Under the pieces are notes generated by a model. The model made no database searches. It worked only from the letters and a program-made list of their open reading frames with translations, and was not told where the DNA came from. The position numbers and the translations under genes are program-made. Positions 1 through 64,000 of a stretch of DNA of 64,000 bases are shown in pieces. Position 1 is the first letter of the stretch; each line of letters starts with the position of its first letter. The DNA comes from Plantactinospora soyae (GTDB lineage Bacteria > Actinomycetota > Actinomycetes > Mycobacteriales > Micromonosporaceae), in the NCBI RefSeq assembly GCF_014874095.1, contig NZ_JADBEB010000001.1, positions 6,696,001 through 6,760,000 on the forward strand, read 5' to 3'.

Positions 1-536
1 CGGCGACGTTCAACAACGACGGCTCGAAGGTGGTCTTCACCGACGAGCTCGGCGGTGGTTCCGGTGCGACCTGTGTCGAGACGGTGGCGCCCACCCGGGG
101 CGCCAACGCCATCTACGACATCACCGGCCGGGGCGACAGCCGCAGCCTGGTGTTCAAGAGCTACTACAAGATCCCGCGCCTGAACACCACGCTGGAGAAC
201 TGCGTGGCGCACAACGGCTCGCTGATCCCGGTGCTCGGTCGCGACATCATGGTCCAGGCGTGGTACCAGGGCGGCATCTCGGTCTGGGACTTCACCAACT
301 CGGCCCGACCGGTCGAGCTGGGCTACTGGGAGCGCGGCCCGCTCTCGGCGGACCGGCGGGTCATCGGCGGCTCGTGGTCGGCGTACTGGTACAACGGCAA
401 CATCTACTCCAGCGACATCCAGAAGGGTCTGGACGTGCTGGAGATGAACGACTGGCGGATCTGGACGGCGCACCTGACCAAGGTCAAGGAGCTCAACGTG
501 CAGAGCCAGCCCGGCTACCTGGGCAGCAACTGGTAG
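1..536 (+). CDS. LVIVD-repeat protein, 3' end only
   Basis: The gene begins before the window. The frame is open from base 3 and gives 177 residues to a TAG stop. The text has the look of LVIVD-type beta-propeller repeat proteins: GGISVWDFTNSARPVELGYW and, later, SSDIQKGLDVLEM, in which short hydrophobic strands are followed by aspartate and a relation-to-neighbour phrase. Such proteins are usually secreted in actinomycetes; the signal peptide, if any, lies outside. Function is unknown; the propeller presumably binds a ligand at the surface. A strong hairpin terminator follows 18 bases after the stop, so this is the last gene of its transcript. Confidence 0.75.
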   Translation, partial: ATFNNDGSKVVFTDELGGGSGATCVETVAPTRGANAIYDITGRGDSRSLVFKSYYKIPRLNTTLENCVAHNGSLIPVLGRDIMVQAWYQGGISVWDFTNSARPVELGYWERGPLSADRRVIGGSWSAYWYNGNIYSSDIQKGLDVLEMNDWRIWTAHLTKVKELNVQSQPGYLGSNW

Positions 537-554
537 ACGGACCCGCACCGACGA

Positions 555-589
555 GCGGCCCGGTTTCCCTGGCAGGGGAACCGGGCCGC
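555..589 (+). terminator. Strong intrinsic hairpin terminator
   Basis: A 15-base stem (555-569 with 575-589, one G-T wobble) closes a 5-base loop, TGGCA. It has no U-tract, as is common in high-GC actinomycetes. It separates the LVIVD gene from the cupin gene downstream. Confidence 0.75.
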
Positions 590-700
590 CTCGCGTTCGG
601 CATCAGCAGCGGCTCCCCGAGTCCGGAAGCCCGTTCCCGGGCCGGCCGGCGGGTGTCGACGGGGCGCGTGATAGCTTGCCCGACCGGTGAAGGGAGGGCC

Positions 701-1072
701 GTGGACGAGAGTGTCTACGTGGGCAACGCGGGTGTGGACGGCGCGGACAACGGAGGCTGGCTGCTCGGCCACTTCATGCCGCCCGGCCTGGATCCCCGGC
801 ACAGCGCCGATGTCGAGGTCAAGTGGGGCGTGCACCCGCCCGGTGACACCCGGGCGGAGTGGGTGACCGGCGAACGGCGTACCGCCCTGCTCGTACTGGT
901 CTCCGGCCGGTTCCACGTCGAGCTGCGGGACCGTACCGTCGTACTGGCCAAGCCCGGTGACTACGTGATCTGGGGGCCCGGCGTGGACCACTCGTGGCTG
1001 GCGCCGGAGGAGGCGGTGGTGTTGACCGTCCGCTGGCCCTCGGTCGCCGGCTACAAGGTCGTACCACGCTGA
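701..1072 (+). CDS. Small cupin-fold protein
   Basis: This 123-residue protein is a single cupin barrel. The first motif region surrounds WGVHPPGDTRAEWVTG, and the second is KPGDYVIWGPGVDHSWLAPE, with the usual PGD turn and a His. The centre, ALLVLVSGRFHVEL, matches the beta-strand that follows the first motif. The GTG start at 701 was chosen because AGGGAGG ends a few bases upstream; the frame is open farther upstream but without cupin sequence. Metal ligands in the first motif are not clearly complete, so it may bind a small ligand rather than act as an enzyme. It stands alone between a terminator and a convergent gene. Confidence 0.75.
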   Translation: MDESVYVGNAGVDGADNGGWLLGHFMPPGLDPRHSADVEVKWGVHPPGDTRAEWVTGERRTALLVLVSGRFHVELRDRTVVLAKPGDYVIWGPGVDHSWLAPEEAVVLTVRWPSVAGYKVVPR

Positions 1073-1172
1073 TCTCTTGTGGGGTGTCTCCGGACTGCCC
1101 CGGTGGCCGGGCCGACCGCCGTGCCGACGGCGCGGCGGGCCGGTCCCCGGGCACCGGGGCGGACGGCGCTGG

Positions 1173-2306
1173 TCAGCCGAGGGTGCAGCCGACCGTCGGT
1201 GCCGGATTGCTGCCGTTCCAACTGCCGATGAAGCCGAACGTCGCCGAGCCGCCGGGGGCGAGCGCACCGTTCCAGCCCGCGTCGCGGGCGCTGGCGGTGG
1301 CCCCGCTCTGGCTGAGCTGGGCGTTCCAGGCCTGGCTGACCTGCTGGCCGGCGCCGAAGACCAGTTGCGCGGTCCAGGTCCGGCTGGCCGAGGTGCCGTT
1401 GTTCCGGACCGTGACCTCACCCTGGAATCCGCCCTGCCACTCGCCGGCGGACCGGTAGGTGGCCGTACAGCCGCCGGTCGTGGGCGGAGTGGTCGTCGCC
1501 GGTGGGGTGCGGGTCGGGGTAGGGGTGGGAGTCCGGGTCGGGGTGGGCGTGGGGGTGGGAGTCCGGGTCGGAGTCGGAGTCGCGGTCGGGGTGACGCCGT
1601 TCAGGGCCGCGACCAGCGCCGGGTACCACCGGTCGGACATCTTCTGATCCCCGGCGGCGTTCGGGTGTACGCCGTCGTAGGTGTCGCTGCCGGTGCTGAA
1701 GCCCGTCCACTGGTCCACGACCACGACCGGCGACGCGCTGGTGGTCTTCGAGGCTGCCCAGCCGGGTATGGCGTCGTTGAGCGCGACCACCCGCTGGGCA
1801 CACTCGGCACAGGTGCTCGGCGCCATGGGAATGATCTTCGCGACCAGTACCTTCATGCCGGCGTTGCTGGCCCGCATCTGGTCCACCAGTTTCCCGTACG
1901 CGGCCAGGATGGTCGCCGGAGCCCGGTTGCTCCAGACGTCATTGGTGCCGAAGTGCATCAGCACGATGTCCGGGCGGGTGGCTGCCAGCCAGGGCGGCAA
2001 CTGGTTCTGGTCGGCCACGTTCGTCACCAGCGCGCCGCCGTGGCCTTCGTTCTCCCCGTCGTACGGCTGTCCGCAGCCCTGTGGTCCGAGTGTTCCGACG
2101 AAGTCGACGTTGGTGTAGCCGGTGCTCTGCAACCGGTTCCAGAGCATGGAGCGCCAGCAGCCGGGGGAACCGGTGATCGAGTCACCGAGCGGCATGATGC
2201 GGACGGGCGCGGGTGCCGCCGGTTGTGCGGGCTGCGCGATGACGAGCGTCCCGAGGGCCACGACGAGCGCGGCGAGGACGGCGTTGAGCAGGGGCCTGCG
2301 GAGCAT
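1173..2306 (-). CDS. Secreted SGNH/GDSL esterase with C-terminal CBM2
   Basis: This is a 377-residue secreted hydrolase. An N-terminal signal peptide (about residues 1-31) is followed by an SGNH domain with GDSIT at 41-45 (nucleophile Ser43), GTND at 120-123 and DGVH at 211-214, which supplies the Asp and His of the triad. A Pro-Thr-Arg linker (about 229-275) leads to a family 2 carbohydrate-binding module to the C-terminus, with EWQGGFQGEVTVRNNG and GFIGSWNG. The layout fits carbohydrate esterase family 3 acetyl-xylan esterases, which remove acetyl groups from plant polymers, but the substrate is inferred. The gene is monocistronic and has a palindrome in its upstream region (2363-2386). The linker makes the DNA at about 1490-1590 locally repetitive. 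Confidence 0.9.
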   Translation of the reverse strand: MLRRPLLNAVLAALVVALGTLVIAQPAQPAAPAPVRIMPLGDSITGSPGCWRSMLWNRLQSTGYTNVDFVGTLGPQGCGQPYDGENEGHGGALVTNVADQNQLPPWLAATRPDIVLMHFGTNDVWSNRAPATILAAYGKLVDQMRASNAGMKVLVAKIIPMAPSTCAECAQRVVALNDAIPGWAASKTTSASPVVVVDQWTGFSTGSDTYDGVHPNAAGDQKMSDRWYPALVAALNGVTPTATPTPTRTPTPTPTPTRTPTPTPTRTPPATTTPPTTGGCTATYRSAGEWQGGFQGEVTVRNNGTSASRTWTAQLVFGAGQQVSQAWNAQLSQSGATASARDAGWNGALAPGGSATFGFIGSWNGSNPAPTVGCTLG

Positions 2307-2332
2307 GATCGTCTCCTGTCACGGTGATGGGT

Positions 2333-2386
2333 GTTACCTGCCCGGCCCTTGCTCCCGGGATATTGAAGCAGGTAACTGTGCTTCAA
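2333..2386 (-). promoter_or_regulatory. Nested palindromes upstream of the SGNH esterase gene
   Basis: Two inverted repeats share sequence. TTGAAGC (2363-2369) and GCTTCAA (2380-2386) are 10 bases apart. GTTACCTGC (2333-2341) and GCAGGTAAC (2368-2376) enclose 26 bases. They lie 27-80 bases upstream of the esterase start. The shorter one has the size of a repressor operator; the longer could form a leader hairpin. The regulator is unknown. Confidence 0.5.
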
Positions 2387-2488
2387 CTCAACCGGTCAAG
2401 TCGGCGGAACGCTGGCCGGGCCGGTGCCGGCCTTCCGCTCGTGGTGAACCGGTCTTGACGCGGTGAGGACGCCGACGAGGATGAGTTG

Positions 2489-3196
2489 ATGTCTGAGCGA
2501 GCTGCGGCGGTACGCCGGCTGGACCTTGGTTACTTCGTCCGCCCGGCCGTGGAGGTGGGCGGGCCGGAACCGAGGGTCGAGCCGGCGTACGGCTATCTGG
2601 TCCGGCGGCCCGAGGGACTGCTCCTGTTCGACACCGGCATCGGTACGGTGGACCCGGACACCGAGGCCCACTACCGGCCGCGCCGCCGTCCGCTGATGAC
2701 CGCACTGGACGCCGCCGGGGTGGGACTGGACGAGATCACGATGGTGGTCAACTGCCACCTGCACTTCGACCACTGTGGAGGAAACCCGGCGCTGGCCGGG
2801 CGCCCGATCGTCGTGCAGCGTACGGAACTCGCCGTCGCCCGCGCGCCGGGCCACACGATCCCCGAACTTGTCGACTTTCCGGATGCCCGGTACGAGGAAC
2901 TGGACGGCGAGGCCGAGATCTGGCCGGATGTCTGGATCATTCCTACCCCCGGGCACACCGCCGGACACCAGTCCCTGGCCCTGCGCCAGTCTGACGGTAC
3001 GGTGATCCTCGCCGGACAGGCCCGGGACTTCGCCACCCAGTACGGCTCGGACGAGCTGGCGCTGCGGGCCGCGCGGGACGGGGTGGCCGACCCACTGCCG
3101 CCGGTGCCGGAGTGGCTGCCCCGGCTGGTCGACCTCGACCCGGCCCGGGTCCTCTTCGCCCACGACGGCGCGGTCTGGGAGCCGGCCACGTGGTAG
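2489..3196 (+). CDS. Metallo-beta-lactamase-fold hydrolase, AHL-lactonase-like
   Basis: The 235-residue protein carries the metal motif NCHLHFDHCGG (HxHxDH), a later PGHTAGHQS that supplies another His, and a C-terminal FAHDGAVWEP. Order and spacing match the N-acyl homoserine lactonase/quorum-quenching branch of the MBL fold, though many members hydrolyse other lactones. No signal peptide is seen, so it is cytoplasmic. ATG at 2489 was taken as the start because GACGAGG sits about 8 bases before it; an in-frame TTG at 2486 is the alternative. It converges on the MOSC gene with only 10 bases between the stops. Confidence 0.85.
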   Translation: MSERAAAVRRLDLGYFVRPAVEVGGPEPRVEPAYGYLVRRPEGLLLFDTGIGTVDPDTEAHYRPRRRPLMTALDAAGVGLDEITMVVNCHLHFDHCGGNPALAGRPIVVQRTELAVARAPGHTIPELVDFPDARYEELDGEAEIWPDVWIIPTPGHTAGHQSLALRQSDGTVILAGQARDFATQYGSDELALRAARDGVADPLPPVPEWLPRLVDLDPARVLFAHDGAVWEPATW

Positions 3197-3206
3197 GGCA
3201 GACGGG

Positions 3207-3752
3207 TCAGACCTGGTCGAGGGGGCGGTGCGGCTCCGCCGGCAGTTCGATCCGGATCTCGTCGCCGGGTCGGATCTCGCCGCCTTCGCGTACCACGCCC
3301 ATCACGCCGGCCAGGCGGACCAGCTCGCCCGCCTCGGTCCGGCCGACGACCCGCTTCAGCAGCCCTGACTGGAAGTTGTCGATCTGCGCGCACGGGTTGC
3401 GCAGCCCGGTCACCTCGACCACCGCCGCGTCGCCGAGCCGGAGCAGGGTGCCGACGGGCAGGCCGAGCAGGTCCACGCCCCGGGTGGTGACGTTCTCGCC
3501 CATCTCACCGGGCATGACCTGGTGACCGGCCGCACGGAGTTCGTCGTGCAGTTCGGAGTGGATCAGGTGCACCTGACGCAGGTTGGGCAGGTTCGGATCC
3601 CGGGCCACCCGGGAGCGGTGCTTGACGGTGACGCCGAGATGCGCGTCACCCTCCACGCCCAGCCCGGCCAGCAGCCGGATGCTGGCCCGGGTCGGTTTGC
3701 TGAAATGGTGCCCCTCGTCCCGGGCCACCGCCGTCACCACCGCCGCGCTCAT
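3207..3752 (-). CDS. MOSC domain-containing protein
   Basis: This 181-residue protein is a stand-alone MOSC (Mo-cofactor sulfurase C-terminal) domain. Signature stretches are VEGDAHLGVTVKHRSRVARD, PGEMGENVTTRGVDLLGLP and the conserved cysteine in VTGLRNPCAQID, which in this family carries or transfers persulfide sulfur. Members bind or modify molybdenum cofactor, or act in N-hydroxylated base reduction with a partner; no partner is adjacent here. It lacks the extra domains of YiiM. Monocistronic. Confidence 0.9.
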   Translation of the reverse strand: MSAAVVTAVARDEGHHFSKPTRASIRLLAGLGVEGDAHLGVTVKHRSRVARDPNLPNLRQVHLIHSELHDELRAAGHQVMPGEMGENVTTRGVDLLGLPVGTLLRLGDAAVVEVTGLRNPCAQIDNFQSGLLKRVVGRTEAGELVRLAGVMGVVREGGEIRPGDEIRIELPAEPHRPLDQV

Positions 3753-3881
3753 CCGACCTCCCCGTCGACCGGTACGTCGCGTCCACCTGGGCGGTCGCGA
3801 CCACCCGCCGATCGTAATCGGCCGGCGTCCGGCGTCCGATGCCGGTTATGTCGTCGGCCGGGACCCCCTTCGGTCGGGACC

Positions 3882-4769
3882 TCAGTCCCGCAGGAGGGCG
3901 TCGAGGGTGTGCCGGGCCGTGTCGGCCATCACGGGATTGGTGTCGACGTAGTACGGCAGGGCCGCGATCGCCTGGAGCAGGGCCCAGCCGCGCCCGCGTT
4001 CCCAGGTCGCGTCGTCGACGCCGAGCGCGCGGCGGTAGGTCGCCCGTGGGCCGGGGGTCAGCAGGTTCCACGCCGGCATGAGGTCCACCGCCGGATCACC
4101 GATCCGGACCGTCTCGAGGTCGATGACCGCCGCGAGCCGGCCGTGGCGTACCAGGAGGTTGCCCGGCATGAGGTCGGCGTGGATCCAGGCGTCGGCGGCG
4201 TCCCGGGGTGGCGCGTCGAGACAGCGGGTCCAGATCCGGGCCAGCCGGGTCGTGTCGGTGAGGTGGTGGCTCTCGGCGAGGCAACGGCGTACGTAGTCGT
4301 CGTGTACGTGCAGCGGGCCGCCTCGACCACGCCCGTGCCCCGTCCGGCCCTCGGTGTCCACCGCGTGCAGGGCGTTGACGAATCCGGCGAGATCGCGGGC
4401 GAACCCGTCCAGGTCGCCGATCCGCCGCGCGTCCACGGTCTCCCCGGGAATCCACCGGTACACCGTCCACGGACCGGGGTAGCCGTCGCCCGGCTCGCCG
4501 AAGCCGAGTGGCTCCGGCACCGCGAGCGGCACCCGCGGGGCGATCCGGCGTGCGTTGTCCTGTTCGGCGAGCAGTTCGGCCCGCAGGTCGGCGTCGAGGC
4601 TCGGTTGCAGCGGAAACCGCAGGACGATCTCGTCGCCGAGCCGGAAGAGCGCGTTCACGGTGCCGTGCGAGCGGAGCGGAGACACCGGGCGGCCACGCCA
4701 CTGCGGAAACTGGGCGGCGACGAGCGCGGCCACCACCTCGGCACCGACGTCGACCTGATCCGCGTGCAT
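3882..4769 (-). CDS. Aminoglycoside phosphotransferase family protein
   Basis: This is an APH-fold small-molecule kinase (295 residues from the chosen start). It has the ATP-binding lobe strand NALFRLGDEIVLRFP, the catalytic loop WIHADLMPGNLLV (HxDxxxxN) and the metal motif VIDLETVRIGDPAVDLMPAW. The start at 4769 (MHADQVDVGAEVV) was preferred over an in-frame start at 4841 because relatives begin with this segment. These chromosomal actinomycete APH proteins are often not resistance enzymes; the substrate cannot be told. It is divergent from the pyrimidine operon. Confidence 0.85.
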   Translation of the reverse strand: MHADQVDVGAEVVAALVAAQFPQWRGRPVSPLRSHGTVNALFRLGDEIVLRFPLQPSLDADLRAELLAEQDNARRIAPRVPLAVPEPLGFGEPGDGYPGPWTVYRWIPGETVDARRIGDLDGFARDLAGFVNALHAVDTEGRTGHGRGRGGPLHVHDDYVRRCLAESHHLTDTTRLARIWTRCLDAPPRDAADAWIHADLMPGNLLVRHGRLAAVIDLETVRIGDPAVDLMPAWNLLTPGPRATYRRALGVDDATWERGRGWALLQAIAALPYYVDTNPVMADTARHTLDALLRD

Positions 4770-4877
4770 CCTCACGCGTGGATCATTCCATCCAGGGCGA
4801 CGGGTGGCGCGAACAGGTCGCTCCGCGATGAGTTGCAGCATGTTACTTCTCCGAACAGATCAGTAACGAATTGGCCA

Positions 4878-4906
4878 TTGTCCGCCCCGACCTGTGTCAC
4901 TAAAGT
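4878..4906 (+). promoter_or_regulatory. Candidate promoter of the pyrimidine catabolism operon
   Basis: TTGTCC (4878-4883) and TAAAGT (4901-4906) are 17 bases apart, a fair match to a housekeeping sigma promoter. They lie about 90 bases before the first start codon. GTTACT (4842-4847) and AGTAAC (4862-4867) form an inverted repeat just upstream, which could be an operator. Both calls rest on pattern alone. Confidence 0.4.
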
Positions 4907-4992
4907 CCTACGCCATCCGGCCCGAAAATCACAAGGTCAGCAAGCTCCACACCGACGGGCACCGCCCAACCCGGTGCCGAGGAGGTACGACC

Positions 4993-5832
4993 ATGGCAGA
5001 GATCATTCGCGCGGCCCTGGTGCAGACGAACTGGACCGGTGACAAGGAATCGATGATCAAAGCACACGAGGAGTACGCCCGACAGGCGGCGACCCAGGGT
5101 GCGAAGGTCATCTGCTTCCAGGAGCTCTTCTACGGCCCGTACTTCTGTCAGGTGCAGGACCAGGGCTACTACGCGTACGCCGAGTCGATCCCCGGGCCGA
5201 CCACCGAACGGTTCGCCGCGCTCGCCGCCCAACTCGGGATGGTGATGGTGCTGCCGATGTACGAACAGGAACAGCCGGGCGTGCTCTACAACACCGCCGC
5301 CGTGATCGACGCCGACGGAACCTTTCTCGGTAAATATCGGAAGACGCATATTCCACAGGTGAAGGGATTCTGGGAGAAGTTCTACTTCCGGCCCGGAAAT
5401 CTGGGTTATCCGGTCTTCGACACCGCCGTCGGCCGGATCGGCGTCTACATCTGCTACGACCGGCACTTTCCCGAGGGCTGGCGGGCACTCGGCCTGGCCG
5501 GCGCCACGGTGGTGTTCAACCCGTCGGCGACCAGCCGGGGTCTGTCGGCGTACCTGTGGAAGCTGGAGCAGCCGGCCTCGGCGGTGGCCAACGAGTACTT
5601 CGTCGGCGCGATCAACCGGGTCGGGGTCGAGGACCTCGGCGAGAACGACTTCTACGGCACCTCGTACTTCGTCGACCCGGAGGGGCAGTTCGTCGGGGAG
5701 GTCGGCGTCGACCACGCCCCGGAGCTGATCGTCCGGGATCTCGACCTCGGGCTGCTCGCCGAGGTCCGCGACCGGTGGGCGTTCTACCGGGACCGCCGCC
5801 CGGACGCGTACGACAGCCTGGTCCGGCCGTAG
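4993..5832 (+). CDS. Beta-ureidopropionase (N-carbamoyl-beta-alanine amidohydrolase)
   Basis: This cytoplasmic nitrilase-superfamily enzyme hydrolyses N-carbamoyl-beta-alanine to beta-alanine, CO2 and ammonia, the third step of reductive uracil breakdown. The 279 residues show the Glu-Lys-Cys triad: E44 in CFQELFYGPYF, K117 in YRKTHIPQ and C154 in YICYDRHFPEG. The typical active-site phrase GFWEKFYFRPGN is also present. The ATG at 4993 was chosen because GAGGAGGT lies just before it and family members start at this point. It is the first gene of a four-gene operon; the dihydropyrimidinase gene follows after 17 bases. Confidence 0.92.
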   Translation: MAEIIRAALVQTNWTGDKESMIKAHEEYARQAATQGAKVICFQELFYGPYFCQVQDQGYYAYAESIPGPTTERFAALAAQLGMVMVLPMYEQEQPGVLYNTAAVIDADGTFLGKYRKTHIPQVKGFWEKFYFRPGNLGYPVFDTAVGRIGVYICYDRHFPEGWRALGLAGATVVFNPSATSRGLSAYLWKLEQPASAVANEYFVGAINRVGVEDLGENDFYGTSYFVDPEGQFVGEVGVDHAPELIVRDLDLGLLAEVRDRWAFYRDRRPDAYDSLVRP

Positions 5833-5849
5833 CCAGGGGAGGGCGAACC

Positions 5850-7253
5850 ATGGGACTGCTGATCAGCGGTGGCACCGTCGTCGGGCCGACCGGGACGCAC
5901 CGCGCCGACGTACTGGTCGAGGGCGAGACGATCGCCGCGCTGTTCGCCCCCGGCCGGGCGCCGGACGGCGACCACGGAACGATCGACGCGACCGGGAAGT
6001 ACGTCATCCCGGGCGGCGTCGACGTGCACACGCACATGGAACTGCCGTTCGGCGGTACGAACGCCAGTGACACCTTCGACACCGGCACCCGGGCGGCCGC
6101 GTACGGCGGCACCACCACAATCGTCGACTTCGCGGTGCAGCGGACCGGTGAGGTGGTACAGGACGGGCTGGCCGCCTGGCACGCCAAGGCCGACGACAAC
6201 TGTCACGTCGACTACGCGTTCCACATGATCCTGGGCGGGGTCGACGACGACGCGCTCAAGGCGATGGACCAGCTCGTCGCCGACGAGGGGATCAGCAGCT
6301 TCAAGCTGTTCATGGCGTACCCGGGGGTGTTCTACTCCGACGACGGCCAGATCCTCCGGGCGATGCAGCGGGCCCGGGAGAACGGCGCCATGATCATGAT
6401 GCACGCCGAGAACGGCATCGCGATCGACGTCCTCGTCCAGCAGGCGCTGGCCCGGGGCGACACCGACCCGATCCATCACGGCCTGACCCGGCCGGCGGCC
6501 CTGGAGGCCGAGGCGACCCACCGGGCGATCCGGCTCGCCGAGGTGGCCCGGGACTGCCCGCTCTACATCGTGCACCTCTCCGCCAGCCAGGCCCTGGAAC
6601 AGGTCGCGGCGGCCCGGGACGCCGGCCGGAACGTCTTCGCCGAGACCTGCCCGCAGTACCTCTACCTGACCCTGGAGGACCAGCTCGGCGCGCCCGGCTT
6701 CGAGGGCGCCAAGTGGGTCTGCTCGACCCCGCTGCGCAGCGGGCGCGAGTCGCACCACCGGGACCTGTGGCAGGGGCTGCGTAGCAACGACCTGGCGGTG
6801 GTCTCCACCGACCACTGCCCGTTCTGCTTCAAGGACCAGAAGGAACTCGGCCTCGGCGACTTCTCGAAGATCCCGAACGGGATCGGTGGGGTGGAGCACC
6901 GGGTCGACCTGCTCTACCAGGGCGTCGTCGACGGCAAGCTGACCCTGGAACGGTGGGTGGAGACCATCGCCACCACTCCGGCCCGGATGTTCGGGCTCTA
7001 TCCACGCAAGGGGATCCTCGCGCCGGGCTCCGACGCCGACATCGTGCTCTACGACCCGACCGGCCGGACCAGCATCGGCGTCGGGACCCACCACATGAAC
7101 ATGGACCACTCGGCGTACGAGGGCTACGAGATCGCGGGACGGGTCGACACGGTCCTGTCCCGGGGCACCGTACTGCTCGCCGACGGGACGTACCACGGGC
7201 GGCGCGGCCACGGCCGGTTCCTGCGGCGCGGCCTGTCGACGTACCTGAGCTGA
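5850..7253 (+). CDS. hydA: Dihydropyrimidinase (D-hydantoinase)
   Basis: This 467-residue amidohydrolase opens the ring of dihydrouracil or dihydrothymine to the N-carbamoyl-beta-amino acid. The binuclear metal site is complete: H60 and H62 in DVHTHMELP, K152 (to be carboxylated) in SFKLFMAYPG, H185 in MMHAENG, H242 in IVHLSAS and D321 in STDHCPF. Length and motifs fit dihydropyrimidinase rather than allantoinase. ATG at 5850 follows AGGGGAGGG. It sits between the beta-ureidopropionase and MmsA genes, which strongly supports the pyrimidine role. Confidence 0.94.
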   Translation: MGLLISGGTVVGPTGTHRADVLVEGETIAALFAPGRAPDGDHGTIDATGKYVIPGGVDVHTHMELPFGGTNASDTFDTGTRAAAYGGTTTIVDFAVQRTGEVVQDGLAAWHAKADDNCHVDYAFHMILGGVDDDALKAMDQLVADEGISSFKLFMAYPGVFYSDDGQILRAMQRARENGAMIMMHAENGIAIDVLVQQALARGDTDPIHHGLTRPAALEAEATHRAIRLAEVARDCPLYIVHLSASQALEQVAAARDAGRNVFAETCPQYLYLTLEDQLGAPGFEGAKWVCSTPLRSGRESHHRDLWQGLRSNDLAVVSTDHCPFCFKDQKELGLGDFSKIPNGIGGVEHRVDLLYQGVVDGKLTLERWVETIATTPARMFGLYPRKGILAPGSDADIVLYDPTGRTSIGVGTHHMNMDHSAYEGYEIAGRVDTVLSRGTVLLADGTYHGRRGHGRFLRRGLSTYLS

Positions 7254-7273
7254 GGCGGGAAGGAGGTGGCGTG

Positions 7274-8755
7274 ATGCGGGAGATTCCACACTGGATCGAC
7301 GGGACCGAGGTTTCCGGCACCGGCGACCGGCGGCTGCCGGTCTACGACCCGGCCACCGGCGAGCGGCAGGCCGAGGTGGTCGCCGCGACCGGTCCGGAGG
7401 TACGGGCCGCCGTCCGGTCGGCCGCCGCCGCGCAACCGGGCTGGCGGGCGGCGTCGCTGTCCCGGCGTGCGGAGGTGATGTTCCGGTTCCGCGACCTGGT
7501 GGACGGCAACCGGATCCAGCTCGCCACCCTGCTCTCCGCCGAACACGGCAAGACGGTCGCCGACGCGGCCGGTGAGGTGGCCCGGGGCCTGGAGAACGTC
7601 GAGTTCGCCACCGGCGCCCCACACCTGCTCAAGGGTGGCTACAGCGAGCAGGCGGCGACCGGGGTCGACGTGTATTCGATCCGTCAGCCACTCGGCGTGG
7701 TCGCCGGGATCACCCCGTTCAACTTCCCGGCCATGGTGCCGATGTGGATGTTCTGCACCGCGTTGGTCGCCGGGAACACCTTCGTGCTCAAGCCCAGCGA
7801 GAAGGACCCGAGCGTCTCGTTGCTCCTGGCCGACCTGCTGCGCCGGGCCGGGCTGCCGGACGGGGCGTTCAACGTGGTCCAGGGGGACCGGTCGGCGGTC
7901 GAGGCGCTGATCGCCGACCCCGACATCGCGGCGCTCTCCTTCGTCGGCTCGACCCCGGTGGCCCGATCGGTCTACGAGGCCGGAACCCGGGCCGGCAAGC
8001 GGGTCCAGGCGCTCGGCGGCGCCAAGAACCACATGGTGGTGCTGCCGGACGCGGATGTCGACGCCGCGGCCGACGCCGCCGTCTCGGCCGGCTTCGGCTC
8101 GGCGGGGGAGCGCTGCATGGCCGTCTCGGTGGTGGTCGCGGTCGGTGCCGTCGCCGACCGGCTGGTCGAGGCGATCGCCGAGCGGATCGGCCGGATCCGG
8201 GTCGGCCCGGCCAGTGATCCGGACGCCGAGATGGGACCGCTGATCACCGGCGAGCACCGGGACCGGGTGCGGTCGTACCTCGACCGGCCAGGTGGACAGG
8301 TGGTGGTCGACGGGCGGACGCTGCCGGCCGCCGACGGGCCCGGCTTCTTCCTCGGTCCGTCGCTGGTCGACCACGTGGCGACCGACTCCGCCTACTACAC
8401 CGACGAGATCTTCGGGCCGGTGTTGTCGGTGGTCCGGGCGCGGACCTACGACGAGGCCGTGGCCCTGGTGAACACCTGCGAGTACGGCAACGGGACCGCG
8501 ATCTTCACCCGGGACGGCGGAGCGGCCCGCCGGTTCCAGTACGACGTCGTCTGCGGGATGGTCGGGGTCAACGTGCCGATCCCGGTTCCGGTCGCCTACT
8601 ACAGCTTCGGCGGCTGGAAGGCGTCCCTCTTCGGCGACCTGCACGTGTACGGCCCGGACGGGCTGGCCTTCTGCACCCGGACCAAGGTGGTGACCTCGCG
8701 TTGGCCCGATCCGGCGACCAGCGGGGTCGACCTCGGCTTCCCGAAGGTGCGGTGA
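7274..8755 (+). CDS. mmsA: CoA-acylating (methyl)malonate-semialdehyde dehydrogenase
   Basis: This aldehyde dehydrogenase of 493 residues converts (methyl)malonate semialdehyde, the transamination product of beta-alanine or beta-aminoisobutyrate, to acetyl- or propionyl-CoA with NAD. Family marks are GVVAGITPFNFPAMVPMWM, FVGSTPVA, and the catalytic C281 in GSAGERCMAVS, which is the MmsA-specific version of the motif. The start at ATG 7274 follows AGGAGG at 7261-7266; a GTG three bases earlier is possible. It is the third gene of the operon. No beta-alanine aminotransferase gene lies in the operon, so that step must be encoded elsewhere. Confidence 0.93.
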   Translation: MREIPHWIDGTEVSGTGDRRLPVYDPATGERQAEVVAATGPEVRAAVRSAAAAQPGWRAASLSRRAEVMFRFRDLVDGNRIQLATLLSAEHGKTVADAAGEVARGLENVEFATGAPHLLKGGYSEQAATGVDVYSIRQPLGVVAGITPFNFPAMVPMWMFCTALVAGNTFVLKPSEKDPSVSLLLADLLRRAGLPDGAFNVVQGDRSAVEALIADPDIAALSFVGSTPVARSVYEAGTRAGKRVQALGGAKNHMVVLPDADVDAAADAAVSAGFGSAGERCMAVSVVVAVGAVADRLVEAIAERIGRIRVGPASDPDAEMGPLITGEHRDRVRSYLDRPGGQVVVDGRTLPAADGPGFFLGPSLVDHVATDSAYYTDEIFGPVLSVVRARTYDEAVALVNTCEYGNGTAIFTRDGGAARRFQYDVVCGMVGVNVPIPVPVAYYSFGGWKASLFGDLHVYGPDGLAFCTRTKVVTSRWPDPATSGVDLGFPKVR

Positions 8756-8761
8756 GCGGCG

Positions 8762-9787
8762 GTGGACATCGGCGTCGTCTTCCAGTGCGACCCGCCGGCC
8801 AGCGAGGTGGTGGAGCTGGCCCGGCGGGCCGAGGCGGCCGGGTTCAGTCACGTGTGGACGTTCGACTCGCACCTGCTGTGGCAGGAGCCGTTCGTGATCT
8901 ACTCCCAGATCCTGGCCCGGACCGAGCGGGTGATCGTGGGGCCGATGGTGACCAATCCGGGTACCCGGGACTGGACCGTCACCGCCTCCCTCTTCGCCAC
9001 CCTCAACGAGATGTACGGCAACCGGACGGTCTGCGGGATCGGCCGGGGCGACTCGGCGCTGCGTACCCTGGGCCACCCGCCGACGACCATCGCCGAACTC
9101 CGGGACTGCGTCACGGTGATCCGGGAACTGGCGCACGGCCGGACCGCCGACTACCGGGGGCGCCCGGTGAGCTTCCCGTGGGTCTCCGGCGGCGCGCTGG
9201 AGGTGTGGATCGCCGCGTACGGCCCGCGGGCGCTGGCCCTGGCTGGTGAGCTGGGGGACGGCTACATCCTGCAACTCGCCGACCCGGACATCGCGGCCTG
9301 GATGATCGCGGCGGTACGCGACGCGGCGGAACGGGCCGGCCGGGACCCGGCGGCGATCCGGTTCTGCGTCGCCGCCCCGGCGTACGTCGGCGACGACCTG
9401 GCGCACCAGCGCGACCAGTGCCGGTGGTTCGGCGGCATGGTGGGCAACCACGTCGCCGACATCGTCGCCCGGTACGGCACCGGTACGGGTGCCGCCGCCG
9501 TGCCGAAGGCGCTCACCGAGTACATCGCCGGCCGCCGGGGGTACGACTACGCCGAGCACGGCCGGGCCGGCAACCGGCACACCGACTTCGTGCCGGACGG
9601 GATCGTCGACCGGTTCTGCCTGCTCGGTCCGGTCTCCGCACACCTGGACAGGCTCGCCGCGCTGCGGGAACTCGGCGTCGACCAGTTCGCCCTCTATCTC
9701 CAGCACGACGACAAGGAGCACACGTTGGCCGCGTACGGCGAGTCGGTCATTCCGGCGCTGGGCGGGTCGGTACCGGCCGGTTCCTGA
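8762..9787 (+). CDS. LLM-class flavin/F420-dependent oxidoreductase linked to pyrimidine catabolism
   Basis: This 341-residue protein has the luciferase-like (LLM) TIM-barrel sequence: ARRAEAAGFSHVWTFDSHLL at the N-terminus, GPMVTNPGTRDWTVTASLFA, and GIGRGDSALRTLGHPP. It resembles the TIGR03842/CPS_4043-type F420-dependent oxidoreductases that recur next to dihydropyrimidinase genes. Its reaction is not established. Because no dihydropyrimidine dehydrogenase is present here, it may act on the pyrimidine ring or a downstream intermediate. GTG at 8762 starts six bases after the mmsA stop, so translation is probably coupled. Confidence 0.85.
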   Translation: MDIGVVFQCDPPASEVVELARRAEAAGFSHVWTFDSHLLWQEPFVIYSQILARTERVIVGPMVTNPGTRDWTVTASLFATLNEMYGNRTVCGIGRGDSALRTLGHPPTTIAELRDCVTVIRELAHGRTADYRGRPVSFPWVSGGALEVWIAAYGPRALALAGELGDGYILQLADPDIAAWMIAAVRDAAERAGRDPAAIRFCVAAPAYVGDDLAHQRDQCRWFGGMVGNHVADIVARYGTGTGAAAVPKALTEYIAGRRGYDYAEHGRAGNRHTDFVPDGIVDRFCLLGPVSAHLDRLAALRELGVDQFALYLQHDDKEHTLAAYGESVIPALGGSVPAGS

Positions 9788-9826
9788 ACGACCACGTCCG
9801 TACCGGGCCGGAGGGTTGTGGGATAA

Positions 9827-9852
9827 CCTATAAAACAGGTAGGTTTTATGGG
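9827..9852 (+). promoter_or_regulatory. 10-bp-arm palindrome upstream of cysteine dioxygenase
   Basis: CCTATAAAAC (9827-9836) and GTTTTATGGG (9843-9852) pair over ten positions, one a G-T wobble, around the spacer AGGTAG. The site is AT-rich in a very GC-rich region and ends 43 bases before the dioxygenase start. It is probably an operator for a sulfur- or cysteine-responsive regulator; none is encoded beside it except the winged-helix proteins downstream. Confidence 0.6.
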
Positions 9853-9895
9853 CTACTCTTCTCGGTAGTCGAACGCCTGCCACGAGGACCCACAA

Positions 9896-10357
9896 ATGAT
9901 CTCCATTTCTTCGGACCCGCTGACCATCGCTCGCCGGTACGCCACAGAGGCGGCCGGCCCGACGGGCTGGCCCGTCCCGCTCCAGTTCGATCCGGCGGAG
10001 CGCTGGTACCACCGGCTCGCCGCCGCCACCGACCACGAGGTCTGGCTGCTGACCTGGCTGCCCGGTCAGCACACGGACCTGCACGACCACGGCGGATCGG
10101 CGGGAGCGTTCCTGGTCGCCGCCGGGACGCTGACCGAGGAGACGGTGGTCGGTGCTGGACTGCGCCCGCGCGCACTCGCCACGGGCGCCGGTCGCCGCTT
10201 CGGCGCCCGGCACGTGCACCGGGTGAGCAACCGGGGTGACCGGCCCGCCGTGAGCGTGCACGTCTACCGCCCCGCGCTGCGCAGCATGACCCGCTATCAC
10301 CTCGACGGCGGGCGGCTGCGGGTCGCCGAGGTGGCCGAGGCGGGAGTCGCCTGGTGA
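9896..10357 (+). CDS. Cysteine dioxygenase family protein
   Basis: This small cupin enzyme (153 residues) oxidises cysteine to cysteine sulfinate using ferrous iron, or acts on a related thiol. The iron-binding motif is HTDLHDHGGSAGAFLV, with H63 and H65 as ligands, and a third His lies in ARHVHRVSN. The length suits bacterial cysteine dioxygenases, which are shorter than animal ones. The ATG at 9896 follows CGAGGA. The palindrome at 9827-9852 lies upstream. A rhodanese gene follows after about 55 bases, a pairing that points to cysteine sulfur handling. Confidence 0.88.
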   Translation: MISISSDPLTIARRYATEAAGPTGWPVPLQFDPAERWYHRLAAATDHEVWLLTWLPGQHTDLHDHGGSAGAFLVAAGTLTEETVVGAGLRPRALATGAGRRFGARHVHRVSNRGDRPAVSVHVYRPALRSMTRYHLDGGRLRVAEVAEAGVAW

Positions 10358-10412
10358 GCGGAACCACCGCGCGGTGCGGGACCGAGGCCCGATACGACGG
10401 AAGGACAGTACG

Positions 10413-10916
10413 GTGAACCTGACCAACCTCCGAGAGCCACTCGGCGAGTGTGCGGGAGCGCAGGCCCCGGTGGGTTCGAGGAGCATAGACGAGATCCTCG
10501 GCGCCGCCCGGGTGCGGCTGCGTCGCCTGGAGCCGGAGGCGGCGCACCTCGCCGCCCGTGCCGGCGCGGTGCTGGTGGACATCCGTCCGGCCGCCCAACG
10601 GGCCGCCACCGGATCCGTCCCCGGCGCGCTGGTCATCGAACGGAACGTCCTGGAGTGGCGACTCGACCCGCGCAGCGCCGCCCGGCTGCCCGTCGCCGAC
10701 CGGTACGACCTGCCCGTCATCGTCCTCTGCCAGGAGGGCTACACCTCGTCGCTGGCCGCCGCCGCGTTGCAGGACCTCGGTCTGCGGCTGGCCACCGACG
10801 TCATCGGCGGGTTCGTCGCCTGGCGAGGGCTCGGACTGCCGGCCTTCGGGCCGACGGACGTCTACGCCCAACCCACCCCCGCGCCGCTGGAAACCGTCCG
10901 GCGGGCGTTCACCTGA
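10413..10916 (+). CDS. Rhodanese-like sulfurtransferase
   Basis: This 167-residue protein contains one rhodanese domain. It has VLVDIRPAAQRAATGSVPGA (the first CH2 region) and the active-site loop VLCQEGYTSS, with the catalytic Cys at its start. The loop size is that of a sulfur-transferring rhodanese, not a Cdc25-type phosphatase. The GTG at 10413 was preferred because GGAAGG lies about 8 bases before it; an in-frame start at 10374 is weaker. It follows cysteine dioxygenase in the same direction and probably shares its transcript, handling sulfane sulfur from cysteine. Confidence 0.88.
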   Translation: MNLTNLREPLGECAGAQAPVGSRSIDEILGAARVRLRRLEPEAAHLAARAGAVLVDIRPAAQRAATGSVPGALVIERNVLEWRLDPRSAARLPVADRYDLPVIVLCQEGYTSSLAAAALQDLGLRLATDVIGGFVAWRGLGLPAFGPTDVYAQPTPAPLETVRRAFT

Positions 10917-10968
10917 CCCGCGCGCCACCGCGTGCGGGGACCGGACCGCGTCCCACGAAGGAGCTCCC

Positions 10969-11673
10969 ATGTCCGTCGTCGCCATCCACCCCCGCACGCA
11001 CCCGCCGGCCGCGCCGCCCCGGGCCGGATCGCCCCGGCGGCGGCCCCCGTCCGCCGGGGACGTGCCGGTCCTGCGGGTCACCGTCGACGTACCACTGGTC
11101 GGCGAGCGGCTCACCCCGGAACTCTCGCTGCTCCTCGATCTGGTCCGGGACCTGGTCGACCGGGGCGCGGGCGTCGCGGCGGTGACCGGAGTGACCGGGT
11201 CGACCCGGGCGGCGGCGGTCGGCGCCGAGCCGGCCCCGGCCGGGCCGGTCGGGGAGGTCGACCCGGCCGGCGCCCCCGGCGACGCGTCGGGCCCCGCGGG
11301 TACGGGCGACGCGCCGGCCCTGCGGGTGCTGACCGGGCCCCGGGTCGTGCTCCGGGGCGGAACCCCCGTTCCGTTCACCCGCCTCGAGTTCGACCTGCTG
11401 GTGTTCCTGGCCCGACATCCCCGCCGGGTGTTCACCCGGTTGCAGTTGCTCAGCAACGTCTGGGGCTACGAGCACGCCGTGGCCCGCACCGTCGACGTGC
11501 ACGTACGTCGGCTGCGGGCCAAGGCGGGCGACGCGACCCCGCTGGTGACCACGGTGCACGGGGTGGGTTACCGGCTCGCCGACGATGCCCGGGTCCGGAT
11601 CGACGACGGCGACGACGGCGACACCGGTGATGGCGTCGGCGACGGCTGGGGCCCCGGCGTCTCGTTGCTGTGA
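10969..11673 (+). CDS. Orphan OmpR/PhoB-type winged-helix protein (paralogue 1)
   Basis: This 234-residue protein ends with a winged-helix DNA-binding domain of the OmpR/PhoB response-regulator type: PFTRLEFDLLVFLARHPRRV, FTRLQLLSNVWGYE, ARTVDVHVRRLRAKAG and TVHGVGYRLAD. The N-terminal half has no receiver domain. Instead there is a short conserved segment (LRVTVDVPLVGERLTPELSLLLDLVRDLVDRG) shared with the paralogue at 12.8 kb, then a variable Ala/Gly/Pro-rich linker. It must sense its signal without a classic phosphorylated Asp. GAAGGAG precedes the ATG. It follows the rhodanese gene by about 50 bases and may regulate this sulfur locus. Confidence 0.8.
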   Translation: MSVVAIHPRTHPPAAPPRAGSPRRRPPSAGDVPVLRVTVDVPLVGERLTPELSLLLDLVRDLVDRGAGVAAVTGVTGSTRAAAVGAEPAPAGPVGEVDPAGAPGDASGPAGTGDAPALRVLTGPRVVLRGGTPVPFTRLEFDLLVFLARHPRRVFTRLQLLSNVWGYEHAVARTVDVHVRRLRAKAGDATPLVTTVHGVGYRLADDARVRIDDGDDGDTGDGVGDGWGPGVSLL

Positions 11674-11694
11674 GCGGTGCCGGTACCCGGGCTC

Positions 11695-12618
11695 TCAGTT
11701 CAACAGTGCGGCGACCACCGTGAGCGAGACCGCGGCGGCGATGGTGGAGAGCACCACGGCGTCCCGGGCCAGCGACTGCGCCCGCTCGTAGTGCGTGGCG
11801 TAGACGAAGACGTTCTGCGCGGTCGGCAGCGCCGAGGTGACGACGGCGGCCAGCAGTGCCGGCCCGGCCAGGCCGAGGGCGTACCGCGCGATCAGGTACG
11901 CCAGGACGGGCTGCACCAGTATCTTGAGCACGACCGCGACGACGCGCTGCCCGGCGTCGGGACCGGCCGCCAGTGGCCGGCTGCCGGGTAGCGACATGCC
12001 CAGGGCGAGCAGGGCCAACGGAACGGCCGCCGATCCGACGAGTTCGAACGGCCGCAGTACCTCGATGGGCGGATGCCAGCCGGAGACCGAGATCAGCAGT
12101 CCGCCCGCGCAACCCAGCATGATCGGGTTCCGGGCCGGCAGCAGCGCCAGTCGACGTACCGAGGGGCGGCGGCCGGCGGCGCTGGAGTCGAGCACGGCCA
12201 GTGCGACGGGCGAGGCCACCAGCACCTGGAAGATGAGTACGGGAGCGACGAACGAGACGTCACCCAGCACGTACGCGGCGACGGGCAGGCCGAGGTTGGC
12301 CGCGTTGACGTACGACGCGCAGAGGGCGCCGACGGTGGCCTCCCCGGTCCGGCGGTGCCAGACGTACCGGGCGAGCAGCAGGTAGCCCGCCGCCACGATC
12401 AGCGTACTCAGCACGAAGGCGGCCAGGGCCGGGCTGAACAGATCGGCCACTGTGGACCGGGCCAACGTGCTGAGCAGCAGTGCCGGTGCGGCGATCAGGA
12501 AGACGAGCCGGGCGATCACCGCCGTACCGTGCGGACCGAGCAGGCCGTACCGGCCGACGAGATAGCCGACGAGGGTGACCGACCAGATCACGCCGAACCC
12601 CGTCAACACTCCCCGCAT
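11695..12618 (-). CDS. AEC (auxin efflux carrier) family transporter
   Basis: A 307-residue integral membrane protein with about ten predicted helices and no signal peptide. The family pattern is two inverted halves, the first with LVFLIAAPALLLSTLA and SYVNAANLGLPVAAYVLGD (the broken-helix Asn-Pro-type site), the second with LLALGMSL and SALPTAQNVFVYATHY. Family members export or import organic acids; the substrate is not known here. Start: ATG at 12618 has AGGATGG upstream; ATG 12627 is the alternative, and a longer frame up to 12804 adds non-membrane sequence and is unlikely. It lies between two winged-helix paralogues, transcribed against both. Confidence 0.85.
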   Translation of the reverse strand: MRGVLTGFGVIWSVTLVGYLVGRYGLLGPHGTAVIARLVFLIAAPALLLSTLARSTVADLFSPALAAFVLSTLIVAAGYLLLARYVWHRRTGEATVGALCASYVNAANLGLPVAAYVLGDVSFVAPVLIFQVLVASPVALAVLDSSAAGRRPSVRRLALLPARNPIMLGCAGGLLISVSGWHPPIEVLRPFELVGSAAVPLALLALGMSLPGSRPLAAGPDAGQRVVAVVLKILVQPVLAYLIARYALGLAGPALLAAVVTSALPTAQNVFVYATHYERAQSLARDAVVLSTIAAAVSLTVVAALLN

Positions 12619-12812
12619 CTTGACCATCCTGCCGGGTGCACGGCGGAAGCCAAGATCTGGTACTAAGAGCAAGCAAGTGATTCCGTTGAGTTTGTCGATT
12701 GTCACATTCATGCATCGCCGTGTCCCCTTGACCCTCGCCCCGGTGGCCGGAAGCATCGAGTCAGCGGCGGTTCGGGCCGTGCGGGGAACACCCGGAGTAG
12801 CCAAGGAGGACC

Positions 12813-13427
12813 ATGTCGGTCAGCCCCGCCTCGCCGCGTGCCGGATGGCACACCGCTCAGCCTGCTGGACCAGGCCGACCTCCGGGCGCGTCGCGCCGGC
12901 CCGCCGGTTCGGCCTCGCCCACGCTGACGGTGACGCTCTCCATCCCGCTCGTCGGCTGCGAGGAGACCCTCACCCCACCGGCCCGCCGGCTGCTCGAAGC
13001 CGCTCGCGAACTGGTGGAACGGGGCGAGGCCACGATCAGCGGCGGGACCGTCGGCACGGCCGAACGCCGGGCCGAGAATTCGCCGGTCCGACAGTCCACC
13101 CGCTCCTCGACCGGCACCGGTCATCCCGGGCTGCACATCCTCGCGGCGTCCCGGTCGGTGCTGCTCGGCGGGGACCTGCTGCCGCTCACCCGCCTCGAGT
13201 TCGACCTGCTGATGCATCTGGTCGCCCATCCGCGCCGGGTCTTCACCCGACTCCAGTTGCTGGCGGCCGTCTGGGGTTACGAGCACACCGGCGTACGGAC
13301 CGTGGACGTGCACATCCGGCGGCTGCGCGGCAAGGTGGGCGCCGACGTACCACTGGTCACGACGGTGTACGGGGTGGGCTACCGGCTCTCCGACGAGGCG
13401 GTGGTGACGATCGACCGCAACAGCTGA
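12813..13427 (+). CDS. Orphan OmpR/PhoB-type winged-helix protein (paralogue 2)
   Basis: This 204-residue protein is the paralogue of the one at 10969. The C-terminal winged-helix domain reads LTRLEFDLLMHLVAHPRRV, FTRLQLLAAVWGYE, VRTVDVHIRRLRGKVG and TVYGVGYRLSD. The N-terminus has the shared LTVTLSIPLVGCEETLTPPA segment and no receiver domain. AAGGAGG sits 5 bases before the ATG at 12813. It is divergent from the AEC transporter, with about 190 bases between starts, so it is a likely regulator of that gene. Confidence 0.82.
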   Translation: MSVSPASPRAGWHTAQPAGPGRPPGASRRPAGSASPTLTVTLSIPLVGCEETLTPPARRLLEAARELVERGEATISGGTVGTAERRAENSPVRQSTRSSTGTGHPGLHILAASRSVLLGGDLLPLTRLEFDLLMHLVAHPRRVFTRLQLLAAVWGYEHTGVRTVDVHIRRLRGKVGADVPLVTTVYGVGYRLSDEAVVTIDRNS

Positions 13428-13495
13428 AGTACTGGCCCCGGTCGGAAGAGGCGCCGGAGGATTCGCCCCCGGTGGCGAGGATCGCCGGTCCGGGA

Positions 13496-14173
13496 TCAGG
13501 TGCCGGTCCGGGTGGCGGGTCCGGGAGCCGGCACCTCGGCGTCCCGGACCAGCAGGGCCGCCTGGACCCGGTTCGTGCAGTCGAGTTTGGTCAGGATCCG
13601 GCTCACGTAGGTCTTGATACTCGCCTCGCTCATCCTCAACCGCCGACCGATCTCGGCGTTGGACAGACCCTCGGCGACCAGGCCCAGGACGTCCGACTCC
13701 CGTGGGCTGAGCGCCGTCAGCCGGTTGGTGGCCTCGCGTCGGCGTTCGACCGCCACCGGAGTGAGCATGCCCAGCAGCAGCCGGGTCACCGCAGGGGACA
13801 GGTAGGCGTCACCCTCGTGCGCGGCCCGGACCGCGCGGATCAGTTCGTCGGGCGTGCAGTTCTTCAGGACGAAGCCCGCCACCCGGTGCTGGACCGCCCG
13901 GAGCACGTTGGGCTCGGCGCCGAAGGAGGTCAGCAGGACGACCCGGAGTCCGGGTAGCAGCCGGTGCAGCTCCTCGACCGCGCCCAGCCCGTCGAGGACC
14001 GGCATCTTGATGTCGAGCAACGCCACGTCCGGCCGGCGCCGAACCGCCTCGTCCACCGCAGCCCGGCCGTCCGCCGCCTCGGCGACGACCGTCATGTCGC
14101 CGGCCGATTCGAGCACGGTGCGGATGCCGGCCCGGATCAGCGGCTCGTCGTCGGCGAGCAGGACCCGGACCAT
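13496..14173 (-). CDS. NarL/LuxR-family response regulator
   Basis: This 225-residue regulator has a receiver domain (VLLADDEPLIRAGIR; phosphoacceptor D54 in LLDIKMP; the conserved Lys in GFVLKN) and a C-terminal LuxR-type helix-turn-helix (LSPRESDVLGLVAEGLSNAE, IGRRLRMSEASIKTYVSRIL). It is phosphorylated by the kinase encoded just upstream, whose stop lies one base before this ATG, so the two are translationally coupled. The nearest divergent target is the ABC exporter at 15.6 kb. Confidence 0.93.
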   Translation of the reverse strand: MVRVLLADDEPLIRAGIRTVLESAGDMTVVAEAADGRAAVDEAVRRRPDVALLDIKMPVLDGLGAVEELHRLLPGLRVVLLTSFGAEPNVLRAVQHRVAGFVLKNCTPDELIRAVRAAHEGDAYLSPAVTRLLLGMLTPVAVERRREATNRLTALSPRESDVLGLVAEGLSNAEIGRRLRMSEASIKTYVSRILTKLDCTNRVQAALLVRDAEVPAPGPATRTGT

Positions 14174-14174
14174 C

Positions 14175-15425
14175 TCAGCGGGCTCCGAGGAGCATGCTGC
14201 CGGGTAGCAGCAGGAACATCACGACCGCGGTGGCGAGCCCGAGTCCGAGGGTACGGATCCGGCCGGCCGGGACCGGCTCCGGTTCGGGCTCCGGCCGGGT
14301 GGTCAGCCCTGCCGGTTCGGGCTCGGCAAGGTCGCCGGGGTCGGCCGCGACGGGCAGCATCGCGACAAGGCGCCAACCGTCCCCGGTCGGCCCGTGTTCG
14401 ACGAACCCGCCGACCGGAACCATCCGTTCGCGCAGTCCCGCCAGGCCGTGCCCGGCGTCGTCGGCGCCCGGGGCGACGTCCGGCAGCGGGTTGACCAGCG
14501 TGATCAGCAGAGCGTCCGGCTCCCACGTCACCCGTACCGACACGGGCCGGCCCGGAGCGTGCTTGGCGGCGTTGGTCAGCCCCTCCTGCACCACCCGGTA
14601 CGCCGCCTGCGAGGCCGCCGACCCCAGCGGGCGTGCCGGTCCGGACCGGCGCAGTGTCACCGGTACCCCGGCCGTCCGGAACTGCGTCACCAGGGTGCCG
14701 ACGGACTCCACCCCCGGCGACCGCCGATCGGCCCCCCGCTCGCTGCGCAGCGCCCCGACCAGTCCGTACAGCTCGTCCATCGCGTCCCGGGTGGCGCGGG
14801 CCAGGTGCCCGACGGCCTCGCGTTGCGGTGCCGGCAGCGCCGACACCTCCAACGCCGCCGCCTGGACCGAGACCAGACTGAGCCGGTGGCCGAGCGAGTC
14901 GTGCATGTCCCGGGCGATCCGTAGCCGCTCCCGCAGCTGCTCCTGCTCGGCGACGAGTTCCCGCTCCCGGCGGAGTTGCCGGTTGTGCCGGTCGAGCGTC
15001 GACACCAGCCGTTCCTGCTGGGCCAGGTACCGGCCGACCAGCACCGGCAGCGCCACGAAGACGAGGTACGTCCCGAGCAGGCTGGAGACCGCCCCCGGCC
15101 ACGCGGGCAACCCGACGAGCTGGACGGCCAGCGCCCCGAGCGCCGTACCGACCAGCATCGCCGTACCGGACCGGGACACGGCCGCCCGACCGGCGTGGTA
15201 GGCGGCCCAGAGCAGCAGCACGTACGCCGTACCGGTCAGCGGGGTGAGGACGAGCGCGACCGCGAACGCCGCCAGCGGAACCCGCCGGGACAGCGCGATC
15301 ACCAGCGCCACGACGAGGGCGTACGCCGGAACCGCCGCCAGCGGCAGGTCGGCGCCGTGCCGGGCCGCCAGCAGCGCGGTGTCCGCCGTGAGCACGGCGG
15401 CGGCGAGAAGATGTCGGCGCATCAT
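14175..15425 (-). CDS. Sensor histidine kinase (HisKA_3 type)
   Basis: This membrane kinase (416 residues) partners the response regulator downstream. About five helices span residues 8-132, followed by a coiled coil and the phosphoacceptor H175 in IARDMHDSLGHRLSL. The HATPase domain has EGLTNAAKHAPGR (N box) and DAGHGLAGLRERM (G box). After an acidic Pro/Glu-rich linker there is a further hydrophobic helix at the very C-terminus (TLGLGLATAVVMFLLLPGSM), which is unusual for this family. The start is one of two adjacent ATGs (15425 or 15422). It is divergent from the ABC transporter genes. Confidence 0.92.
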   Translation of the reverse strand: MMRRHLLAAAVLTADTALLAARHGADLPLAAVPAYALVVALVIALSRRVPLAAFAVALVLTPLTGTAYVLLLWAAYHAGRAAVSRSGTAMLVGTALGALAVQLVGLPAWPGAVSSLLGTYLVFVALPVLVGRYLAQQERLVSTLDRHNRQLRRERELVAEQEQLRERLRIARDMHDSLGHRLSLVSVQAAALEVSALPAPQREAVGHLARATRDAMDELYGLVGALRSERGADRRSPGVESVGTLVTQFRTAGVPVTLRRSGPARPLGSAASQAAYRVVQEGLTNAAKHAPGRPVSVRVTWEPDALLITLVNPLPDVAPGADDAGHGLAGLRERMVPVGGFVEHGPTGDGWRLVAMLPVAADPGDLAEPEPAGLTTRPEPEPEPVPAGRIRTLGLGLATAVVMFLLLPGSMLLGAR

Positions 15426-15601
15426 GTGGTGCAGGCTACGTCCTGGTTCCCATCCGTCGCGTCCACCGCAGCGCGGAGCCGGTCGGCGTCGGGTCGACGT
15501 CCTCGCCCGGTCGGGGTCGAACCGGCCCGTTGACATTCGTCGCCGGGTTCGGCGACTTTCGAGGACTGTTCCGTCCGCCGTCGGTGCCTAGCGTGACGGG
15601 C

Positions 15602-16513
15602 GTGATCGACGTAAGAAATCTCAGCAAGCGGTACGGGGGCACGTTGGCGGTCGACGGGCTCTCGTTCACGGTGCACCCCGGGCAGGTGACCGGCTTTCTC
15701 GGCCCGAACGGCGCCGGCAAGTCCACCACCATCCGGATGATGCTCGGCCTCGACCGGCCCAGCGCCGGAGAGGTCCTGATCGACGGCCGGCCCTACCGTG
15801 AGCAGGCCTCGCCCCTGCGCCGGGTGGGCGCCCTGCTGGAGGCCAGATCCGTGCACGGCGGCCGGAGCGCGTACCACCACCTGCTGTGGCTGGCGCAGAG
15901 CAACCGGATACCCCGGGCCCGGGTCCGGGAGGTGCTGACAATGGTCGGCCTGGAGGGCGTGTCGAAGCGGCGGGTGGGTGGTTTCTCCCTCGGGATGGTC
16001 CAGCGGCTCGGTGTCGCCGCGGCGCTGCTCGGGGACCCGCCGGTGCTGCTCTTCGACGAGCCGGTGAACGGGCTGGACCCGGAGGGCATCCGGTGGATCC
16101 GTGACCTGATGCGAGGTCTCGCCGCACAGGGCCGGACAGTCTTCGTCTCCAGCCACCTGATGAGCGAGATGGCGCTCACCGCCGACCATCTCGTGGTGAT
16201 CGGCCGGGGCCGGCTGCTCGCCGACACCGGCGTACGGGACTTCGTCGAGGCGCACTCCGGCTCCCACGTACGGATCCGTACCCCGGAGCCGGAGCGGATG
16301 CGGGACGTCCTGACCGCCGCCGGGCTCCGGGTCAGCACGGCCGGGGACGGCGCTCTGGAGGCGTACGGGGTGGAGGCCGCCCGGATCGGCGAGCTGGCCT
16401 CGGCCCATCGGCTGACGGTGCACGAGGTCAGCGCGCAGGGCGCCTCACTGGAGGAGGCGTTCATGCGGCTCACCGGGGACGCCGTGCAGTACCGGGCGGA
16501 GGGTGGGCGTTGA
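15602..16513 (+). CDS. ABC exporter ATP-binding protein
   Basis: This ATPase of 303 residues is of the drug/antibiotic-exporter type (CcmA/DrrA-like). It has Walker A GPNGAGKST at residues 34-42, the signature region GFSLGMVQRL (a variant of LSGGM), Walker B VLLFDEPVNGLDPEG and the H-loop SSHLMSEM. A C-terminal extension of about 90 residues follows. The GTG at 15602 was selected because family members start at this point; the ribosome site is weak. The permease start overlaps its stop. Divergent placement beside a two-component system suggests regulation by it, as with self-resistance or cell-envelope stress exporters. Confidence 0.9.
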   Translation: MIDVRNLSKRYGGTLAVDGLSFTVHPGQVTGFLGPNGAGKSTTIRMMLGLDRPSAGEVLIDGRPYREQASPLRRVGALLEARSVHGGRSAYHHLLWLAQSNRIPRARVREVLTMVGLEGVSKRRVGGFSLGMVQRLGVAAALLGDPPVLLFDEPVNGLDPEGIRWIRDLMRGLAAQGRTVFVSSHLMSEMALTADHLVVIGRGRLLADTGVRDFVEAHSGSHVRIRTPEPERMRDVLTAAGLRVSTAGDGALEAYGVEAARIGELASAHRLTVHEVSAQGASLEEAFMRLTGDAVQYRAEGGR

Positions 16514-17346
16514 TGGACAGCATCGGTGACGTCTCCACCGTCCAGCCCGGCCCGCTGGGAAGCCGGCCGAGCCGGGCCGCGACCGGAGCGGTCCTGCTGG
16601 CGGAACTGACCAAGATCCGGACCGTCCGGTCGACGATCTGGACCCTGCTGCTGACCTTCGGCGTCAGCGTCGGCCTGAGCCTGCTGGTCGGACTCAGCTT
16701 CGCCAACCAGCCACCCGAGCAACAGCGGACCGCCGTCGATCCGCTGTTCGCCGCCTTCTACAGCCTGACCCTCGGCCAACTCGCCCTGGTGGTGTTCGGG
16801 GTGCTGGTGCTGGGCAGCGAGTACAGCTCCGGCACGATCCGGGCCACCCTGGTCGCGGTGCCGCGGCGCGGCCTGGGGTACCTCGGCAAGGTGCTCGCCA
16901 CCGGGCTGCTGGCCCTCGCGGTCGCGGTGCCCACCGTGCTGGCCAGCTTCTTCACCGCCCAGGCGGCGCTGGGCCGGTACGGCGTTTCGCTCGGCTCCGA
17001 CGGGGCGTTGGCCGCCGTCGTCGGCGCCTGCCTGCATCTGACCCTGCTCTGCCTGTTCGCCCTCGGGGTGACCACGATGCTGCGCGGTTCGGTGCGCTCG
17101 CTGGGTGTCCTGTTGCCGCTGTTCTTCCTCGGCTCCCAGGGGCTCGGCAACATTCCGAAGGTCCGGACCGTCACCCAGTTCCTGCCGGACCAGACGGGTT
17201 GGGTGATCATGCACCTGGCCGGTCCACAGGACGAAGCCCGCTGGGTCCGGGACTACGGCCCGTGGACCGGGATCGGCATCCTCGTGCTCTGGACGGCCGC
17301 CGCCCTGCTCGGTGGCTACCTGATGCTGCGCCGCCGCGACGCCTGA
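16513..17346 (+). CDS. ABC exporter permease (ABC-2 type)
   Basis: This 277-residue membrane protein has six predicted helices and the ABC-2 pattern LLAELTKIRTVRSTIWTLLLT near the N-terminus, with LGSEYSSGTIRATLVAVPRR after the second helix. It pairs with the ATPase immediately upstream: the ATG at 16513 shares a base with that gene's TGA. It is followed by a GC-rich hairpin repeat array (17343-17456) that may end the transcript. Confidence 0.9.
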   Translation: MDSIGDVSTVQPGPLGSRPSRAATGAVLLAELTKIRTVRSTIWTLLLTFGVSVGLSLLVGLSFANQPPEQQRTAVDPLFAAFYSLTLGQLALVVFGVLVLGSEYSSGTIRATLVAVPRRGLGYLGKVLATGLLALAVAVPTVLASFFTAQAALGRYGVSLGSDGALAAVVGACLHLTLLCLFALGVTTMLRGSVRSLGVLLPLFFLGSQGLGNIPKVRTVTQFLPDQTGWVIMHLAGPQDEARWVRDYGPWTGIGILVLWTAAALLGGYLMLRRRDA

Positions 17347-17456
17347 GCCCGCCGGGGGCGGGCCTGGCGTAACCGAGCCCGCCCCGGCGGGTACGACGTA
17401 ACCGAGCCCGCCCCCGGCGGGTACGGCCCGACCGAGCCGGCCCCGGACGGTCGGCC
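17343..17456. repeat. Hairpin-forming tandem intergenic repeat
   Basis: Four imperfect copies of a unit of about 29 bases follow the permease gene. Two are close to identical (17370-17398 and 17399-17429), each with ACCGAGCCCGCCC followed by CCGGCGGGTACG, so each copy can form its own hairpin. The flanking copies (17343-17369, 17430-17456) are degenerate. They may act as serial terminators. Confidence 0.6.
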
Positions 17457-17484
17457 CGTTGGCCGGTCCGGGCACGATGGTCGG

Positions 17485-18123
17485 ATGAGGGTCCGACCGA
17501 TCACCCCGGAACTGCTGGTGGACGAACTGGCCGAGCGGCTGGCCGGCGCGGGGGGCGGGGGATGGCTGCGGGTGGCGGTCGACGGACCGCCGGCCGCCGA
17601 GCCCGGCCGGCTCGCCGACGCGCTCGTCGACCCGTTGCGGGTCCGGAGCCGTCCGGCGGTACGGGTCGACGCGGCGGACTTCCTGCGTCCGGCGTCCCTG
17701 CGGTACGAGTACGGCCGGACCAATCCCGACGCCTACTACACCGGCTGGCTCGACGAGGCGGGACTGCGCCGGGAGGTACTCGATCCGGCCGCTCCGGGCG
17801 GCTCGGGCCGGGTCCTGCCGTCGCTGTGGGACGCGGCGACCGACCGGGCCACCCGGGCCGGCTACCTCACCCTGCCGCCCGCCGGAGTACTCCTGGTCAG
17901 CGGATCCCTGCTGCTCGGCGGGGCCCTCCCGTTCGACCTGACGGTCCATCTCGTGCTGTCACCCGGCGCGCTCGCCCGGCGTACCCCGGTGTCGGCGCGC
18001 TGGACGCTGCCTGCCTTCGCCCGCTACGCCGAGGAGGTCGGACCGTCGATGTTCGCCGACGTGGTGGTCCGGATGGACGACCCGCGCCACCCCGCGATGG
18101 TCGACCCGGAGAACATCGGCTGA
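17485..18123 (+). CDS. Uridine-kinase-like protein lacking a P-loop
   Basis: This 212-residue protein has the layout of actinomycete proteins usually labelled uridine kinase: VRVDAADFLRPASLR, the YYTGWLDEAGLRREVLDP segment, VLPSLWDAATDRATRA and a late VSARWTLPAFARYAEEVGP. At the place of Walker A, after LRVAVDG, the sequence is PPAAEPGRLADAL, with no GKS/T. It is therefore unlikely to bind ATP in the normal way. Function unknown; it may be an inactive homologue. The ATG at 17485 was taken because relatives begin MRVRPI. It is transcribed alone. Confidence 0.7.
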   Translation: MRVRPITPELLVDELAERLAGAGGGGWLRVAVDGPPAAEPGRLADALVDPLRVRSRPAVRVDAADFLRPASLRYEYGRTNPDAYYTGWLDEAGLRREVLDPAAPGGSGRVLPSLWDAATDRATRAGYLTLPPAGVLLVSGSLLLGGALPFDLTVHLVLSPGALARRTPVSARWTLPAFARYAEEVGPSMFADVVVRMDDPRHPAMVDPENIG

Positions 18124-18250
18124 CCGGTGGAGGAATCGGCGGTTTGCCCGCGCCGGCGACTGGGTAATCGCGCTGCTCATGACGGACCGCACTCGGACAT
18201 TACCGTCCAGGAGAGCGGATCCGTCTCATCGACGGAAAGGCAGGCAGCGC

Positions 18251-18649
18251 ATGCTCGTCAACGAGGCAATCGGCACTCGCCGTTCTGCGACGGACAGTGA
18301 CCAGATCCGTCGCGCCCTGCGGGCTCGCTACGACGAGCTGTCCGTCGAGTACGACGAGGCGTTGACGCAGAGCCAGGTGCTCCGGCTGGTCGAGGTCGGC
18401 GACACGGCCGGCGACGACCAGGCGGACAGCGGTACGAAGACGGCCGAGCGGGACACCGCGCAGTCGCTCCTGCGTACCATCCTCGACCGCCGGGCGCAGT
18501 TCGAGCACGCGTTGACCCGGCTGGACGAGGGCGCGTACGGCTGGTGCGAGGGCTGTGGCGACTCGATTCCGGTGGAGCGGCTGGAGATCTTCCCGTCCGC
18601 CACCACCTGCGTGGGCTGTAAGCAGTCCCGGGAACGCCGGGCCGCCTGA
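18251..18649 (+). CDS. TraR/DksA-type zinc-finger protein
   Basis: This 132-residue protein has an N-terminal coiled coil and a C-terminal four-cysteine zinc finger, WCEGCGDSIPVERLEIFPSA followed by CVGCK. This is the DksA/TraR fold, whose members bind RNA polymerase in its secondary channel. In actinomycetes such short forms also include RsrA-independent stress proteins, so the role is open. ATG 18251 follows GAAAGGCAGG; an in-frame upstream extension to 18179 has no family similarity. Confidence 0.85.
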   Translation: MLVNEAIGTRRSATDSDQIRRALRARYDELSVEYDEALTQSQVLRLVEVGDTAGDDQADSGTKTAERDTAQSLLRTILDRRAQFEHALTRLDEGAYGWCEGCGDSIPVERLEIFPSATTCVGCKQSRERRAA

Positions 18650-18714
18650 GCCGGGCCGTGGCCGTACCGCGCGCCCGGCTTGCCCGGCCTGGCCGGGGCG
18701 GGTGAACTGGAGTC

Positions 18715-19584
18715 ATGGGCGAGATCAGGGTCGGCACGGCGTCGTGGACCGACAAGACGTTGCTGGAGTCGGACTGGTACCCGGCGAAGGCGGACACGGC
18801 GGAACGCCGACTCGCGCACTACGCCACACACTTCCCGCTGGTCGAGGTCGACGCCACCTACTACTCACCACCGGCGGAACGGACCGCGGAACTCTGGGCG
18901 GGACGTACGCCGGACGACTTCACCTTCAACGTGAAGGCGTTCAGTCTGCTGACCGGGCATCCGACCCGGGTCTCCGCGCTGTACAAGGACCTTCGACCGG
19001 AGACCGACAAGAAGAACATCTACCCGGGTGACCTGGAGCCGCAGGCGTACGAGGAGGTGTGGACCCGGTTCCTGTCGGCGCTGGAGCCGCTGGCCGGGGC
19101 CGGCAAGCTGGGTGCGCTGCTGTTCCAGTTCCCGCCGTGGTTCACCATCCGGCGGGACAACAAGCAGTACCTGTTGGAGGTGCGGCGACGCTGCGATCCG
19201 ATGCGGGCGGTCTTCGAGTTCCGGCACGCCTCCTGGTTCGCCGACGACAACCGGGACGAGACGCTGGAGTTCCTGCGCCAGCACGAGTTGCCGTACGTCT
19301 GCGTGGACATGCCGCAGGGCCATCGTTCTTCGGTGCCGCCGGTGCTGGTCGCCACCGCCGACCTGGCGGTGGTTCGCTTCCACGGCCACAGCGAGAAGTG
19401 GACCAGCAAGAACATCTACGAGAAGTTCGGCTACCGGTACTCGGATCGGGAGCTGGCGGACTGGGCGCCCAAGCTCCGCCGGCTGGCCGACGACGCGGCC
19501 CAGACCCACGTCCTCTTCAACAACTGCTACCGCGACTACGCCCAGACGAACGCGGACCAGCTGACGGATCTGCTGCGGGGCTGA
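18715..19584 (+). CDS. DUF72 family protein (A)
   Basis: This 289-residue TIM-barrel protein belongs to the DUF72 (YecE-like) family, whose biochemical role is unknown. Marks are IRVGTASWTDKTLLESDWYP at the start, FPLVEVDATYYSPP, FTFNVKAFSLLTGHP, LLFQFPPWF and VFEFRHASWF. It is longer than the second DUF72 protein nearby because of an insert after the FNVKA strand. ATG 18715 begins at the family's usual point. Tandem repeats follow the stop. Confidence 0.88.
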   Translation: MGEIRVGTASWTDKTLLESDWYPAKADTAERRLAHYATHFPLVEVDATYYSPPAERTAELWAGRTPDDFTFNVKAFSLLTGHPTRVSALYKDLRPETDKKNIYPGDLEPQAYEEVWTRFLSALEPLAGAGKLGALLFQFPPWFTIRRDNKQYLLEVRRRCDPMRAVFEFRHASWFADDNRDETLEFLRQHELPYVCVDMPQGHRSSVPPVLVATADLAVVRFHGHSEKWTSKNIYEKFGYRYSDRELADWAPKLRRLADDAAQTHVLFNNCYRDYAQTNADQLTDLLRG

Positions 19585-19586
19585 CG

Positions 19587-19629
19587 CCCGGGACGGAGTT
19601 TCACCCGGGACGGAGTTTCACCCGGGTCG
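19587..19629. repeat. 17-bp tandem repeat with downstream hairpin
   Basis: CCCGGGACGGAGTTTCA occurs twice back to back (19587-19603 and 19604-19620) and a third copy begins at 19621. Just after it, GGGTGA and TCACCC form a short hairpin. The block sits three bases after the DUF72 stop and probably helps to end transcription. Confidence 0.6.
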
Positions 19630-19697
19630 GGTGAACGGTCCTCACCCGCCTGTCGGCGAGCATGGCGCAGGTGGGCAGTAGGAACGGGGGATCAGTC

Positions 19698-20126
19698 GTG
19701 CCGAACAATTCGTACTCGGTCTTCGAGTCGTCGTTGGATAAGACCAACCTCATCCTCAAGGACATCGAGCAGGCGTACGGATGGCCGAAGGAGCGCCGCA
19801 ACCAGTCGTACGCGGCGTTGCGGACGGTTCTGCACCTGCTGCGGGACCGGCTGCCGGTGCAGGAGAGCGTGCACTTCTCGGCCCAGTTGCCAATGTTGGT
19901 ACGGGGAATCTATTTCGAGGGCTGGGATCCGAGCATCGTCCCGGTCAAGTTGAATCGGGAGGAGTTCCTCTACGAGGTCCGGGCCGGGTTCCCGTTCGAC
20001 GTCGAGGGTGGTCCGGGATCCGTGGTGACCACGGTATTGAACGCGCTTCGCCGGCACATCACCGAGGGCGAGTGGGACGACGTCAAGTCCACCATGCCGA
20101 AGGACCTGACCCGGATCATGCCGTAG
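19698..20126 (+). CDS. DUF2267 family protein
   Basis: This 142-residue helical protein matches DUF2267: LKDIEQAYGWPKERRNQSYAALR, LHLLRDRLPVQESVHFSAQLP and LVRGIYFEGWDPS are the usual conserved stretches. Function is unknown; some relatives are stress-induced. The GTG at 19698 was chosen since the family begins shortly before FESSLDKTN and a purine-rich stretch precedes it. It converges on the second DUF72 gene with six bases between. Confidence 0.85.
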   Translation: MPNNSYSVFESSLDKTNLILKDIEQAYGWPKERRNQSYAALRTVLHLLRDRLPVQESVHFSAQLPMLVRGIYFEGWDPSIVPVKLNREEFLYEVRAGFPFDVEGGPGSVVTTVLNALRRHITEGEWDDVKSTMPKDLTRIMP

Positions 20127-20132
20127 CCCGGG

Positions 20133-20900
20133 TCATCCCGTGGTCGACGGCGCCGGCGCGCGGCTGATCGGGATGTTGCGGCGGCGGGCGGTGCCGGCCA
20201 GCGCGGCGGCGTCGGCGATCGCGGCGCCCCCGGGGTCGTTGTTGAAGAAGACGAAGGTCGTCTCGTCGCCGGTGAACGTCGAGCCGATCCGGTCGAGCCA
20301 GGAGCGCAGTGCGGCGCGCCCGTACCGGGGGTGGGGACGGGCGCGGCCCTCGTGCAGCCGGAGGTAGCCGAAGTCGGCGGTACGCCACAACGGGGTGACC
20401 GGCCGGCCGCCCCGGTCGGCCCAGCACAGCGCGGCGCGGTGCCGCTCCAGTACCTCTCGCGTCTGGTCGGTCCACCAGGACGGGTGTCTCGGCTCCACCG
20501 TCACCCGTACGTCGGCCGGGAACCGGGACAGCGTCCGGTCCAGGGCCGGTACGTCGGCGGGCAGGTTCGGCGGTAGTTGCAGCAGCACCGGGCCGAGCCG
20601 GTCGCCGAGCGCGGTCGCCCGGGACAGGAACCGGTCGACGGGTTCGTCGGGTTCCCGCAGACGCTTGATGTGGGTCAGATAGCGGCTCATCTTGACGGCG
20701 ACGCAGAAGTCGTCGGGGGTACGGCCGCGCCACCGCGCGAAGATGTCCCGCTCGGGCAGCCGGTAGAAGGCGTTGTTCACCTCCACCGTGGCGAACCGCT
20801 CGGCGTAGTGCTCCAGCCAGCGTGTCTGCGGCAGACCGGCCGGATAGAACCGGCCACGCCAGTCGCGGTACTGCCATCCGGAGGTGCCGAGCAGAATCAT
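20133..20900 (-). CDS. DUF72 family protein (B)
   Basis: This 255-residue protein is a second DUF72 TIM barrel. It starts MILLGTSGWQYRDWRGRFYP, and continues with FATVEVNNAFYRLP, FCVAVKMSRYLTHIKRL, PVLLQLPPNLP, VTVEPRHPSWW, and ends with the conserved FVFFNNDPGG. It is only distantly like the DUF72 protein at 18.7 kb, so the pair is not a recent duplication. ATG 20900 is the family start; the frame continues upstream to 21398 only as an antisense shadow of the GH3 gene. Confidence 0.88.
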   Translation of the reverse strand: MILLGTSGWQYRDWRGRFYPAGLPQTRWLEHYAERFATVEVNNAFYRLPERDIFARWRGRTPDDFCVAVKMSRYLTHIKRLREPDEPVDRFLSRATALGDRLGPVLLQLPPNLPADVPALDRTLSRFPADVRVTVEPRHPSWWTDQTREVLERHRAALCWADRGGRPVTPLWRTADFGYLRLHEGRARPHPRYGRAALRSWLDRIGSTFTGDETTFVFFNNDPGGAAIADAAALAGTARRRNIPISRAPAPSTTG

Positions 20901-20971
20901 CTCCGGGCCAGTATGCCGGCCGGTCCGGTCCACCGCCCGGCGAAGGCGCGGGGTGGACCGGACCGGCGCCG

Positions 20972-23515
20972 CTACCGGATCGTCACCTCGGCGGTGAGCT
21001 GGCGGTGGTGGTCGACCCGGCGTTCGTCGCCGACCAGGCGCACGGCGACGGTGTGTCGGTGGTCGTCGCTGGAGGCGGAGAGCCGCAACTCCAGGTCGCC
21101 GGACTCGACCACCCGGTGGCCGAGTCGTCCGGTGAACGAGGAGAGGTCGGCGTGCACCCGGAAGTCGACCGTCCGGGTCTGGCCGGGCGCGAGCGGCAGC
21201 CGGGTGTAGCCGGTCAGCCGGACCACCGGCCGGGTCACCTGCGCCACCGGATCGTGCAGGTAGAGCTGGACCACCTCGGTGCCGCTGCGGTCGCCGTCGT
21301 TGCGGACCGTGACCGAGACCGTCACCTCGCCGTCGGTCGGCACCTCCACCGGCCGCCCCGGCGTCGGTACCGCGCCGTTGACCCGGACCTCCGGCCAACT
21401 GAACTCGGTGTACGACAGGCCGTGGCCGAATGCAAAGAGCGGGGTCGGGTCGACGCTGCTGACCTCGGTCCGGTGCCCCAGCGCCGGGCTGAGGTACGTG
21501 TTCGGCTGGCCGCCCGGCCCCCGGGGCACGCTCACGGGCAGCCGGCCGGACGGATTGACCCGGCCACTGAGCACCCGGGCCACCGCCGGTCCGCCCTCCT
21601 CGCCGGGGAAGAACGCCTGCACCACCGCAGCCAACCGGTCGATCCAGTCGCCGAGGGCGTACGGCCGGCCGGCCAGCAGGACCAGCACCACCGGGGTACC
21701 GGTGTGCAGCAGTGCCTCCAGCAGTTCCGCCTGCGCGCCGGGCAGCCGCAGATCGGCGGCGTCGGACCCCTCGCCGGAGGTGCCGTGGCCGAACAGCCCG
21801 GCCCGGTCACCGAGCACCGCGACGCAGACGTCGGCCTCGGTGGCCGCCGTCACCGCCGCCGCGACCGGGTTGTCGGGGGTGTCGGTCGGGCCGTCGATCG
21901 TGCCGCCCGGGGCGTGCCGGATCGGAACGTCCGGCAACTCGGCCCGCAGCGCCGCGAGCAGGGTCGGGATCTCGATGCCGTCCGGCAGTTCGGGGTGCTG
22001 CCCGCCGACGTGGCTGGGAAAGGTGTAACAGCCGAGCATCCCCTCGACGCTGTCGGCCAGCGGTCCGACCAGCGCGATCCGGCCGCTCGGGCGCAGTGGC
22101 AGCGCCCCGCTGTTGGCCAGCAGCACCACCGACTCCTCGGCCAGTTCCCGGGCGAGTTCCCGGTTGGCCGGCGGATCGAGGTCGATGCTTCCTTCCCGGG
22201 GGCCGGGGATGTCGCCGTTGCCCTGTTCGGTGGTGCCGGCGAAGGCGGCCGGTCGCGGGGACCAGTCGGCGTCCAGCAGCCCGAGTTCGCACTTCTGCCG
22301 GAGTACCCGGGTCGCCGCCCGGTCGATGAGGGACTCCGGCACCGTACCGGCGCGGACCGCGTCGATCAGCGGATCGCTGTAGCAGTGCCCGGCCGGCAGT
22401 TCGACGTCCACCCCGGCGACCAGGGCCAGCGCCGCCGCCTCGCCGAGGTCGGCGGCGATGCCGTGCAGCCGCTGGAGGAAGCTGATTCCGAAGTAGTCGG
22501 CGACGACCGTACCCGAGAATCCCCACCGCTCCCGGAGCAGCCCGGTGAGCAGTTCGGGGTCGGCCGCCGGCGGAACGCCGTCGATCTCGGAGTAGGCGTG
22601 CATGATGGAGCCGGCGCCGCCGTCCCGGATCGCCATCTCGAAGGGCGGCAGCAGCACGTCGGCGAGTTCCCGGGGGCCGATCCCGACCGGGCCGAAGTTG
22701 CGGCCGGCCCGGGAGGCGGAGTAGCCGACGAAGTGCTTGAGGGTGGCGATCACCCCGGTCGACTGGAGGCCGCGGACGTAGGCGGTGCCGACGGTGGCCA
22801 CCAGGTACGGGTCCTCACCGATCGACTCCTCGGTACGCCCCCAGCGCGAGTCCCGGATCACGTCGAGCACCGGCGCCAGCCCCTGGTGCACGCCGACCTG
22901 ACGCAGCCCCGAACCGATCTGAGCGGCCATCCGTTCGACCAGTGCCGGGTCGAAGGTGGCGCCCCAGGCCAGCGGGGTGGGATAGACGGTCGCCCGCCAG
23001 GTCATGAAGCCGGTGAGGCACTCCTCGTGCGCGATGGCCGGGATGCCGAACCGGTTGGCGGCGACGACTTCCTCCTGCATCCGGGCCAGTGCGCGGGCCC
23101 CGAGGGCGGGATCGATCGGCGCGGTGCCGAACGGCCTGGTGAGCTGACCGAGACCAATATTGATCAGATCGCGCCAGTCGGGTACCTCGGCGACCATCTC
23201 GTGTTGGTGCGGCGCCATGTCGTCGCCGGTCGAGTTGCCACCGATCCAGACGCCGTAGAGCTGCGCGATCTTCTCCTCGAGCGACAGCCGGGCGAGCAGG
23301 TCCTCGACCCGCCGCGCCACGGGCAGGCGCGGATCCTGCCACCGGGGCGGGGCGTCGGGAGTGCTGGCGGGTGAGGTGTCATCCGCCGGGACGTCAGCCG
23401 CGATGCCGGCGAGCTGTCCATCGTGTGGATGCCCGTCGTGCACCCCCGTGACCTCAAGCCGCCCCACCCCGGTGGTTGTCCGAGGGGTATCGGCGGCGTT
23501 GCGGTTGCTGCTCAC
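20972..23515 (-). CDS. Glycoside hydrolase family 3 (beta-glucosidase/beta-xylosidase)
   Basis: This 847-residue enzyme has the full GH3 layout: a TIM-barrel domain with the nucleophile D340 in GTVVADYFGIS and LKHFVGYSASRAGRN, an alpha/beta domain (VVLLANSGALPLRPSGRIAL), and a C-terminal fibronectin III-like domain (EVTVSVTVRNDGDRSGTEVV). It removes terminal sugars from cello- or xylo-oligosaccharides. The KHFVGYS context and an extended N-terminus recall the beta-xylosidase/glucosidase branch. No signal peptide is seen, so the substrate is taken up first. GTG 23515 follows AGGAGG. A TTCCGGAA site lies upstream. Confidence 0.92.
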   Translation of the reverse strand: MSSNRNAADTPRTTTGVGRLEVTGVHDGHPHDGQLAGIAADVPADDTSPASTPDAPPRWQDPRLPVARRVEDLLARLSLEEKIAQLYGVWIGGNSTGDDMAPHQHEMVAEVPDWRDLINIGLGQLTRPFGTAPIDPALGARALARMQEEVVAANRFGIPAIAHEECLTGFMTWRATVYPTPLAWGATFDPALVERMAAQIGSGLRQVGVHQGLAPVLDVIRDSRWGRTEESIGEDPYLVATVGTAYVRGLQSTGVIATLKHFVGYSASRAGRNFGPVGIGPRELADVLLPPFEMAIRDGGAGSIMHAYSEIDGVPPAADPELLTGLLRERWGFSGTVVADYFGISFLQRLHGIAADLGEAAALALVAGVDVELPAGHCYSDPLIDAVRAGTVPESLIDRAATRVLRQKCELGLLDADWSPRPAAFAGTTEQGNGDIPGPREGSIDLDPPANRELARELAEESVVLLANSGALPLRPSGRIALVGPLADSVEGMLGCYTFPSHVGGQHPELPDGIEIPTLLAALRAELPDVPIRHAPGGTIDGPTDTPDNPVAAAVTAATEADVCVAVLGDRAGLFGHGTSGEGSDAADLRLPGAQAELLEALLHTGTPVVLVLLAGRPYALGDWIDRLAAVVQAFFPGEEGGPAVARVLSGRVNPSGRLPVSVPRGPGGQPNTYLSPALGHRTEVSSVDPTPLFAFGHGLSYTEFSWPEVRVNGAVPTPGRPVEVPTDGEVTVSVTVRNDGDRSGTEVVQLYLHDPVAQVTRPVVRLTGYTRLPLAPGQTRTVDFRVHADLSSFTGRLGHRVVESGDLELRLSASSDDHRHTVAVRLVGDERRVDHHRQLTAEVTIR

Positions 23516-23599
23516 GAGCAGCCTCCTGTCGCTTGTTCCTGGGCCTCTTTCGCCAGCCGCCGCACGTCGCGAGAAGTGGGTCGGCTGCCGGCGCGCGTA

Positions 23600-23620
23600 C
23601 TTCCGACATGTTTCCGGAAG
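23600..23620 (-). promoter_or_regulatory. Candidate LacI-type operator upstream of GH3
   Basis: CTTCCG (23600-23605) and CGGAAG (23615-23620) form an inverted repeat with nine bases between, and the palindrome TTCCGGAA (23612-23619) lies inside it. It sits about 85-105 bases upstream of the GH3 start. The same TTCCGGAA core occurs at 23799-23806 and at 54381-54388, beside the LacI gene. Confidence 0.45.
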
Positions 23621-23941
23621 GAACGGCCCGCGTCGAGAGGGTAGTTCGACGGAAAGTAGCTCGCAAGTTCCCTTGCCGGGAAGCCCTTGACCGTTTGTTC
23701 ACGGAGTCGTAGCGTGCGCCGCATCGCGATGAATTATCGGGCCGGCTCCGAAAGTTTGCGGATCGCTCGGCGCCACCCGATGCGGATGATGGCCGGTCTT
23801 CCGGAAAGCCGCTGGCGCCGGGGCCACTGCGAAGGGACGGCGAACTCGTGCGAGAGCGCAGGGAGAGCACCGTATCCCACCGCCGGGACCCGACGAAGGT
23901 GATGATCATCTCTGTTCCGACGGGAATGCAACGGACTCCCC
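23621..23941. other. Gene-free stretch with xylanase-type regulatory motifs
   Basis: No credible gene lies here. Of note are CCGAAAGTTTGCGG at 23748-23761, which resembles the GAAA/TTTC boxes described upstream of actinomycete xylanase genes, and TTCCGGAA at 23799-23806. Together with the CBM9 remnant downstream they suggest that the control region of a lost xylanase gene remains. Confidence 0.4.
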
Positions 23942-24120
23942 GACGGCGGCTCCACCGCCTACGAGCCGTCAATCCGCGGGCAGGTGCGCTGGTCGGCTTC
24001 GATCTACAGGTCAACGATGCGACCGGGGGTACCCGGACAGCGGCGACCACCTGGCACGACCCGACCGGGCAGTCCTACCTGAACACCTCGCGCTGGGGTG
24101 CGGTGGGCCTCGGGTCGTAA
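23942..24120 (+). pseudogene. 3' remnant of a CBM9-bearing xylanase gene
   Basis: From 23965 to the TAA at 24120 the frame reads NPRAGALVGFDLQVNDATGG and then TTWHDPTGQSYLNTSRWG, which I recognise as the C-terminal end of the family 9 carbohydrate-binding module found on GH10 xylanases. Just upstream, in another frame (from 23942), DGGSTAYEPSI resembles the preceding CBM9 strand, so a frameshift separates the two pieces. No catalytic domain is left. It is a decayed gene fragment. Confidence 0.6.
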
Positions 24121-24299
24121 CGGGCGGGTGGGGGACCCGCCGAGGACGCGGGCGAGCCGGCCGGGCGGGGACCGGCTCGCCCGCCCTCGGCGGCGATCTC
24201 GACCGTTGACCGGGGCGGTGATATATTGATGACCATCTCTGCCTTCGGTGGGCGATCGTGTCCTGCGGCGGCAGGTCGGTCCAACTGGAGGTAATGGCA

Positions 24300-25793
24300 A
24301 TGAAAAATCGCCTTCTCGTCGCGGGTACGGCCCTGGTCGTCGGGTTGAGCGGTGCCGGGTTCGCTGTCGCGGGGACGACGCCGCAGGGCGGTGTCGGGGT
24401 GATGGCAGCCGGTGAATTCGACTTCAGCCGCCCCCAGACCGTCGCCACCAACCTGGTGGCGCCCTGGGGGCTCGGCTTCCTGCCCGACGGCAGTGCGCTG
24501 GTCGCCGAGCGGGACAGTGCCCGGGTGATGCAGATCCGTCCGGGGCAGACGCCGCAGCAGGTGGCGACGATCTCCGGTGTCGCGCCCGGCGGCGAGGCCG
24601 GTCTGCTCGGCCTGGCGATCTCGCCGACCTACGCCTCGGACCGGTACGTCTACGCGTACTTCACCTCCAGCAGCGACAACCGGATCATCCGGTTCCGGCT
24701 CGACGCCCCGCAGACCCAGACGCCGATTCTCACCGGGCTGGCCCGGGCGAACTTCCACGACGGCGGCCGGATCGCGTTCGGCCCCGACGGAATGCTCTAC
24801 GCGGGGGTCGGCGACGCGGGCGTGACCGCCAACGCGCAGAACGCGCAGAGCCGCAACGGAAAGATCCTGCGGATGCGGCCGGACGGCAGCGTCCCCACCG
24901 ACAACCCGACCGCCGGCTCACTGGTCTACAGCATGGGCCACCGCAACGTGCAGGGGCTCGCCTGGGACGGCCAGGGCCGGCTCTACGCCAGCGAGTTCGG
25001 GCAGAACACCTGGGACGAGGTCAACTACATCGTGCCCGGCGGCAACTACGGTTGGCCGACGGTGGAGGGTCGGGGCAACGATCCCCGGTTCCGGAACCCC
25101 ATGGTCACCTGGACCACCGCCGAGGCGTCACCGAGCGGCGCCACCATCGACGGCAACGTGCTGTTCGTCGCCGCGCTGCGTGGCACCCGGCTCTGGCAGG
25201 TTCCGTTGACCGGTGCCGGTACCGCCGGCACCCCGGTCGCCCAGCTCACCGGCCAGTACGGCCGACTCCGTACGGTCGAGCGGGCTCCGGACGGCTCGCT
25301 CTGGGTGGCCACCAGCAACCGTGACGGCCGGGGCTCGCCGGCCGCGACCGACGACCGGGTGCTGCGGTTCCCGCCGGTCGGGGTGACGCCGACGGCGAAC
25401 CCGACCACCACCCGGCCGCCGACCACGCCCCCGTCGCCGACCGTCCCGCCGACCGTCGTCCCGACCACCACACCGCCGACGGGCAGCGGCGCGTGCACCG
25501 CGACGTACCGGCAGACCAACCAGTGGCAGGGCGGCTTCCAGGCCGACGTGACGGTCCGGAACAACGGCACCGCGACGCTGAACGGCTGGACGGTGCGGTG
25601 GACCTTCGCCAACGGACAGACGATCGGCCAGCTCTGGAACGGCACCCTGACCGCCAGCGGGTCCTCGATCACGGTCCGGAACGTGGGCCACAACGGGACG
25701 CTCGGGGCCAACGCCTCGGCCACCTTCGGCTTCACCGGCAGCTGGAACGGGACCAACACCGCGCCGACCACCCTCACCTGCACCAGTCCCTGA
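24300..25793 (+). CDS. Secreted glucose/sorbosone-dehydrogenase-type oxidoreductase with CBM2
   Basis: This 497-residue secreted protein has a signal peptide (about residues 1-26), a six-bladed beta-propeller of the PQQ-dependent glucose/sorbosone dehydrogenase family (VAPWGLGFLPDGSALVAERD, GGEAGLLGLAISPTY, NFHDGGRIAFGPDGMLYAGV, SMGHRNVQGLAWD, YASEFGQNTWDEVN) and, after a Pro/Thr linker, a C-terminal CBM2 (NQWQGGFQADVTVRNNG). It should oxidise sugars bound on or released from cellulose and pass electrons onward. ATG 24300 follows GGAGG with 8 bases between; ATG 24294 is too close. It stands alone. Confidence 0.9.
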   Translation: MKNRLLVAGTALVVGLSGAGFAVAGTTPQGGVGVMAAGEFDFSRPQTVATNLVAPWGLGFLPDGSALVAERDSARVMQIRPGQTPQQVATISGVAPGGEAGLLGLAISPTYASDRYVYAYFTSSSDNRIIRFRLDAPQTQTPILTGLARANFHDGGRIAFGPDGMLYAGVGDAGVTANAQNAQSRNGKILRMRPDGSVPTDNPTAGSLVYSMGHRNVQGLAWDGQGRLYASEFGQNTWDEVNYIVPGGNYGWPTVEGRGNDPRFRNPMVTWTTAEASPSGATIDGNVLFVAALRGTRLWQVPLTGAGTAGTPVAQLTGQYGRLRTVERAPDGSLWVATSNRDGRGSPAATDDRVLRFPPVGVTPTANPTTTRPPTTPPSPTVPPTVVPTTTPPTGSGACTATYRQTNQWQGGFQADVTVRNNGTATLNGWTVRWTFANGQTIGQLWNGTLTASGSSITVRNVGHNGTLGANASATFGFTGSWNGTNTAPTTLTCTSP

Positions 25794-25806
25794 GCCAGCC
25801 CGTACC

Positions 25807-25853
25807 GCCGGCCGGTCGACATCCGCACGGATCTCGGCCGGCCGTCGGCTTTT
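25807..25853. terminator. Probable terminator between convergent genes
   Basis: GCCGGCCG (25807-25814) pairs with CGGCCGGC (25835-25842), and a short T-run (25850-25853) follows on the plus strand. It lies between the sugar dehydrogenase and the convergent LtrA gene. Confidence 0.45.
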
Positions 25854-25854
25854 C

Positions 25855-27114
25855 TCAGCTCGCCGACCGGATGGCACGGTGCGCCGCCACCGTCTCCCAG
25901 CCCGCGGCGGCCAGCAGCACCAGGGTGGCGCCGCCGGCGAGGGCGACCGACGGGGCGATCAGGCCGACCGGCACCAGCGCCACCAGCGTACCGATCGCGA
26001 GCAGTCGGGGCACCGGCAGCGCGCCGAAGACCATCCGGGTGAACAACGCGTGACCGACCAGGAAGAGAGCCGGTCCGCCCAGCACGGTGAGGATCACCTC
26101 CATCCCCGGCCGGCCGGTCGGCTCGGCGATGGTCAACTCGTCGCCGACCGCGCCGACGATGATGCCGGCCACCATGGGCACGTGCAGGTAGGAGTAGGCC
26201 GCGCGGCCGAGTCGGGCCGGGTCGTCGGCGCGGTCGATCACTCGCCGGGCCGCCTCGGCGTCGTGGTCGAAGTAGAGCCACCAGAGCACGGCGGTACCCA
26301 GGGTCGCGGTCACGACCGCGAGCACCTGGATCTCGTCGGCCGGTGCACTGCCGAGGGCCTTCCCGGTCACGAGGATGGACTCGCCCAGCGCGATGAGGAT
26401 GAACAGCTGCATCCGGTCGGCGAGATGCCAGCCGTTGATGGGCCAGTCGGTCGAGCGGGACCGGCCGAGTCCCGGTACCCGGAATCCGAGGGTGGCGCCC
26501 GCGTACTCGAGGAGGACGGCGACGGCCCAGAGCCCGATCCGGGTGGGACCGGAGACGATCGCGCCGGCTATCCAGAACGCGCCGCTGGCCAGCTTCCAGA
26601 TCAACAGCCGTTGGAAGGTGAGTCGCAGTGCCAGTCGCCGCTGCCCGGCACCGGGCTGGTCCGGCTTCGGCCCGGTCGACCTGCCCGGCTCGCCGCCGGG
26701 CCGACCGAGTGCGACGAGGGCGAAGAGAGTACGCCCCACCTGGATCGTCACGTACGCCCCGGCGAACCAAGTGCCGCGTCCGTCGAACGCCTGCGGCAGC
26801 GAGGCGGAGACCGCCAGGCTGAGCACGGCGACCAGGATCAGCATCAGCCGTACGCTCAACTGGTCCGGGTCGAACCAGTTGGTGACCCAGGTGGTGTCCA
26901 CCCAGGCCCACCAGATCGCGAGCAGCATCAGCAGGGTCTGCACCATGCCCAGCGGTGTGGGGTGGTCACGCAGGAACTGGGTCAGCTGGGTGACGGCGAG
27001 CAGGTAGATCAGGTCGAAGAACAACTCGACGAAGGTCACTTGACGACGTGTCCTGGAGCTGCGGGTGACCCCCGGACCCTCGCCGAGTACCGCCACCTGC
27101 CCCCGCCCACCCAT
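25855..27114 (-). CDS. LtrA-family membrane protein (copy 1)
   Basis: This 419-residue protein belongs to the low-temperature-requirement A family, membrane proteins of unknown biochemical role. After a short hydrophilic N-terminus comes the family opening RQVTFVELFFDLIYLLAVTQ, about ten or eleven helices, GLGRSRSTDWPINGWHLADR before a long helix, and LFILIALGESILVTGKAL. The start at 27114 is the first ATG; GTG 27096 is also possible. The MFS gene lies 70 bases upstream in the same direction, so it could end that operon. Confidence 0.85.
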   Translation of the reverse strand: MGGRGQVAVLGEGPGVTRSSRTRRQVTFVELFFDLIYLLAVTQLTQFLRDHPTPLGMVQTLLMLLAIWWAWVDTTWVTNWFDPDQLSVRLMLILVAVLSLAVSASLPQAFDGRGTWFAGAYVTIQVGRTLFALVALGRPGGEPGRSTGPKPDQPGAGQRRLALRLTFQRLLIWKLASGAFWIAGAIVSGPTRIGLWAVAVLLEYAGATLGFRVPGLGRSRSTDWPINGWHLADRMQLFILIALGESILVTGKALGSAPADEIQVLAVVTATLGTAVLWWLYFDHDAEAARRVIDRADDPARLGRAAYSYLHVPMVAGIIVGAVGDELTIAEPTGRPGMEVILTVLGGPALFLVGHALFTRMVFGALPVPRLLAIGTLVALVPVGLIAPSVALAGGATLVLLAAAGWETVAAHRAIRSAS

Positions 27115-27184
27115 GTCGTCCGGACCCGGCCGAACCGATGGTAACGGGCACAACGGGGCGAGGGTCAGCTATGCGGCGAAACAG

Positions 27185-28495
27185 TCAGGCCGATCGCATC
27201 GGCAGGAGTTCGGGTCGGGCGTGCCGGATCGGGGTCAGGATCGCGACGGCGGCGATGCCCAGGCAGACCGCTCCGGCGGCCAGGCAGACCGGCGCGGTGC
27301 CGTACCGGGCCACCGCGACGGTCAGCACCGCCGCGCCGAGCGGACCGAGCGCCGAGTGCAGGGTCCAGAACGCCGAGGTGACCCGGCCGAGCAGATGGTC
27401 GGGAGTCACCTGCTGGCGCAGCGACAGGGAGCAGATCCCGGCGGTGGCGGTGCAGAACGCGTACCCGGTGACCAGGACCGCGAGCGCCGGAACGGTTACG
27501 GTCAGCCCGGCCCCGGCGATGGCCAGCCCGGCGAGGGCGTACGCGCCGATCCAGCAGGCCCCGAAGCCCAGCCTGCGGCGGATCGGGGCGACCAGCAGCG
27601 CGGCGACGACCGTGCCCGCCGCCGCACCGGCCAGCACGTAGCCGACGGCACCGTCCGACCGACCGAGGTCGTGTTTGACGTGGTAGATGAAGATGTCGGT
27701 CAGCCCGATGGTCAGGAAGGTCAGGAACGACAGCAGCACGGTCAGCGCCCGCAGCACCGGATGACGCCAGAGGAACCGCACTCCCACCAGCAGGTCCGTC
27801 CAGTTGCCCCGGGCGGCCGGGGCGCCGTTCCGCGCGTCGGGGCGGGTCGCGGCCGGCGCGCGGAGCCGGACGAGACCAAGGCCCAGCGCGGACAGGGCGA
27901 AGGTACCCGCGTCGATGCCGATGGCGGCGGTCGGCCCGAACGCGGCGGAGAGCACCCCGGCCAGCAGGGGCCCGGCCAGCCCGGCCGTCGCGTAACTGGC
28001 GTAGAGCTGACCGTTCGCCCTGGTCACCTGCGCGGGGTCGACCAGTCGCGGCACGGCGGCGACATAGCCGACCTGGAAGATCATTCCGATCGCCGCGCAG
28101 GCCGGCGCGATCAGGTAGAGCAGCCAGAGCTGTGGCGAGAAGAGCCAGACCAGCGGGATGAGGGCGTACCCGACGGCGCGGGCCAGGTCGCAGCCGATCA
28201 GCAGCCTCCGCCGGTCCACCCGGTCCACCAGGAACCCGGCGAAGATCCCGGCCACTATCGTCGCCGCGCCGGCCAGGCCGGTCAGCAGCCCCATCCGGGC
28301 GACGGAACCGGTCGCGTGCAGCACCAGCAGCGGCACGGCGACGAGCGAGAACGAGTCCCCGAGCGCGGAGAGGGTCTGCCCGGCCCAGAACAGTGGGAAG
28401 TCGCGACCACGCCACAGGGGCGGAGCGTCCTGCTCGGGGGCGGGGGCGGCCCGGTCGTCCGGGCCGGCCGCCGTACCCGGCCGCGTGGTGGTCAC
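27185..28495 (-). CDS. MFS transporter coupled to the Clp_N regulator
   Basis: This 436-residue transporter has twelve predicted helices and the drug-exporter-like pattern RDFPLFWAGQTLSALGDSFSLVA, with GFLVDRVDRRRLLIGCDLAR in the loop after helix 2-3. It resembles the MFS branch that includes macrolide and tetracycline-type efflux proteins and enterobactin exporters. GTG 28495 overlaps the stop of the upstream regulator gene (GTGA), so the two are translated together. The neighbouring regulator and its twin operators suggest stress-induced efflux. Confidence 0.9.
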   Translation of the reverse strand: MTTTRPGTAAGPDDRAAPAPEQDAPPLWRGRDFPLFWAGQTLSALGDSFSLVAVPLLVLHATGSVARMGLLTGLAGAATIVAGIFAGFLVDRVDRRRLLIGCDLARAVGYALIPLVWLFSPQLWLLYLIAPACAAIGMIFQVGYVAAVPRLVDPAQVTRANGQLYASYATAGLAGPLLAGVLSAAFGPTAAIGIDAGTFALSALGLGLVRLRAPAATRPDARNGAPAARGNWTDLLVGVRFLWRHPVLRALTVLLSFLTFLTIGLTDIFIYHVKHDLGRSDGAVGYVLAGAAAGTVVAALLVAPIRRRLGFGACWIGAYALAGLAIAGAGLTVTVPALAVLVTGYAFCTATAGICSLSLRQQVTPDHLLGRVTSAFWTLHSALGPLGAAVLTVAVARYGTAPVCLAAGAVCLGIAAVAILTPIRHARPELLPMRSA

Positions 28496-29229
28496 TGGCC
28501 GGAGCTGGCCGAGCGTGGCATGTCGCGCAGGGTCGCCACGATCCACTCCTCGACCCGGGCCTGGTCGAGCCCCAGCTCGATCAGTGTCCGGGCACCCGGT
28601 TCGGCCTCCTCGTGGAGCAGGCCGAGCAGAATGTGCTCGGTGCCGACGTAGTTGTGGCCGAGCCGCAGTGCCTCCTGGAAGGTCCGGTCCCGGACCCGCT
28701 TCGCCGCCGGGGCGAAGGGCAGGTGTGCCGGACTCGCCTCACCGGCCGGGCCGAGAAGTGCGACGGTCCGCTCCCGTACCGTGTCGGCCGGTACGCCCAG
28801 CGCCTCGATCGCCCGGCAGGCCAGCCCGGCCGGCTCGTGCAGGATCCCCAGCAGCAGGTGCTCGGTGCCGACCTGGGGGGCGCCGAACCGCCGGGCCTCC
28901 TCCTGCGCCTTCACGACCACGTTGCGGGCCCGGTCGGTGAACCGGGCGAAGGCGCTGGCCGGAATCGCCTCGTCCTGATCGGACCTGCGGGCCACGAAGC
29001 GCTTCTGCACGGCCTGTTTGGTGACGCCCATGCTCTGCCCGATGTCGGTCCAGGATGCGCCGGTCCGGCGGGCCTGGTCGACGAAGTGTCCGATCAGGTG
29101 GTCGGCCAGTTCGCCGAGGTACGCGGAGACGAGGACGGCGTCGGACAGTCGTTCCAGGGCGTCGCCACCGGGGTGCTGGCGGCGGACGTACTCGATGAGA
29201 TCGTCGAGGCGGACCGGAAGTTCCTCCAT
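28492..29229 (-). CDS. HTH protein with two Clp N-terminal repeats
   Basis: This 245-residue protein joins a helix-turn-helix (residues 57-80, SWTDIGQSMGVTKQAVQKRF) to two Clp_N repeats (about 94-155 and 172-235), each with GTEHLLLG/GTEHILLG followed by LHE. There is no AAA+ domain, so it is not a chaperone. In ClpA/ClpC the repeats bind adaptors and substrates, so here they probably sense misfolded protein or an adaptor and control DNA binding. Twin GTCAACC-N3-GGTTGAC palindromes sit directly upstream, pointing to autoregulation. The MFS transporter gene overlaps its stop. Confidence 0.88.
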   Translation of the reverse strand: MEELPVRLDDLIEYVRRQHPGGDALERLSDAVLVSAYLGELADHLIGHFVDQARRTGASWTDIGQSMGVTKQAVQKRFVARRSDQDEAIPASAFARFTDRARNVVVKAQEEARRFGAPQVGTEHLLLGILHEPAGLACRAIEALGVPADTVRERTVALLGPAGEASPAHLPFAPAAKRVRDRTFQEALRLGHNYVGTEHILLGLLHEEAEPGARTLIELGLDQARVEEWIVATLRDMPRSASSGQ

Positions 29230-29230
29230 C

Positions 29231-29280
29231 CGTCAACCGTAGGTTGACGAACCGGTAATCGTCAACCCGTGGTTGACGAT
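29231..29280 (-). promoter_or_regulatory. Twin palindromic operators of the Clp_N/MFS operon
   Basis: Two copies of GTCAACC-N3-GGTTGAC lie 29 bases apart, centre to centre. The proximal copy spans 29231-29249 with eight-base arms. The distal copy spans 29258-29280 with perfect ten-base arms ATCGTCAACC and GGTTGACGAT. They fill the space between the rnhA stop and the regulator start and are most simply read as binding sites for the HTH protein itself. Confidence 0.8.
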
Positions 29281-29293
29281 TGTCCGGGAGGGG

Positions 29294-29797
29294 TCAGGCC
29301 GGCACGACCGGCGACCGGCGCGCCGGCCGGGCGCCGACGGCGCTGGCCGCCTCCTGGAGTCCGCGCAGCGCGAGCCGGTCCGCGCGCTCGTTCTCGGGAT
29401 GACCGTTGTGGCCCTTGACCCAGTGCCACCGCACCTCGTGCTGCGCGGCGGCCGCCTCCAACCGCTGCCACAGGTCGGCGTTCTTGACCGGCTGCTTCGC
29501 GGCGGTCCGCCAACCGTTGCGCTTCCAGTTCGGCAGCCATTTCGTGATGCCGTCCCGGACGTACGTGCTGTCGGTGTGCAGCCGTACCGAGACCGTACGG
29601 GTCAGGCTCTCCAGCGCCTGGATCGCCGCCATCAGCTCCATCCGGTTGTTGGTGGTCTCGGTCGCCTCGCCGCCGCAGATCTCCCGCTCCCGGTCGCCGT
29701 ACCGCAACACGGCGCCCCAGCCGCCCGGTCCCGGGTTTCCGCTGCACGCGCCGTCGGTGTAGATGTCCACGGTCTGCGGCGCTGTCTGCTCTGTCAC
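29294..29797 (-). CDS. rnhA: Ribonuclease HI
   Basis: This 167-residue nuclease cuts RNA in RNA-DNA hybrids. The four acidic residues are in place: [38 protein letters not shown] and [20 protein letters not shown] gives the catalytic His. The GTG at 29797 (VTEQTAPQ) begins close to the family start; a TTG at 29830 would add eleven non-conserved residues. The twin palindromes lie just beyond its stop but belong to the next gene. Confidence 0.93.
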
Positions 29798-29900
29798 CCC
29801 GGCAAGATACCGAGTACGCCCTGCCGACAACCACGAGCCCGCCCGGTGCGCCGGGATCGCCCGCCGAAGGCAGTGGTCCAGGGCGCCCGGCTGCCGTCGG

Positions 29901-31088
29901 TCACGCCGGGGTACTCGCTGGCGCGGGTGCTTCGGGTGGGTGTCCCCGGGAGCGCGAGGCGTCGGAGACGGCGACCCCGGTTAGAACCAGGGCGACGGCG
30001 ACGGCGGCCAACAACGGTGGCGCGAACAGCAACGGCGGGGCGAGGGCGAGCAGCGTGAGCAGTGCGATCGGCCGATTTCGGGAGACGCGGCCGAAGACCG
30101 TGTGTTCGAGGCGTGCCCGCCCTGCCACGAAAAGTACGGGTCCGCCGAGCAGGGTCGCGATCCACGCCGGCCGGATGTCGCCGAGCGGCTGGGTGATGAC
30201 GAGTTCATTACCGACCGCGGTCACGACGACGCCGGCCACCATCACCAGGTGTGCGAGGGCCACAGGTCGGGTGAGCCGCACCGGATCCGGTACGGCGGCG
30301 ATGGCCTGGCCCAGCAGTTCCCCGGCGCGGTGGACGTATATCCGCCAGAACAGCACGGTCGTGGCGATCGAGGCGCCGAAGGCCGCAATGTGATCGGCGT
30401 CGAGGTCGTTCTGACTGAACGTCAGCCCGGTGACGAGAATCAGCTCGCCGAGCGCGATGATGAAGAACTGGCGGTGCCGCTCGGCCAGGTGCTCGGCTCC
30501 GAGTGGCCAGTCCGGGTTGGTCATCCGACCCAGTCCGGGTGTGGGGTAGCGGAGGGCGAATGCGATGTAGTCCACCGCCGCCGCGAGGATCCACAGCGTT
30601 CCACGTCCCGCGCCACGGGCGAATCCTCCGGCGATCCACAGGGCGGCGGAGACGCCGGACCAGAGCAGGATCCGCTGGGCGGCTTGCCTCTGCGGTTCGG
30701 GAAGGACAAGCAGCAGGAAGAGCGTGACGCCGATGTGAACGACGGCGGACACGGCCGCGAAGACCAGACCCTGCCCGCCGAAGGCCTCGGGCACCACGGC
30801 CGCCATCACCAGACTGGCGACCATGGTCCCGAGGACGACCAGTTGGACCGCCGGGTGGCGGGGCTCCAGGCGGTCGGTCAACCATGCGGTCAGGGTCCAG
30901 ATCCACGACATGGCCAGCAGCAGCACGAAGGTCTGAAAGGCGCCGTTCCAGGTGAGGTCCTCGAACAGTTTTCGCGACAGCTGGGTGAGGGCGAAGACGA
31001 ACGCCAGGTCGAAGAACAGCTCCAGTAGCGTGACCCTCTGGCGCTCCCCAGGTCTTCTCAACAGCGGGTCCGCTGCTCCGCCCGTCAT
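29901..31088 (-). CDS. LtrA-family membrane protein (copy 2)
   Basis: This 395-residue LtrA paralogue opens [20 protein letters not shown], has [20 protein letters not shown] ahead of [18 protein letters not shown], and ends in a Pro/Ala-rich tail. About eleven helices are predicted. It differs from copy 1 by more than half of its residues. ATG 31088 was chosen because the family opening lies about 18 residues on; the frame stays open to 31802 but that extension is Arg/Ala-rich shadow sequence over another gene. Monocistronic. Confidence 0.85.
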
Positions 31089-31390
31089 CTCCGGCCCGTT
31101 CCGTCGGCTACTCGATTGGGTCAGCCGCCGTCGCCGGCAGGGTGCCAGCATATTGCTGCGGCTATTTCGTTGCCCGAGAACATTGATGCGAGAAGCCTGC
31201 CGCCTGGAATGTGGGATACTCACCCGCCGGCAGGGCGATGATTCGTGGCGCACTGTGGATCGCCGCGAATTCCAGCTCGCCAACACCATCGAGGCGCGTC
31301 GGAGGCACGATCGCTGCGCCAGAGGATGCGCGTTGGCCGGATGCCTGTGGCGGCGTACGACCGCCCGCCAGTAACGACGTAGGGGCGTTG
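31089..31390. other. Intergenic stretch without a gene
   Basis: About 300 bases between the LtrA start and the end of the small membrane protein gene, both on the minus strand. Local AT content is a little higher (around 31150-31230), as expected for the promoter of the LtrA gene. I see no conserved protein, repeat or RNA structure. Confidence 0.5.
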
Positions 31391-31795
31391 CTACCTGGAG
31401 GCGGCGCGATGGAACCGGGTCGGCTGCCGGAAGGCGACCGTCGCCTGGGAGACGGCGAGCGCGGCGAGCCCCGCGACGGAGGCGGCGAGGAGCAACCGGG
31501 TGCCGGAGCCGGCGTCGACCGGTGCGCCCCACCAGACACCCGCGACGACGGCGGTGGCGGCGTTGGCGGCGGCGAGCGCGAACAGCAGCCTCCGGCCGGG
31601 CCGGCGCGACAGGCGCCAGAGCAGGGCGCCGGCCGCGAGGAAGGTCAGCCCCGCGCCGCCGGCGACGGCCGGCGGAACGGAGTCGGGTAGGCGCCAGAGC
31701 CCGCTCCGGGGCGCGGTCACCGCGAGCGCGAGACAGCAGGCCGCCAGGATCACCTCGAACAGCGCGTCGGTACGCAGGATCACGCGTGCGGTCAT
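31391..31795 (-). CDS. Small membrane protein divergent from a TetR gene
   Basis: This 134-residue protein has four predicted transmembrane helices (near residues 8-28, 38-58, 68-88 and 95-118) and no recognised domain. ATG 31795 was chosen because it places the first helix right after the start and leaves room for the operator at 31822-31837. The divergent TetR gene shares a 50-base promoter region, so it is probably the repressor's target. Confidence 0.7.
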   Translation of the reverse strand: MTARVILRTDALFEVILAACCLALAVTAPRSGLWRLPDSVPPAVAGGAGLTFLAAGALLWRLSRRPGRRLLFALAAANAATAVVAGVWWGAPVDAGSGTRLLLAASVAGLAALAVSQATVAFRQPTRFHRAASR

Positions 31796-31821
31796 CTCGC
31801 ACCCCTTCCCCTCGGCAAGAG

Positions 31822-31837
31822 TGTAGCGGTTGCTACA
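31822..31837. promoter_or_regulatory. TetR-type operator between divergent genes
   Basis: TGTAGC and GCTACA form a perfect inverted repeat around GGTT. It is centred in the 50 bases between the membrane protein start (31795) and the TetR start (31846), where binding would block both promoters. Confidence 0.7.
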
Positions 31838-31845
31838 TTTTTTCG

Positions 31846-32418
31846 GTGTCCACGTCACGACGGCGCCAGGCGCTGACCGAAGCCGCCTTGGGGTACGTGC
31901 TCGTACACGGGCTTCCCGACCTGTCACTGCGCCCCCTGGCCGCGAGCCTCGACACCAGCGACCGGATGCTGATCTACCACTTCGGCAGCAAGGACGGACT
32001 TCTCGACGCCGTCCTCGACCTCGCCAACGCCCGGCTGGCCGAGGCGTTCGCGACCCTCGACGGGAAGCCGCGCACCGGGCAGGAGGTCGTCGAGCGCGCG
32101 TGGCGGCTCCTCACGCTGCCCCGCAGCGGCGCGATAAGCGGCCTGTACTTCGAGGTGTGCGCGCTGTCGCTGCGTCAACCACAGCGGTGGGCCGCCGTCC
32201 ACCACCGTCTCCGTCAACCGTGGCTGCGGCTGGTCCACGACGACCTGTGTCGGCTGGGAATCGCCGCCGACCGCGCCACGGCCCTCGCCACGCTGGTCGT
32301 CGACGCCCTCGACGGACTCGCCCTCGACCGGCTGGTCAGCGGCGACACGGCCCGGATCGACGCCGCAGTCCACGAACTCGGCCTCCTGCTGACCCGGAGC
32401 ACAGCACCGCCGCCATGA
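31846..32418 (+). CDS. TetR-family regulator
   Basis: This 190-residue repressor has an N-terminal helix-turn-helix (ALTEAALGYVLVHGLPDLSL, RPLAASLDTSDRMLIYHFGS, KDGLLDAVLDLANA) and a helical ligand-binding C-terminal part with no recognised ligand motif. GTG 31846 is only nine bases after the palindrome at 31822-31837, so transcripts may be nearly leaderless. It most likely represses itself and the divergent membrane protein. The GH1 gene downstream is separated by about 130 bases and need not belong to the same unit. Confidence 0.88.
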   Translation: MSTSRRRQALTEAALGYVLVHGLPDLSLRPLAASLDTSDRMLIYHFGSKDGLLDAVLDLANARLAEAFATLDGKPRTGQEVVERAWRLLTLPRSGAISGLYFEVCALSLRQPQRWAAVHHRLRQPWLRLVHDDLCRLGIAADRATALATLVVDALDGLALDRLVSGDTARIDAAVHELGLLLTRSTAPPP

Positions 32419-32545
32419 TCGGGGGCTGATCGCCGACCACCACCATCCGCCCTGTTGGCCCTCTGTTCGGCGTCCGCGCAGGGGCTTCCCCGGCGGATCG
32501 TGGCGGACTACAGTGCGAGGAACTTTCATGTCCTAGGGGTGATGT

Positions 32546-33829
32546 ATGGCGTTCACCTGGGGCGTCTCGACATCGGCGTACCAGATCGAGGGCGGGGTGA
32601 CCGACGGCGGTCGCGGGCCGTCGATCTGGGACACGTTCACCCACGAGCCCGGTCGGGTGGCCGACGGCAGCACCGGCGACGTGGCCTGTGACCACTGGCA
32701 CCGGTACGGCGAAGACGTCGAACTCATGGCCGGGCTGGGCGTGTCCGCGTACCGGTTCTCGGTCGCCTGGCCGCGCATCCAGCCGGACGGCACCGGCCCG
32801 GCCGACCCGTCGGGCGTCGCGTTCTACGACCGGCTGGTGGACACTCTGCTTGGAAAGGGCATCGACCCGGTCCTGACGCTCTTCCACTGGGACCTTCCGC
32901 AAGCACTGGAGGACAGGGGCGGATGGCGCAGCCGGGACACCGCGTACCGGTTCGCCGACTACGCCGGGCACGTCGCCGACGCGCTTGGGGACCGTATCCG
33001 GCTCTGGATCACGCTCAACGAGCCGTTCATCCACATGAGTCTCGGGTACGCGACCGGCGTCCACGCCCCCGGCCACGCGCACCTGTTCGGGGCGCTGCCC
33101 GTCGCCCACCACCAACTGCTGGGCCACGGCCTGGCGGTCGCCGCGTTGCGAGACCGGGGCGCCGCCGCCGTGGGCATCACCAACAACTACACGCCGGTGT
33201 GGCCGCAGGGTGGCACCGAGGCCGACCTGGTCGCGGCGGCGACGTACGACGCCCTGCACAACCGGCTCTTCACCGACCCCCTGCTCGCGCGCGGTTACCC
33301 CGAACTCGGTCTCGATCCGGCCCTCGTCCGGGACGGTGACCTCGACCTCATCGCCGCGCCGCTGGACGTGTTGGGTGTCAACTACTACAACCCGACCGGG
33401 GTACGGGCACCGTCCTCTCCGGACAGTCCGATGCCGTTCGACCTCGTGCCACTGGACGGCTACCCGACCACCGACTTCGGCTGGCCGGTTGTGCCGGACG
33501 GACTGCGGGAACTCCTCGTCGGCCTGCACCGGGAGTACGGCGACGCCCTGCCGCCGATCCAGGTGACCGAGAGCGGCTGCGCGTACGACGGCATCGACGA
33601 CCCGCAGCGGGTGGCGTACCTGGACGGGCACATCCGGGCGGTGCGTTCGGCGATCGAGGCGGGAGTCGACGTGCGCGGCTACTTCGTCTGGTCGCTGCTG
33701 GACAACTTCGAGTGGGCGGAGGGCTTCAGCAAGCGGTTCGGGCTGGTACACGTTGACTTCGAGACACAGGTGCGTACGCCGAAGACCTCGTACACCTGGT
33801 ACCGGGATCTCGTCAGAGCCTCTCGATGA
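32546..33829 (+). CDS. Glycoside hydrolase family 1 beta-glucosidase
   Basis: This 427-residue intracellular enzyme cleaves terminal beta-linked glucose or related sugars. The acid/base E159 lies in WITLNEPF and the nucleophile E342 in VTESGCAYDG, where the usual TENG is replaced by TESG. FTWGVSTSAYQIEGG at the start and SLLDNFEWAEGFSKRFGLVH near the end are full matches to the family. There is no signal peptide. Its last codon overlaps the start of the MFS transporter gene (ATGA), so uptake and hydrolysis are co-produced. Confidence 0.95.
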   Translation: MAFTWGVSTSAYQIEGGVTDGGRGPSIWDTFTHEPGRVADGSTGDVACDHWHRYGEDVELMAGLGVSAYRFSVAWPRIQPDGTGPADPSGVAFYDRLVDTLLGKGIDPVLTLFHWDLPQALEDRGGWRSRDTAYRFADYAGHVADALGDRIRLWITLNEPFIHMSLGYATGVHAPGHAHLFGALPVAHHQLLGHGLAVAALRDRGAAAVGITNNYTPVWPQGGTEADLVAAATYDALHNRLFTDPLLARGYPELGLDPALVRDGDLDLIAAPLDVLGVNYYNPTGVRAPSSPDSPMPFDLVPLDGYPTTDFGWPVVPDGLRELLVGLHREYGDALPPIQVTESGCAYDGIDDPQRVAYLDGHIRAVRSAIEAGVDVRGYFVWSLLDNFEWAEGFSKRFGLVHVDFETQVRTPKTSYTWYRDLVRASR

Positions 33830-35091
33830 CGGCGGCCTCCACGCTGCCGGCGGCGCTCACCGAACCCGTCGTACCTGTCCGGCGCGGCTGGATCGTGCTG
33901 TTCTTCAGCGCGAACCTCGGCGTCTGGATGGCCTTCTTCACGCCGATCCAGGTCCTGCTGCCGACTCAGGTCGAACTGATCGACCCGGCCAACAAGGAGG
34001 CGATGTTCGGCCTGGTGACCGGGCTCGGCGCGCTCGCGGCGGTGGTGGCCAACCCGCTCGTCGGCGCGCTCTCCGACCGGACCTGCCTGCGGATCGGCGA
34101 CCGCGAGTACGGCCGGCGGCACGTCTGGACGCTGCTCAGCGCGGTCCTCGGCGCGGTGTCGCTGGCGATCCTCGGCCAGCAGCGCACGATCGCCGGCGTC
34201 GCCGTGTGCTGGGTGGTCGCCCAGACCTGCTTCAACGCCGCGCTCGCGACCCTGACGGCGGCCATCCCGGACCGGGTGCCGGTGGCGCAGCGCGGACGGG
34301 TCTCCGGCTGGGTCGGCATCCCGCAGTCGCTCGGCCTCGTCGTCGGGGCGGTCCTGGTCACCGCCGTGTTCACCGGCAACGCGGGCGGCTACCTGGCGGT
34401 GGCGGCGGCCGTACTGGTGCTGGCGCTGCCGTTCGCGCTGGTCACCCCGGACGACGTGCTGCCGCGTACGCACCAGCCACCGCTCCGGCCGCGCGCCCTG
34501 CTCCACAGCATGTGGATCAGCCCCCGGGAGCACCCCGACTTCGCCTGGGCCTGGGGCACCCGCTTCCTCGTCCAGGTCGGCAACGCGCTCGGCACGCTCT
34601 ACCTGCTCTACTTTCTCACCGACGGGGTGAAACACGCCGACCCCGAGAGCGGCCTGCTGATCCTGATCCTGATCTACACGGCCGGCATGATGGCCACCGC
34701 GGTCACCGCCGGCCGGCTGTCGGACCGGTCCGGCCGTCGCAAGATCTTCGTCATCTGGTCCGGCGTGATCATGGCGGTGGCGGCGCTGCTGCTCGCGATC
34801 TGGCCGTCGTGGCCGATGGCGATGGTCGCGGCGCTGCTGCTCGGCGCCGGGTACGGCGTCTACCTCGCCGTTGACGCCGCGCTGATCACGCAGGTTCTGC
34901 CGCAGGCCACCGACCGGGCGAAGGACCTCGGCGTCATCAACATCGCCAACTCGGCCCCACAGGTGCTCGGGCCGGCGATGTCCGCCCCGATCGTCGTCCA
35001 CCTCGGCGGCTATCCGACCCTGTACGCCCTGACCGCCGTGGTCACCCTCCTCGGCAGCGTGTTCGTGGTGCGGATCCGCTCGGTCCGCTGA
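33826..35091 (+). CDS. MFS transporter paired with GH1
   Basis: This 421-residue protein has twelve predicted helices and the MFS signatures NPLVGALSDRT and AGRLSDRSGRRKI. The loop GDREYGRRHVWTLLS recalls sugar/cation symporters and sucrose carriers. Since it overlaps the GH1 gene, it probably brings in a beta-glucoside or disaccharide for that enzyme. The ATG at 33826 is fixed by the overlap. Confidence 0.88.
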   Translation: MTAASTLPAALTEPVVPVRRGWIVLFFSANLGVWMAFFTPIQVLLPTQVELIDPANKEAMFGLVTGLGALAAVVANPLVGALSDRTCLRIGDREYGRRHVWTLLSAVLGAVSLAILGQQRTIAGVAVCWVVAQTCFNAALATLTAAIPDRVPVAQRGRVSGWVGIPQSLGLVVGAVLVTAVFTGNAGGYLAVAAAVLVLALPFALVTPDDVLPRTHQPPLRPRALLHSMWISPREHPDFAWAWGTRFLVQVGNALGTLYLLYFLTDGVKHADPESGLLILILIYTAGMMATAVTAGRLSDRSGRRKIFVIWSGVIMAVAALLLAIWPSWPMAMVAALLLGAGYGVYLAVDAALITQVLPQATDRAKDLGVINIANSAPQVLGPAMSAPIVVHLGGYPTLYALTAVVTLLGSVFVVRIRSVR

Positions 35092-35319
35092 CCGCCCGGT
35101 GTGCACGGCCGCCGCTGGACGAGCCGACCCCCCCGGGGACGGCAGCCACCGGCTCGGGCACGTGAGGGCCGAGCGATCCGGTTACGAGGGTTGGTCGGGT
35201 TGGCGCCGGTGTGCCGTCGTTGTCGGTTTGATCGGTGAGGCGGGTTGGCCGCTTGATCGAGTTCCGTCATTGATGTTGACGGGTAAGGCGTCGACCTCTT
35301 CCGAGCAGAGAGGATCGCA

Positions 35320-37023
35320 ATGGCTCTCACCCGACGAGGTTTCCTGGAAGCCTCGGCCGTCACGGCGGTCGGCGCACTGTGGACGCCGGGACTCGACCGA
35401 TCCGCGCCACCGGACTTTCCGACCGACATACCCGTCTACCGCGAGACCTACCGCAACTGGGCCGGCGAGATCCAGGTCGACGGCATGTGGACCTGTGCAC
35501 CCCGTACCCCGGCCGAGGTGGTCACCGTGACCAACTGGGCGTACGGGCACGGCTATGCGGTACGTCCACGTGGTTACCGGCACACCTGGTCACCGCTCAC
35601 CGTCCCCAACGGCGGGGCGGCGAACCGGACCATCCTGGTCGACACCACGAAGCACTTGACCTCGATGACGGTGCTGTCCACCGCACCGGGAGCGGCGGCG
35701 GTACGGGTCCAGACCGGCGCCTCGATGGAGGACCTCCTCGGCTTCCTGGAGGGGCACGGGCTCGGCGTCACCAACACGCCCGCCCCCGGCGACCTCAGCG
35801 TCGGCGGGGTACTGGCGATCAACGGCCACGGCACCTCGGTACCGGCCGACGGCGAGACCCGTACGCCCGGCCACACCTACGGCTCGCTCAGCAACCTCAT
35901 CCTCTCGCTCACGGCCGTGGTCTGGGACGCGGCGGCCGGCGGGTACGTGCTGCGTACCTTCGACCGGTCGGATCCGGACTGCAAGGCACTGCTCACCCAC
36001 GTCGGCCGTGCGTTCGTCACCGAGGTGACGATGCGGGTCGGGGCGAACCAGAACCTTCGCTGCGTGAGCACCGTGGACATTCCCGTCTCGGAGCTGTTCG
36101 CCGCGCCGGGCAGCGGAGCCCGGCGTACCCTGGCCAGCTTCGTGGCGTCGGCCGGGCGGGTGGAGGCGATCTGGTTCGCCTTCACCGACAAGCCCTGGCT
36201 GAAGGTCTGGAGCGTCGCGCCGAGCCGGCCGTTGACCTCCCGACCGGTCGTCGCGCCGTACAACTACGTCTTCTCCGACAACGTCCCCGAACCCGTCTCC
36301 GAACTGGCCGAGCTGCTGCTGAACGGAGCCTGGTCGCTCGCGCCGACGTTCGGCCAGGTGCAGTACACCACCGCCGCCACCGGACTGACCGCCACCCTCG
36401 CCACCGACCTCTGGGGACCCTCGAAGAACCTGCTGCTCTACGTCAAGCCGACCACCCTGCGGGAGACCGCGAACGGCTACGCGGTGCACACCAACCGGGG
36501 CTCGATCCAGCGGGTGGTCAGCGAGTTCGCCCAGTTCTACCAGCGGCAGCTCGCCGCGTACCAGGGTCGGGGCGAGTTCCCGGTCACCGGCCAGGTGGAG
36601 ATCCGGGTCGCCGGGGTGGACCAGGCCGCCGACGTGGGCGTACCCGGGGCGGAGCCGCCGGCCCTGTCCGCCGTCCGGCCCCGGGCGGACCACCCCGAGT
36701 GGGACACCGTGGTCTGGTTCGACGTGCTCACCTTCCCGACCGCACCACGGGCGCACGCGTTCTACCGGGAGATGGAGATCTTCTTCTTCACCAACTACGG
36801 CGGCGCGTACGCCGGTTGCCGGGCCGAGTGGTCGAAGGGCTGGGGGTACACCGACGAGGCCGCCTGGGCCGATCCGACCATGCTGACCCAGGTGGTCCCC
36901 GACTCGTACCGGCAGGGCCCCGACCCGACCTGGGACTGGGCGGTGGCGACGCTTAACCGGTACGACCCGCACCGGCTGTTCAGTAACCCGTTCCTCGACG
37001 TACTGCTGCCCGGCACCGCCTGA
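35320..37023 (+). CDS. Secreted FAD oxidoreductase, class II cholesterol-oxidase-like
   Basis: This 567-residue flavoprotein has a Tat signal (TRRGFLEASAVTAVGALW) and a VAO-type FAD domain: AEVVTVTNWAYGHGYAVRPR, the likely covalent flavin His (H88 in GYRHTWSPL), VQTGASMEDLLGFLEGHGLG and GGVLAINGHGTSVP. The C-terminal half resembles the substrate-binding domain of Brevibacterium-type class II cholesterol oxidase, ending WDWAVATLNRYDPHRLFSNP. It would be exported folded with its cofactor and oxidise a sterol or other alcohol; the substrate is inferred. ATG follows GAGAGGA. It is monocistronic. Confidence 0.85.
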   Translation: MALTRRGFLEASAVTAVGALWTPGLDRSAPPDFPTDIPVYRETYRNWAGEIQVDGMWTCAPRTPAEVVTVTNWAYGHGYAVRPRGYRHTWSPLTVPNGGAANRTILVDTTKHLTSMTVLSTAPGAAAVRVQTGASMEDLLGFLEGHGLGVTNTPAPGDLSVGGVLAINGHGTSVPADGETRTPGHTYGSLSNLILSLTAVVWDAAAGGYVLRTFDRSDPDCKALLTHVGRAFVTEVTMRVGANQNLRCVSTVDIPVSELFAAPGSGARRTLASFVASAGRVEAIWFAFTDKPWLKVWSVAPSRPLTSRPVVAPYNYVFSDNVPEPVSELAELLLNGAWSLAPTFGQVQYTTAATGLTATLATDLWGPSKNLLLYVKPTTLRETANGYAVHTNRGSIQRVVSEFAQFYQRQLAAYQGRGEFPVTGQVEIRVAGVDQAADVGVPGAEPPALSAVRPRADHPEWDTVVWFDVLTFPTAPRAHAFYREMEIFFFTNYGGAYAGCRAEWSKGWGYTDEAAWADPTMLTQVVPDSYRQGPDPTWDWAVATLNRYDPHRLFSNPFLDVLLPGTA

Positions 37024-37037
37024 CCGATCGGGGCGGC

Positions 37038-37958
37038 TCAGTCCGGGATGCGTCGCCGGACCGGCGGCCGGGGGAGCAGCATCGGCACCTCGCGCCGGTG
37101 CGCGGCGTACCCCGGCCGCCGGTCCACCGACCGCCGTTCCATCAGCGGAATCGTCGCCCCGACGAAGAGCGTGAGTACGGTGAGCGGGCCGATCACCGTC
37201 CACCACCAGGTCGGGTCGGCGGCCAGGCCGAACAGCCACAGTCCCCACCAGAAGGCGATCTCACCGAGGTAGTTGGGATGTCGGGAGTACCGCCAGAGGC
37301 CCCGGTCGCAGATCCGGCCCCGGTTCGCCGGGTCGGCGGCGAATCGGCGCAGCTGCCCGTCGGCGACCGCTTCCAGCCCGATCGCCGCGACGGTGACCAG
37401 CACCGCGAGCACGTCCAGCGGGCCGAACGCGCGGTTCCCCGCCACGGCGGGCCAGCCCGACAGCAGGCCGGCGAAGACGACGAGGGTTGGCATCAACTGG
37501 ATACCGGCGAGGTTCACCAGCCACCACGGCAGCCGGCCCCGGGTCTGCGCCCGGAGTTGACGGTAGCGCCAGTCCTCGTGCCGCAACCCCGACCAGCCCC
37601 GCGCCCAGTTCGCGGTCAGCCGCAGCGCCCACACCGTCACCAGCGCCGTCACCAGGAACTGGCGGAGCGCGATCCCGTCCTCCGTCGCCACGATCCAGCC
37701 GACGAGAACCAGCGGCGGGGCCACGCTCCAGTACGGGTCGTAGACGCTGGCGTTGGCGAGCACCATCGAGGCGGCGAAGACCAGCAGGGTCGCGACGAGG
37801 TCCGCGTACAGGGCGCTGGTCAGCGGATGCTGTGACCCGGCGAGCTGCCAGGTCAGCGCGGCTCCGAGCCCGGCGACCAGGTAGCTCCCGCCGACGACGC
37901 CGAACGCCGCCGTCCGGGACGCCTCGGCGAGGGCACCCCCGATCCGGTACGTCCGCAT
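37038..37958 (-). CDS. DUF1295/steroid-reductase-like membrane protein
   Basis: This 306-residue membrane protein has about seven helices. It has the DUF1295 pattern (NASVYDPYWSVAPPLVL, TANWARGWSGLRHEDWRYRQ) and the methyltransferase-like C-terminal end GLWRYSRHPNYLGEIAFWWG that is shared with isoprenylcysteine carboxyl methyltransferases and steroid 5-alpha-reductases and binds a nucleotide cofactor. The actual reaction is unknown. ATG 37958 begins MRTYRIGG; longer frames run into shadow sequence. It is convergent with the oxidase gene. Confidence 0.82.
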   Translation of the reverse strand: MRTYRIGGALAEASRTAAFGVVGGSYLVAGLGAALTWQLAGSQHPLTSALYADLVATLLVFAASMVLANASVYDPYWSVAPPLVLVGWIVATEDGIALRQFLVTALVTVWALRLTANWARGWSGLRHEDWRYRQLRAQTRGRLPWWLVNLAGIQLMPTLVVFAGLLSGWPAVAGNRAFGPLDVLAVLVTVAAIGLEAVADGQLRRFAADPANRGRICDRGLWRYSRHPNYLGEIAFWWGLWLFGLAADPTWWWTVIGPLTVLTLFVGATIPLMERRSVDRRPGYAAHRREVPMLLPRPPVRRRIPD

Positions 37959-38078
37959 CCTGAGCACCCTACCGTCGGCCGGTCGACTTTCGCCGTGCGC
38001 GGAATCCCTGGCCCGGCTTCCCCCACGGGTGGCTGAATAGAGGCGAGTGCGGCCACGGGGAGGAGTCCGATAGGGACG

Positions 38079-38154
38079 GTGCCGGCGTACGACGAGATCG
38101 CGGACTGGTACGAGCGGGAGCCGGGTGGGCCCGCGGCGGCCGTACCCGGGAACT
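38079..38154 (+). pseudogene. 5' remnant of a SAM-dependent methyltransferase gene
   Basis: A GTG start with GGGAGGAG upstream opens a frame reading PAYDEIADWYERE, which is the usual N-terminus of a class I methyltransferase in actinomycetes. After about 25 codons similarity ends exactly where the 3' end of the phosphatase gene begins on the other strand. The rest of the methyltransferase is missing. It is most simply a gene cut off by a deletion or rearrangement. Confidence 0.5.
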
Positions 38155-38970
38155 TCAGCCGGCCGCCGCTGGACCGCGCGTGGGGTCGAGGACCCGCAGC
38201 GCGGCGGCGTGCAGGGCGTCGCTCCGGGCGAACAGCGACGGGCCGGGGGCCGGCCGGGTCCGGCCATCGAAGCCGCTGTACCGGCCGCCGGCCTCGGTCA
38301 CGATGAGCGAGGTGGCGGCGAAGTCCCACACCTGGCCACGGGTCTGCACGGCGAGATCCAACTCGCCCCGGGCGACGAGCAGCGCGGCGTGCCGGCGCCA
38401 CGGGGTCGGGGTGGTCACCGCGCAGAGCGGCGCGATCATCTCGCGTTCGGCGGGGAAGACCTGGTCGTCGACGGGCACCACGCCGAGCCGGCTGCCGGAC
38501 AGCCGCTCCGGCGCGGTCCGGTCGACGGAGATCCGCCGCTCGTTCCGCTCGCTTCCCTCGGCGATCTCGGCCTCGTAGGCGCCGCTGCCGCGCCCGGCCC
38601 ACCAGATCTTCCCCTGTGCCGGCACCGCGGCCACCCCGACGACGATCTCGCCGGCCTCCTCCAGCGCGACGAGGACCAGCCACCGGTCGTCGCCGGCGAC
38701 GAACTGGGCGGTGCCGTCGATCGGGTCGACGATCCACCGTCGGCTGCCCTCGCCGACCTGCCCCGCCTCCTCGCCGAGCACGGCGTCGTCGGGCCGGGCC
38801 TCGGTCAGTACCGCCCGGATCGCGGCCTCGACCGCCCGGTCGGCCTCGGTCACCACGCTGCCGTCCGACTTGTGCTCGGGGGAGAGCCGGGCGAGGTCCG
38901 CGAAGTAGCGGAGGCCGACCACGGCACCGGCCAGGGCGGCACGCCGAGCCAACAGAAGATCGTTTTCCAC
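38155..38970 (-). CDS. Inositol-monophosphatase-family phosphatase (histidinol-phosphatase-like)
   Basis: This 271-residue metal-dependent phosphatase has the family motifs VLGEEAGQ, WIVDPIDGTAQFVAGDDRW (metal-binding Asp-Pro-x-Asp-Gly-Thr) and QVWDFAATSLIVTEAGG. The second half matches actinobacterial HisN-type histidinol phosphatases, but the family also acts on inositol phosphates, and no histidine gene is adjacent. GTG 38970 follows GAGGA. Its 3' end abuts the methyltransferase remnant, so this junction marks a rearrangement. Confidence 0.85.
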   Translation of the reverse strand: MENDLLLARRAALAGAVVGLRYFADLARLSPEHKSDGSVVTEADRAVEAAIRAVLTEARPDDAVLGEEAGQVGEGSRRWIVDPIDGTAQFVAGDDRWLVLVALEEAGEIVVGVAAVPAQGKIWWAGRGSGAYEAEIAEGSERNERRISVDRTAPERLSGSRLGVVPVDDQVFPAEREMIAPLCAVTTPTPWRRHAALLVARGELDLAVQTRGQVWDFAATSLIVTEAGGRYSGFDGRTRPAPGPSLFARSDALHAAALRVLDPTRGPAAAG

Positions 38971-39043
38971 GGACCCATCCTCGCGTGCGGCCGGGCGGAC
39001 CACCGGACCCGGGGTTCTGCCCGGCCGCACCCGCGAGTCGGGG

Positions 39044-40510
39044 TCAGCCCACCGGCGTCATCCGCAGCGCCAGCGCGGGACACATCCGGACCGCCTTGCG
39101 AGCGCCCCCCTCCAGCCAGGTCGGCACCGGCGTGGACGGGAACGAGGGAAAGCCGTTGGCGTCCAGCCGGACGAACTCCGGCACCACATGGGCGCAGAGG
39201 CCGTGCCCGTCACAGCGGGACCAGTCGACCACCAGCTTCGACGTGGGGGCGTCCGCCGCCGAGGGCAGGCCCAGCACCCCCTTCACCTTCCGGCCACAGC
39301 CGCCCCGGTTGGCGTGCGCCTCCAGGTCCTCGGTGAAGACCTCCAGGGCCGAGGTGGCGAACCGGGCGGTGCCGTCCGGGTGGCTGCACGCACCCCGGCC
39401 GCGTACCGCGCCCGCCGCCGCCCGGACCGCTTCGGAAGAGGCGCTGCCGCCGACGATCAGGTCCAGCGTCCGGGCCAGGTCCGGCAGGCCGAGCCGGCAC
39501 GGCCCGCACTGTCCGGCCGACTCGCCGGCCAGGTACGTCACCACCTGGGCGGCCTCGCCCAGCGGGCAGACGTCGGCGCCCAGCGGCATGATGATGCCGG
39601 CGCCGAGCGCGCCCCCGACCTTGGTGAACCCGGCCCGGGACACCTCGGCGGTGGCCGCTCCCTCGGCAGTGATCCACTTTCCGTGGTAGCCGCCGGTGAG
39701 CACGCCCGGTCCGGTCGGCGTCTCGCAGAGTTCCAGCACGTCCCGGAGCGGGATGCCGGTCGGGCACTCCACCACCGCGGGTCGGCCGGCGGCGCCGGTC
39801 ACGGTCAGCAGCACCGTACCGGGCTCGTCGGCGGTGCCGACCGTGCCGTACTCGTACGGGCCGAGTCGGGCCGCCAGCGCGAGCTGTGCGTACGTCTCGG
39901 CGTTGGAGAGCAGCGTCGGCAGGCCGCCCACCCCGGTGTCGCTGGCCCGTACCTTGCGGCCCGGTGGGATGTGCGCCTCGCCGTTGATCCCGCGCACCAG
40001 GGCACCGCCCTCGCCGGAGATGAACCGGTGCGGCACGGTGACGATGCCGGTGCGTACCGGCATCCGGCGCTCGGCCAGCGCGGCGGTGAGCGACGCCTCC
40101 CCGATGCCGTCGTCGGCGACACCGATCACGATCTCTTCCGCGTCCAGTGCGTAGGCGGCGATCGCGGCGCCGTCCAGGATCAGGTGCGGGGCCCGGGTGA
40201 GCAGCGCCTTGTCCTTCCACGCGCCCGGTTCGCCCTCGGTCGCGTTCACCACCACCACGGTCGGCAGGTCCTGCCGGTCCGCCGACTCCAGCACCGCCCG
40301 GATCTTGCGACCGAACGGGAAGCCGGCGCCGCCCTTGCCCTTGAGTTCGATCCCCTCGACCAACCGGAGCAGGCCCTTGGGGGAGAGCGGGTTGACGGCG
40401 CCGTGCACCATCTCGTGCGCGGCCAGGTCCAGCCGGCCGAACTCGTCGAATCCGGCGGTCAGCCGGGGCTCGCCGAAGCAGGCCACCGGCGGTACGGCGG
40501 TCAGGCTCAT
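39044..40510 (-). CDS. NuoF-like flavo-iron-sulfur protein fused to a ferredoxin
   Basis: This 488-residue protein begins with the NADH/FMN-binding Rossmann-like domain of NuoF (GIELKGKGGAGFPFGRK, VVVNATEGEPGAWKDK), continues with the SLBB segment and an Fe-S binding region (ESAGQCGPCRLG, later RGACSHPDG and GGCGRK), and ends with a short ferredoxin: CDGHGLC (C-x5-C) and a distant CP in VRMCPALAL, the pattern of a [3Fe-4S] ferredoxin. It should carry electrons from NAD(P)H or a donor to the membrane cytochrome encoded just upstream, whose stop overlaps this ATG. Confidence 0.85.
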   Translation of the reverse strand: MSLTAVPPVACFGEPRLTAGFDEFGRLDLAAHEMVHGAVNPLSPKGLLRLVEGIELKGKGGAGFPFGRKIRAVLESADRQDLPTVVVVNATEGEPGAWKDKALLTRAPHLILDGAAIAAYALDAEEIVIGVADDGIGEASLTAALAERRMPVRTGIVTVPHRFISGEGGALVRGINGEAHIPPGRKVRASDTGVGGLPTLLSNAETYAQLALAARLGPYEYGTVGTADEPGTVLLTVTGAAGRPAVVECPTGIPLRDVLELCETPTGPGVLTGGYHGKWITAEGAATAEVSRAGFTKVGGALGAGIIMPLGADVCPLGEAAQVVTYLAGESAGQCGPCRLGLPDLARTLDLIVGGSASSEAVRAAAGAVRGRGACSHPDGTARFATSALEVFTEDLEAHANRGGCGRKVKGVLGLPSAADAPTSKLVVDWSRCDGHGLCAHVVPEFVRLDANGFPSFPSTPVPTWLEGGARKAVRMCPALALRMTPVG

Positions 40511-42438
40511 CGTGCCCCTCCCTTCAGGTTGGTCCAATACGCGCCTTCCTCAGCCGCCTCGTCCGGCTCCTTGCGTCGGGAGGACCGGCTGGGCGGTTCG
40601 CCGGACTTGCGGGTCCGGCGGGAGGCGAGGTCGGTGAGGGAGGGACGGTCGGCGTCATCGTCGTCGCCCCGGCCGGCGGCCAGGTTGGGCTCGTACCGGG
40701 CGGCGCGGCCCCACTCCGCCGTGCTCTCCTCAGCATCGTCGTCGTCCTTGGCCCGGCGTCCGGCGCGCTCCGTGGCGGGTTCCTCCTCGGCCGCCCGGCG
40801 TCGCCGACCGGACCTGGTGGCACCGGTCGTCGGCTCGTCGTCGGGCTCCCGCCAGGAGCGTCGTCCGGCGCCGTCGGTGTCGTACCGGGGCCGCCCCTCG
40901 TCGTCGGCAGCCCGCCGGGGCCGCCGCTCCTCGTCGGCCACCGGCGTCCGCGACTCGTCGCGGTCGGCGGCCCGAAGCGGTGCGTCCTCGTCGGCCAGCG
41001 GTCGGCGGTACGCGGAGTCGTCCGCCCCGCGTCGCGGCCGGTCCCAGGGGTCCTCCGAGTCCCCGGTCGCCCAGCGACGGGGGCTGTCCCAGGGCAGTTC
41101 CGGGTCGCCCACCGGAAGGTCGCCGGCAACACCGGTCTCCACGTCCCGACCCAGCGGGACCTCGGGGACGGTGAACCGGTCCGACCGGCGGCGGGACGAG
41201 TCCGTGGCGTCGGACTCCCCGGCCCGGGCCCAGCTGTCGATGGCGGCCTCCGACCCGTCGCCGCGCAGGTCGTTGAGGCTCTCCCGGCGTCGCCGACCGA
41301 CCCGGGTCCCCCGGTCGTCGTCGCGCCCGGTCGGAATGTCCCCGGTGTCGGTGCGGCCGATCCGGATGTCCCCGGTGTCGGCGCGGCCGACCCGGATTTC
41401 CGGGTCGCCCTTGCGGCCGCTCATGGTGTCGTCGCCCCGGCCGATCCGGATCTCGGGGTCGCCCTTGCGGCCGCTCATCGTGTCGTCGGCCCGGCCGATC
41501 CGGATTTCCGGGTCGTTCTTCCGGCCGCTCATGGTGTCGTCGTCCCACCGGCTGTCCCGGCCGCTCCGCCGACTGTCCGTCGCGCTCCGGCGACCGCTCG
41601 TGGCCGGGGAGCTCTGCCGGCTGGCCCGGATCTCGTCCGCCGTGCGGCGTTTGGCCGGGGCCGTGCCCGTGCCGGTCCGGACCGGTCCGCGTGCCCGGGC
41701 AGCCCTGCCGACCGGGGCGATCGAGCCGGTGCCCTGGCCCTGCTCCTCGCGCTTGCGACCCAGCGAGACCGAGAGCCGGACCAGCAGCGCGCCCACCACC
41801 AGGGCCACGCAGAGCAGGTAACTGACGGTCACCCAGGTGGCCGCGGCGCGACCGGCCTGCAAGCCGTGCACCAGCGCGATCGGCCAGGCGGCGTACGACA
41901 CGCTGTGCAGGGCGCGCCACAGCCACGGCTTGCCGACACCGGCGAACCGGACCCGGATCAGACCGGTCCAGAGCACGCTCACCATGAGTACCCCGGCGAC
42001 GGTGCCGAGTCCAACGTAGACAGTGGCACCGCCGACGAACGGCAGGAGCGCGGCGCCCGCGCCGACGTGCCCGGCGGTGATTTTGGTCAACACGTGCAGT
42101 ACCAGGGCGATCACCGCGATGATGCCGAGCGACCGGTGTGCCGACTGGAGCAACACCCGATGCCGGATCAACAGGACGATGCGGTCGGTCGCCACCAGAC
42201 CGGCCATCACGGTCAGGCTCAGCGACACCAGGGTGACCGGACCGGCGAAGAACACGATGAACACGAACATGTACGCGTTGATCAGGTTGCCGATCGGGCT
42301 GAGCATCGCCGCAGCCCACAGGGCGGCCAACACCGAGACAACGAGTACTGCGACAGCCCCCTTCGGCCGGGGTGTGCTACCCCGGCTGGTGAAGCTCTTG
42401 GGAATGCTGGCTCGCTGAATCTGCCTCGTCCGGGCCAT
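40507..42438 (-). CDS. Ferric-reductase-like membrane cytochrome with long disordered tail
   Basis: This 643-residue protein has a membrane domain of about six helices (residues 28-225) with two His pairs at heme spacing, H101/H115 and H178/H191, as in ferric-reductase-like transmembrane proteins. From about 230 to the end it is a highly charged, low-complexity cytoplasmic tail. Within it are three 18-residue repeats (300-353, each with DTMSGRK and DPEIR) and two shorter echoes (DTGDI). ATG 42438 has GAGGAG upstream; GTG 42468 is the alternative. Its stop overlaps the start of the NuoF-like gene, so the two form an electron-transfer pair. Confidence 0.82.
   Translation of the reverse strand: MARTRQIQRASIPKSFTSRGSTPRPKGAVAVLVVSVLAALWAAAMLSPIGNLINAYMFVFIVFFAGPVTLVSLSLTVMAGLVATDRIVLLIRHRVLLQSAHRSLGIIAVIALVLHVLTKITAGHVGAGAALLPFVGGATVYVGLGTVAGVLMVSVLWTGLIRVRFAGVGKPWLWRALHSVSYAAWPIALVHGLQAGRAAATWVTVSYLLCVALVVGALLVRLSVSLGRKREEQGQGTGSIAPVGRAARARGPVRTGTGTAPAKRRTADEIRASRQSSPATSGRRSATDSRRSGRDSRWDDDTMSGRKNDPEIRIGRADDTMSGRKGDPEIRIGRGDDTMSGRKGDPEIRVGRADTGDIRIGRTDTGDIPTGRDDDRGTRVGRRRRESLNDLRGDGSEAAIDSWARAGESDATDSSRRRSDRFTVPEVPLGRDVETGVAGDLPVGDPELPWDSPRRWATGDSEDPWDRPRRGADDSAYRRPLADEDAPLRAADRDESRTPVADEERRPRRAADDEGRPRYDTDGAGRRSWREPDDEPTTGATRSGRRRRAAEEEPATERAGRRAKDDDDAEESTAEWGRAARYEPNLAAGRGDDDDADRPSLTDLASRRTRKSGEPPSRSSRRKEPDEAAEEGAYWTNLKGGAR
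41380..41541 (-). repeat. Three 54-bp coding repeats in the cytochrome tail
   Basis: Three direct repeats of 54 bases encode residues 300-353 of the cytochrome protein. They are in frame and nearly identical, which implies recent unequal crossing-over or strand slippage. They are part of a coding region, not a CRISPR array. Confidence 0.85.
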
Positions 42439-42689
42439 ACGCTCCTCGATCTCCGCCTCGGTGCCCACCACCGCGCCCCAGCTGACCACTCGTCGGCACG
42501 ACGAGCACGGTCGCCTATTGTGCCCCGTCCCGATCGTGCCACTTTGGCCGGAGTCGCACCGCCGACGTTCTACTGCCGGCGGTCCGACCCACCACAGGTA
42601 CGGAGAAACAGGCCGGGGGGATGAGTCCCGTGCCGATTATGTTTCACGATCGGTGGAGTTGGCTCCCCTCCGGGGTGGGCAATCCGGGG

Positions 42690-42812
42690 TCAACCGGTGA
42701 AGAGCTTCGCCGCGGTGATGACGGTCTGTACGACACCGTAACCCAGCAGTACGGCGATCAGCAGCCACGAGATCCAGAGACGGCCGGACTGGCCGTGCGG
42801 GTGCTCGGTCAT
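42690..42812 (-). CDS. MFS transporter small subunit (40 residues)
   Basis: This 40-residue peptide has a hydrophilic N-terminus (MTEHPHGQSGR) and one transmembrane helix (LWISWLLIAVLLGYGVVQTV), ending AAKLFTG. Such single-helix partners are found directly after OFA-type (oxalate/formate antiporter) transporter genes. The ATG overlaps the stop of the transporter gene by ATGA, which fixes the start and supports the pairing. It is easily missed for its size. Confidence 0.8.
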   Translation of the reverse strand: MTEHPHGQSGRLWISWLLIAVLLGYGVVQTVITAAKLFTG

Positions 42813-44290
42813 CGAGTGGTGCTCCTCTCGGTACCGACCGAACCGGCGGAGTCGACACCGGTGTCGGACGCAGTGGTGGACCGGTCACCGACCGTCGTTG
42901 CCGGCCCGGGTCCGCCGACCGGGGTGGCCGGCTCGTGGAATCGGTCCGGTACGGGCCGGATCAGCAGGTTCGCGACGAACCCGATGGCCAGTACGCCGAC
43001 CATGGTGAACAGCGCCGGCTGGTACGCGGACGCGGTGAGGGTGCCCGGCTTGCCCTGGGCGTCGAGGAACCCGTTGATGATCAGCGGTCCGGCGATTCCG
43101 GCGGCGGACCAGGCGGTCAGCAGTCGACCGTGGATGGCCCCGACCTGATAGGTGCCGAACAGGTCCCGCAGGTACGCGGGGACCGTGGCGAACCCGCCGC
43201 CGTAGAAGGACAGGATGACGCAGGCGAGCAGCACGAAGAGCGCGGTCGCGGTGGAGCCGATCAGGGCCAGCAGGGCGTAGAGCACCATGCCGACGCCGAG
43301 GTAGACCATGTAGATCGGCTTGCGTCCGATGATGTCGGAGGTCGACGACCAGGCGAACCGGCCCGCCATGTTGAACAGTGACAGCAGTCCGACGAAGCCA
43401 CCGGCCGCGGCGATGGTGACGGTCGACGTCCCGTTCTCCCGGAAGAAGTCCTGGATCATCGGGCTCGCCTGTTCGAGGATCCCGATCCCGGCGGTGACGT
43501 TGCAGAACAGCACGATCCAGAGCAGCCAGAAGCTGCGGGTCCGGATGGCGTTCGTCGCCGAGACGTGCGCGGTGGTGACCAGTGGCTTGGCCGCCACGGT
43601 GGCCGGATCGAAGCCGGCCGGCCGCCAACCGGGTGCCGGCACCCGGACGTTGAACACGCCGAACATCATGATGGCGAAGTAGCCAACGCCCAGCGTGACG
43701 AAGAGCCCCACCAGCGCTCCGCCGGAGGCCACCGAGGCGGAGTTGGACGGGTCGTAACCGGGGTCGTAGAACGAGAGCAGTTGCCGGGACAGCGGGCTGG
43801 CCAGCATCGCGCCGCCGCCGAAGCCCATGATGGCCAGGCCGGTCGCGAGGCCGGGGCGGTCCGGGAACCATTTGATCAGAGTGGACACCGGCGAGATGTA
43901 TCCGATGCCGAGCCCGATCCCGCCGAGGAAGCCGTAGCCCAGGTAGACCAGCCAGAGCTGCCCGGTCGCGATGCCGAGCGCGCCGACCAGGAAGCCGGTG
44001 GCCCAGAAGCACGCCGAGACGAACATCGCCTTGCGTGGTCCGTTCGCCTCCACCCAGGTTCCGCCGACCGCCGCCGACAGCCCCAGCATCACGATGGCGA
44101 TGCTGAAGATGACGCCGATGGCGGTCTGGCTGGCGTCGAAGTGGGCGATCAGCGAGTTCTTGTAGACGCTTGTCGCGTACGCCTGGCCGATGCACAGGTG
44201 CACGGCGAGTGCGGCCGGCGGAATCAGCCAGCGGCTGTATCCCGGTTTGGCGACGGTGTGCTGATGGTCGAGTGCGGACAGCAGCGGCAC
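42809..44290 (-). CDS. OFA-family MFS antiporter
   Basis: This 493-residue transporter has twelve predicted helices and a cytoplasmic C-terminal tail. Its opening RWLIPPAALAVHLCIGQAYA, the loop GGTWVEANGPRKAMFVSACF and LGGIGLGIGYISPVSTLIKWFPDRPG are typical of the oxalate/formate antiporter family; many actinomycete members probably carry other monocarboxylates. GTG 44290 was chosen for the upstream CGAGGT; no better ATG exists near the first helix. A 40-residue partner gene overlaps its end. Confidence 0.9.
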   Translation of the reverse strand: MPLLSALDHQHTVAKPGYSRWLIPPAALAVHLCIGQAYATSVYKNSLIAHFDASQTAIGVIFSIAIVMLGLSAAVGGTWVEANGPRKAMFVSACFWATGFLVGALGIATGQLWLVYLGYGFLGGIGLGIGYISPVSTLIKWFPDRPGLATGLAIMGFGGGAMLASPLSRQLLSFYDPGYDPSNSASVASGGALVGLFVTLGVGYFAIMMFGVFNVRVPAPGWRPAGFDPATVAAKPLVTTAHVSATNAIRTRSFWLLWIVLFCNVTAGIGILEQASPMIQDFFRENGTSTVTIAAAGGFVGLLSLFNMAGRFAWSSTSDIIGRKPIYMVYLGVGMVLYALLALIGSTATALFVLLACVILSFYGGGFATVPAYLRDLFGTYQVGAIHGRLLTAWSAAGIAGPLIINGFLDAQGKPGTLTASAYQPALFTMVGVLAIGFVANLLIRPVPDRFHEPATPVGGPGPATTVGDRSTTASDTGVDSAGSVGTERSTTR

Positions 44291-44616
44291 GGTCGTACCT
44301 CGCTTGCGGGCAGGGCGGGCGTGGACGGTGTTACGGCGGTGGACGGCCCGCGTCGTCGACTCCGTCGTGGCTTGCTTTACCGCCCGGAACCTAGTCGCCG
44401 GCTTCCGTTGACATGATCAACTCGGATCGGTCGATCGCTCGACGGTCGATGGGCTGAGCCGAACGGTCGTCCGGCATGCGTACGAATATGCCATCGTGAC
44501 GAGCCGCTCACGGTACGGCGCATCGGGTGCCGCCGATTCGCCCTCCGGCCCAGCCGTTTCGCCCGGCGAGTGCGAAACGGCTCGCCCGGCGAGTGCGAAC
44601 GGTTCGGCCTGCGGGT
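44291..44616. other. Intergenic region with an 18-bp direct repeat
   Basis: About 325 bases between the OFA transporter start and the sirtuin stop. No gene is seen. TCGCCCGGCGAGTGCGAA occurs at 44559-44576 and again at 44582-44599, 23 bases apart, just after the sirtuin gene's end; the flanks can pair locally and may serve as its terminator. Confidence 0.6.
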
Positions 44617-45384
44617 TCAGCCGGTCCGGGCGGCGCCGAGTGCGGCGGTGATCCGGGGCAACGCCGTGCTGATCGGTTCGCGGACCACCTCGACCGCCAT
44701 CGCGTCGTACGGCGTCGGGTCGCGATTGACGATCACGAGCCGAGCACCGGCCCGGACCGCGACCCGACACAGCGAAGCCACCGGCTCGACCTGGAGTGAA
44801 CTGCCCACCGCCAGCAGCAGTTGGCTCGCCTCGGCGATCTTCTCGGCCTGGGCGAAGGTGTCCTGGTCGAGGTGCTGGCCGAAGAGCACGACGGCCAGCT
44901 TGAGAATGCCACCACAGGCCGGGCAGGCCGGGTCCGGATCGCCCGCCGCGACCCTGGTCAGCGTCTCGGAGGTGGGAGTCCGCGCCCGGCAGCCGGTGCA
45001 GACCACCGAACGCATGCTGCCGTGCAGTTCCAGGACCTTCCGGGGTGCGATACCGGTCATCTGGTGCAGGCCGTCGACGTTCTGGGTGAGGATCCGCACC
45101 GCCAGCCCGGCCCGGTCCAGTTCGGCCAGGGCGTGGTGCCCGGCGTTGGGCTCGGCCCGCCAGGCGGCGTGACCGAGATAGGTCCGCCAGAACCGTGCCC
45201 GGACCTCAGGGTCGGCCATGAACCGGTCATACCGGAAAGCGTCCGCGAGGGCCGGATCCCGGGTCCACACCCCGTCCGGACCCCGGTAGTCCGGCACTCC
45301 GGAATCGGTGGAGATGCCCGCCCCCGTCAACACAGCGACCCGCCGGACATCCCGTCCCCACTCGGGGAGCGCCACCTCGTTCAT
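44617..45384 (-). CDS. Sir2-type NAD-dependent protein deacylase
   Basis: This 255-residue sirtuin removes acyl groups from protein lysines using NAD. It has VLTGAGISTDSGVPDYRGP, RILTQNVDGLH (the NAD site), VLELHGS (catalytic His), a four-Cys zinc site (CTGC and CPAC) and LLLAVGSSLQVEP. ATG 45384 (MNEVALPEW) was selected over TTG 45393. The nearby SDR gene is divergent. Confidence 0.93.
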   Translation of the reverse strand: MNEVALPEWGRDVRRVAVLTGAGISTDSGVPDYRGPDGVWTRDPALADAFRYDRFMADPEVRARFWRTYLGHAAWRAEPNAGHHALAELDRAGLAVRILTQNVDGLHQMTGIAPRKVLELHGSMRSVVCTGCRARTPTSETLTRVAAGDPDPACPACGGILKLAVVLFGQHLDQDTFAQAEKIAEASQLLLAVGSSLQVEPVASLCRVAVRAGARLVIVNRDPTPYDAMAVEVVREPISTALPRITAALGAARTG

Positions 45385-45624
45385 GCGCGCCAATGCTAGG
45401 CAGCGGAGCGGGTCCAGAGCGAGCGGTTATCGTTCGGCGCCGCCGGTCCGGCCCTGCCGGATCAGCGCCGCCGGATCAGCGCCGCTGGGTCGGTGTGCCG
45501 CGTTCCGCTGGACCGCCACCGCTGCGAGGTGCGGTCGGTGCCGCTACGGTCGGATTTGTTGGGAAACCATGCCGGTCCCATCCGGGCCGGCCGTTCCGGA
45601 TATGTGCTGATGAAGAGGAACCGC

Positions 45625-46425
45625 ATGACCGTCAATATCGACCTGACCGGTCGGACCGCTCTGGTGACCGGCTCGACCCAGGGCATCGGCGCCGCAATCA
45701 CCACCCAGCTCGCCAGAGCCGGCGCCCGGGTGGCGGTCAACGGGCGTACCGCCGACAGTGTGCGACGGGCGGCGACGGCGCTGCGGGCCGAGGTGCCCGG
45801 TGCCGAGGTGATCGAGGTCGCGGCCGACGTCGCCAGCGACGAGGGGGCGGCGCGGACTCTGGAGGTCCTGCCGAGCGTCGACATCCTGGTCAACAACCTG
45901 GGCATCTTCGGTGCCGTGCCGGCGCTGGAGATCGACGACGAGCAGTGGCGCCGGTACTTCGAGGTCAACGTGCTGGCCGCGGTACGACTGACCCGCAACT
46001 ACCTGCCGGGAATGATGGAGCGCGGCTGGGGACGGGTTCAGTACATCGCCAGTGACTCCGCGGTGGTGATCCCGGCCGAGATGATCCATTACGGCGTCTC
46101 CAAGACGGCGTTGCTCGGCGTCTCCCGGGGCTTCGCCAAGGCGGCCGCCGGTACGGGCGTGACGGTCAACGCCGTGATCGCCGGACCGACCCACACCGGC
46201 GGGGTCGAGGACTTCGTCTACGAACTGGTGGACCGGCAACTGCCGTGGGAAGAGGCGCAGCGCGAGTTCATGCGGGCGCACCGGCCGCAGTCCCTGCTCC
46301 AGCGGCTGATCGAGCCCGCCGAGATCGCCAACCTGGTCACCTATCTCGCCTCGCCGCTCGCCTCGGCCACCACCGGCGCGGCCGTCCGGGTCGACGGCGG
46401 CTACGTCGACGCCATCGTTCCCTGA
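45625..46425 (+). CDS. Short-chain dehydrogenase/reductase
   Basis: This 266-residue SDR enzyme binds NAD(P) through TGSTQGIGAA (TGxxxGxG) and has NNLGIFG, catalytic Ser in YIASDSAVV and Tyr-Lys in HYGVSKTALLG. AVRVDGGYVDAIVP is the usual C-terminal end. The second residue of the acidic/basic pair after the second strand (VNGRTADSV) suggests preference for NADP. ATG 45625 has AGAGGA upstream; ATG 45610 is less likely. Substrate unknown. Confidence 0.9.
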   Translation: MTVNIDLTGRTALVTGSTQGIGAAITTQLARAGARVAVNGRTADSVRRAATALRAEVPGAEVIEVAADVASDEGAARTLEVLPSVDILVNNLGIFGAVPALEIDDEQWRRYFEVNVLAAVRLTRNYLPGMMERGWGRVQYIASDSAVVIPAEMIHYGVSKTALLGVSRGFAKAAAGTGVTVNAVIAGPTHTGGVEDFVYELVDRQLPWEEAQREFMRAHRPQSLLQRLIEPAEIANLVTYLASPLASATTGAAVRVDGGYVDAIVP

Positions 46426-46577
46426 CGAAACGTCGATCAGGAACCTTGAGATCTTGAACCCGGTGCTCGGTCGAGGTGACTGGTGGGCGGTTCGCGCGGG
46501 TTCGGGCGGTCCACCGATGACGCTCTGTCGTGACAGGCTTACCGTCGACAATCGATGGTTCGCCTCCTGAGCTGTAG

Positions 46578-46628
46578 GTGGGGCAGTCTCTGGAGAAGAT
46601 CAAGGAGGTGGCGAAGCTGTGGACGTGA
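46578..46628 (+). pseudogene. Possible C-terminal remnant of an XRE regulator
   Basis: The frame VGQSLEKIKEVAKLWT ends in a TGA that overlaps the start of the DUF397 gene by ten bases. DUF397 genes normally follow a gene for a DUF5753-type XRE regulator, whose C-terminal helix often has such a SLE-xIxEVA pattern. A TAG lies just upstream, and no HTH domain is found before it. It is therefore read as a decayed partner; the match is short. Confidence 0.35.
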
Positions 46629-46819
46629 GCGGCGCTGTGTGGCGCAAGTCGACCCGCTCCAGCGGTATCGGTGGGCCTTGTGTGGAGGTTGCCGACAACC
46701 TGTCCGGCGTAGTCCTGGTGCGCGACACAAAGGATCGTGCCGGCGGCACGCTCGTCTTCCGGCCGGCTGGCTGGCAGGCGTTCGTCGACCTCGCGAAGCG
46801 GATCGAGTCCGCCGGATAG
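46619..46819 (+). CDS. DUF397 protein
   Basis: This 66-residue protein is a plain DUF397 domain: WRKSTRSSGIGGPCVEVADN, VLVRDTKDRAGGTLVFRP and GWQAFVDLAKR. In actinomycetes DUF397 genes sit next to XRE regulators and behave as small partners or antagonists (as with BldB/whiJ-type pairs). Here the full regulator is missing. AAGGAGG lies ten bases before the GTG at 46619. Confidence 0.85.
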   Translation: MDVSGAVWRKSTRSSGIGGPCVEVADNLSGVVLVRDTKDRAGGTLVFRPAGWQAFVDLAKRIESAG

Positions 46820-46990
46820 CCAGCGATGGAGTCGGACAGTCGGCGGCAGGGTCCCGGTAGCCAGCCGCAGATCTGTCGACGCGCCGACGAGCAGGGACGG
46901 CCCCCCGTCCGGCTCACCGGTGACCCGCTGATAGACAGGACGCGGGCGGTGGCGATCCAGGCGGTTGCCACCGGAAGAGGGGGCGGCAGG

Positions 46991-48163
46991 GTGCGGATCG
47001 ACGTGGCGCAGCGGCGGGCCAGGATCGGCCGTCGACACCGGCTCGCGGCGGCGGCCCGAACCGACGACCCCGTGGAGGTCGCCCGGGACCTGGTGGCGCT
47101 GCACGCCTCCGATCCACCCACGGTCTACCTGGCGCTGTTCGCCCGGATGACGACGGCCGACGTCGCGACCGTCGACCGGGCCCTCTACGAGGACCGGACC
47201 CTGGTACGGATGCTGGCGATGCGCCGGACGATGTTCGTCAGCCCGGTCGAACTCGTACCGGTGCTGCACGAGGCGTGCGCCCGTACGGTCGCCGGTCGGG
47301 AGCGCCGCAAGATGCTCGGCTTCCTCACCGAGGCCGGCGTGGCCGACGACGTCGAGCGTTGGCTCGCCGAGGTCGAGGAGGTGGCGCTGCGGGCGATCGA
47401 GGCGCGTGGCGAGGTGACCTCGACGGAGTTGGCCGAGGAGGATCCACGGCTGCGCCAGCCTCTGGTGTTGTCCCCGGGCAAGTCCTACGAGGGGCGGCAG
47501 CGGGTCGTCACCCGGTTACTGCTCCTGCTCGCCGCCGACGGGCGGATCGTCCGGGGCCGGCCCCGGAGCACCTGGGGATACAGCCCCTACCGCTGGGCGC
47601 TCGCCGACCGCTGGTACCCGGAGCCACCCGCGCAGTGGTCGGCCGAGGACGCCGAGGTCGAGTTGGCCCGTCGCTGGCTGGCCGCGTACGGGCCCGCCCC
47701 GGCCGACGATCTGCGTTGGTGGACGGGTTGGAACGTCGGGCAGGTCCGTCGGGCGTTGGCCCGGCTGAACCCGGTCGAGGTGGAACTCGACGACGGGACC
47801 GGGCTGCTCCTCGCCGACGACGTCGCACCGGTCGCCCCGGCGGAGCCCTGGGCCGCACTCCTGCCCGGCCTCGACCCCACCCCGATGGGATGGTCGCGGC
47901 GGGACTGGTTCCTCGGCCCGCACGCGCCGTACCTGTTCGACCGGTTCGGCAACATCGGTCCGACGGTGTGGTGGGACGGCCGGATCGTCGGTGGCTGGGC
48001 GCAGCGCAAGGACGGCGAGATCGCGTACCGGTTGCTCGAGGACGTCGGCGCGGACGCGCGCGGCGCGGTACGGACGGCCGTCGCGGAACTCACCGACCGG
48101 CTCGGCGAGGTACGGGTCACGCCGGCGTTCCGGACCCCGCTGGAACGCGAACTGTCGGCCTGA
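46991..48163 (+). CDS. Winged-helix DNA-binding domain protein (AlkZ/YcaQ-related)
   Basis: This 390-residue protein belongs to the HTH_42 superfamily that includes the DNA-repair glycosylases AlkZ and YcaQ. It has ARDLVALHASDPPTVYLALF near the N-terminus, MLAMRRTMFVSPVELVPVLH, a central winged-helix region (GRIVRGRPRSTWGYSPYRWA) and DWFLGPHAPYLFDRFGNIGP near the C-terminus. Members unhook DNA crosslinks or excise alkylated bases, but this sub-branch is untested. GTG 46991 was chosen where family similarity begins; the frame is open farther upstream. Confidence 0.78.
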   Translation: MRIDVAQRRARIGRRHRLAAAARTDDPVEVARDLVALHASDPPTVYLALFARMTTADVATVDRALYEDRTLVRMLAMRRTMFVSPVELVPVLHEACARTVAGRERRKMLGFLTEAGVADDVERWLAEVEEVALRAIEARGEVTSTELAEEDPRLRQPLVLSPGKSYEGRQRVVTRLLLLLAADGRIVRGRPRSTWGYSPYRWALADRWYPEPPAQWSAEDAEVELARRWLAAYGPAPADDLRWWTGWNVGQVRRALARLNPVEVELDDGTGLLLADDVAPVAPAEPWAALLPGLDPTPMGWSRRDWFLGPHAPYLFDRFGNIGPTVWWDGRIVGGWAQRKDGEIAYRLLEDVGADARGAVRTAVAELTDRLGEVRVTPAFRTPLERELSA

Positions 48164-48188
48164 CCCGGTCCCGCCGAGCCGGTCGGGC

Positions 48189-49184
48189 TCACCCCGCGAC
48201 GGGCTGGTACGGCCGGGGCAGCCCACCGGTGCGGGCCGCCCAGGCCACCACGTCGGTGACGGTGGCGTTGCCGCCGCAGAGCACGAGTCCGAGCACGGCG
48301 TCCCGGCCGACCCGTTCGATCACCCGCCGGGCGGCCGGGACCAGGCAGCCGGCCGCCGGTTCCACCCACAGTTTGGCCTCGTCGGCCAGGGTGAGTACCC
48401 CGTCGACAGCCTCGGCGTCGGTGACCACCAGGACCTCCTCGACGTACGCCCGGACGTGCGCCAGGGTCAGGTCGCTGACGGTCGGCGCGCCGAGGGTGCT
48501 CGAGATCGAGGTGACGTCGACCCGGACCGGGCGGCCGGCGGCCAGGGACCGGGACATGCTCTCGGCGCCGACCGTCTCCACGCCCCAGATCCGTACCGCC
48601 GGGTTCGCCGCCCTGATCGCGGTCGCCACGCCCGAGATGAGCCCGCCGGTGCCGATGCTGACCACGACGTCGGTCAGGTCCGGCCGGTCGGCGATGAACT
48701 CGGCGCCGACCGTTCCGTGCCCGGCGACGATGGCCGGATCCCCCAGCGGATCGACGTAGGTCATGCCCTGGCGCCGGTGCTCCTCGGCGATCTCGAAGGC
48801 GTGCGAGACGTCGGCGGTGAGCAGCAGTGTCGCCCCGGTGGCGCGGACCCGGGCGATGGACCGGGCGGGGGCCGCCTCCGGCATCACGATGGTCGCCCGG
48901 GCGCCCATCCGGGAGGCCATCGCCGCCAGGGCCATGCCGTGGTTGCCGCCGCTGACCGTGACCAGCCCGGCGGCGAAGTCCTCCGGTGATAGCGACAGCA
49001 GCTTGTTGGCGATACCCCGGGGCTTGAAGCTGCCGGAATGCTGGAGGATCTCCAGCTTCAGCGCGACCGGAACGTCCAGCACCTCGGCCAACCCGGGGCT
49101 GGCGACGGTGGGGGTGTGCAGGACGTGCGGGGCGATGCGGGCAGCGGCTTCCGTTATCCGTGCGGCGGGGATCAGCTCAACCAT
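48189..49184 (-). CDS. PLP-dependent threonine/serine dehydratase family enzyme
   Basis: This 331-residue fold type II enzyme has the PLP lysine in LQHSGSFKPRGIANKLL, the phosphate-binding GNHGMALA and SIGTGGLISGV, and LCGGNATV near the end. No regulatory ACT domain is present, so it matches catabolic threonine dehydratase or serine racemase/hydroxyaspartate dehydratase. ATG 49184 is the start, with GTG 49190 as an alternative. It is divergent from the third LtrA gene. Confidence 0.88.
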   Translation of the reverse strand: MVELIPAARITEAAARIAPHVLHTPTVASPGLAEVLDVPVALKLEILQHSGSFKPRGIANKLLSLSPEDFAAGLVTVSGGNHGMALAAMASRMGARATIVMPEAAPARSIARVRATGATLLLTADVSHAFEIAEEHRRQGMTYVDPLGDPAIVAGHGTVGAEFIADRPDLTDVVVSIGTGGLISGVATAIRAANPAVRIWGVETVGAESMSRSLAAGRPVRVDVTSISSTLGAPTVSDLTLAHVRAYVEEVLVVTDAEAVDGVLTLADEAKLWVEPAAGCLVPAARRVIERVGRDAVLGLVLCGGNATVTDVVAWAARTGGLPRPYQPVAG

Positions 49185-49293
49185 GCCCACGGACGGTACT
49201 CGGCGGTCGGGGGAGCGGACGAGCCGAGAGCGCCGGGCGCGGGGGATGCGGATTAACCCGACGAAAAGCTACATCTTGCCGCAGTCTTGGCGG

Positions 49294-50478
49294 GTGAGGG
49301 CAAGTACCAAGGCGGCACTCGAGCGAGACCCGGAGGGCTCGCGCCGGGTCTCGCTCCTCGAACTCTTCTTCGACCTGGTGTACGTCGTCGCGCTCGCCCT
49401 GATCTCGCGGTACCTGGTCCAGAACCTGCACTGGGCCGGGGTCGCCCAGTCGGCGGTGCTGCTCGCCGCGGTGTGGTGGGTCTGGGCGATCACCGCGTTC
49501 CTGACCGACCTCTACGATCCGCAGCAGGTCTCGATCCAACTGCTCACCGTCGCGGTCATGCTGGGCAGCCTGCTGATGGCGGCGACCGTGCCGCACGCGT
49601 TCGGCTCGGGCGGTCTGGTCCTCGCGTGCGCGTACGTCGGGATCCATCTGGGCCGTGGACTGTTCCTGGTACCCAGCCTGCGGGGTCAGCCGGCGCAGGG
49701 CCGGGCGATTCGGATCTTCTTCTGGTTCGTCGTCTCGGCGGTGCCCTGGATCGCCGGCGGACTGACGTCTGGGGAGGGCCTCCGGACCGCCCTCTGGGCG
49801 CTGGCGGTGCTGATCGACTACCTCGCCTTCAGCCTGGGCTACCCGACCCCGCGGCTCGGGCGGCTGCCGCAGACGCAGTACAACGTCACCGCCGCCCATC
49901 TCGCCGAGCGCTACCAGCAGTTCTTCATGATCGCCCTCGGCGACGCGATCCTGATCACCGGGTTCGCCTACAGCGGGGTCCGGGCCGGGCCGGCGCACTC
50001 CGGCGCGTTCATCATCGCCTTCCTGAGCACCGTACTGATGTGGCGGATCTACACCCACCGGGCCGGCGAGGTCCTGCCACTGGCGATCGAGTCCGTCATC
50101 GAGACCCGGCGGTTCTTCCGGATCGCCCCGTACACCCATCTGACGATGGTGACCGGGGTCGTGCTCAAGGCCGCGAGCTTCGAACTCATCATCGCCCGTC
50201 CGCTCGACCATCCGGGCTGGGCGATGATCGCGCTCGTGCTCGGTGGGCCGGCGTTGTTCCTGATCGGCCGGTCCCGTTTCGAGTACGAGGTCTTCGGCCG
50301 GGTCTCCCCGTCCCGACTGGTCGCGTTGGGCGTACTGGGCGCGATCTCCCCGGCGATGCGGCTGCTGCCGCTGGTGGCGGTGGCCGCCTGTGCCATGTTG
50401 GTGCTGGCCGGGATGGCGGCGGTCGACACCGCGCGCAGCTGGGGCCGGTCCCCGGAGCGGCCGTCGCCGCCGGTGTAG
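49294..50478 (+). CDS. LtrA-family membrane protein (copy 3)
   Basis: This LtrA paralogue (394 residues from GTG 49294) opens [20 protein letters not shown] and has TQYNVTAAHLAERYQQFFMI followed by ALGDAILITGFAYS. About eleven helices are predicted. GTG 49294 was chosen because it precedes the family opening directly; an ATG at 49246 in the same frame is also possible and the ribosome sites are weak at both. It is the only one of the three copies on the plus strand and is closest to copy 2. Confidence 0.8.
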   Translation: MRASTKAALERDPEGSRRVSLLELFFDLVYVVALALISRYLVQNLHWAGVAQSAVLLAAVWWVWAITAFLTDLYDPQQVSIQLLTVAVMLGSLLMAATVPHAFGSGGLVLACAYVGIHLGRGLFLVPSLRGQPAQGRAIRIFFWFVVSAVPWIAGGLTSGEGLRTALWALAVLIDYLAFSLGYPTPRLGRLPQTQYNVTAAHLAERYQQFFMIALGDAILITGFAYSGVRAGPAHSGAFIIAFLSTVLMWRIYTHRAGEVLPLAIESVIETRRFFRIAPYTHLTMVTGVVLKAASFELIIARPLDHPGWAMIALVLGGPALFLIGRSRFEYEVFGRVSPSRLVALGVLGAISPAMRLLPLVAVAACAMLVLAGMAAVDTARSWGRSPERPSPPV

Positions 50479-50586
50479 TCCGGGGCGCGGACCGCCGGCG
50501 GGCCGGGCGCGGTCCCGGCGGTGTGCGGCTGGCGTTTGCGGGTAGGCGGGCGCCACAGCAGCGGCACCGGCGAAGTGGAGCGACCG

Positions 50587-51057
50587 ATGAATCTGTCCCA
50601 TTTTCCGCTGCGCGTCGCCATCGGCGCGTTCTTCCTGAATTCCGGCCTGTCCAAATGGAATCTGGAGGGCGAGGCCGCGGCCGCCACCCACGGGATGGCC
50701 GTCGGTGCCATCCCGCAGGTCAGGCGGATCGGACCCGACGTCTTCGCCAGGGTGCTCGCCGGCACCGAACTCGCCCTCGGTGCGGCACTGCTGGTACCGG
50801 TCATCCCGTCGGCACTGGTGGGCGCGGGACTGGTCGGATTCGGTGGCGGCCTGATGCGGTTGTATCTGGCGACCCCGGGGCTGCGCGAGCCGGGCAGCGT
50901 ACGGCCGACCCAGCAGGGTGTCCCGATCGCCAAGGACAGTTGGCTGGTCGGTGCGGGGCTCACCCTGCTGCTGGACGACCTCTTCGGGCGGATGTCGGGT
51001 AGGCGCCGGGCCATGGGCGTGCATCTCGCCCGGAACTGCGGAAGGCGTCGGGGCTGA
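50587..51057 (+). CDS. DoxX-like small membrane protein
   Basis: This 156-residue protein has four predicted helices and the DoxX-like opening LRVAIGAFFLNSGLSKWNL, with RVLAGTELALGAALLVP in the second helix. DoxX-like proteins are linked to redox and sulfur stress, but none of the partners known for them is nearby. ATG 50587 follows GTGGAGCG. It stands alone. Confidence 0.75.
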   Translation: MNLSHFPLRVAIGAFFLNSGLSKWNLEGEAAAATHGMAVGAIPQVRRIGPDVFARVLAGTELALGAALLVPVIPSALVGAGLVGFGGGLMRLYLATPGLREPGSVRPTQQGVPIAKDSWLVGAGLTLLLDDLFGRMSGRRRAMGVHLARNCGRRRG

Positions 51058-51194
51058 CCCCGTCCGGTTCCGTTTCGCCGCGCCGAGGCGGGGTACCCGC
51101 GAGCCGAGCAGCGGCAGCACCGAGATGACCACCGACACCACGAGCGCGATCATGACCGGGCTCCGGACGACGGCACCCGGGGGAGGGCGACGGT

Positions 51195-51647
51195 ATGGCT
51201 GGGATCGTCCTGCGAAGTTTCGCCTTCAACGACCACGACCGGCTGCCGGACCGGTTCTCCCGGTCCGGCGGGAACATCTCGCCGCCGTTGGAGTGGCTCG
51301 ACGTCCCCGAAGAGGCCACCGAACTGGTCCTGCTGGTCGAGGACCGGGACGCGGGGCGGACACCGTTCCTGCACTGGCTGGTCACGGGCATCGAGGCGGT
51401 CTCCGGCGGCGTCGACGAGGGTGAGACACCGCCGGGCGGGCGTACCTGGGTCAACGGCTTCGGTACGGCCGGCTGGGGCGGCCCGCACCCGCCGATGAAC
51501 GACGACCCGCACCGGTACTTCTTCCGGCTCTACGCGGTGAACCGTCCGCTGGAACTGCCCGGTGCCCCGCAGGCGCCCGACGTGCACGCCGCCGTCGAGA
51601 AGCTGGAACTGGCCAGCGGCAACATGGTCGGCACCTTCGCCCGCTGA
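51195..51647 (+). CDS. YbhB/YbcL-type PEBP protein
   Basis: This 150-residue protein is a bacterial phosphatidylethanolamine-binding (Raf-kinase-inhibitor-like) protein: FSRSGGNISPPLEWLDVPE, LVLLVEDRDAG, FLHWLVTGI, GWGGPHPP and YFFRLYAVN are the conserved pieces of its ligand pocket. Role unknown. ATG 51195 is the family start. Confidence 0.92.
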   Translation: MAGIVLRSFAFNDHDRLPDRFSRSGGNISPPLEWLDVPEEATELVLLVEDRDAGRTPFLHWLVTGIEAVSGGVDEGETPPGGRTWVNGFGTAGWGGPHPPMNDDPHRYFFRLYAVNRPLELPGAPQAPDVHAAVEKLELASGNMVGTFAR

Positions 51648-51704
51648 ACCGCCACCTCTCAGGGCCGGAAAACCAGCGGCGCGACGGCCGTGGCCTCGGG
51701 TTAG

Positions 51705-52679
51705 ATGCTCGACATGCGGTTCCCCCCTGGCTGGTCGGTACGCCGGCCCACCCTCGACGACGTGTCGGCGATCCTGGCCGTCGTGCAGGCGAGTGACATC
51801 GCGGCCCTCGGGCACGCCGACTTCAGCGCCGAGGACGTCCACGAGGTGCTGACCGCGCCGGACGTCGACCCGGCCCGGGACTCCTGGCTGGCGCTGGAGC
51901 CGGACGGCGGGATCGTCGGCTGGGCCTACCTGGAGGACTCCAACCGGGGACCACGGGAGACCGTCGAGGTCTACGTACACCCGGAGCGGGGGCGGCCGGC
52001 CCAGGCACCGCTGCTGGCCCTGCAACTGCTCCGCTCCGCCGAGCGCGCGGCGGAGTTCGGCCTCGACCGGATGACGGTGCGGGTTCTCGCGCTGCCCACC
52101 GAGGAGCACTGGATCGGCATCGTCCGGACCGCCGGGTTCGAGTTCGTCAAGCGGTACGCCCGGATGCGCCGGTCGCTCACCGGGGTACCGACGCAACCGC
52201 CGTCACCCCCGCCCGGGGTGCTGATCCGGCCGGTGCGGTCGACGGACGACACCGACCTGCGGGAGTTCCACCAGATCCTGGACAGCGCGTTCCGGGACAC
52301 CCCGGACTACCAGCCGGCGACCTACGAGCAGTGGCGCGCGCAGGTCGCCGCGTTGCCGAGCGTCGCCTGGGACGAGTGGTTCGTGGCCACGGTCGACGGC
52401 CGGCCGGTCGGCATCCTCCAGTCCGCCGACCAGACACTCGACCAGAACGAGGGCTGGGTGAAGCAGTTGGCCGTGCTGCGGTCGTACCGCCGACGCGGGG
52501 TGGGCGGCGCGCTGCTCGCCCGGGCCTTCGCCTGCTACGCGGCCAAGGGACGCGAGTACGCCGGCCTCGGCGTCGACCTGAGCAATCCGGCCGAGCCGGT
52601 CCGGCTCTACCGGGCGGCGGGAATGAGCCCGAGGTACGAGGCGGACGTCTTCGAGCGGACCGTCGCCGCCACGCCCTGA
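51705..52679 (+). CDS. Tandem GNAT acetyltransferase
   Basis: This 324-residue protein has two GNAT domains. The first (residues 1-150) has EVYVHPERGRPAQAPLL in place of a full acetyl-CoA loop. The second (about 165-324) has the canonical VKQLAVLRSYRRRGVGGALL and is probably the active one. The layout is that of mycothiol synthase (MshD) relatives, but sequence is not close enough to claim that step. ATG 51705 or 51714 is the start. Confidence 0.82.
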   Translation: MLDMRFPPGWSVRRPTLDDVSAILAVVQASDIAALGHADFSAEDVHEVLTAPDVDPARDSWLALEPDGGIVGWAYLEDSNRGPRETVEVYVHPERGRPAQAPLLALQLLRSAERAAEFGLDRMTVRVLALPTEEHWIGIVRTAGFEFVKRYARMRRSLTGVPTQPPSPPPGVLIRPVRSTDDTDLREFHQILDSAFRDTPDYQPATYEQWRAQVAALPSVAWDEWFVATVDGRPVGILQSADQTLDQNEGWVKQLAVLRSYRRRGVGGALLARAFACYAAKGREYAGLGVDLSNPAEPVRLYRAAGMSPRYEADVFERTVAATP

Positions 52680-52701
52680 CCCCGCGGGCCGGCTGTGGGG
52701 C

Positions 52702-54231
52702 TCACGCGTCGACCAGGTCGTCGGCGACGTCGACCCGGTCGAGCGAGGAGAGGATGCGGTAGTCGTACCAGTCGATCTGGATGGCACCGGCGGTGGCGTA
52801 GCAGCCGATGACCCGGCCGGTGAAGCCGCCGGCGACCTCGGTCGACAGGTATCGCCCGTCCAGTTCGGCGAGGACGACGAACTCGCCGTCCTCCGCTTCG
52901 AAGCCCAGTCGTACGACGTCCGGCTCCTGCCGGGGATGGTCCATGCCCGGCCCGGAGGACCAGGTCTCGACGCGTAGCACCACCGGGCCGGCGACCGTAC
53001 GGCTGGCGAGTTGCTCGGACAGGGGGCCGATCCGGGCCCGTACCCGCACCTCGCCCTCGTCCAACTCCACCGCGTAGTGGTGCTGTTCGTCCAGGCGTAC
53101 CGCCAGGCCGCCCCGGCCCTGAGGGGCGTCGACCAGCGCGCGTACCGCGAGGTCGTGCTGTTCCTGCCGGCGCCCGACGAAGGTCACCATCGGGTCGTCC
53201 AGCGAGCCGCCCCGGGCCCGCAGGGTCAGCCAGCCGGGCCGCTCGACCAGCGAGACGTCCTCGGGTGGGCGGGACCGGAGCGAGATCCACCGAGGATGCA
53301 GCTCCGCCGCGTCGAAGTCGTCCCGTGCCGGCGTGGCCGCCACCGGGGCCGCCGGCAGGGTCGGGGCACGCATCACCGGTGCGACGGTGCCGATCACCGG
53401 CCAGCCGTCGGACCAGGTGACCGGGGCGAGGAAGGTCTCCCGGCCGAGTACGTGCCAGCCGGGCGTCCCGCCACGGGGTCGTACGCCGAGGAAGAGCAGC
53501 CACCACGAGCCGTCCCCGGCCTGAACCAGATCGCCGTGCCCGGTGTTCTGGATCGGCTGGTCGGTGCTGCGGTGGCTGAGGATCGGGTTGGCCGGGCACG
53601 GTTCGAACGGGCCGTCGGGCGCGGGGCCACGGGCCACCGAGATGGCGTGGCCGCGCTCGGTGCCGCCCTCGGCGATTAGCAGGTACCAGGTGTCGCCGAC
53701 CCGGTAGAGGTGCGGAGCCTCCGGGAACTGGGCTCCCGGGGTGCCCGACCAGATGCGGGTCGGCTCGCTCAACACCGCGCCGCTGAGCGGATCGATCCGG
53801 ACCTGGCCGATCCCGGCGAAGGTGCACCAGCAGTTGCCCTCGTCATCCCAGGCCAGATCCGGATCGATGCCGAGTACGTCGGGCAGGTGCACCGGCTCGG
53901 ACCACTTGCCGGCGGGATCGTCGGCGGTGACCAGTATCGTGCCGCCGTGCGGGATGTTCGACGTGATGAGCCAGAACCGGCCGTCGTGGTGGCGCAGCGT
54001 AGGCGCGTAGATCCCGCCGGAGGACGGTGTGCCCGGCGGCAGGAGCAGTTGGCTCGGCCGGTCCAGGACATTTCCGATCTGGGTCCAGCCGACCAGGTCC
54101 CGGCTGTGGAAGATCGGCACCCCGGGGAAGTACTCGAAGCTAGAGCAGGCCAGGTAGTAGTCGTCCCCGACCCGGCACACGCTCGGGTCGGGGTAGCAAC
54201 CGGCGATGACCGGGTTGGCGAACGTTCGCAT
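52702..54231 (-). CDS. Glycoside hydrolase family 43 (beta-xylosidase type)
   Basis: This 509-residue enzyme has a five-bladed propeller with the three acidic residues: NPVIAGCYPDPSVCRVGDDY (base), GIDPDLAWDDEGN (pKa modulator) and PEAPHLYRVGDTWYLL (acid). A C-terminal beta-sandwich (from about residue 305, RDDFDAAELHPRWISLR) completes the layout of the beta-xylosidase/arabinofuranosidase subfamilies 11-12. It lacks a signal peptide, so it acts on imported xylo-oligosaccharides. It is divergent from the LacI gene, with a 310-base control region between. Confidence 0.92.
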   Translation of the reverse strand: MRTFANPVIAGCYPDPSVCRVGDDYYLACSSFEYFPGVPIFHSRDLVGWTQIGNVLDRPSQLLLPPGTPSSGGIYAPTLRHHDGRFWLITSNIPHGGTILVTADDPAGKWSEPVHLPDVLGIDPDLAWDDEGNCWCTFAGIGQVRIDPLSGAVLSEPTRIWSGTPGAQFPEAPHLYRVGDTWYLLIAEGGTERGHAISVARGPAPDGPFEPCPANPILSHRSTDQPIQNTGHGDLVQAGDGSWWLLFLGVRPRGGTPGWHVLGRETFLAPVTWSDGWPVIGTVAPVMRAPTLPAAPVAATPARDDFDAAELHPRWISLRSRPPEDVSLVERPGWLTLRARGGSLDDPMVTFVGRRQEQHDLAVRALVDAPQGRGGLAVRLDEQHHYAVELDEGEVRVRARIGPLSEQLASRTVAGPVVLRVETWSSGPGMDHPRQEPDVVRLGFEAEDGEFVVLAELDGRYLSTEVAGGFTGRVIGCYATAGAIQIDWYDYRILSSLDRVDVADDLVDA

Positions 54232-54365
54232 CAGCGGTCGATCAGAACTCGGTCGCCGGCAGCCCGGCCGGCCACTGCCCGGGGCACGGCTGAACGTGTC
54301 GGTGACTTCCTCGTCCCGCGTCCGCAGCGTGTCCCGGCGGAACGGGTCACCTTCATCGACTATCC

Positions 54366-54396
54366 TTTCCGGCGAAAACTTTCCGGAATAATTCCG
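54366..54396. promoter_or_regulatory. Candidate operator between GH43 and lacI
   Basis: The stretch has TTTCCGGCGAAAA followed by CTTTCCGGAATAATTCCG; it contains TTCCGGAA at 54381-54388 and a partial repeat on each side. It lies in the divergent control region and is AT-richer than its surroundings. It is the best site for the LacI regulator. Confidence 0.5.
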
Positions 54397-54542
54397 TAAC
54401 TAGATCGGAACGCTATGGCCCACCGTCCGGACAGTCAACCCCGAAACCTGAGGCAAAATACTGTGCACCCGGGCTGTGGACGCCGGTGCAGCCTCGGAAG
54501 TGTTTCGGTCGTAGGCTGAAGCCTCAACAAAGGAGCCGCCTC

Positions 54543-55565
54543 GTGACGGTCGACGAAGGACGCAGGATCACCATCACCGCCATCGCCCAGGAGGCGGGCG
54601 TGTCGGTGCCGACGGTCTCCCGGGTACTCAACGGCCGCAACGACGTGGCGCCGCAGACCCGCGAGCGGGTGGAGGAGCTCCTCCGCCGGCACGGTTACCG
54701 CCGCCGGGCGACCCGGCCCCGGGCCGGGGCGAGCCTGATCGACCTGATCTTCAACGACCTCGACAGCCCCTGGGCGGTGGAGATCATCCGAGGTGTCGAG
54801 GACGTCGCGCACGCCTCCGGGGTCGGCACGGTGGTCTCCGCCATCCATCGACGTTCCACCTCCACCCGGCAGTGGTTGCAGAATCTGCGTACCCGGGCCA
54901 CCGACGGGGTGATCCTGGTCGCCAGTGATCTGGCCCCGCCGGTGCACGCCGAGCTGCGCCGGCTCAACGTGCCGATGGTGTTGGTCGACCCGGCCGGCGT
55001 ACCGAACATCGACATCCCGACCATCGGCGCGACGAACTGGGCGGGCGGGCTGCGCGCGACCGAGCATCTGCTCTCGCTCGGGCACCGGCGGATCGGCTTC
55101 ATCGCCGGCCCGCCCCGACTGCTCTGTAGCCGGGCCCGTCTCGACGGCTACCGTGCCGCACTGGACGCCGCCGGCATGCCGCTGCACGATGAGCTGATTG
55201 TGCCCGGCGATTTCTACCACGAGTCGGGTTACTCCGGCGGCGCCGCGCTGCTCGACCTCGACGAGCCGCCGACGGCGATCTTCGCCTCCAGCGACCAGAT
55301 GGCGTTCGGGGCGTACGAGGCGGTCCGGCGGCGGGGGCTCCGGGTGCCCGACGACGTCAGTGTGGTCGGCTTCGACGACCTGCCGGAGGCGCGCTGGGCG
55401 TCGCCGCCGCTGACCACCGTGCGCCAGCCGTTGGCCGAGATGGGCCTGCTGGCCGCCCGGACCGTGCTCCGGCTGGCCCAGGGCGAGCCGCTGGACACCC
55501 CGCGGGTGGAGCTTTCCACCGATCTGGTCGTCCGGGACAGCTCGGCGCCGTATTCGGGCCGCTGA
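54543..55565 (+). CDS. LacI-family regulator of the xylan locus
   Basis: This 340-residue repressor has the LacI DNA-binding helices (TITAIAQEAGVSVPTVSRVL, NGRNDVAPQTRERVEELLRR) and a periplasmic-binding-protein-like sugar domain (LIDLIFNDLDSPWAVEIIRG, GGLRATEHLLSLGHRRIGFI, PTAIFASSDQMAFGAYEAVR). It is not close to CebR in the recognition helix. GTG 54543 follows AAAGGAG. Flanking GH43 and GH10 genes imply a xylan-derived sugar as inducer. Confidence 0.92.
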   Translation: MTVDEGRRITITAIAQEAGVSVPTVSRVLNGRNDVAPQTRERVEELLRRHGYRRRATRPRAGASLIDLIFNDLDSPWAVEIIRGVEDVAHASGVGTVVSAIHRRSTSTRQWLQNLRTRATDGVILVASDLAPPVHAELRRLNVPMVLVDPAGVPNIDIPTIGATNWAGGLRATEHLLSLGHRRIGFIAGPPRLLCSRARLDGYRAALDAAGMPLHDELIVPGDFYHESGYSGGAALLDLDEPPTAIFASSDQMAFGAYEAVRRRGLRVPDDVSVVGFDDLPEARWASPPLTTVRQPLAEMGLLAARTVLRLAQGEPLDTPRVELSTDLVVRDSSAPYSGR

Positions 55566-55596
55566 GGTCGAATTTCCGGTAGAACGGCTGCTGCAT

Positions 55597-55615
55597 TACC
55601 GGGAGATTTCCGGTA
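55597..55615. promoter_or_regulatory. Inverted repeat after the LacI gene
   Basis: TACCGG (55597-55602) and CCGGTA (55610-55615) enclose GAGATTT. ATTTCCGGTA occurs at 55606-55615 and also at 55572-55581. The site lies just upstream of the xylanase promoter and is a second candidate for LacI binding, or the end of the lacI transcript. Confidence 0.4.
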
Positions 55616-55619
55616 TGGC

Positions 55620-55663
55620 TTGACGGTTGGACCGGAATCGGCGAATACTTGGGAACGCTCCCA
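55620..55663 (+). promoter_or_regulatory. Xylanase promoter with near-perfect CebR box
   Basis: TTGACG (55620-55625) and AATACT (55644-55649) are 18 bases apart and make a good promoter. TGGGAACGCTCCCA (55650-55663) directly follows and differs by one base from the 14-base CebR operator TGGGAGCGCTCCCA known from Streptomyces. Its place over the probable transcription start would let CebR block the xylanase gene until cello-oligosaccharides are present. Confidence 0.75.
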
Positions 55664-55746
55664 TGGTGACGTTGAGTTAGTCGTCGGAGCCGGCCCTCCT
55701 GGTGTCGGGCCGCGGGTTGTCCGCCATCCGGCAAGGAGGCCCCGCC

Positions 55747-57267
55747 GTGGTCGACCACGTCCGTCCCACCACCCGGAACACCTCACCGGACATCCGGAGG
55801 CCCCGAGGAGATTGGCGTGCCCTCGGCGCCGGACTGGTCGCCGCCCTCGCCTCGGCGATGCTGACCGCCGGAATGAGCGTCGTCGTGCCCGCCGGTCCGG
55901 CTGGTGCCGCCACCACCACACTGGCCCAGTTGGCCGCCACCCGGGACAAGCAGATCGGCGTCGCGCTGGCGCCGGACCGGCTGACCGACCCGGCGTACCG
56001 GAACATCGCCGACAGCGAGTTCGACCACGTCGTGGCCGAGGACGCGATGACCTGGGCCGCCACCGAATCCCTCCGCGGCTCGTTCACCTGGTCCGCCGCC
56101 GACGAGATCGCGACGTACGCGGCCACCAGCGGCAAGGCACTGACCGGGCACGCCCTGGTCTCGCCCACCCAGGTGCCGGCCTGGGTCGACGAGATCACCT
56201 CCACCGACGACCTGCGCGCCGCGCTGCGCGAGCACATCAGCGCCGTGGTCGGCCGGTACGGCGACCAGGTCGAGTACTGGAACGTCCTCGACGAGGTGTT
56301 CGCCGAGGACGGCAACTGGCGGGAGGACTCGGTCTTCCAGCGGCTCGACAACTTCTACTGGATGGAGGAGGCGCTGTACGCCGCCCGGGCGGCCGCACCG
56401 AACGCCAAGCTCTGTGTCAACGACCACGGCACCGAGGCGATCAGATCCAAGGCCACCGCGCTCTACAACCTGGTGCTGCAGTACCAGGCCCGTGGCGTGC
56501 CGATCGACTGCGTCGGCTTCCAGACGCACCTGGCCGTCAACGGGGTGCCGGACACGCTCCAGGAGAATCTGCAACGCTTCGCCGACCTCGGCATCGACGT
56601 CCGGATCACCGAGTTGGACATCCGGGTCCCCGTCCCGGCCAGTCCCGCCGACCTGCGGGCACAAGCCACCGACTACCGGCGGGTCTTCCAAGCCTGTCTC
56701 GCGGTGACCCGGTGCACCGGCATCACCGTCTGGGGCGTCACCGACCGGTACTCCTGGATCCCGGACGCCCTACCCGGACAGGGCGCCGGGCTGCTCTGGG
56801 ACGAGGGGTACGCCAAGAAGCCGGCGTACGACGGGGTGACGGCGGCGCTCCTCGACACCACGAACCCCACCTTCACCTCGCCGCCGCCCACCCCGTCCGC
56901 CCCCGGGCCGGGCCCGTCGCCGACCGTGACCTCCCCGGCACCGCCGAGCGGCTGCACGGTGACGTACCGGGACATCACCTGGAACCGAGGGTTCATCGCC
57001 AGCATCCGGATCGGCAACGACACCACCTCCCCGGTGCACGGCTGGACCCTGACCTTCTCGCTCGGTGTCGGCCAGCGCGTCAGCCACGGCTTCAACGCGA
57101 CGGTCACCCAGTCGGGTGCCCAGGTGACCGCCCGGAACGTCGGACACAACCGGACCATCGGGGCCAACGGGGGAGCGCAGAGCTTCGGCTACCAGGCCAC
57201 CCAGACCGGCGGCAACCCCGCACCGACCTCGTTCGCGCTCAACGGGCGGCCCTGCCGTACCGCCTGA
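55747..57267 (+). CDS. Secreted GH10 xylanase-like enzyme with CBM2
   Basis: This 506-residue protein has a long signal peptide (to about residue 55), a GH10 barrel and, after a Pro/Ser/Thr linker, a CBM2 (about 400-506). The acid/base E183 (WNVLDE) and nucleophile E289 (ITELDI) are present, as are the conserved H261 (GFQTHL) and WGVTDRYSW. Several residues that hold the sugar at subsites -1 and -2 in GH10 are replaced: Asn to D99, Lys to T102, Trp to S139 and the Asn before the acid/base to D182. It may thus act on a different or modified substrate. AAGGAGG precedes GTG 55747. A CebR box controls it. Confidence 0.88.
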   Translation: MVDHVRPTTRNTSPDIRRPRGDWRALGAGLVAALASAMLTAGMSVVVPAGPAGAATTTLAQLAATRDKQIGVALAPDRLTDPAYRNIADSEFDHVVAEDAMTWAATESLRGSFTWSAADEIATYAATSGKALTGHALVSPTQVPAWVDEITSTDDLRAALREHISAVVGRYGDQVEYWNVLDEVFAEDGNWREDSVFQRLDNFYWMEEALYAARAAAPNAKLCVNDHGTEAIRSKATALYNLVLQYQARGVPIDCVGFQTHLAVNGVPDTLQENLQRFADLGIDVRITELDIRVPVPASPADLRAQATDYRRVFQACLAVTRCTGITVWGVTDRYSWIPDALPGQGAGLLWDEGYAKKPAYDGVTAALLDTTNPTFTSPPPTPSAPGPGPSPTVTSPAPPSGCTVTYRDITWNRGFIASIRIGNDTTSPVHGWTLTFSLGVGQRVSHGFNATVTQSGAQVTARNVGHNRTIGANGGAQSFGYQATQTGGNPAPTSFALNGRPCRTA

Positions 57268-57462
57268 CGCCGTCGTCCCCGGCCGCCCGGCGTCGCGTAC
57301 GGCGTCGCCGACGTGCCGGAGTCGGGTCCGCTCCGCCGCAACCAACCCCATCCGGCGGAGCGGACCGGTTTGCCGGGTTAGAGGTGATCGGGTGCGGGGT
57401 ACCACCCGCGGTAGCGACGCCCTGCCGCAAGGTGGGGCGCTGGACCCGAGGGAGCAGCACCG

Positions 57463-57768
57463 ATGAGACTCGACGACGACGACATTCGGACCACGGGCGG
57501 CGGTGGCGGGGAGGGTCCGGCCGACGGCGGGGCCAACCCGATGGGCCGGGACGGTGGCGCCGACGGTGCCGCCGAGGGCCCGGCCGACGCGGGTGCCACC
57601 GCGGGGCAACATGACGGTGGGGCCGACGGTGCCGCCGAGGGGCCGGCCGACGGAGGCGCCACCCCGGGCCAGCACGACGGTGGGGCCGACGGTGCCGCCG
57701 AGGGCCCGGCCGACGCGGGTGCCACCCCGGGGCAGCAGGACGGTGGCGCCGACGGCGCCGCCCGGTAG
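57463..57768 (+). CDS. Gly/Ala/Asp-rich tandem-repeat peptide, candidate RiPP precursor
   Basis: This 101-residue protein begins with a short acidic leader-like part (MRLDDDDIRTTGGGGG, residues 1-16). It then has a partial unit (17-29), three 21-residue repeats (30-50, 51-71, 72-92) and a final partial unit (93-101). Each repeat has DGGADGAAEGPAD, then GAT and GQH or GQQ. It has no Cys and no hydrophobic core. The form resembles repeat-core precursors of ribosomal peptides. The oxygenase gene follows 15 bases after the stop. I know no characterised homologue, so the function is not assigned. Confidence 0.65.
   Translation: MRLDDDDIRTTGGGGGEGPADGGANPMGRDGGADGAAEGPADAGATAGQHDGGADGAAEGPADGGATPGQHDGGADGAAEGPADAGATPGQQDGGADGAAR
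57550..57765 (+). repeat. 63-bp tandem repeats within the peptide gene
   Basis: Three units of 63 bases (57550-57612, 57613-57675, 57676-57738) and a partial fourth (57739-57765) are nearly identical at DNA level, including synonymous positions, which indicates recent expansion or gene-conversion-like homogenisation. Confidence 0.9.
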
Positions 57769-57783
57769 CGCCGGACCGGCGCG

Positions 57784-59148
57784 ATGATCGAGGACGGACG
57801 TCCGGCCGACACGGTGGCGGGGGAGCAGACGCCCGGACCTTCCGGACCGGCCCGGACAACCGCGCCGGGCGGCGAGGGCCGCCCGGCGCGGGCCGCCGGT
57901 ACGACCACCACCCGACCTCCGGCGCTCGCCCGGTGCGTGGCCGTCGAGCCGGCCAAGTTCGCCGCCGCCTACTGGGGGCGGGCCGCACTGCTGTCCCGGG
58001 CCGCCGAACTCGCCAACCCGGACGGCTTCACCGACCTGCTCAGTCCGGCCGACGCCGACGAACTGCTCAGCCGGCGTGGCCTGCGGACCCCCTTCCTGCG
58101 CGCGGCTCGGGGCGGCCAGGTGCTTCCGACCGGGCAGTACACCGGCGGCGGCGGGGCCGGCGCGGAGATCACCGACCAGGTACTCGACGAGCGCGTCCTC
58201 GCGCTCTACGCCGACGGCGCCACGCTGGTGCTCCAGGGCCTGCACCGGACCTGGCCACCCCTGATCGACTTCACCCGCGAACTGGGCCTGACCCTCGGGC
58301 AGCCGTTACAGGTCAACGCCTATCTCACCCCGGCCGGCAACCAGGGATTCGGCACCCACTACGACACCCACGACGTCTTCGTGCTCCAGGTGGACGGGCA
58401 CAAGCACTGGCAGGTCCACGAGCCCGTTCTGCCCGACCCGCTGGAGCGGCAGCCGTGGGGCGGCCGCGCCGACGAGGTGACCGCGGTCGCCGAAGGCCCG
58501 CCCGCGCTGGACGTGGTACTCGCCCCCGGGGACGCGTTCTACCTGCCCCGGGGCTGGCTGCACAGCGCCCGCGCCCAGGACGAGAGCAGCCTGCACCTGA
58601 CGGTCGGCGTCCGGGCGCTGACCCGCTACACGATCGTCGAGACCCTGCTGGACCTGGCCGCCGAGGACCGCAGGCTGCGCGCACCCCTGCCGTTCGGGGT
58701 CGACGTCGCCGACGTCGACCAGGTCGAACCGGAGCTGACCGAGACCGTCGAGGCACTACGGGACTGGCTGCTCCGTGCCGACCCGGCGGCGGTCGCCGAG
58801 CGGTTGCGGGCCCGAGCCTGGCCGGCGGCCCGACCGGCGCCGATCCGGCCACTCGCCCAGGCGGCGGCGATCGGCGCCGTCGACGCCGACACCCTCCTCG
58901 CCCCACGCGACGGCCTGCGCTGGCAGCTGACGGCAGAGCCCGCCGACGCCGACGGCGGTGCGGGCCAGGTCACCCTGCACCTGTTTGACCGCACCATCAC
59001 CCTCCCCGGCCAGTGCGCCCTCGCCGTCCGGGTGTTCCTCTCCGGCGGGGTTTCCCGGGTCGGTGACCTGCCCGGCCTCGACGACGACGCCGACCGGATC
59101 GTGCTGGCCCGCCGGCTGCTCCGCGAGGCGGTAGCGGTACCCGCGTGA
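57784..59148 (+). CDS. JmjC/cupin-type 2-oxoglutarate oxygenase
   Basis: This 454-residue protein has a disordered N-terminus (1-45) and a cupin_4/JmjC domain like ribosomal oxygenases (YcfD, NO66). Its iron triad is H192 and D194 in FGTHYDTHDVFVLQ and H260 in FYLPRGWLHSA; GHKHWQVH matches the family's G-x-K-x-W. The C-terminal third (about 290-454) forms the helical and winged-helix-like part seen in that family. Known members hydroxylate His, Arg or Asp/Asn side chains of proteins. Here the gene starts 15 bases after the repeat peptide, so that peptide, which has His, Gln and Asp in each unit, is the likely substrate. Confidence 0.88.
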   Translation: MIEDGRPADTVAGEQTPGPSGPARTTAPGGEGRPARAAGTTTTRPPALARCVAVEPAKFAAAYWGRAALLSRAAELANPDGFTDLLSPADADELLSRRGLRTPFLRAARGGQVLPTGQYTGGGGAGAEITDQVLDERVLALYADGATLVLQGLHRTWPPLIDFTRELGLTLGQPLQVNAYLTPAGNQGFGTHYDTHDVFVLQVDGHKHWQVHEPVLPDPLERQPWGGRADEVTAVAEGPPALDVVLAPGDAFYLPRGWLHSARAQDESSLHLTVGVRALTRYTIVETLLDLAAEDRRLRAPLPFGVDVADVDQVEPELTETVEALRDWLLRADPAAVAERLRARAWPAARPAPIRPLAQAAAIGAVDADTLLAPRDGLRWQLTAEPADADGGAGQVTLHLFDRTITLPGQCALAVRVFLSGGVSRVGDLPGLDDDADRIVLARRLLREAVAVPA

Positions 59149-59200
59149 AAGGAAGGGCCCCTTCTTATCGCTTTCTGTATAGGAAGGGCCCCCTGCTAAC
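59149..59200. repeat. GAAGGGCCCC-type intergenic repeat, likely terminator
   Basis: AGGAAGGGCCCC occurs at 59150-59161 and 59181-59192, 31 bases apart. The first copy forms the perfect hairpin GAAGGG-C-CCCTTC (59152-59164). It lies between the convergent oxygenase and FtsK-operon genes. Elements of this look are, as I recall, scattered in Micromonospora-type genomes. Confidence 0.65.
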
Positions 59201-59216
59201 CGCCTTGCCGCGGTGG

Positions 59217-59906
59217 TCAGCGGAGGAGTGCGAAGAGCGCGCCGGTGGTGAGCGCGCCGGCGCCCACCACCATCAGGACCGCCCGGACGTCCAGACCGGC
59301 GTGACGCCGGTCGGCGAGCACTCTCGCCGGCGCCAACCCGACCACCGGCCCGAGCAGGGTCACCAGCAGCGCGAGCACCGGCATCGCCACCGCCAGGTCG
59401 CCGCCGTACCGGACGCCGACGGCCCGGGCGGCGACCCCGAGGGCGTACGCGCCGGCCGCGCCGAGCACACCGAACGCCGCCAGCAGTGGTCGCGTCGCGC
59501 CCGGTAGCTCACCGGGTCTGCGGGCCCGGTCGAGCAGCTCACGAACCCCGTCCAGCAGCGTCTCGGTGTCGGCCGGTCCGCCGCCCTGCGGCACCGGAGG
59601 CTCGCCGATCCGCCGGTCCGCCGATCCGAGCTGCCCGCGCAGCGTGCTCCAGAGGTGGATCACCTCCGCCTCGGTGCCGTCGACCTCCTCCTGGGCGGCG
59701 GCCACCTCCGCCTCGGCCCGTCGTACGGAGTGCTCCGCGTCCCGTACGGCCCGGGTGGCGGCGGCGCACTGGCGCTCGTACCAGGTGTCCGCCTCGGCCC
59801 GTTCGGTCTCGGCCTGCCGGGTCACCTCGGCGAGTTGCCGGATCGAGCGGGCGTACGTCTCGGTCGACCCGGCGTACGGGTCGGTCTGCTCGGGACGGGC
59901 GGTCAT
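59217..59906 (-). CDS. Membrane protein of the FtsK-type operon
   Basis: This 229-residue protein has an N-terminal coiled coil (about 15-75, rich in Glu, Arg and Ala), a flexible middle part, and three predicted transmembrane helices in the last 85 residues. No known domain is recognised. ATG 59906 overlaps the stop of the FtsK-like gene (ATGA), so the two are translated together. It is the only membrane component of the operon and could anchor the soluble ATPase through its coiled coil. Confidence 0.78.
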   Translation of the reverse strand: MTARPEQTDPYAGSTETYARSIRQLAEVTRQAETERAEADTWYERQCAAATRAVRDAEHSVRRAEAEVAAAQEEVDGTEAEVIHLWSTLRGQLGSADRRIGEPPVPQGGGPADTETLLDGVRELLDRARRPGELPGATRPLLAAFGVLGAAGAYALGVAARAVGVRYGGDLAVAMPVLALLVTLLGPVVGLAPARVLADRRHAGLDVRAVLMVVGAGALTTGALFALLR

Positions 59907-62707
59907 CGTGACGGTCCGTAGGGAATGATCACTTGACCGGTGCGGTGCACCGAGCGGTCGAAGAAGAGCCCACGCCACGGGCGCGGGTACCAGTCGGGGC
60001 CGCCGCCGGGTCCCGGGTACAGCGCGGAGGTGAGCTCGGCCCCCTGGACGTCCAGTGCCACCCAGGCACCGATCTGATCGGTCCGGGACGCCGGTCCGCC
60101 GAGGTCCACCCGCATCCGGGCCACCCCCCGCCACCAGGCCAGGGTGTGGGTACGCCGCTCCGGCCCGTTGTGCAGGACGTGCCGCAGGTGTTCCAGCCCG
60201 GAGCGCCCGCCGACGGTGCCAGAGAGCTGGCTGGCGGCCGCGTCCACCGCGTAGAGGAGCAGGTAGTGCGGCTGGCCCAGGGTGCCGCCGTGGCCCAGCC
60301 CGTTCGCCGTCTCGGCCATCAGCTCGCCGATGTCCTCCTCCTCGTACCAGGAGGCGTCGGTGCCCAGCGCGTCGTAGAGCGACCGGGCGGCGGTGTCCGC
60401 GTCCGGGTCGAGACAGGCGATCGAGAACCGCGCGGTGCCGGGCCGGTGCTGGCGGTGCAGGGACCGGGCCGCCGCGTCCAGCACGGCGCACGCCTCGTCG
60501 ACTCCGGTGCCGAGTACGGCCAGGTTGCGGCCGGGTGCGCGAGGCAGCCGCATCCCCGCCGACCGTGCCTGTACATCGATGATCTCGCCGAGCAACGCGA
60601 CCGGTCCCCGGACACCACCGCTGGGCCGGTCCGGGCCGGTTCCGCTCCGGTTCGGGCCGGCCTCGGAACGGTCCGGGACGGCGGTCCGATCCGGCTCGCC
60701 GTCGGCGCCGAGCTGGACGGTCGCCCGGGACCCGTCGGGGTCGCCCGGTGGGCGCAGCGCGACGAAGTCCGGCGCCTCCTCCAGCCGGGGTATCGCGTCC
60801 CCGTCGAAGAGTCGGGCCGGGGCGGCGTCCGGTGGGCGCATCCGCCACAGTCGGTGCTGCAGATCGCTCCAGGTGCCCCAGTCGCTGGCCGCCGGGATCC
60901 GGGCCACCTGGTTGCCCTCGGACATTCCCGACTCGGCGTTGACCACCGCGTGGTGCCGGGGGAGCGACTGCGCGGCGTCGTTGCGCTCGGCCAGGATCCG
61001 CAACGCCTTGGGCAGCGCGATCCGCAGGGTGAACTGGGCGACCAGCGCCGGCCGACCCCACAGCGCCTCGATGCCGCGCACGTCCTGCGAGGCCAGCACC
61101 AGGTGGATGCCCTGGGAACGGCCCCGCCGGGCCAGGTCCTCCAGGAGGTCGGCGGACTCCCGGGCGACCGCGTCCCGGCCGGCCAGCAGCATCTGGAACT
61201 CGTCCACCACGGCGACGATCCGGGGCCAGCGGCCGGTCGGGTCCACCGCGCGCAACTCGGCGAGCTTGGTCACCTCGTGCCGCTTGGCGGCGTCGGCCCG
61301 ACGGCGCAGTTCCTCGGCCAGGAACCGCAGCAGGGCCAGCCCGAACTCGCGGTCGGTGTTGACGTTGATCCCGACCAGCCGCATGTGCGGCAGCCAGCTC
61401 GGATCCCGCCGCCCCTGGGCGAACCGGGCGAAGGACACCCCCTCTTTGAAGTCGAGCAGGTAGAACTCGAGTTCGGCGGGGGAGTACCGGGCGGCCAGCG
61501 AACCGATCCAGGCGAAGATCAGATTGGTCTTGCCGGTACCGGAGGGGCCGCCGATCAGCGCGTGCGGCGGGTAGTCGCCGAGGGTCAGCGACACCGGCCG
61601 GCCCTGGGGGCCGTCGCCGATCGGCGCGACCAGGCTGTGCGCCGAGTCCTCCTGCCACATGGCGTCGACCGGTGGCAGCAGGTCGGTGAAGGGCGTCGGT
61701 GGCGGGCCGGCGTTGACCTGGGCGGCGACCTCCCGACAGGTCTCGGTGACCAGGGTCGCCGGGGGCGCCGGGTCGGTGCGTACGGTCAGCCCGGGGCAGG
61801 AGTCCAGTCGGGTACCGTCGGCCGTCACCACCACCCGGTGCACGGCGGGCTCGTCCGGCAGGTCGATCCCGCGCACCACGAGATGCACCCCGCAGGCCGC
61901 TCCGGTCCGGACGACCCGGTCCAACTGCCCACGCTCGTGTCGGGACAGCTCGTCGCCGCCGAGCAGCACCGCCACCCGCCACGGCTCGGGACGCCGTCCG
62001 GTCGCCGCCGCCAGCTCGCGCAGTGAGCCGTACTCCCCGGCGAGCACCGTCTCGTTGATCCGGCGGATCTGGTCGACCAGGTCGTCGAGCAGTCGGGCCA
62101 GCCCGCCGGGCCCGACGAAGGTCAGCAGGCCGGCCGTGGAGAGCGGGGCGAACCCGGCGAGCCCGCCGCCGAGGTGCTCCGGGTCGTAGCCGACCAGCCG
62201 GACCGCGCCGGGGGCGGCGCGGCCGATGGCGCGGAGCAGCAGGGCGGCGACGACCGCGTCGCAGCCCGCCCGGTCGGCCCCGGACAGGTGGACGTGACCC
62301 GCGTCGAGCAGCGGCACGAGCGCCGGCACGGGGACGCTGTCGGGCAGGCGTACCGTGCCGATCCGCAGCGGCCCGGGAGCCTCGCCCCGGACGACCGGGG
62401 TGGGTTGCCAGCCGGGCCAGTCCGCTCCGGCGGCACCGGGGGCCTCCCGCTCCGCGGCCTGGGCGGCCCGGTCGGCGAGGCCGGCGATCCGGTCGCCGTA
62501 CCGGTCGGCGAGGTCGGTGATCCGCTGGTCCCGTTCCGCGCCGACCCGGGCCGGGACCCGCCCGGCGGCGTCCCGGGTACGGCGTAGCCGGTCCTGCGCG
62601 GCGCCGAGTTCGGACCGGGCCGCCGTGAGCCGGGCCCGGGACGCGCCAAGGGCGTGCGACAACATGGTGCGGACCCGGGTGACCAGCTGGGTCCGGAGGT
62701 CAGGCAT
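59903..62707 (-). CDS. FtsK/SpoIIIE-type ATPase with three ATPase-like domains
   Basis: This 934-residue protein starts with a coiled coil (about 20-90). Three P-loop-like domains follow. The first (about 110-320) has no Walker A. The second (about 340-640) has GGPSGTGKT at 386-394 and VVDEF at 500-504 and is the active motor. The third (about 665-934) is degenerate at the P-loop (VLGTGVDEA). This threefold order is that of EccC/EssC ATPases in type VII secretion, but no transmembrane helix is present. ATG 62707 overlaps the preceding stop by eight bases; a longer frame to 63094 is only a shadow. Confidence 0.85.
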   Translation of the reverse strand: MPDLRTQLVTRVRTMLSHALGASRARLTAARSELGAAQDRLRRTRDAAGRVPARVGAERDQRITDLADRYGDRIAGLADRAAQAAEREAPGAAGADWPGWQPTPVVRGEAPGPLRIGTVRLPDSVPVPALVPLLDAGHVHLSGADRAGCDAVVAALLLRAIGRAAPGAVRLVGYDPEHLGGGLAGFAPLSTAGLLTFVGPGGLARLLDDLVDQIRRINETVLAGEYGSLRELAAATGRRPEPWRVAVLLGGDELSRHERGQLDRVVRTGAACGVHLVVRGIDLPDEPAVHRVVVTADGTRLDSCPGLTVRTDPAPPATLVTETCREVAAQVNAGPPPTPFTDLLPPVDAMWQEDSAHSLVAPIGDGPQGRPVSLTLGDYPPHALIGGPSGTGKTNLIFAWIGSLAARYSPAELEFYLLDFKEGVSFARFAQGRRDPSWLPHMRLVGINVNTDREFGLALLRFLAEELRRRADAAKRHEVTKLAELRAVDPTGRWPRIVAVVDEFQMLLAGRDAVARESADLLEDLARRGRSQGIHLVLASQDVRGIEALWGRPALVAQFTLRIALPKALRILAERNDAAQSLPRHHAVVNAESGMSEGNQVARIPAASDWGTWSDLQHRLWRMRPPDAAPARLFDGDAIPRLEEAPDFVALRPPGDPDGSRATVQLGADGEPDRTAVPDRSEAGPNRSGTGPDRPSGGVRGPVALLGEIIDVQARSAGMRLPRAPGRNLAVLGTGVDEACAVLDAAARSLHRQHRPGTARFSIACLDPDADTAARSLYDALGTDASWYEEEDIGELMAETANGLGHGGTLGQPHYLLLYAVDAAASQLSGTVGGRSGLEHLRHVLHNGPERRTHTLAWWRGVARMRVDLGGPASRTDQIGAWVALDVQGAELTSALYPGPGGGPDWYPRPWRGLFFDRSVHRTGQVIIPYGPSR

Positions 62708-63566
62708 GGGTGTCCCGGGGGGCACGGGCGGTGACCGGTCGCTGGTCGACGCCGAGCCGGCGCATGAGCAGACCGGTGAGTACGCCGGCCGCCACCGCCG
62801 GGTCGGCCGGATGCGGCTGCTCCACCGGATCCTTCGGCGGTGGCATCCGGCAGACCCGACTGAGCAACGTGTCGAGCACTCCCGGCGGCAGGTTCGGCAC
62901 GAGGTCCTGCACCTGCCCGGTGACCTCGCGGCGCAGCCGGGGCAGGTCCGCCGCCCGGGGCGGGTGGCCGAGCAGTTCGGTGGCCAGGTCGCGCAGCACC
63001 GGCGGGGCCACCGAGGCCAGTCCGAGCCCGATGTTGGCCTCCACGCCCCGCAGTTCGGTGTGCAGCCGACCGTGGTCGCCGGAGCGGACGTCACTGGTCA
63101 CCCGGCGCAGCAGCTCCTCCGCATCGGTGATCTCCTGGTCCGGCTTGGCGGCCGGGGTGCCGTGCCGGCCGAACAACTCGGCGACCCGGACCGACCACCA
63201 GCCGCCGGTCGGCGCCGGCACACCACGCCGGACGGGCCCGGTGGGCTTGTCCGCGACCGGGCCGCCGGGTCCGGCGGGCGGCCGGCCGGGCGTGGGACCG
63301 GGGGCGCCGTCGCGGGCCAGGCCGATCGCGGCCAGGTACGTCGCAAGCTGGTCCTGGGCGAGCCGCAGCGCGGAACCGGCGGTCTCCGCGTGTTCGGTGG
63401 CGGCGGACAACTCGGGTACGCCCATCGGGTCGGACGACTCCTGCCGGACCCACCGGAGCCGCTCGGAGGCGAGCTTGAGGTGGTCGAGCGCCTTTATCAC
63501 CAGGTCGACGGGCAGCTCGTCGGACGTCGCCCGTACCTGGGCTCCGAGTTCCTCGATGATGGACAT
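62700..63566 (-). CDS. Soluble protein of the FtsK-type operon, function unknown
   Basis: This 288-residue protein has an N-terminal helical part (IEELGAQVRATSDELPVDLV to about residue 85), a Pro/Gly-rich linker (about 88-115) and a helical C-terminal half that includes LRRVTSDVRSGDHGRLHTEL. No signal peptide, transmembrane helix or known motif is seen. It lies seven bases after the gene for the 86-residue helical protein and overlaps the FtsK-like gene, so it probably works in the same complex, perhaps as an adaptor. Confidence 0.75.
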   Translation of the reverse strand: MSIIEELGAQVRATSDELPVDLVIKALDHLKLASERLRWVRQESSDPMGVPELSAATEHAETAGSALRLAQDQLATYLAAIGLARDGAPGPTPGRPPAGPGGPVADKPTGPVRRGVPAPTGGWWSVRVAELFGRHGTPAAKPDQEITDAEELLRRVTSDVRSGDHGRLHTELRGVEANIGLGLASVAPPVLRDLATELLGHPPRAADLPRLRREVTGQVQDLVPNLPPGVLDTLLSRVCRMPPPKDPVEQPHPADPAVAAGVLTGLLMRRLGVDQRPVTARAPRDTHA

Positions 63567-63572
63567 CCGTCG

Positions 63573-63833
63573 TCAGAGCGTCGACACGTAGAGCTGGGCG
63601 TGCTCGACGGCGGCGAGCGTCGCGGCGAGGCACTCCTCCAGTTCCTGGGCGGCCTGGGACAGCGACGCCTGCGCGGCGTCCACCGTGGAGTGTCCACTGC
63701 CCTCAAGGGCGCCGGCCAGGGTCTGCTGCGCCTCGGCCAGCTTGTCGCTGGCGGCCTGCACCGCAGCCTGGCCGTCGCCGATCTGCTGCAGTGCGGCATC
63801 GATGGCCGCTTTCAGCTCGGCAACGCTCGCCAC
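63573..63833 (-). CDS. 86-residue helical-hairpin protein, WXG100-like in size
   Basis: This small protein consists of two long amphipathic helices (about 3-42 and 50-84) with a Gly-Ser turn (EGSGHSTVD) in between. Size and shape match WXG100 substrates of type VII secretion, but the W-x-G of the turn is absent. It is the first gene of the FtsK operon, as WXG100 genes often are next to secretion ATPases. GTG 63833 has AGGAGGT seven bases upstream. Confidence 0.78.
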   Translation of the reverse strand: MASVAELKAAIDAALQQIGDGQAAVQAASDKLAEAQQTLAGALEGSGHSTVDAAQASLSQAAQELEECLAATLAAVEHAQLYVSTL

Positions 63834-63840
63834 GGCGAAA

Positions 63841-64000
63841 CCTCCTGGGGGCGGGGAGGGCTCTTATTAGAGCTTATCCCGATGAGCGGTTCTCAGGCCC
63901 CTGGGCGTTTACTGCCCGCCTGACCGTTCCCAGCTAGATCGGCCGGCGACGGCTGGACGCCGAGCGTCCTCCCACTTTGTGCCACCCTCCGACTACAGAG
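63841..64000 (-). promoter_or_regulatory. Control region of the FtsK-type operon
   Basis: The region upstream of GTG 63833 has a strong ribosome site, AGGAGG, and, at 63860-63873, the perfect inverted repeat GCTCT-TATT-AGAGC in an AT-rich patch that could be both promoter and operator. Nothing coding is seen to the window's end. Confidence 0.5.

Follow-up and report, generated by a model that had tools for sequence, protein, structure and literature searches.

A conserved gene pair in Plantactinospora soyae encoding an Asp/Gly-rich tandem-repeat peptide and a NO66-like JmjC oxygenase, a candidate RiPP-like peptide/maturase system

Introduction

The oxygenases NO66, MINA53 and YcfD belong to the JmjC_2 family (PF08007) and, going by their PDB titles, act on ribosomal proteins. 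The association of a peptide with a JmjC maturase is already known as well: reports on biphenomycin biosynthesis describe the JmjC Fe/2OG proteins BpmG and BipG as ornithine hydroxylases that act on one Orn of a ribosomal precursor, the hydroxylase sharing the work of maturation with MNIO, radical SAM and arginase enzymes and a protease encoded in the same cluster (PMC12257519, PMC12707348). The accessible part of a further report describes PF08007 JmjC proteins that carry a fused RRE-like domain and places bacterial JmjC homologs of certain such proteins in RiPP-like contexts; no Asp/Gly repeat precursor is named in that part (PMC12710340).

Here we analyse a 64,000-nucleotide stretch of the Plantactinospora soyae genome (hereafter the window), in which a gene for a short repetitive peptide directly precedes a JmjC_2 oxygenase gene. 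The enzyme resembles NO66, MINA53 and YcfD in fold over most of its length, in its HxD...H motif and in a conserved Lys, but its gene is coupled to one for a dedicated repeat peptide. Unlike BpmG and BipG, it is the only enzyme of its system, and an Asp/Gly repeat takes the place of their precursor; with the RRE-fused PF08007 proteins it has in common a JmjC_2 domain and, as modelled, a terminal part that may be of the same beta-then-alpha kind. The peptide itself is reminiscent of hydrophilins and other disordered stress proteins, which are likewise Gly-rich, hydrophilic and disordered and have a stress-type promoter, although we know of no hydrophilin that comes with a dedicated oxygenase. 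What appears to be new here is the two-gene system, its Asp/Gly tandem-repeat precursor and its great breadth. The literature searched held no relevant paper on the peptide's sequence motifs, and among the matches listed for Bacillus subtilis YxbC there was nothing useful.

The repeat peptide

The peptide ORF (57463..57768, forward strand) has an ATG start and encodes 101 aa rich in Gly, Ala and Asp, the putative substrate of the oxygenase; the oxygenase ORF follows 15 bases on, on the same strand, confirming the coordinates in the original prediction. After a leader-like start, MRLDDDDIRTTGGGGG (57463..57510), come four 21-aa units patterned like EGPADGGATPGQHDGGADGAA, all on the forward strand and delimited by Tandem Repeats Finder and repeat comparison: a diverged first unit EGPADGGANPMGRDGGADGAA (57511..57573), then EGPADAGATAGQHDGGADGAA (57574..57636), EGPADGGATPGQHDGGADGAA itself (57637..57699) and EGPADAGATPGQQDGGADGAA (57700..57762). 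Tandem Repeats Finder reported a 63-base unit present in 4.0 copies over 57511-57762 with 85% matches. The three near-identical repeats that had been predicted are all there, but the total is four, the first unit, in which NPMGRD replaces TPGQHD, having gone uncounted. Although the system is widespread, Pfam and NCBIfam searches at a cutoff of E=1 returned nothing for the window peptide.

Conservation of the first 16 residues had been named as a check on the original prediction. The first ~8 (MxLxDDDI) are conserved, and M1, L3, D5, D6 and D7 do not vary in a set of 25 distinct 101-aa peptides to which that of the window belongs. In this equal-length set GPADGGA and DGGAD are nearly all invariant in each unit, so that the repeats as well as the tag are conserved, while repeat number varies among peptides. 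Motifs had some part in the choice of peptide starts and of the unit pattern; leader counts on the wider peptide set are therefore biased and the set of 25 is the fairer one. In the wider set of 150 distinct peptides, a few of which are mis-picked frames (e.g., L202 and L033), Asp occurs in 150/150 and makes up 16% of residues, most often at a spacing of 4, 9 or 8 and mostly followed by GG, whilst there is next to no Trp, Tyr, Phe or Cys. From 104 of these 150 peptides we extracted 340 repeat units with a pattern that fixes E1, G2, D5, G7, D14-D18 and A21; these units are informative at the remaining positions only, the 25 equal-length peptides providing a pattern-free check. One relative (L017) has long non-canonical units (RGVERGADAGADVGAD...) inserted among its standard repeats, giving 226 aa in the listed frame.

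Between repeats of a single gene, pS is 0.335 and pN 0.056 (pN/pS 0.17); between genes, the 25 peptides of 101 aa give pS 0.461, pN 0.082 and pN/pS 0.18, with a weaker ratio, 0.52, over their first 15 residues. The large excess of pS over pN within a gene indicates that the amino-acid sequence of the repeats is held by selection and is not due to very recent DNA copying alone. The original prediction had called the repeats homogenised, and the somewhat lower pS within than between genes leaves room for some homogenisation; the ratio of 0.17, however, is that of purifying selection.

When folded alone, the peptide gave a model with low confidence throughout (mean pLDDT 54.6) and a helix at residues 5-10 only, as would be expected of a disordered chain. 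Hydrophilins are defined by a Gly content above 6 percent and high hydrophilicity; with 31% Gly and a GRAVY of -0.85 the peptide has the composition of a hydrophilin.

The oxygenase

The downstream ORF (57784..59148, forward strand, 454 aa) was identified as a JmjC_2 (NO66-like) Fe(II)/2-oxoglutarate oxygenase by Pfam (JmjC_2 PF08007, E=1.6e-29), by a PDB sequence search (NO66, 2.8e-21, ~25% identity) and by an AlphaFold2 model built from 41 orthologs (mean pLDDT 89.3). Foldseek searches with this model gave NO66 as the best match (4ccn, E=3.1e-25; TM 0.64, rmsd 5.4 over 461 alignment columns), followed by MINA53, YcfD-type enzymes and B. subtilis YxbC. The iron site, which had been predicted to be intact, is so: the codons for His192-x-Asp194 (58357..58365, forward strand) and for the third ligand His260 (58561..58563, forward strand) are assigned their role by homology, and H192, D194 and H260 are invariant in 41/41 aligned orthologs, as is K207, which by analogy with NO66 would be the 2-oxoglutarate Lys.

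As modelled, the enzyme consists of a JmjC barrel followed by a C-terminal winged-helix fold (residues 371-453; 58894..59142, forward strand) with strands between 371 and 408 and helices at 409-420 and 435-447. This strand-then-helix order would suit a winged-helix or RRE-like domain, and fits any winged helix; the RRE (PqqD) profile PF05402 had no match in the oxygenase, for which Pfam to E=1 gave just JmjC_2, Cupin_8 and Cupin_1. In a distant relative (L249) the corresponding end matches MarR weakly, below the cutoff.

Co-occurrence of the two genes

Loci were picked via the oxygenase, never via the peptide, and submitted to a fixed test that calls for a same-strand open frame ending between -260 and +60 bases from the start of the enzyme domain and containing at least three DGGAD/PxDGGA-type motifs; L122 and L202, with fewer than 300 bases upstream, were dropped. 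Among distinct orthologs scoring above 560 bits such a frame lies upstream in 157/158, the sole miss being L005, where the repeat ORF is present but further from the domain start. The proportion falls with score, from 20/22 at 480-560 bits through 8/13 at 430-480 and 2/3 at 340-430 to 3/12 at 200-340 and 0/20 below 200 bits, against a background of 0/3514 random anchors in the flanks. The original prediction had proposed a look for homologous oxygenases with no repeat gene beside them. Of the 193 orthologs scoring above 430 bits, eight fail the fixed test; besides L005 these include a broken stretch with two motifs (L159) and four loci with other Asp-rich peptides upstream (L074, L075, L076, L240). 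In the remaining two, L241 and L242, which lie within the main oxygenase clade and so speak against the reading favoured below, the upstream ORF is acidic, non-repetitive and ends in GQGPTVEPGA or GRGPTIEPGA; it may have taken the place of the repeat peptide.

A reverse search with a peptide profile matched 66/151 genomes, and comparison of positions by eye placed 65 of these matches next to the oxygenase and one (G002) at a contig end. No free-standing match was scored away from the oxygenase, among up to 36 candidates scored per genome, so that a weak copy of the peptide elsewhere could be missed. Conversely, 14 of the 79 oxygenase-bearing genomes had no profile match: in seven a repeat ORF was found on direct reading (L050, L052, L058, L061, L062, L064, L077), the profile having missed divergent repeats; three have a different Asp-rich peptide (L074, L075, L076); and four have fragments or distant matches only (G032, G048, G089, G140), G048 (locus L078) showing no such peptide when read directly. 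Together, the fixed test and the profile co-occurrence rule out chance or an assembly artefact as the source of the pair, which is a real two-gene system kept together in many families of the order and the class. It also shows one hallmark of a RiPP locus, a ribosomally encoded peptide next to a modifying enzyme, "modifying" being a matter of homology.

The oxygenase is matched in 79/151 relatives, 94/296 genomes drawn from the class and 244/397 drawn from the order, the latter two tallies at E<=1e-20 and all three including distant paralogs. In Micromonospora (g4) it is nearly universal, present in 114/121 genomes at E<=1e-60, and six of the seven genomes without it are assemblies of at least 420 contigs; it is absent from other genera of the family, e.g., from the g12 genomes listed. 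Absence of the system from 72/151 related genomes indicates that it is dispensable for many.

Distant paralogs and their upstream peptides

We also considered distant JmjC_2 proteins, whose best domain scores less than 300 bits; there are 51 distinct ones, including some split or truncated matches. In 28/51 a short ORF whose tail is rich in Asp, Gly and Ser lies upstream, versus 19/3320 random anchors, an approximate background in that the anchors come from flanks of close relatives and not from the distant genomes. Among the 23/51 that failed this Asp-tail test, peptides were recognisable on reading at L257, L258, L264, L265, L266, L283, L284 and L286, and no peptide was seen on reading others, such as L251, L255 and L260. 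The paralogs' precursor types include VEVEDLAEVTSRDITAGGDSDGTDSSSDFI, ...RSRxEQPSDGGGTGRSDTND, ...DTEHSDSDGSDG and TDADADS/DGTDGDATD repeats; in divergent precursors (GDADTTDGG, TDADADS, GDSDGTDSSSDFI, SDGGGTGRSD, SDSDGSDG) Asp is kept and little else.

On a tree of 86 oxygenases bearing seven peptide-type labels, 7 changes of type sufficed (minimum 6), against a mean of 40.5 for shuffled labels, none of 200 shuffles being as low as 7, and every precursor type with at least four rows needs one or two changes only; these figures come from a quick tree with author-chosen rows and labels, two long rows (L078, L080) and 48% support for branch B, and near relatives among the 86 rows inflate the clustering. 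Judged on these sequences, peptide type follows the oxygenase tree. The window genome has a second JmjC_2 gene (L031, noted with L088; G000:C1:7571889-7573061, minus strand; 35% identity), preceded by a 50-aa ORF that ends in DHDPSDPAHIGHDTDPTDCCDH and is Asp-rich and unrelated in sequence to the window peptide, possibly another precursor type.

A promoter-like element upstream of the pair

A script detected a promoter-like element, GGTTAGA...GGGTAC (GTTAGA-N14-GGGTAC), at 57376..57402 on the forward strand, which resembles SigB-type promoters. Published Streptomyces coelicolor promoters of SigB homologues, including GTTAGA-N13-GGGTAC of SCO5555p, are similar to it (PMC8346170), as is the Actinoplanes sigmaH motif (PMC11205660). 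When 18 upstream regions were aligned, most shared GGTTAGA...GGGTAC, and otherwise a ribosome-binding stretch and little else. Among 173 upstream regions with a recognised start, the strict motif was present in 78/102 of the top-scoring group versus 6/71 of the others, at a median of 58 bases before the start, and in 0.3% of sequences shuffled in two-base blocks; as these loci are close relatives, common descent contributes to the count alongside constraint. These motifs suggest that in close relatives a SigB-type stress promoter drives expression of the pair; outside the top-scoring group the strict motif is rare, so stress control may be lineage-specific.

Conservation of the flanking genes

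We compared 8 kb flanks at 17 named loci (Actinoplanes and Virgisporangium represented twice each), scanning ORFs of at least 90 aa with low-complexity sequence masked and the peptide itself not counted. The oxygenase is the sole ORF common to all 16 other loci, the next-best ORFs reaching 10, and at Actinoplanes philippinensis, Virgisporangium aurantiacum, Rugosimonospora, Dactylosporangium and Modestobacter no other ORF is common to three or more of the other loci. No conserved protease or exporter gene was present among the ORFs shared across genera in these flanks. A link to the FtsK-like cluster downstream of the window oxygenase was considered and rejected; the matching ORF is common to just 7/16 other loci, for which reason we take it as local synteny. 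The xylanase, GH43 and LacI-type neighbours were likewise discarded as parts of the system, not being kept across genera.

Proposed function and alternatives

The reading that we favour, and regard as reasonably probable, is a RiPP-like pair of peptide and maturase whose oxygenase hydroxylates the repeated Asp, most likely at the beta carbon; the JmjC hydroxylases of biphenomycin biosynthesis, which act on a ribosomal precursor, are a precedent. In such a self-contained system the peptide would be an intrinsically disordered substrate, built of Asp/Gly-rich tandem repeats and headed by MxLxDDDI as a short conserved tag; the NO66-like oxygenase would bind it, the tag perhaps being held by the C-terminal winged-helix/RRE-like domain, and would hydroxylate the recurring Asp of the GPADGGA and DGGAD motifs; and the product would be a peptide bearing several beta-hydroxyaspartates that probably acts uncut, for instance as a metal-binding or protective polyanion, and not as an exported antibiotic. 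The earlier proposal that the peptide is the oxygenase's substrate accords with what was seen: the genes are paired, the start of the peptide is conserved, repeat number varies and the repeats are under purifying selection, all of which suit a multi-site substrate. A His/Gln target is not supported, nor is a multi-core RiPP that is cut and exported. The adjacency of the peptide and oxygenase genes falls short of proving an enzyme/substrate relation.

As for the target, His/Gln or Asp had been predicted in each repeat. DGGAD is preceded by any of H, Q, R, V, E, T and other residues (among the 340 units, 182 have H there, 90 have Q and 48 have R), and no His column is invariant across the 25 equal-length peptides; His is thus unlikely to be the general target and was rejected as such, and the His/Gln part of the prediction is not supported. 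Asp persists, surviving in all precursor types found, and this, with a fold that hydroxylates protein side chains, makes it the most likely target. Conservation by itself, however, does not mark out the target residue, since Gly and Ala are kept about as well as Asp, and as a counterpoint the best-matched fold relatives are, from their PDB titles, His or Arg hydroxylases and not Asp hydroxylases; BipG, too, acts on Orn and not on Asp. The fold relatives hydroxylate His or Arg at the beta carbon.

Several other readings were weighed against a hydroxylated repeat peptide. We think it unlikely that the peptide protects against stress as a disordered protein of hydrophilin type and that the oxygenase is a ribosomal oxygenase with another target, the two sharing an operon through a stress regulon. 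The Gly content, low GRAVY and unfolded model of the peptide would all agree with this, as would the SigB-type motif, similar to published promoters, in 78/102 top-scoring upstream regions, although for protection against drying or hyperosmotic stress this motif is no more than suggestive; moreover, the fold of the oxygenase is nearest to ribosomal oxygenases, and near-universality in one genus (114/121) is what a core function might show. Two findings, however, are difficult to account for unless the partnership is direct: co-occurrence is one-to-one, with zero free-standing peptide matches among those scored, and the type of peptide changes with the oxygenase clade, even where the peptides are short and different in sequence. 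Still less probable, in our judgement, is a peptide that serves not as product but as pseudo-substrate, metallochaperone or regulator of the oxygenase, acting for example in iron delivery or active-site occupancy: its Asp-rich tag and repeats could conceivably bind metal, and it is a small, co-conserved upstream partner, but its repeat number varies and so long a repetitive sequence exceeds the need of a single-site regulator.

The original prediction also likened the peptide to multi-core precursors, and we considered a classical RiPP whose repeats are cores that are modified, cut out and exported by an unlinked housekeeping protease and transporter. The leader-like tag and the near-identical units in variable number would be in keeping with this, and not every RiPP needs a linked maturation protease or exporter. 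JmjC enzymes are known as RiPP maturases, and JmjC homologs are reported to lie in RiPP-like contexts (PMC12710340). Against it, only the oxygenase is conserved in the 8 kb flanks across genera, with no protease or exporter gene beside the pair, and variable linker length together with the continuous GGADGGAD stretches of many homologs means that a fixed cutting site is not evident by eye. We therefore hold this version to be quite improbable; the want of another conserved gene and the SigB-like promoter give a classical cut-and-exported RiPP no support. For the hydroxylated peptide that we favour, the stress-type promoter, the disorder and the lack of conserved export genes would point to an intracellular or cell-associated polyanion rather than an excreted antibiotic.

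We further speculate, with considerable doubt, that a large bacterial JmjC_2 clade outside the ribosomal oxygenases consists of dedicated maturases of Asp-rich ribosomal peptides with at least five co-diversified precursor types, and that the window branch, near-universal in Micromonospora, makes a stress-induced peptide with multiple predicted beta-hydroxyaspartates. If so, the window peptide would be the ribosomally made equivalent of metal chelators based on hydroxyaspartate, or else a protective polyanion that is hydroxylated, and the co-diversified precursor types would supply a natural substrate set for specificity mapping. The pair offers a defined, easily expressed two-gene test of whether ribosomal-oxygenase-type JmjC enzymes act as bacterial peptide maturases.

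Window context

The window genome is one contig of 9.7 Mb. A phage origin was rejected, there being no phage match, as was a plasmid origin: 136 plasmid records match, none of them covering 80% of the query and all below 60% identity. An Rfam search over 57000-59300 gave zero matches, ruling out a riboswitch or known RNA there. Just upstream of the pair, 52702-57267 encodes a GH43 family protein, a LacI-type regulator and a GH10 protein with a cellulose-binding module, and looks like a xylan-use cluster. On the other side, an FtsK/SpoIIIE-type ATPase gene (59903-63094, reverse strand) is convergent with the oxygenase; the tRNA-Arg(ccg) that ARAGORN placed inside this ORF on the opposite strand (62455-62549) is probably a false positive. 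Directly 3' of the oxygenase stop, two copies of a AGGAAGGGCCCC element (59149-59200) were read by eye, which look like an intergenic repeat or terminator.
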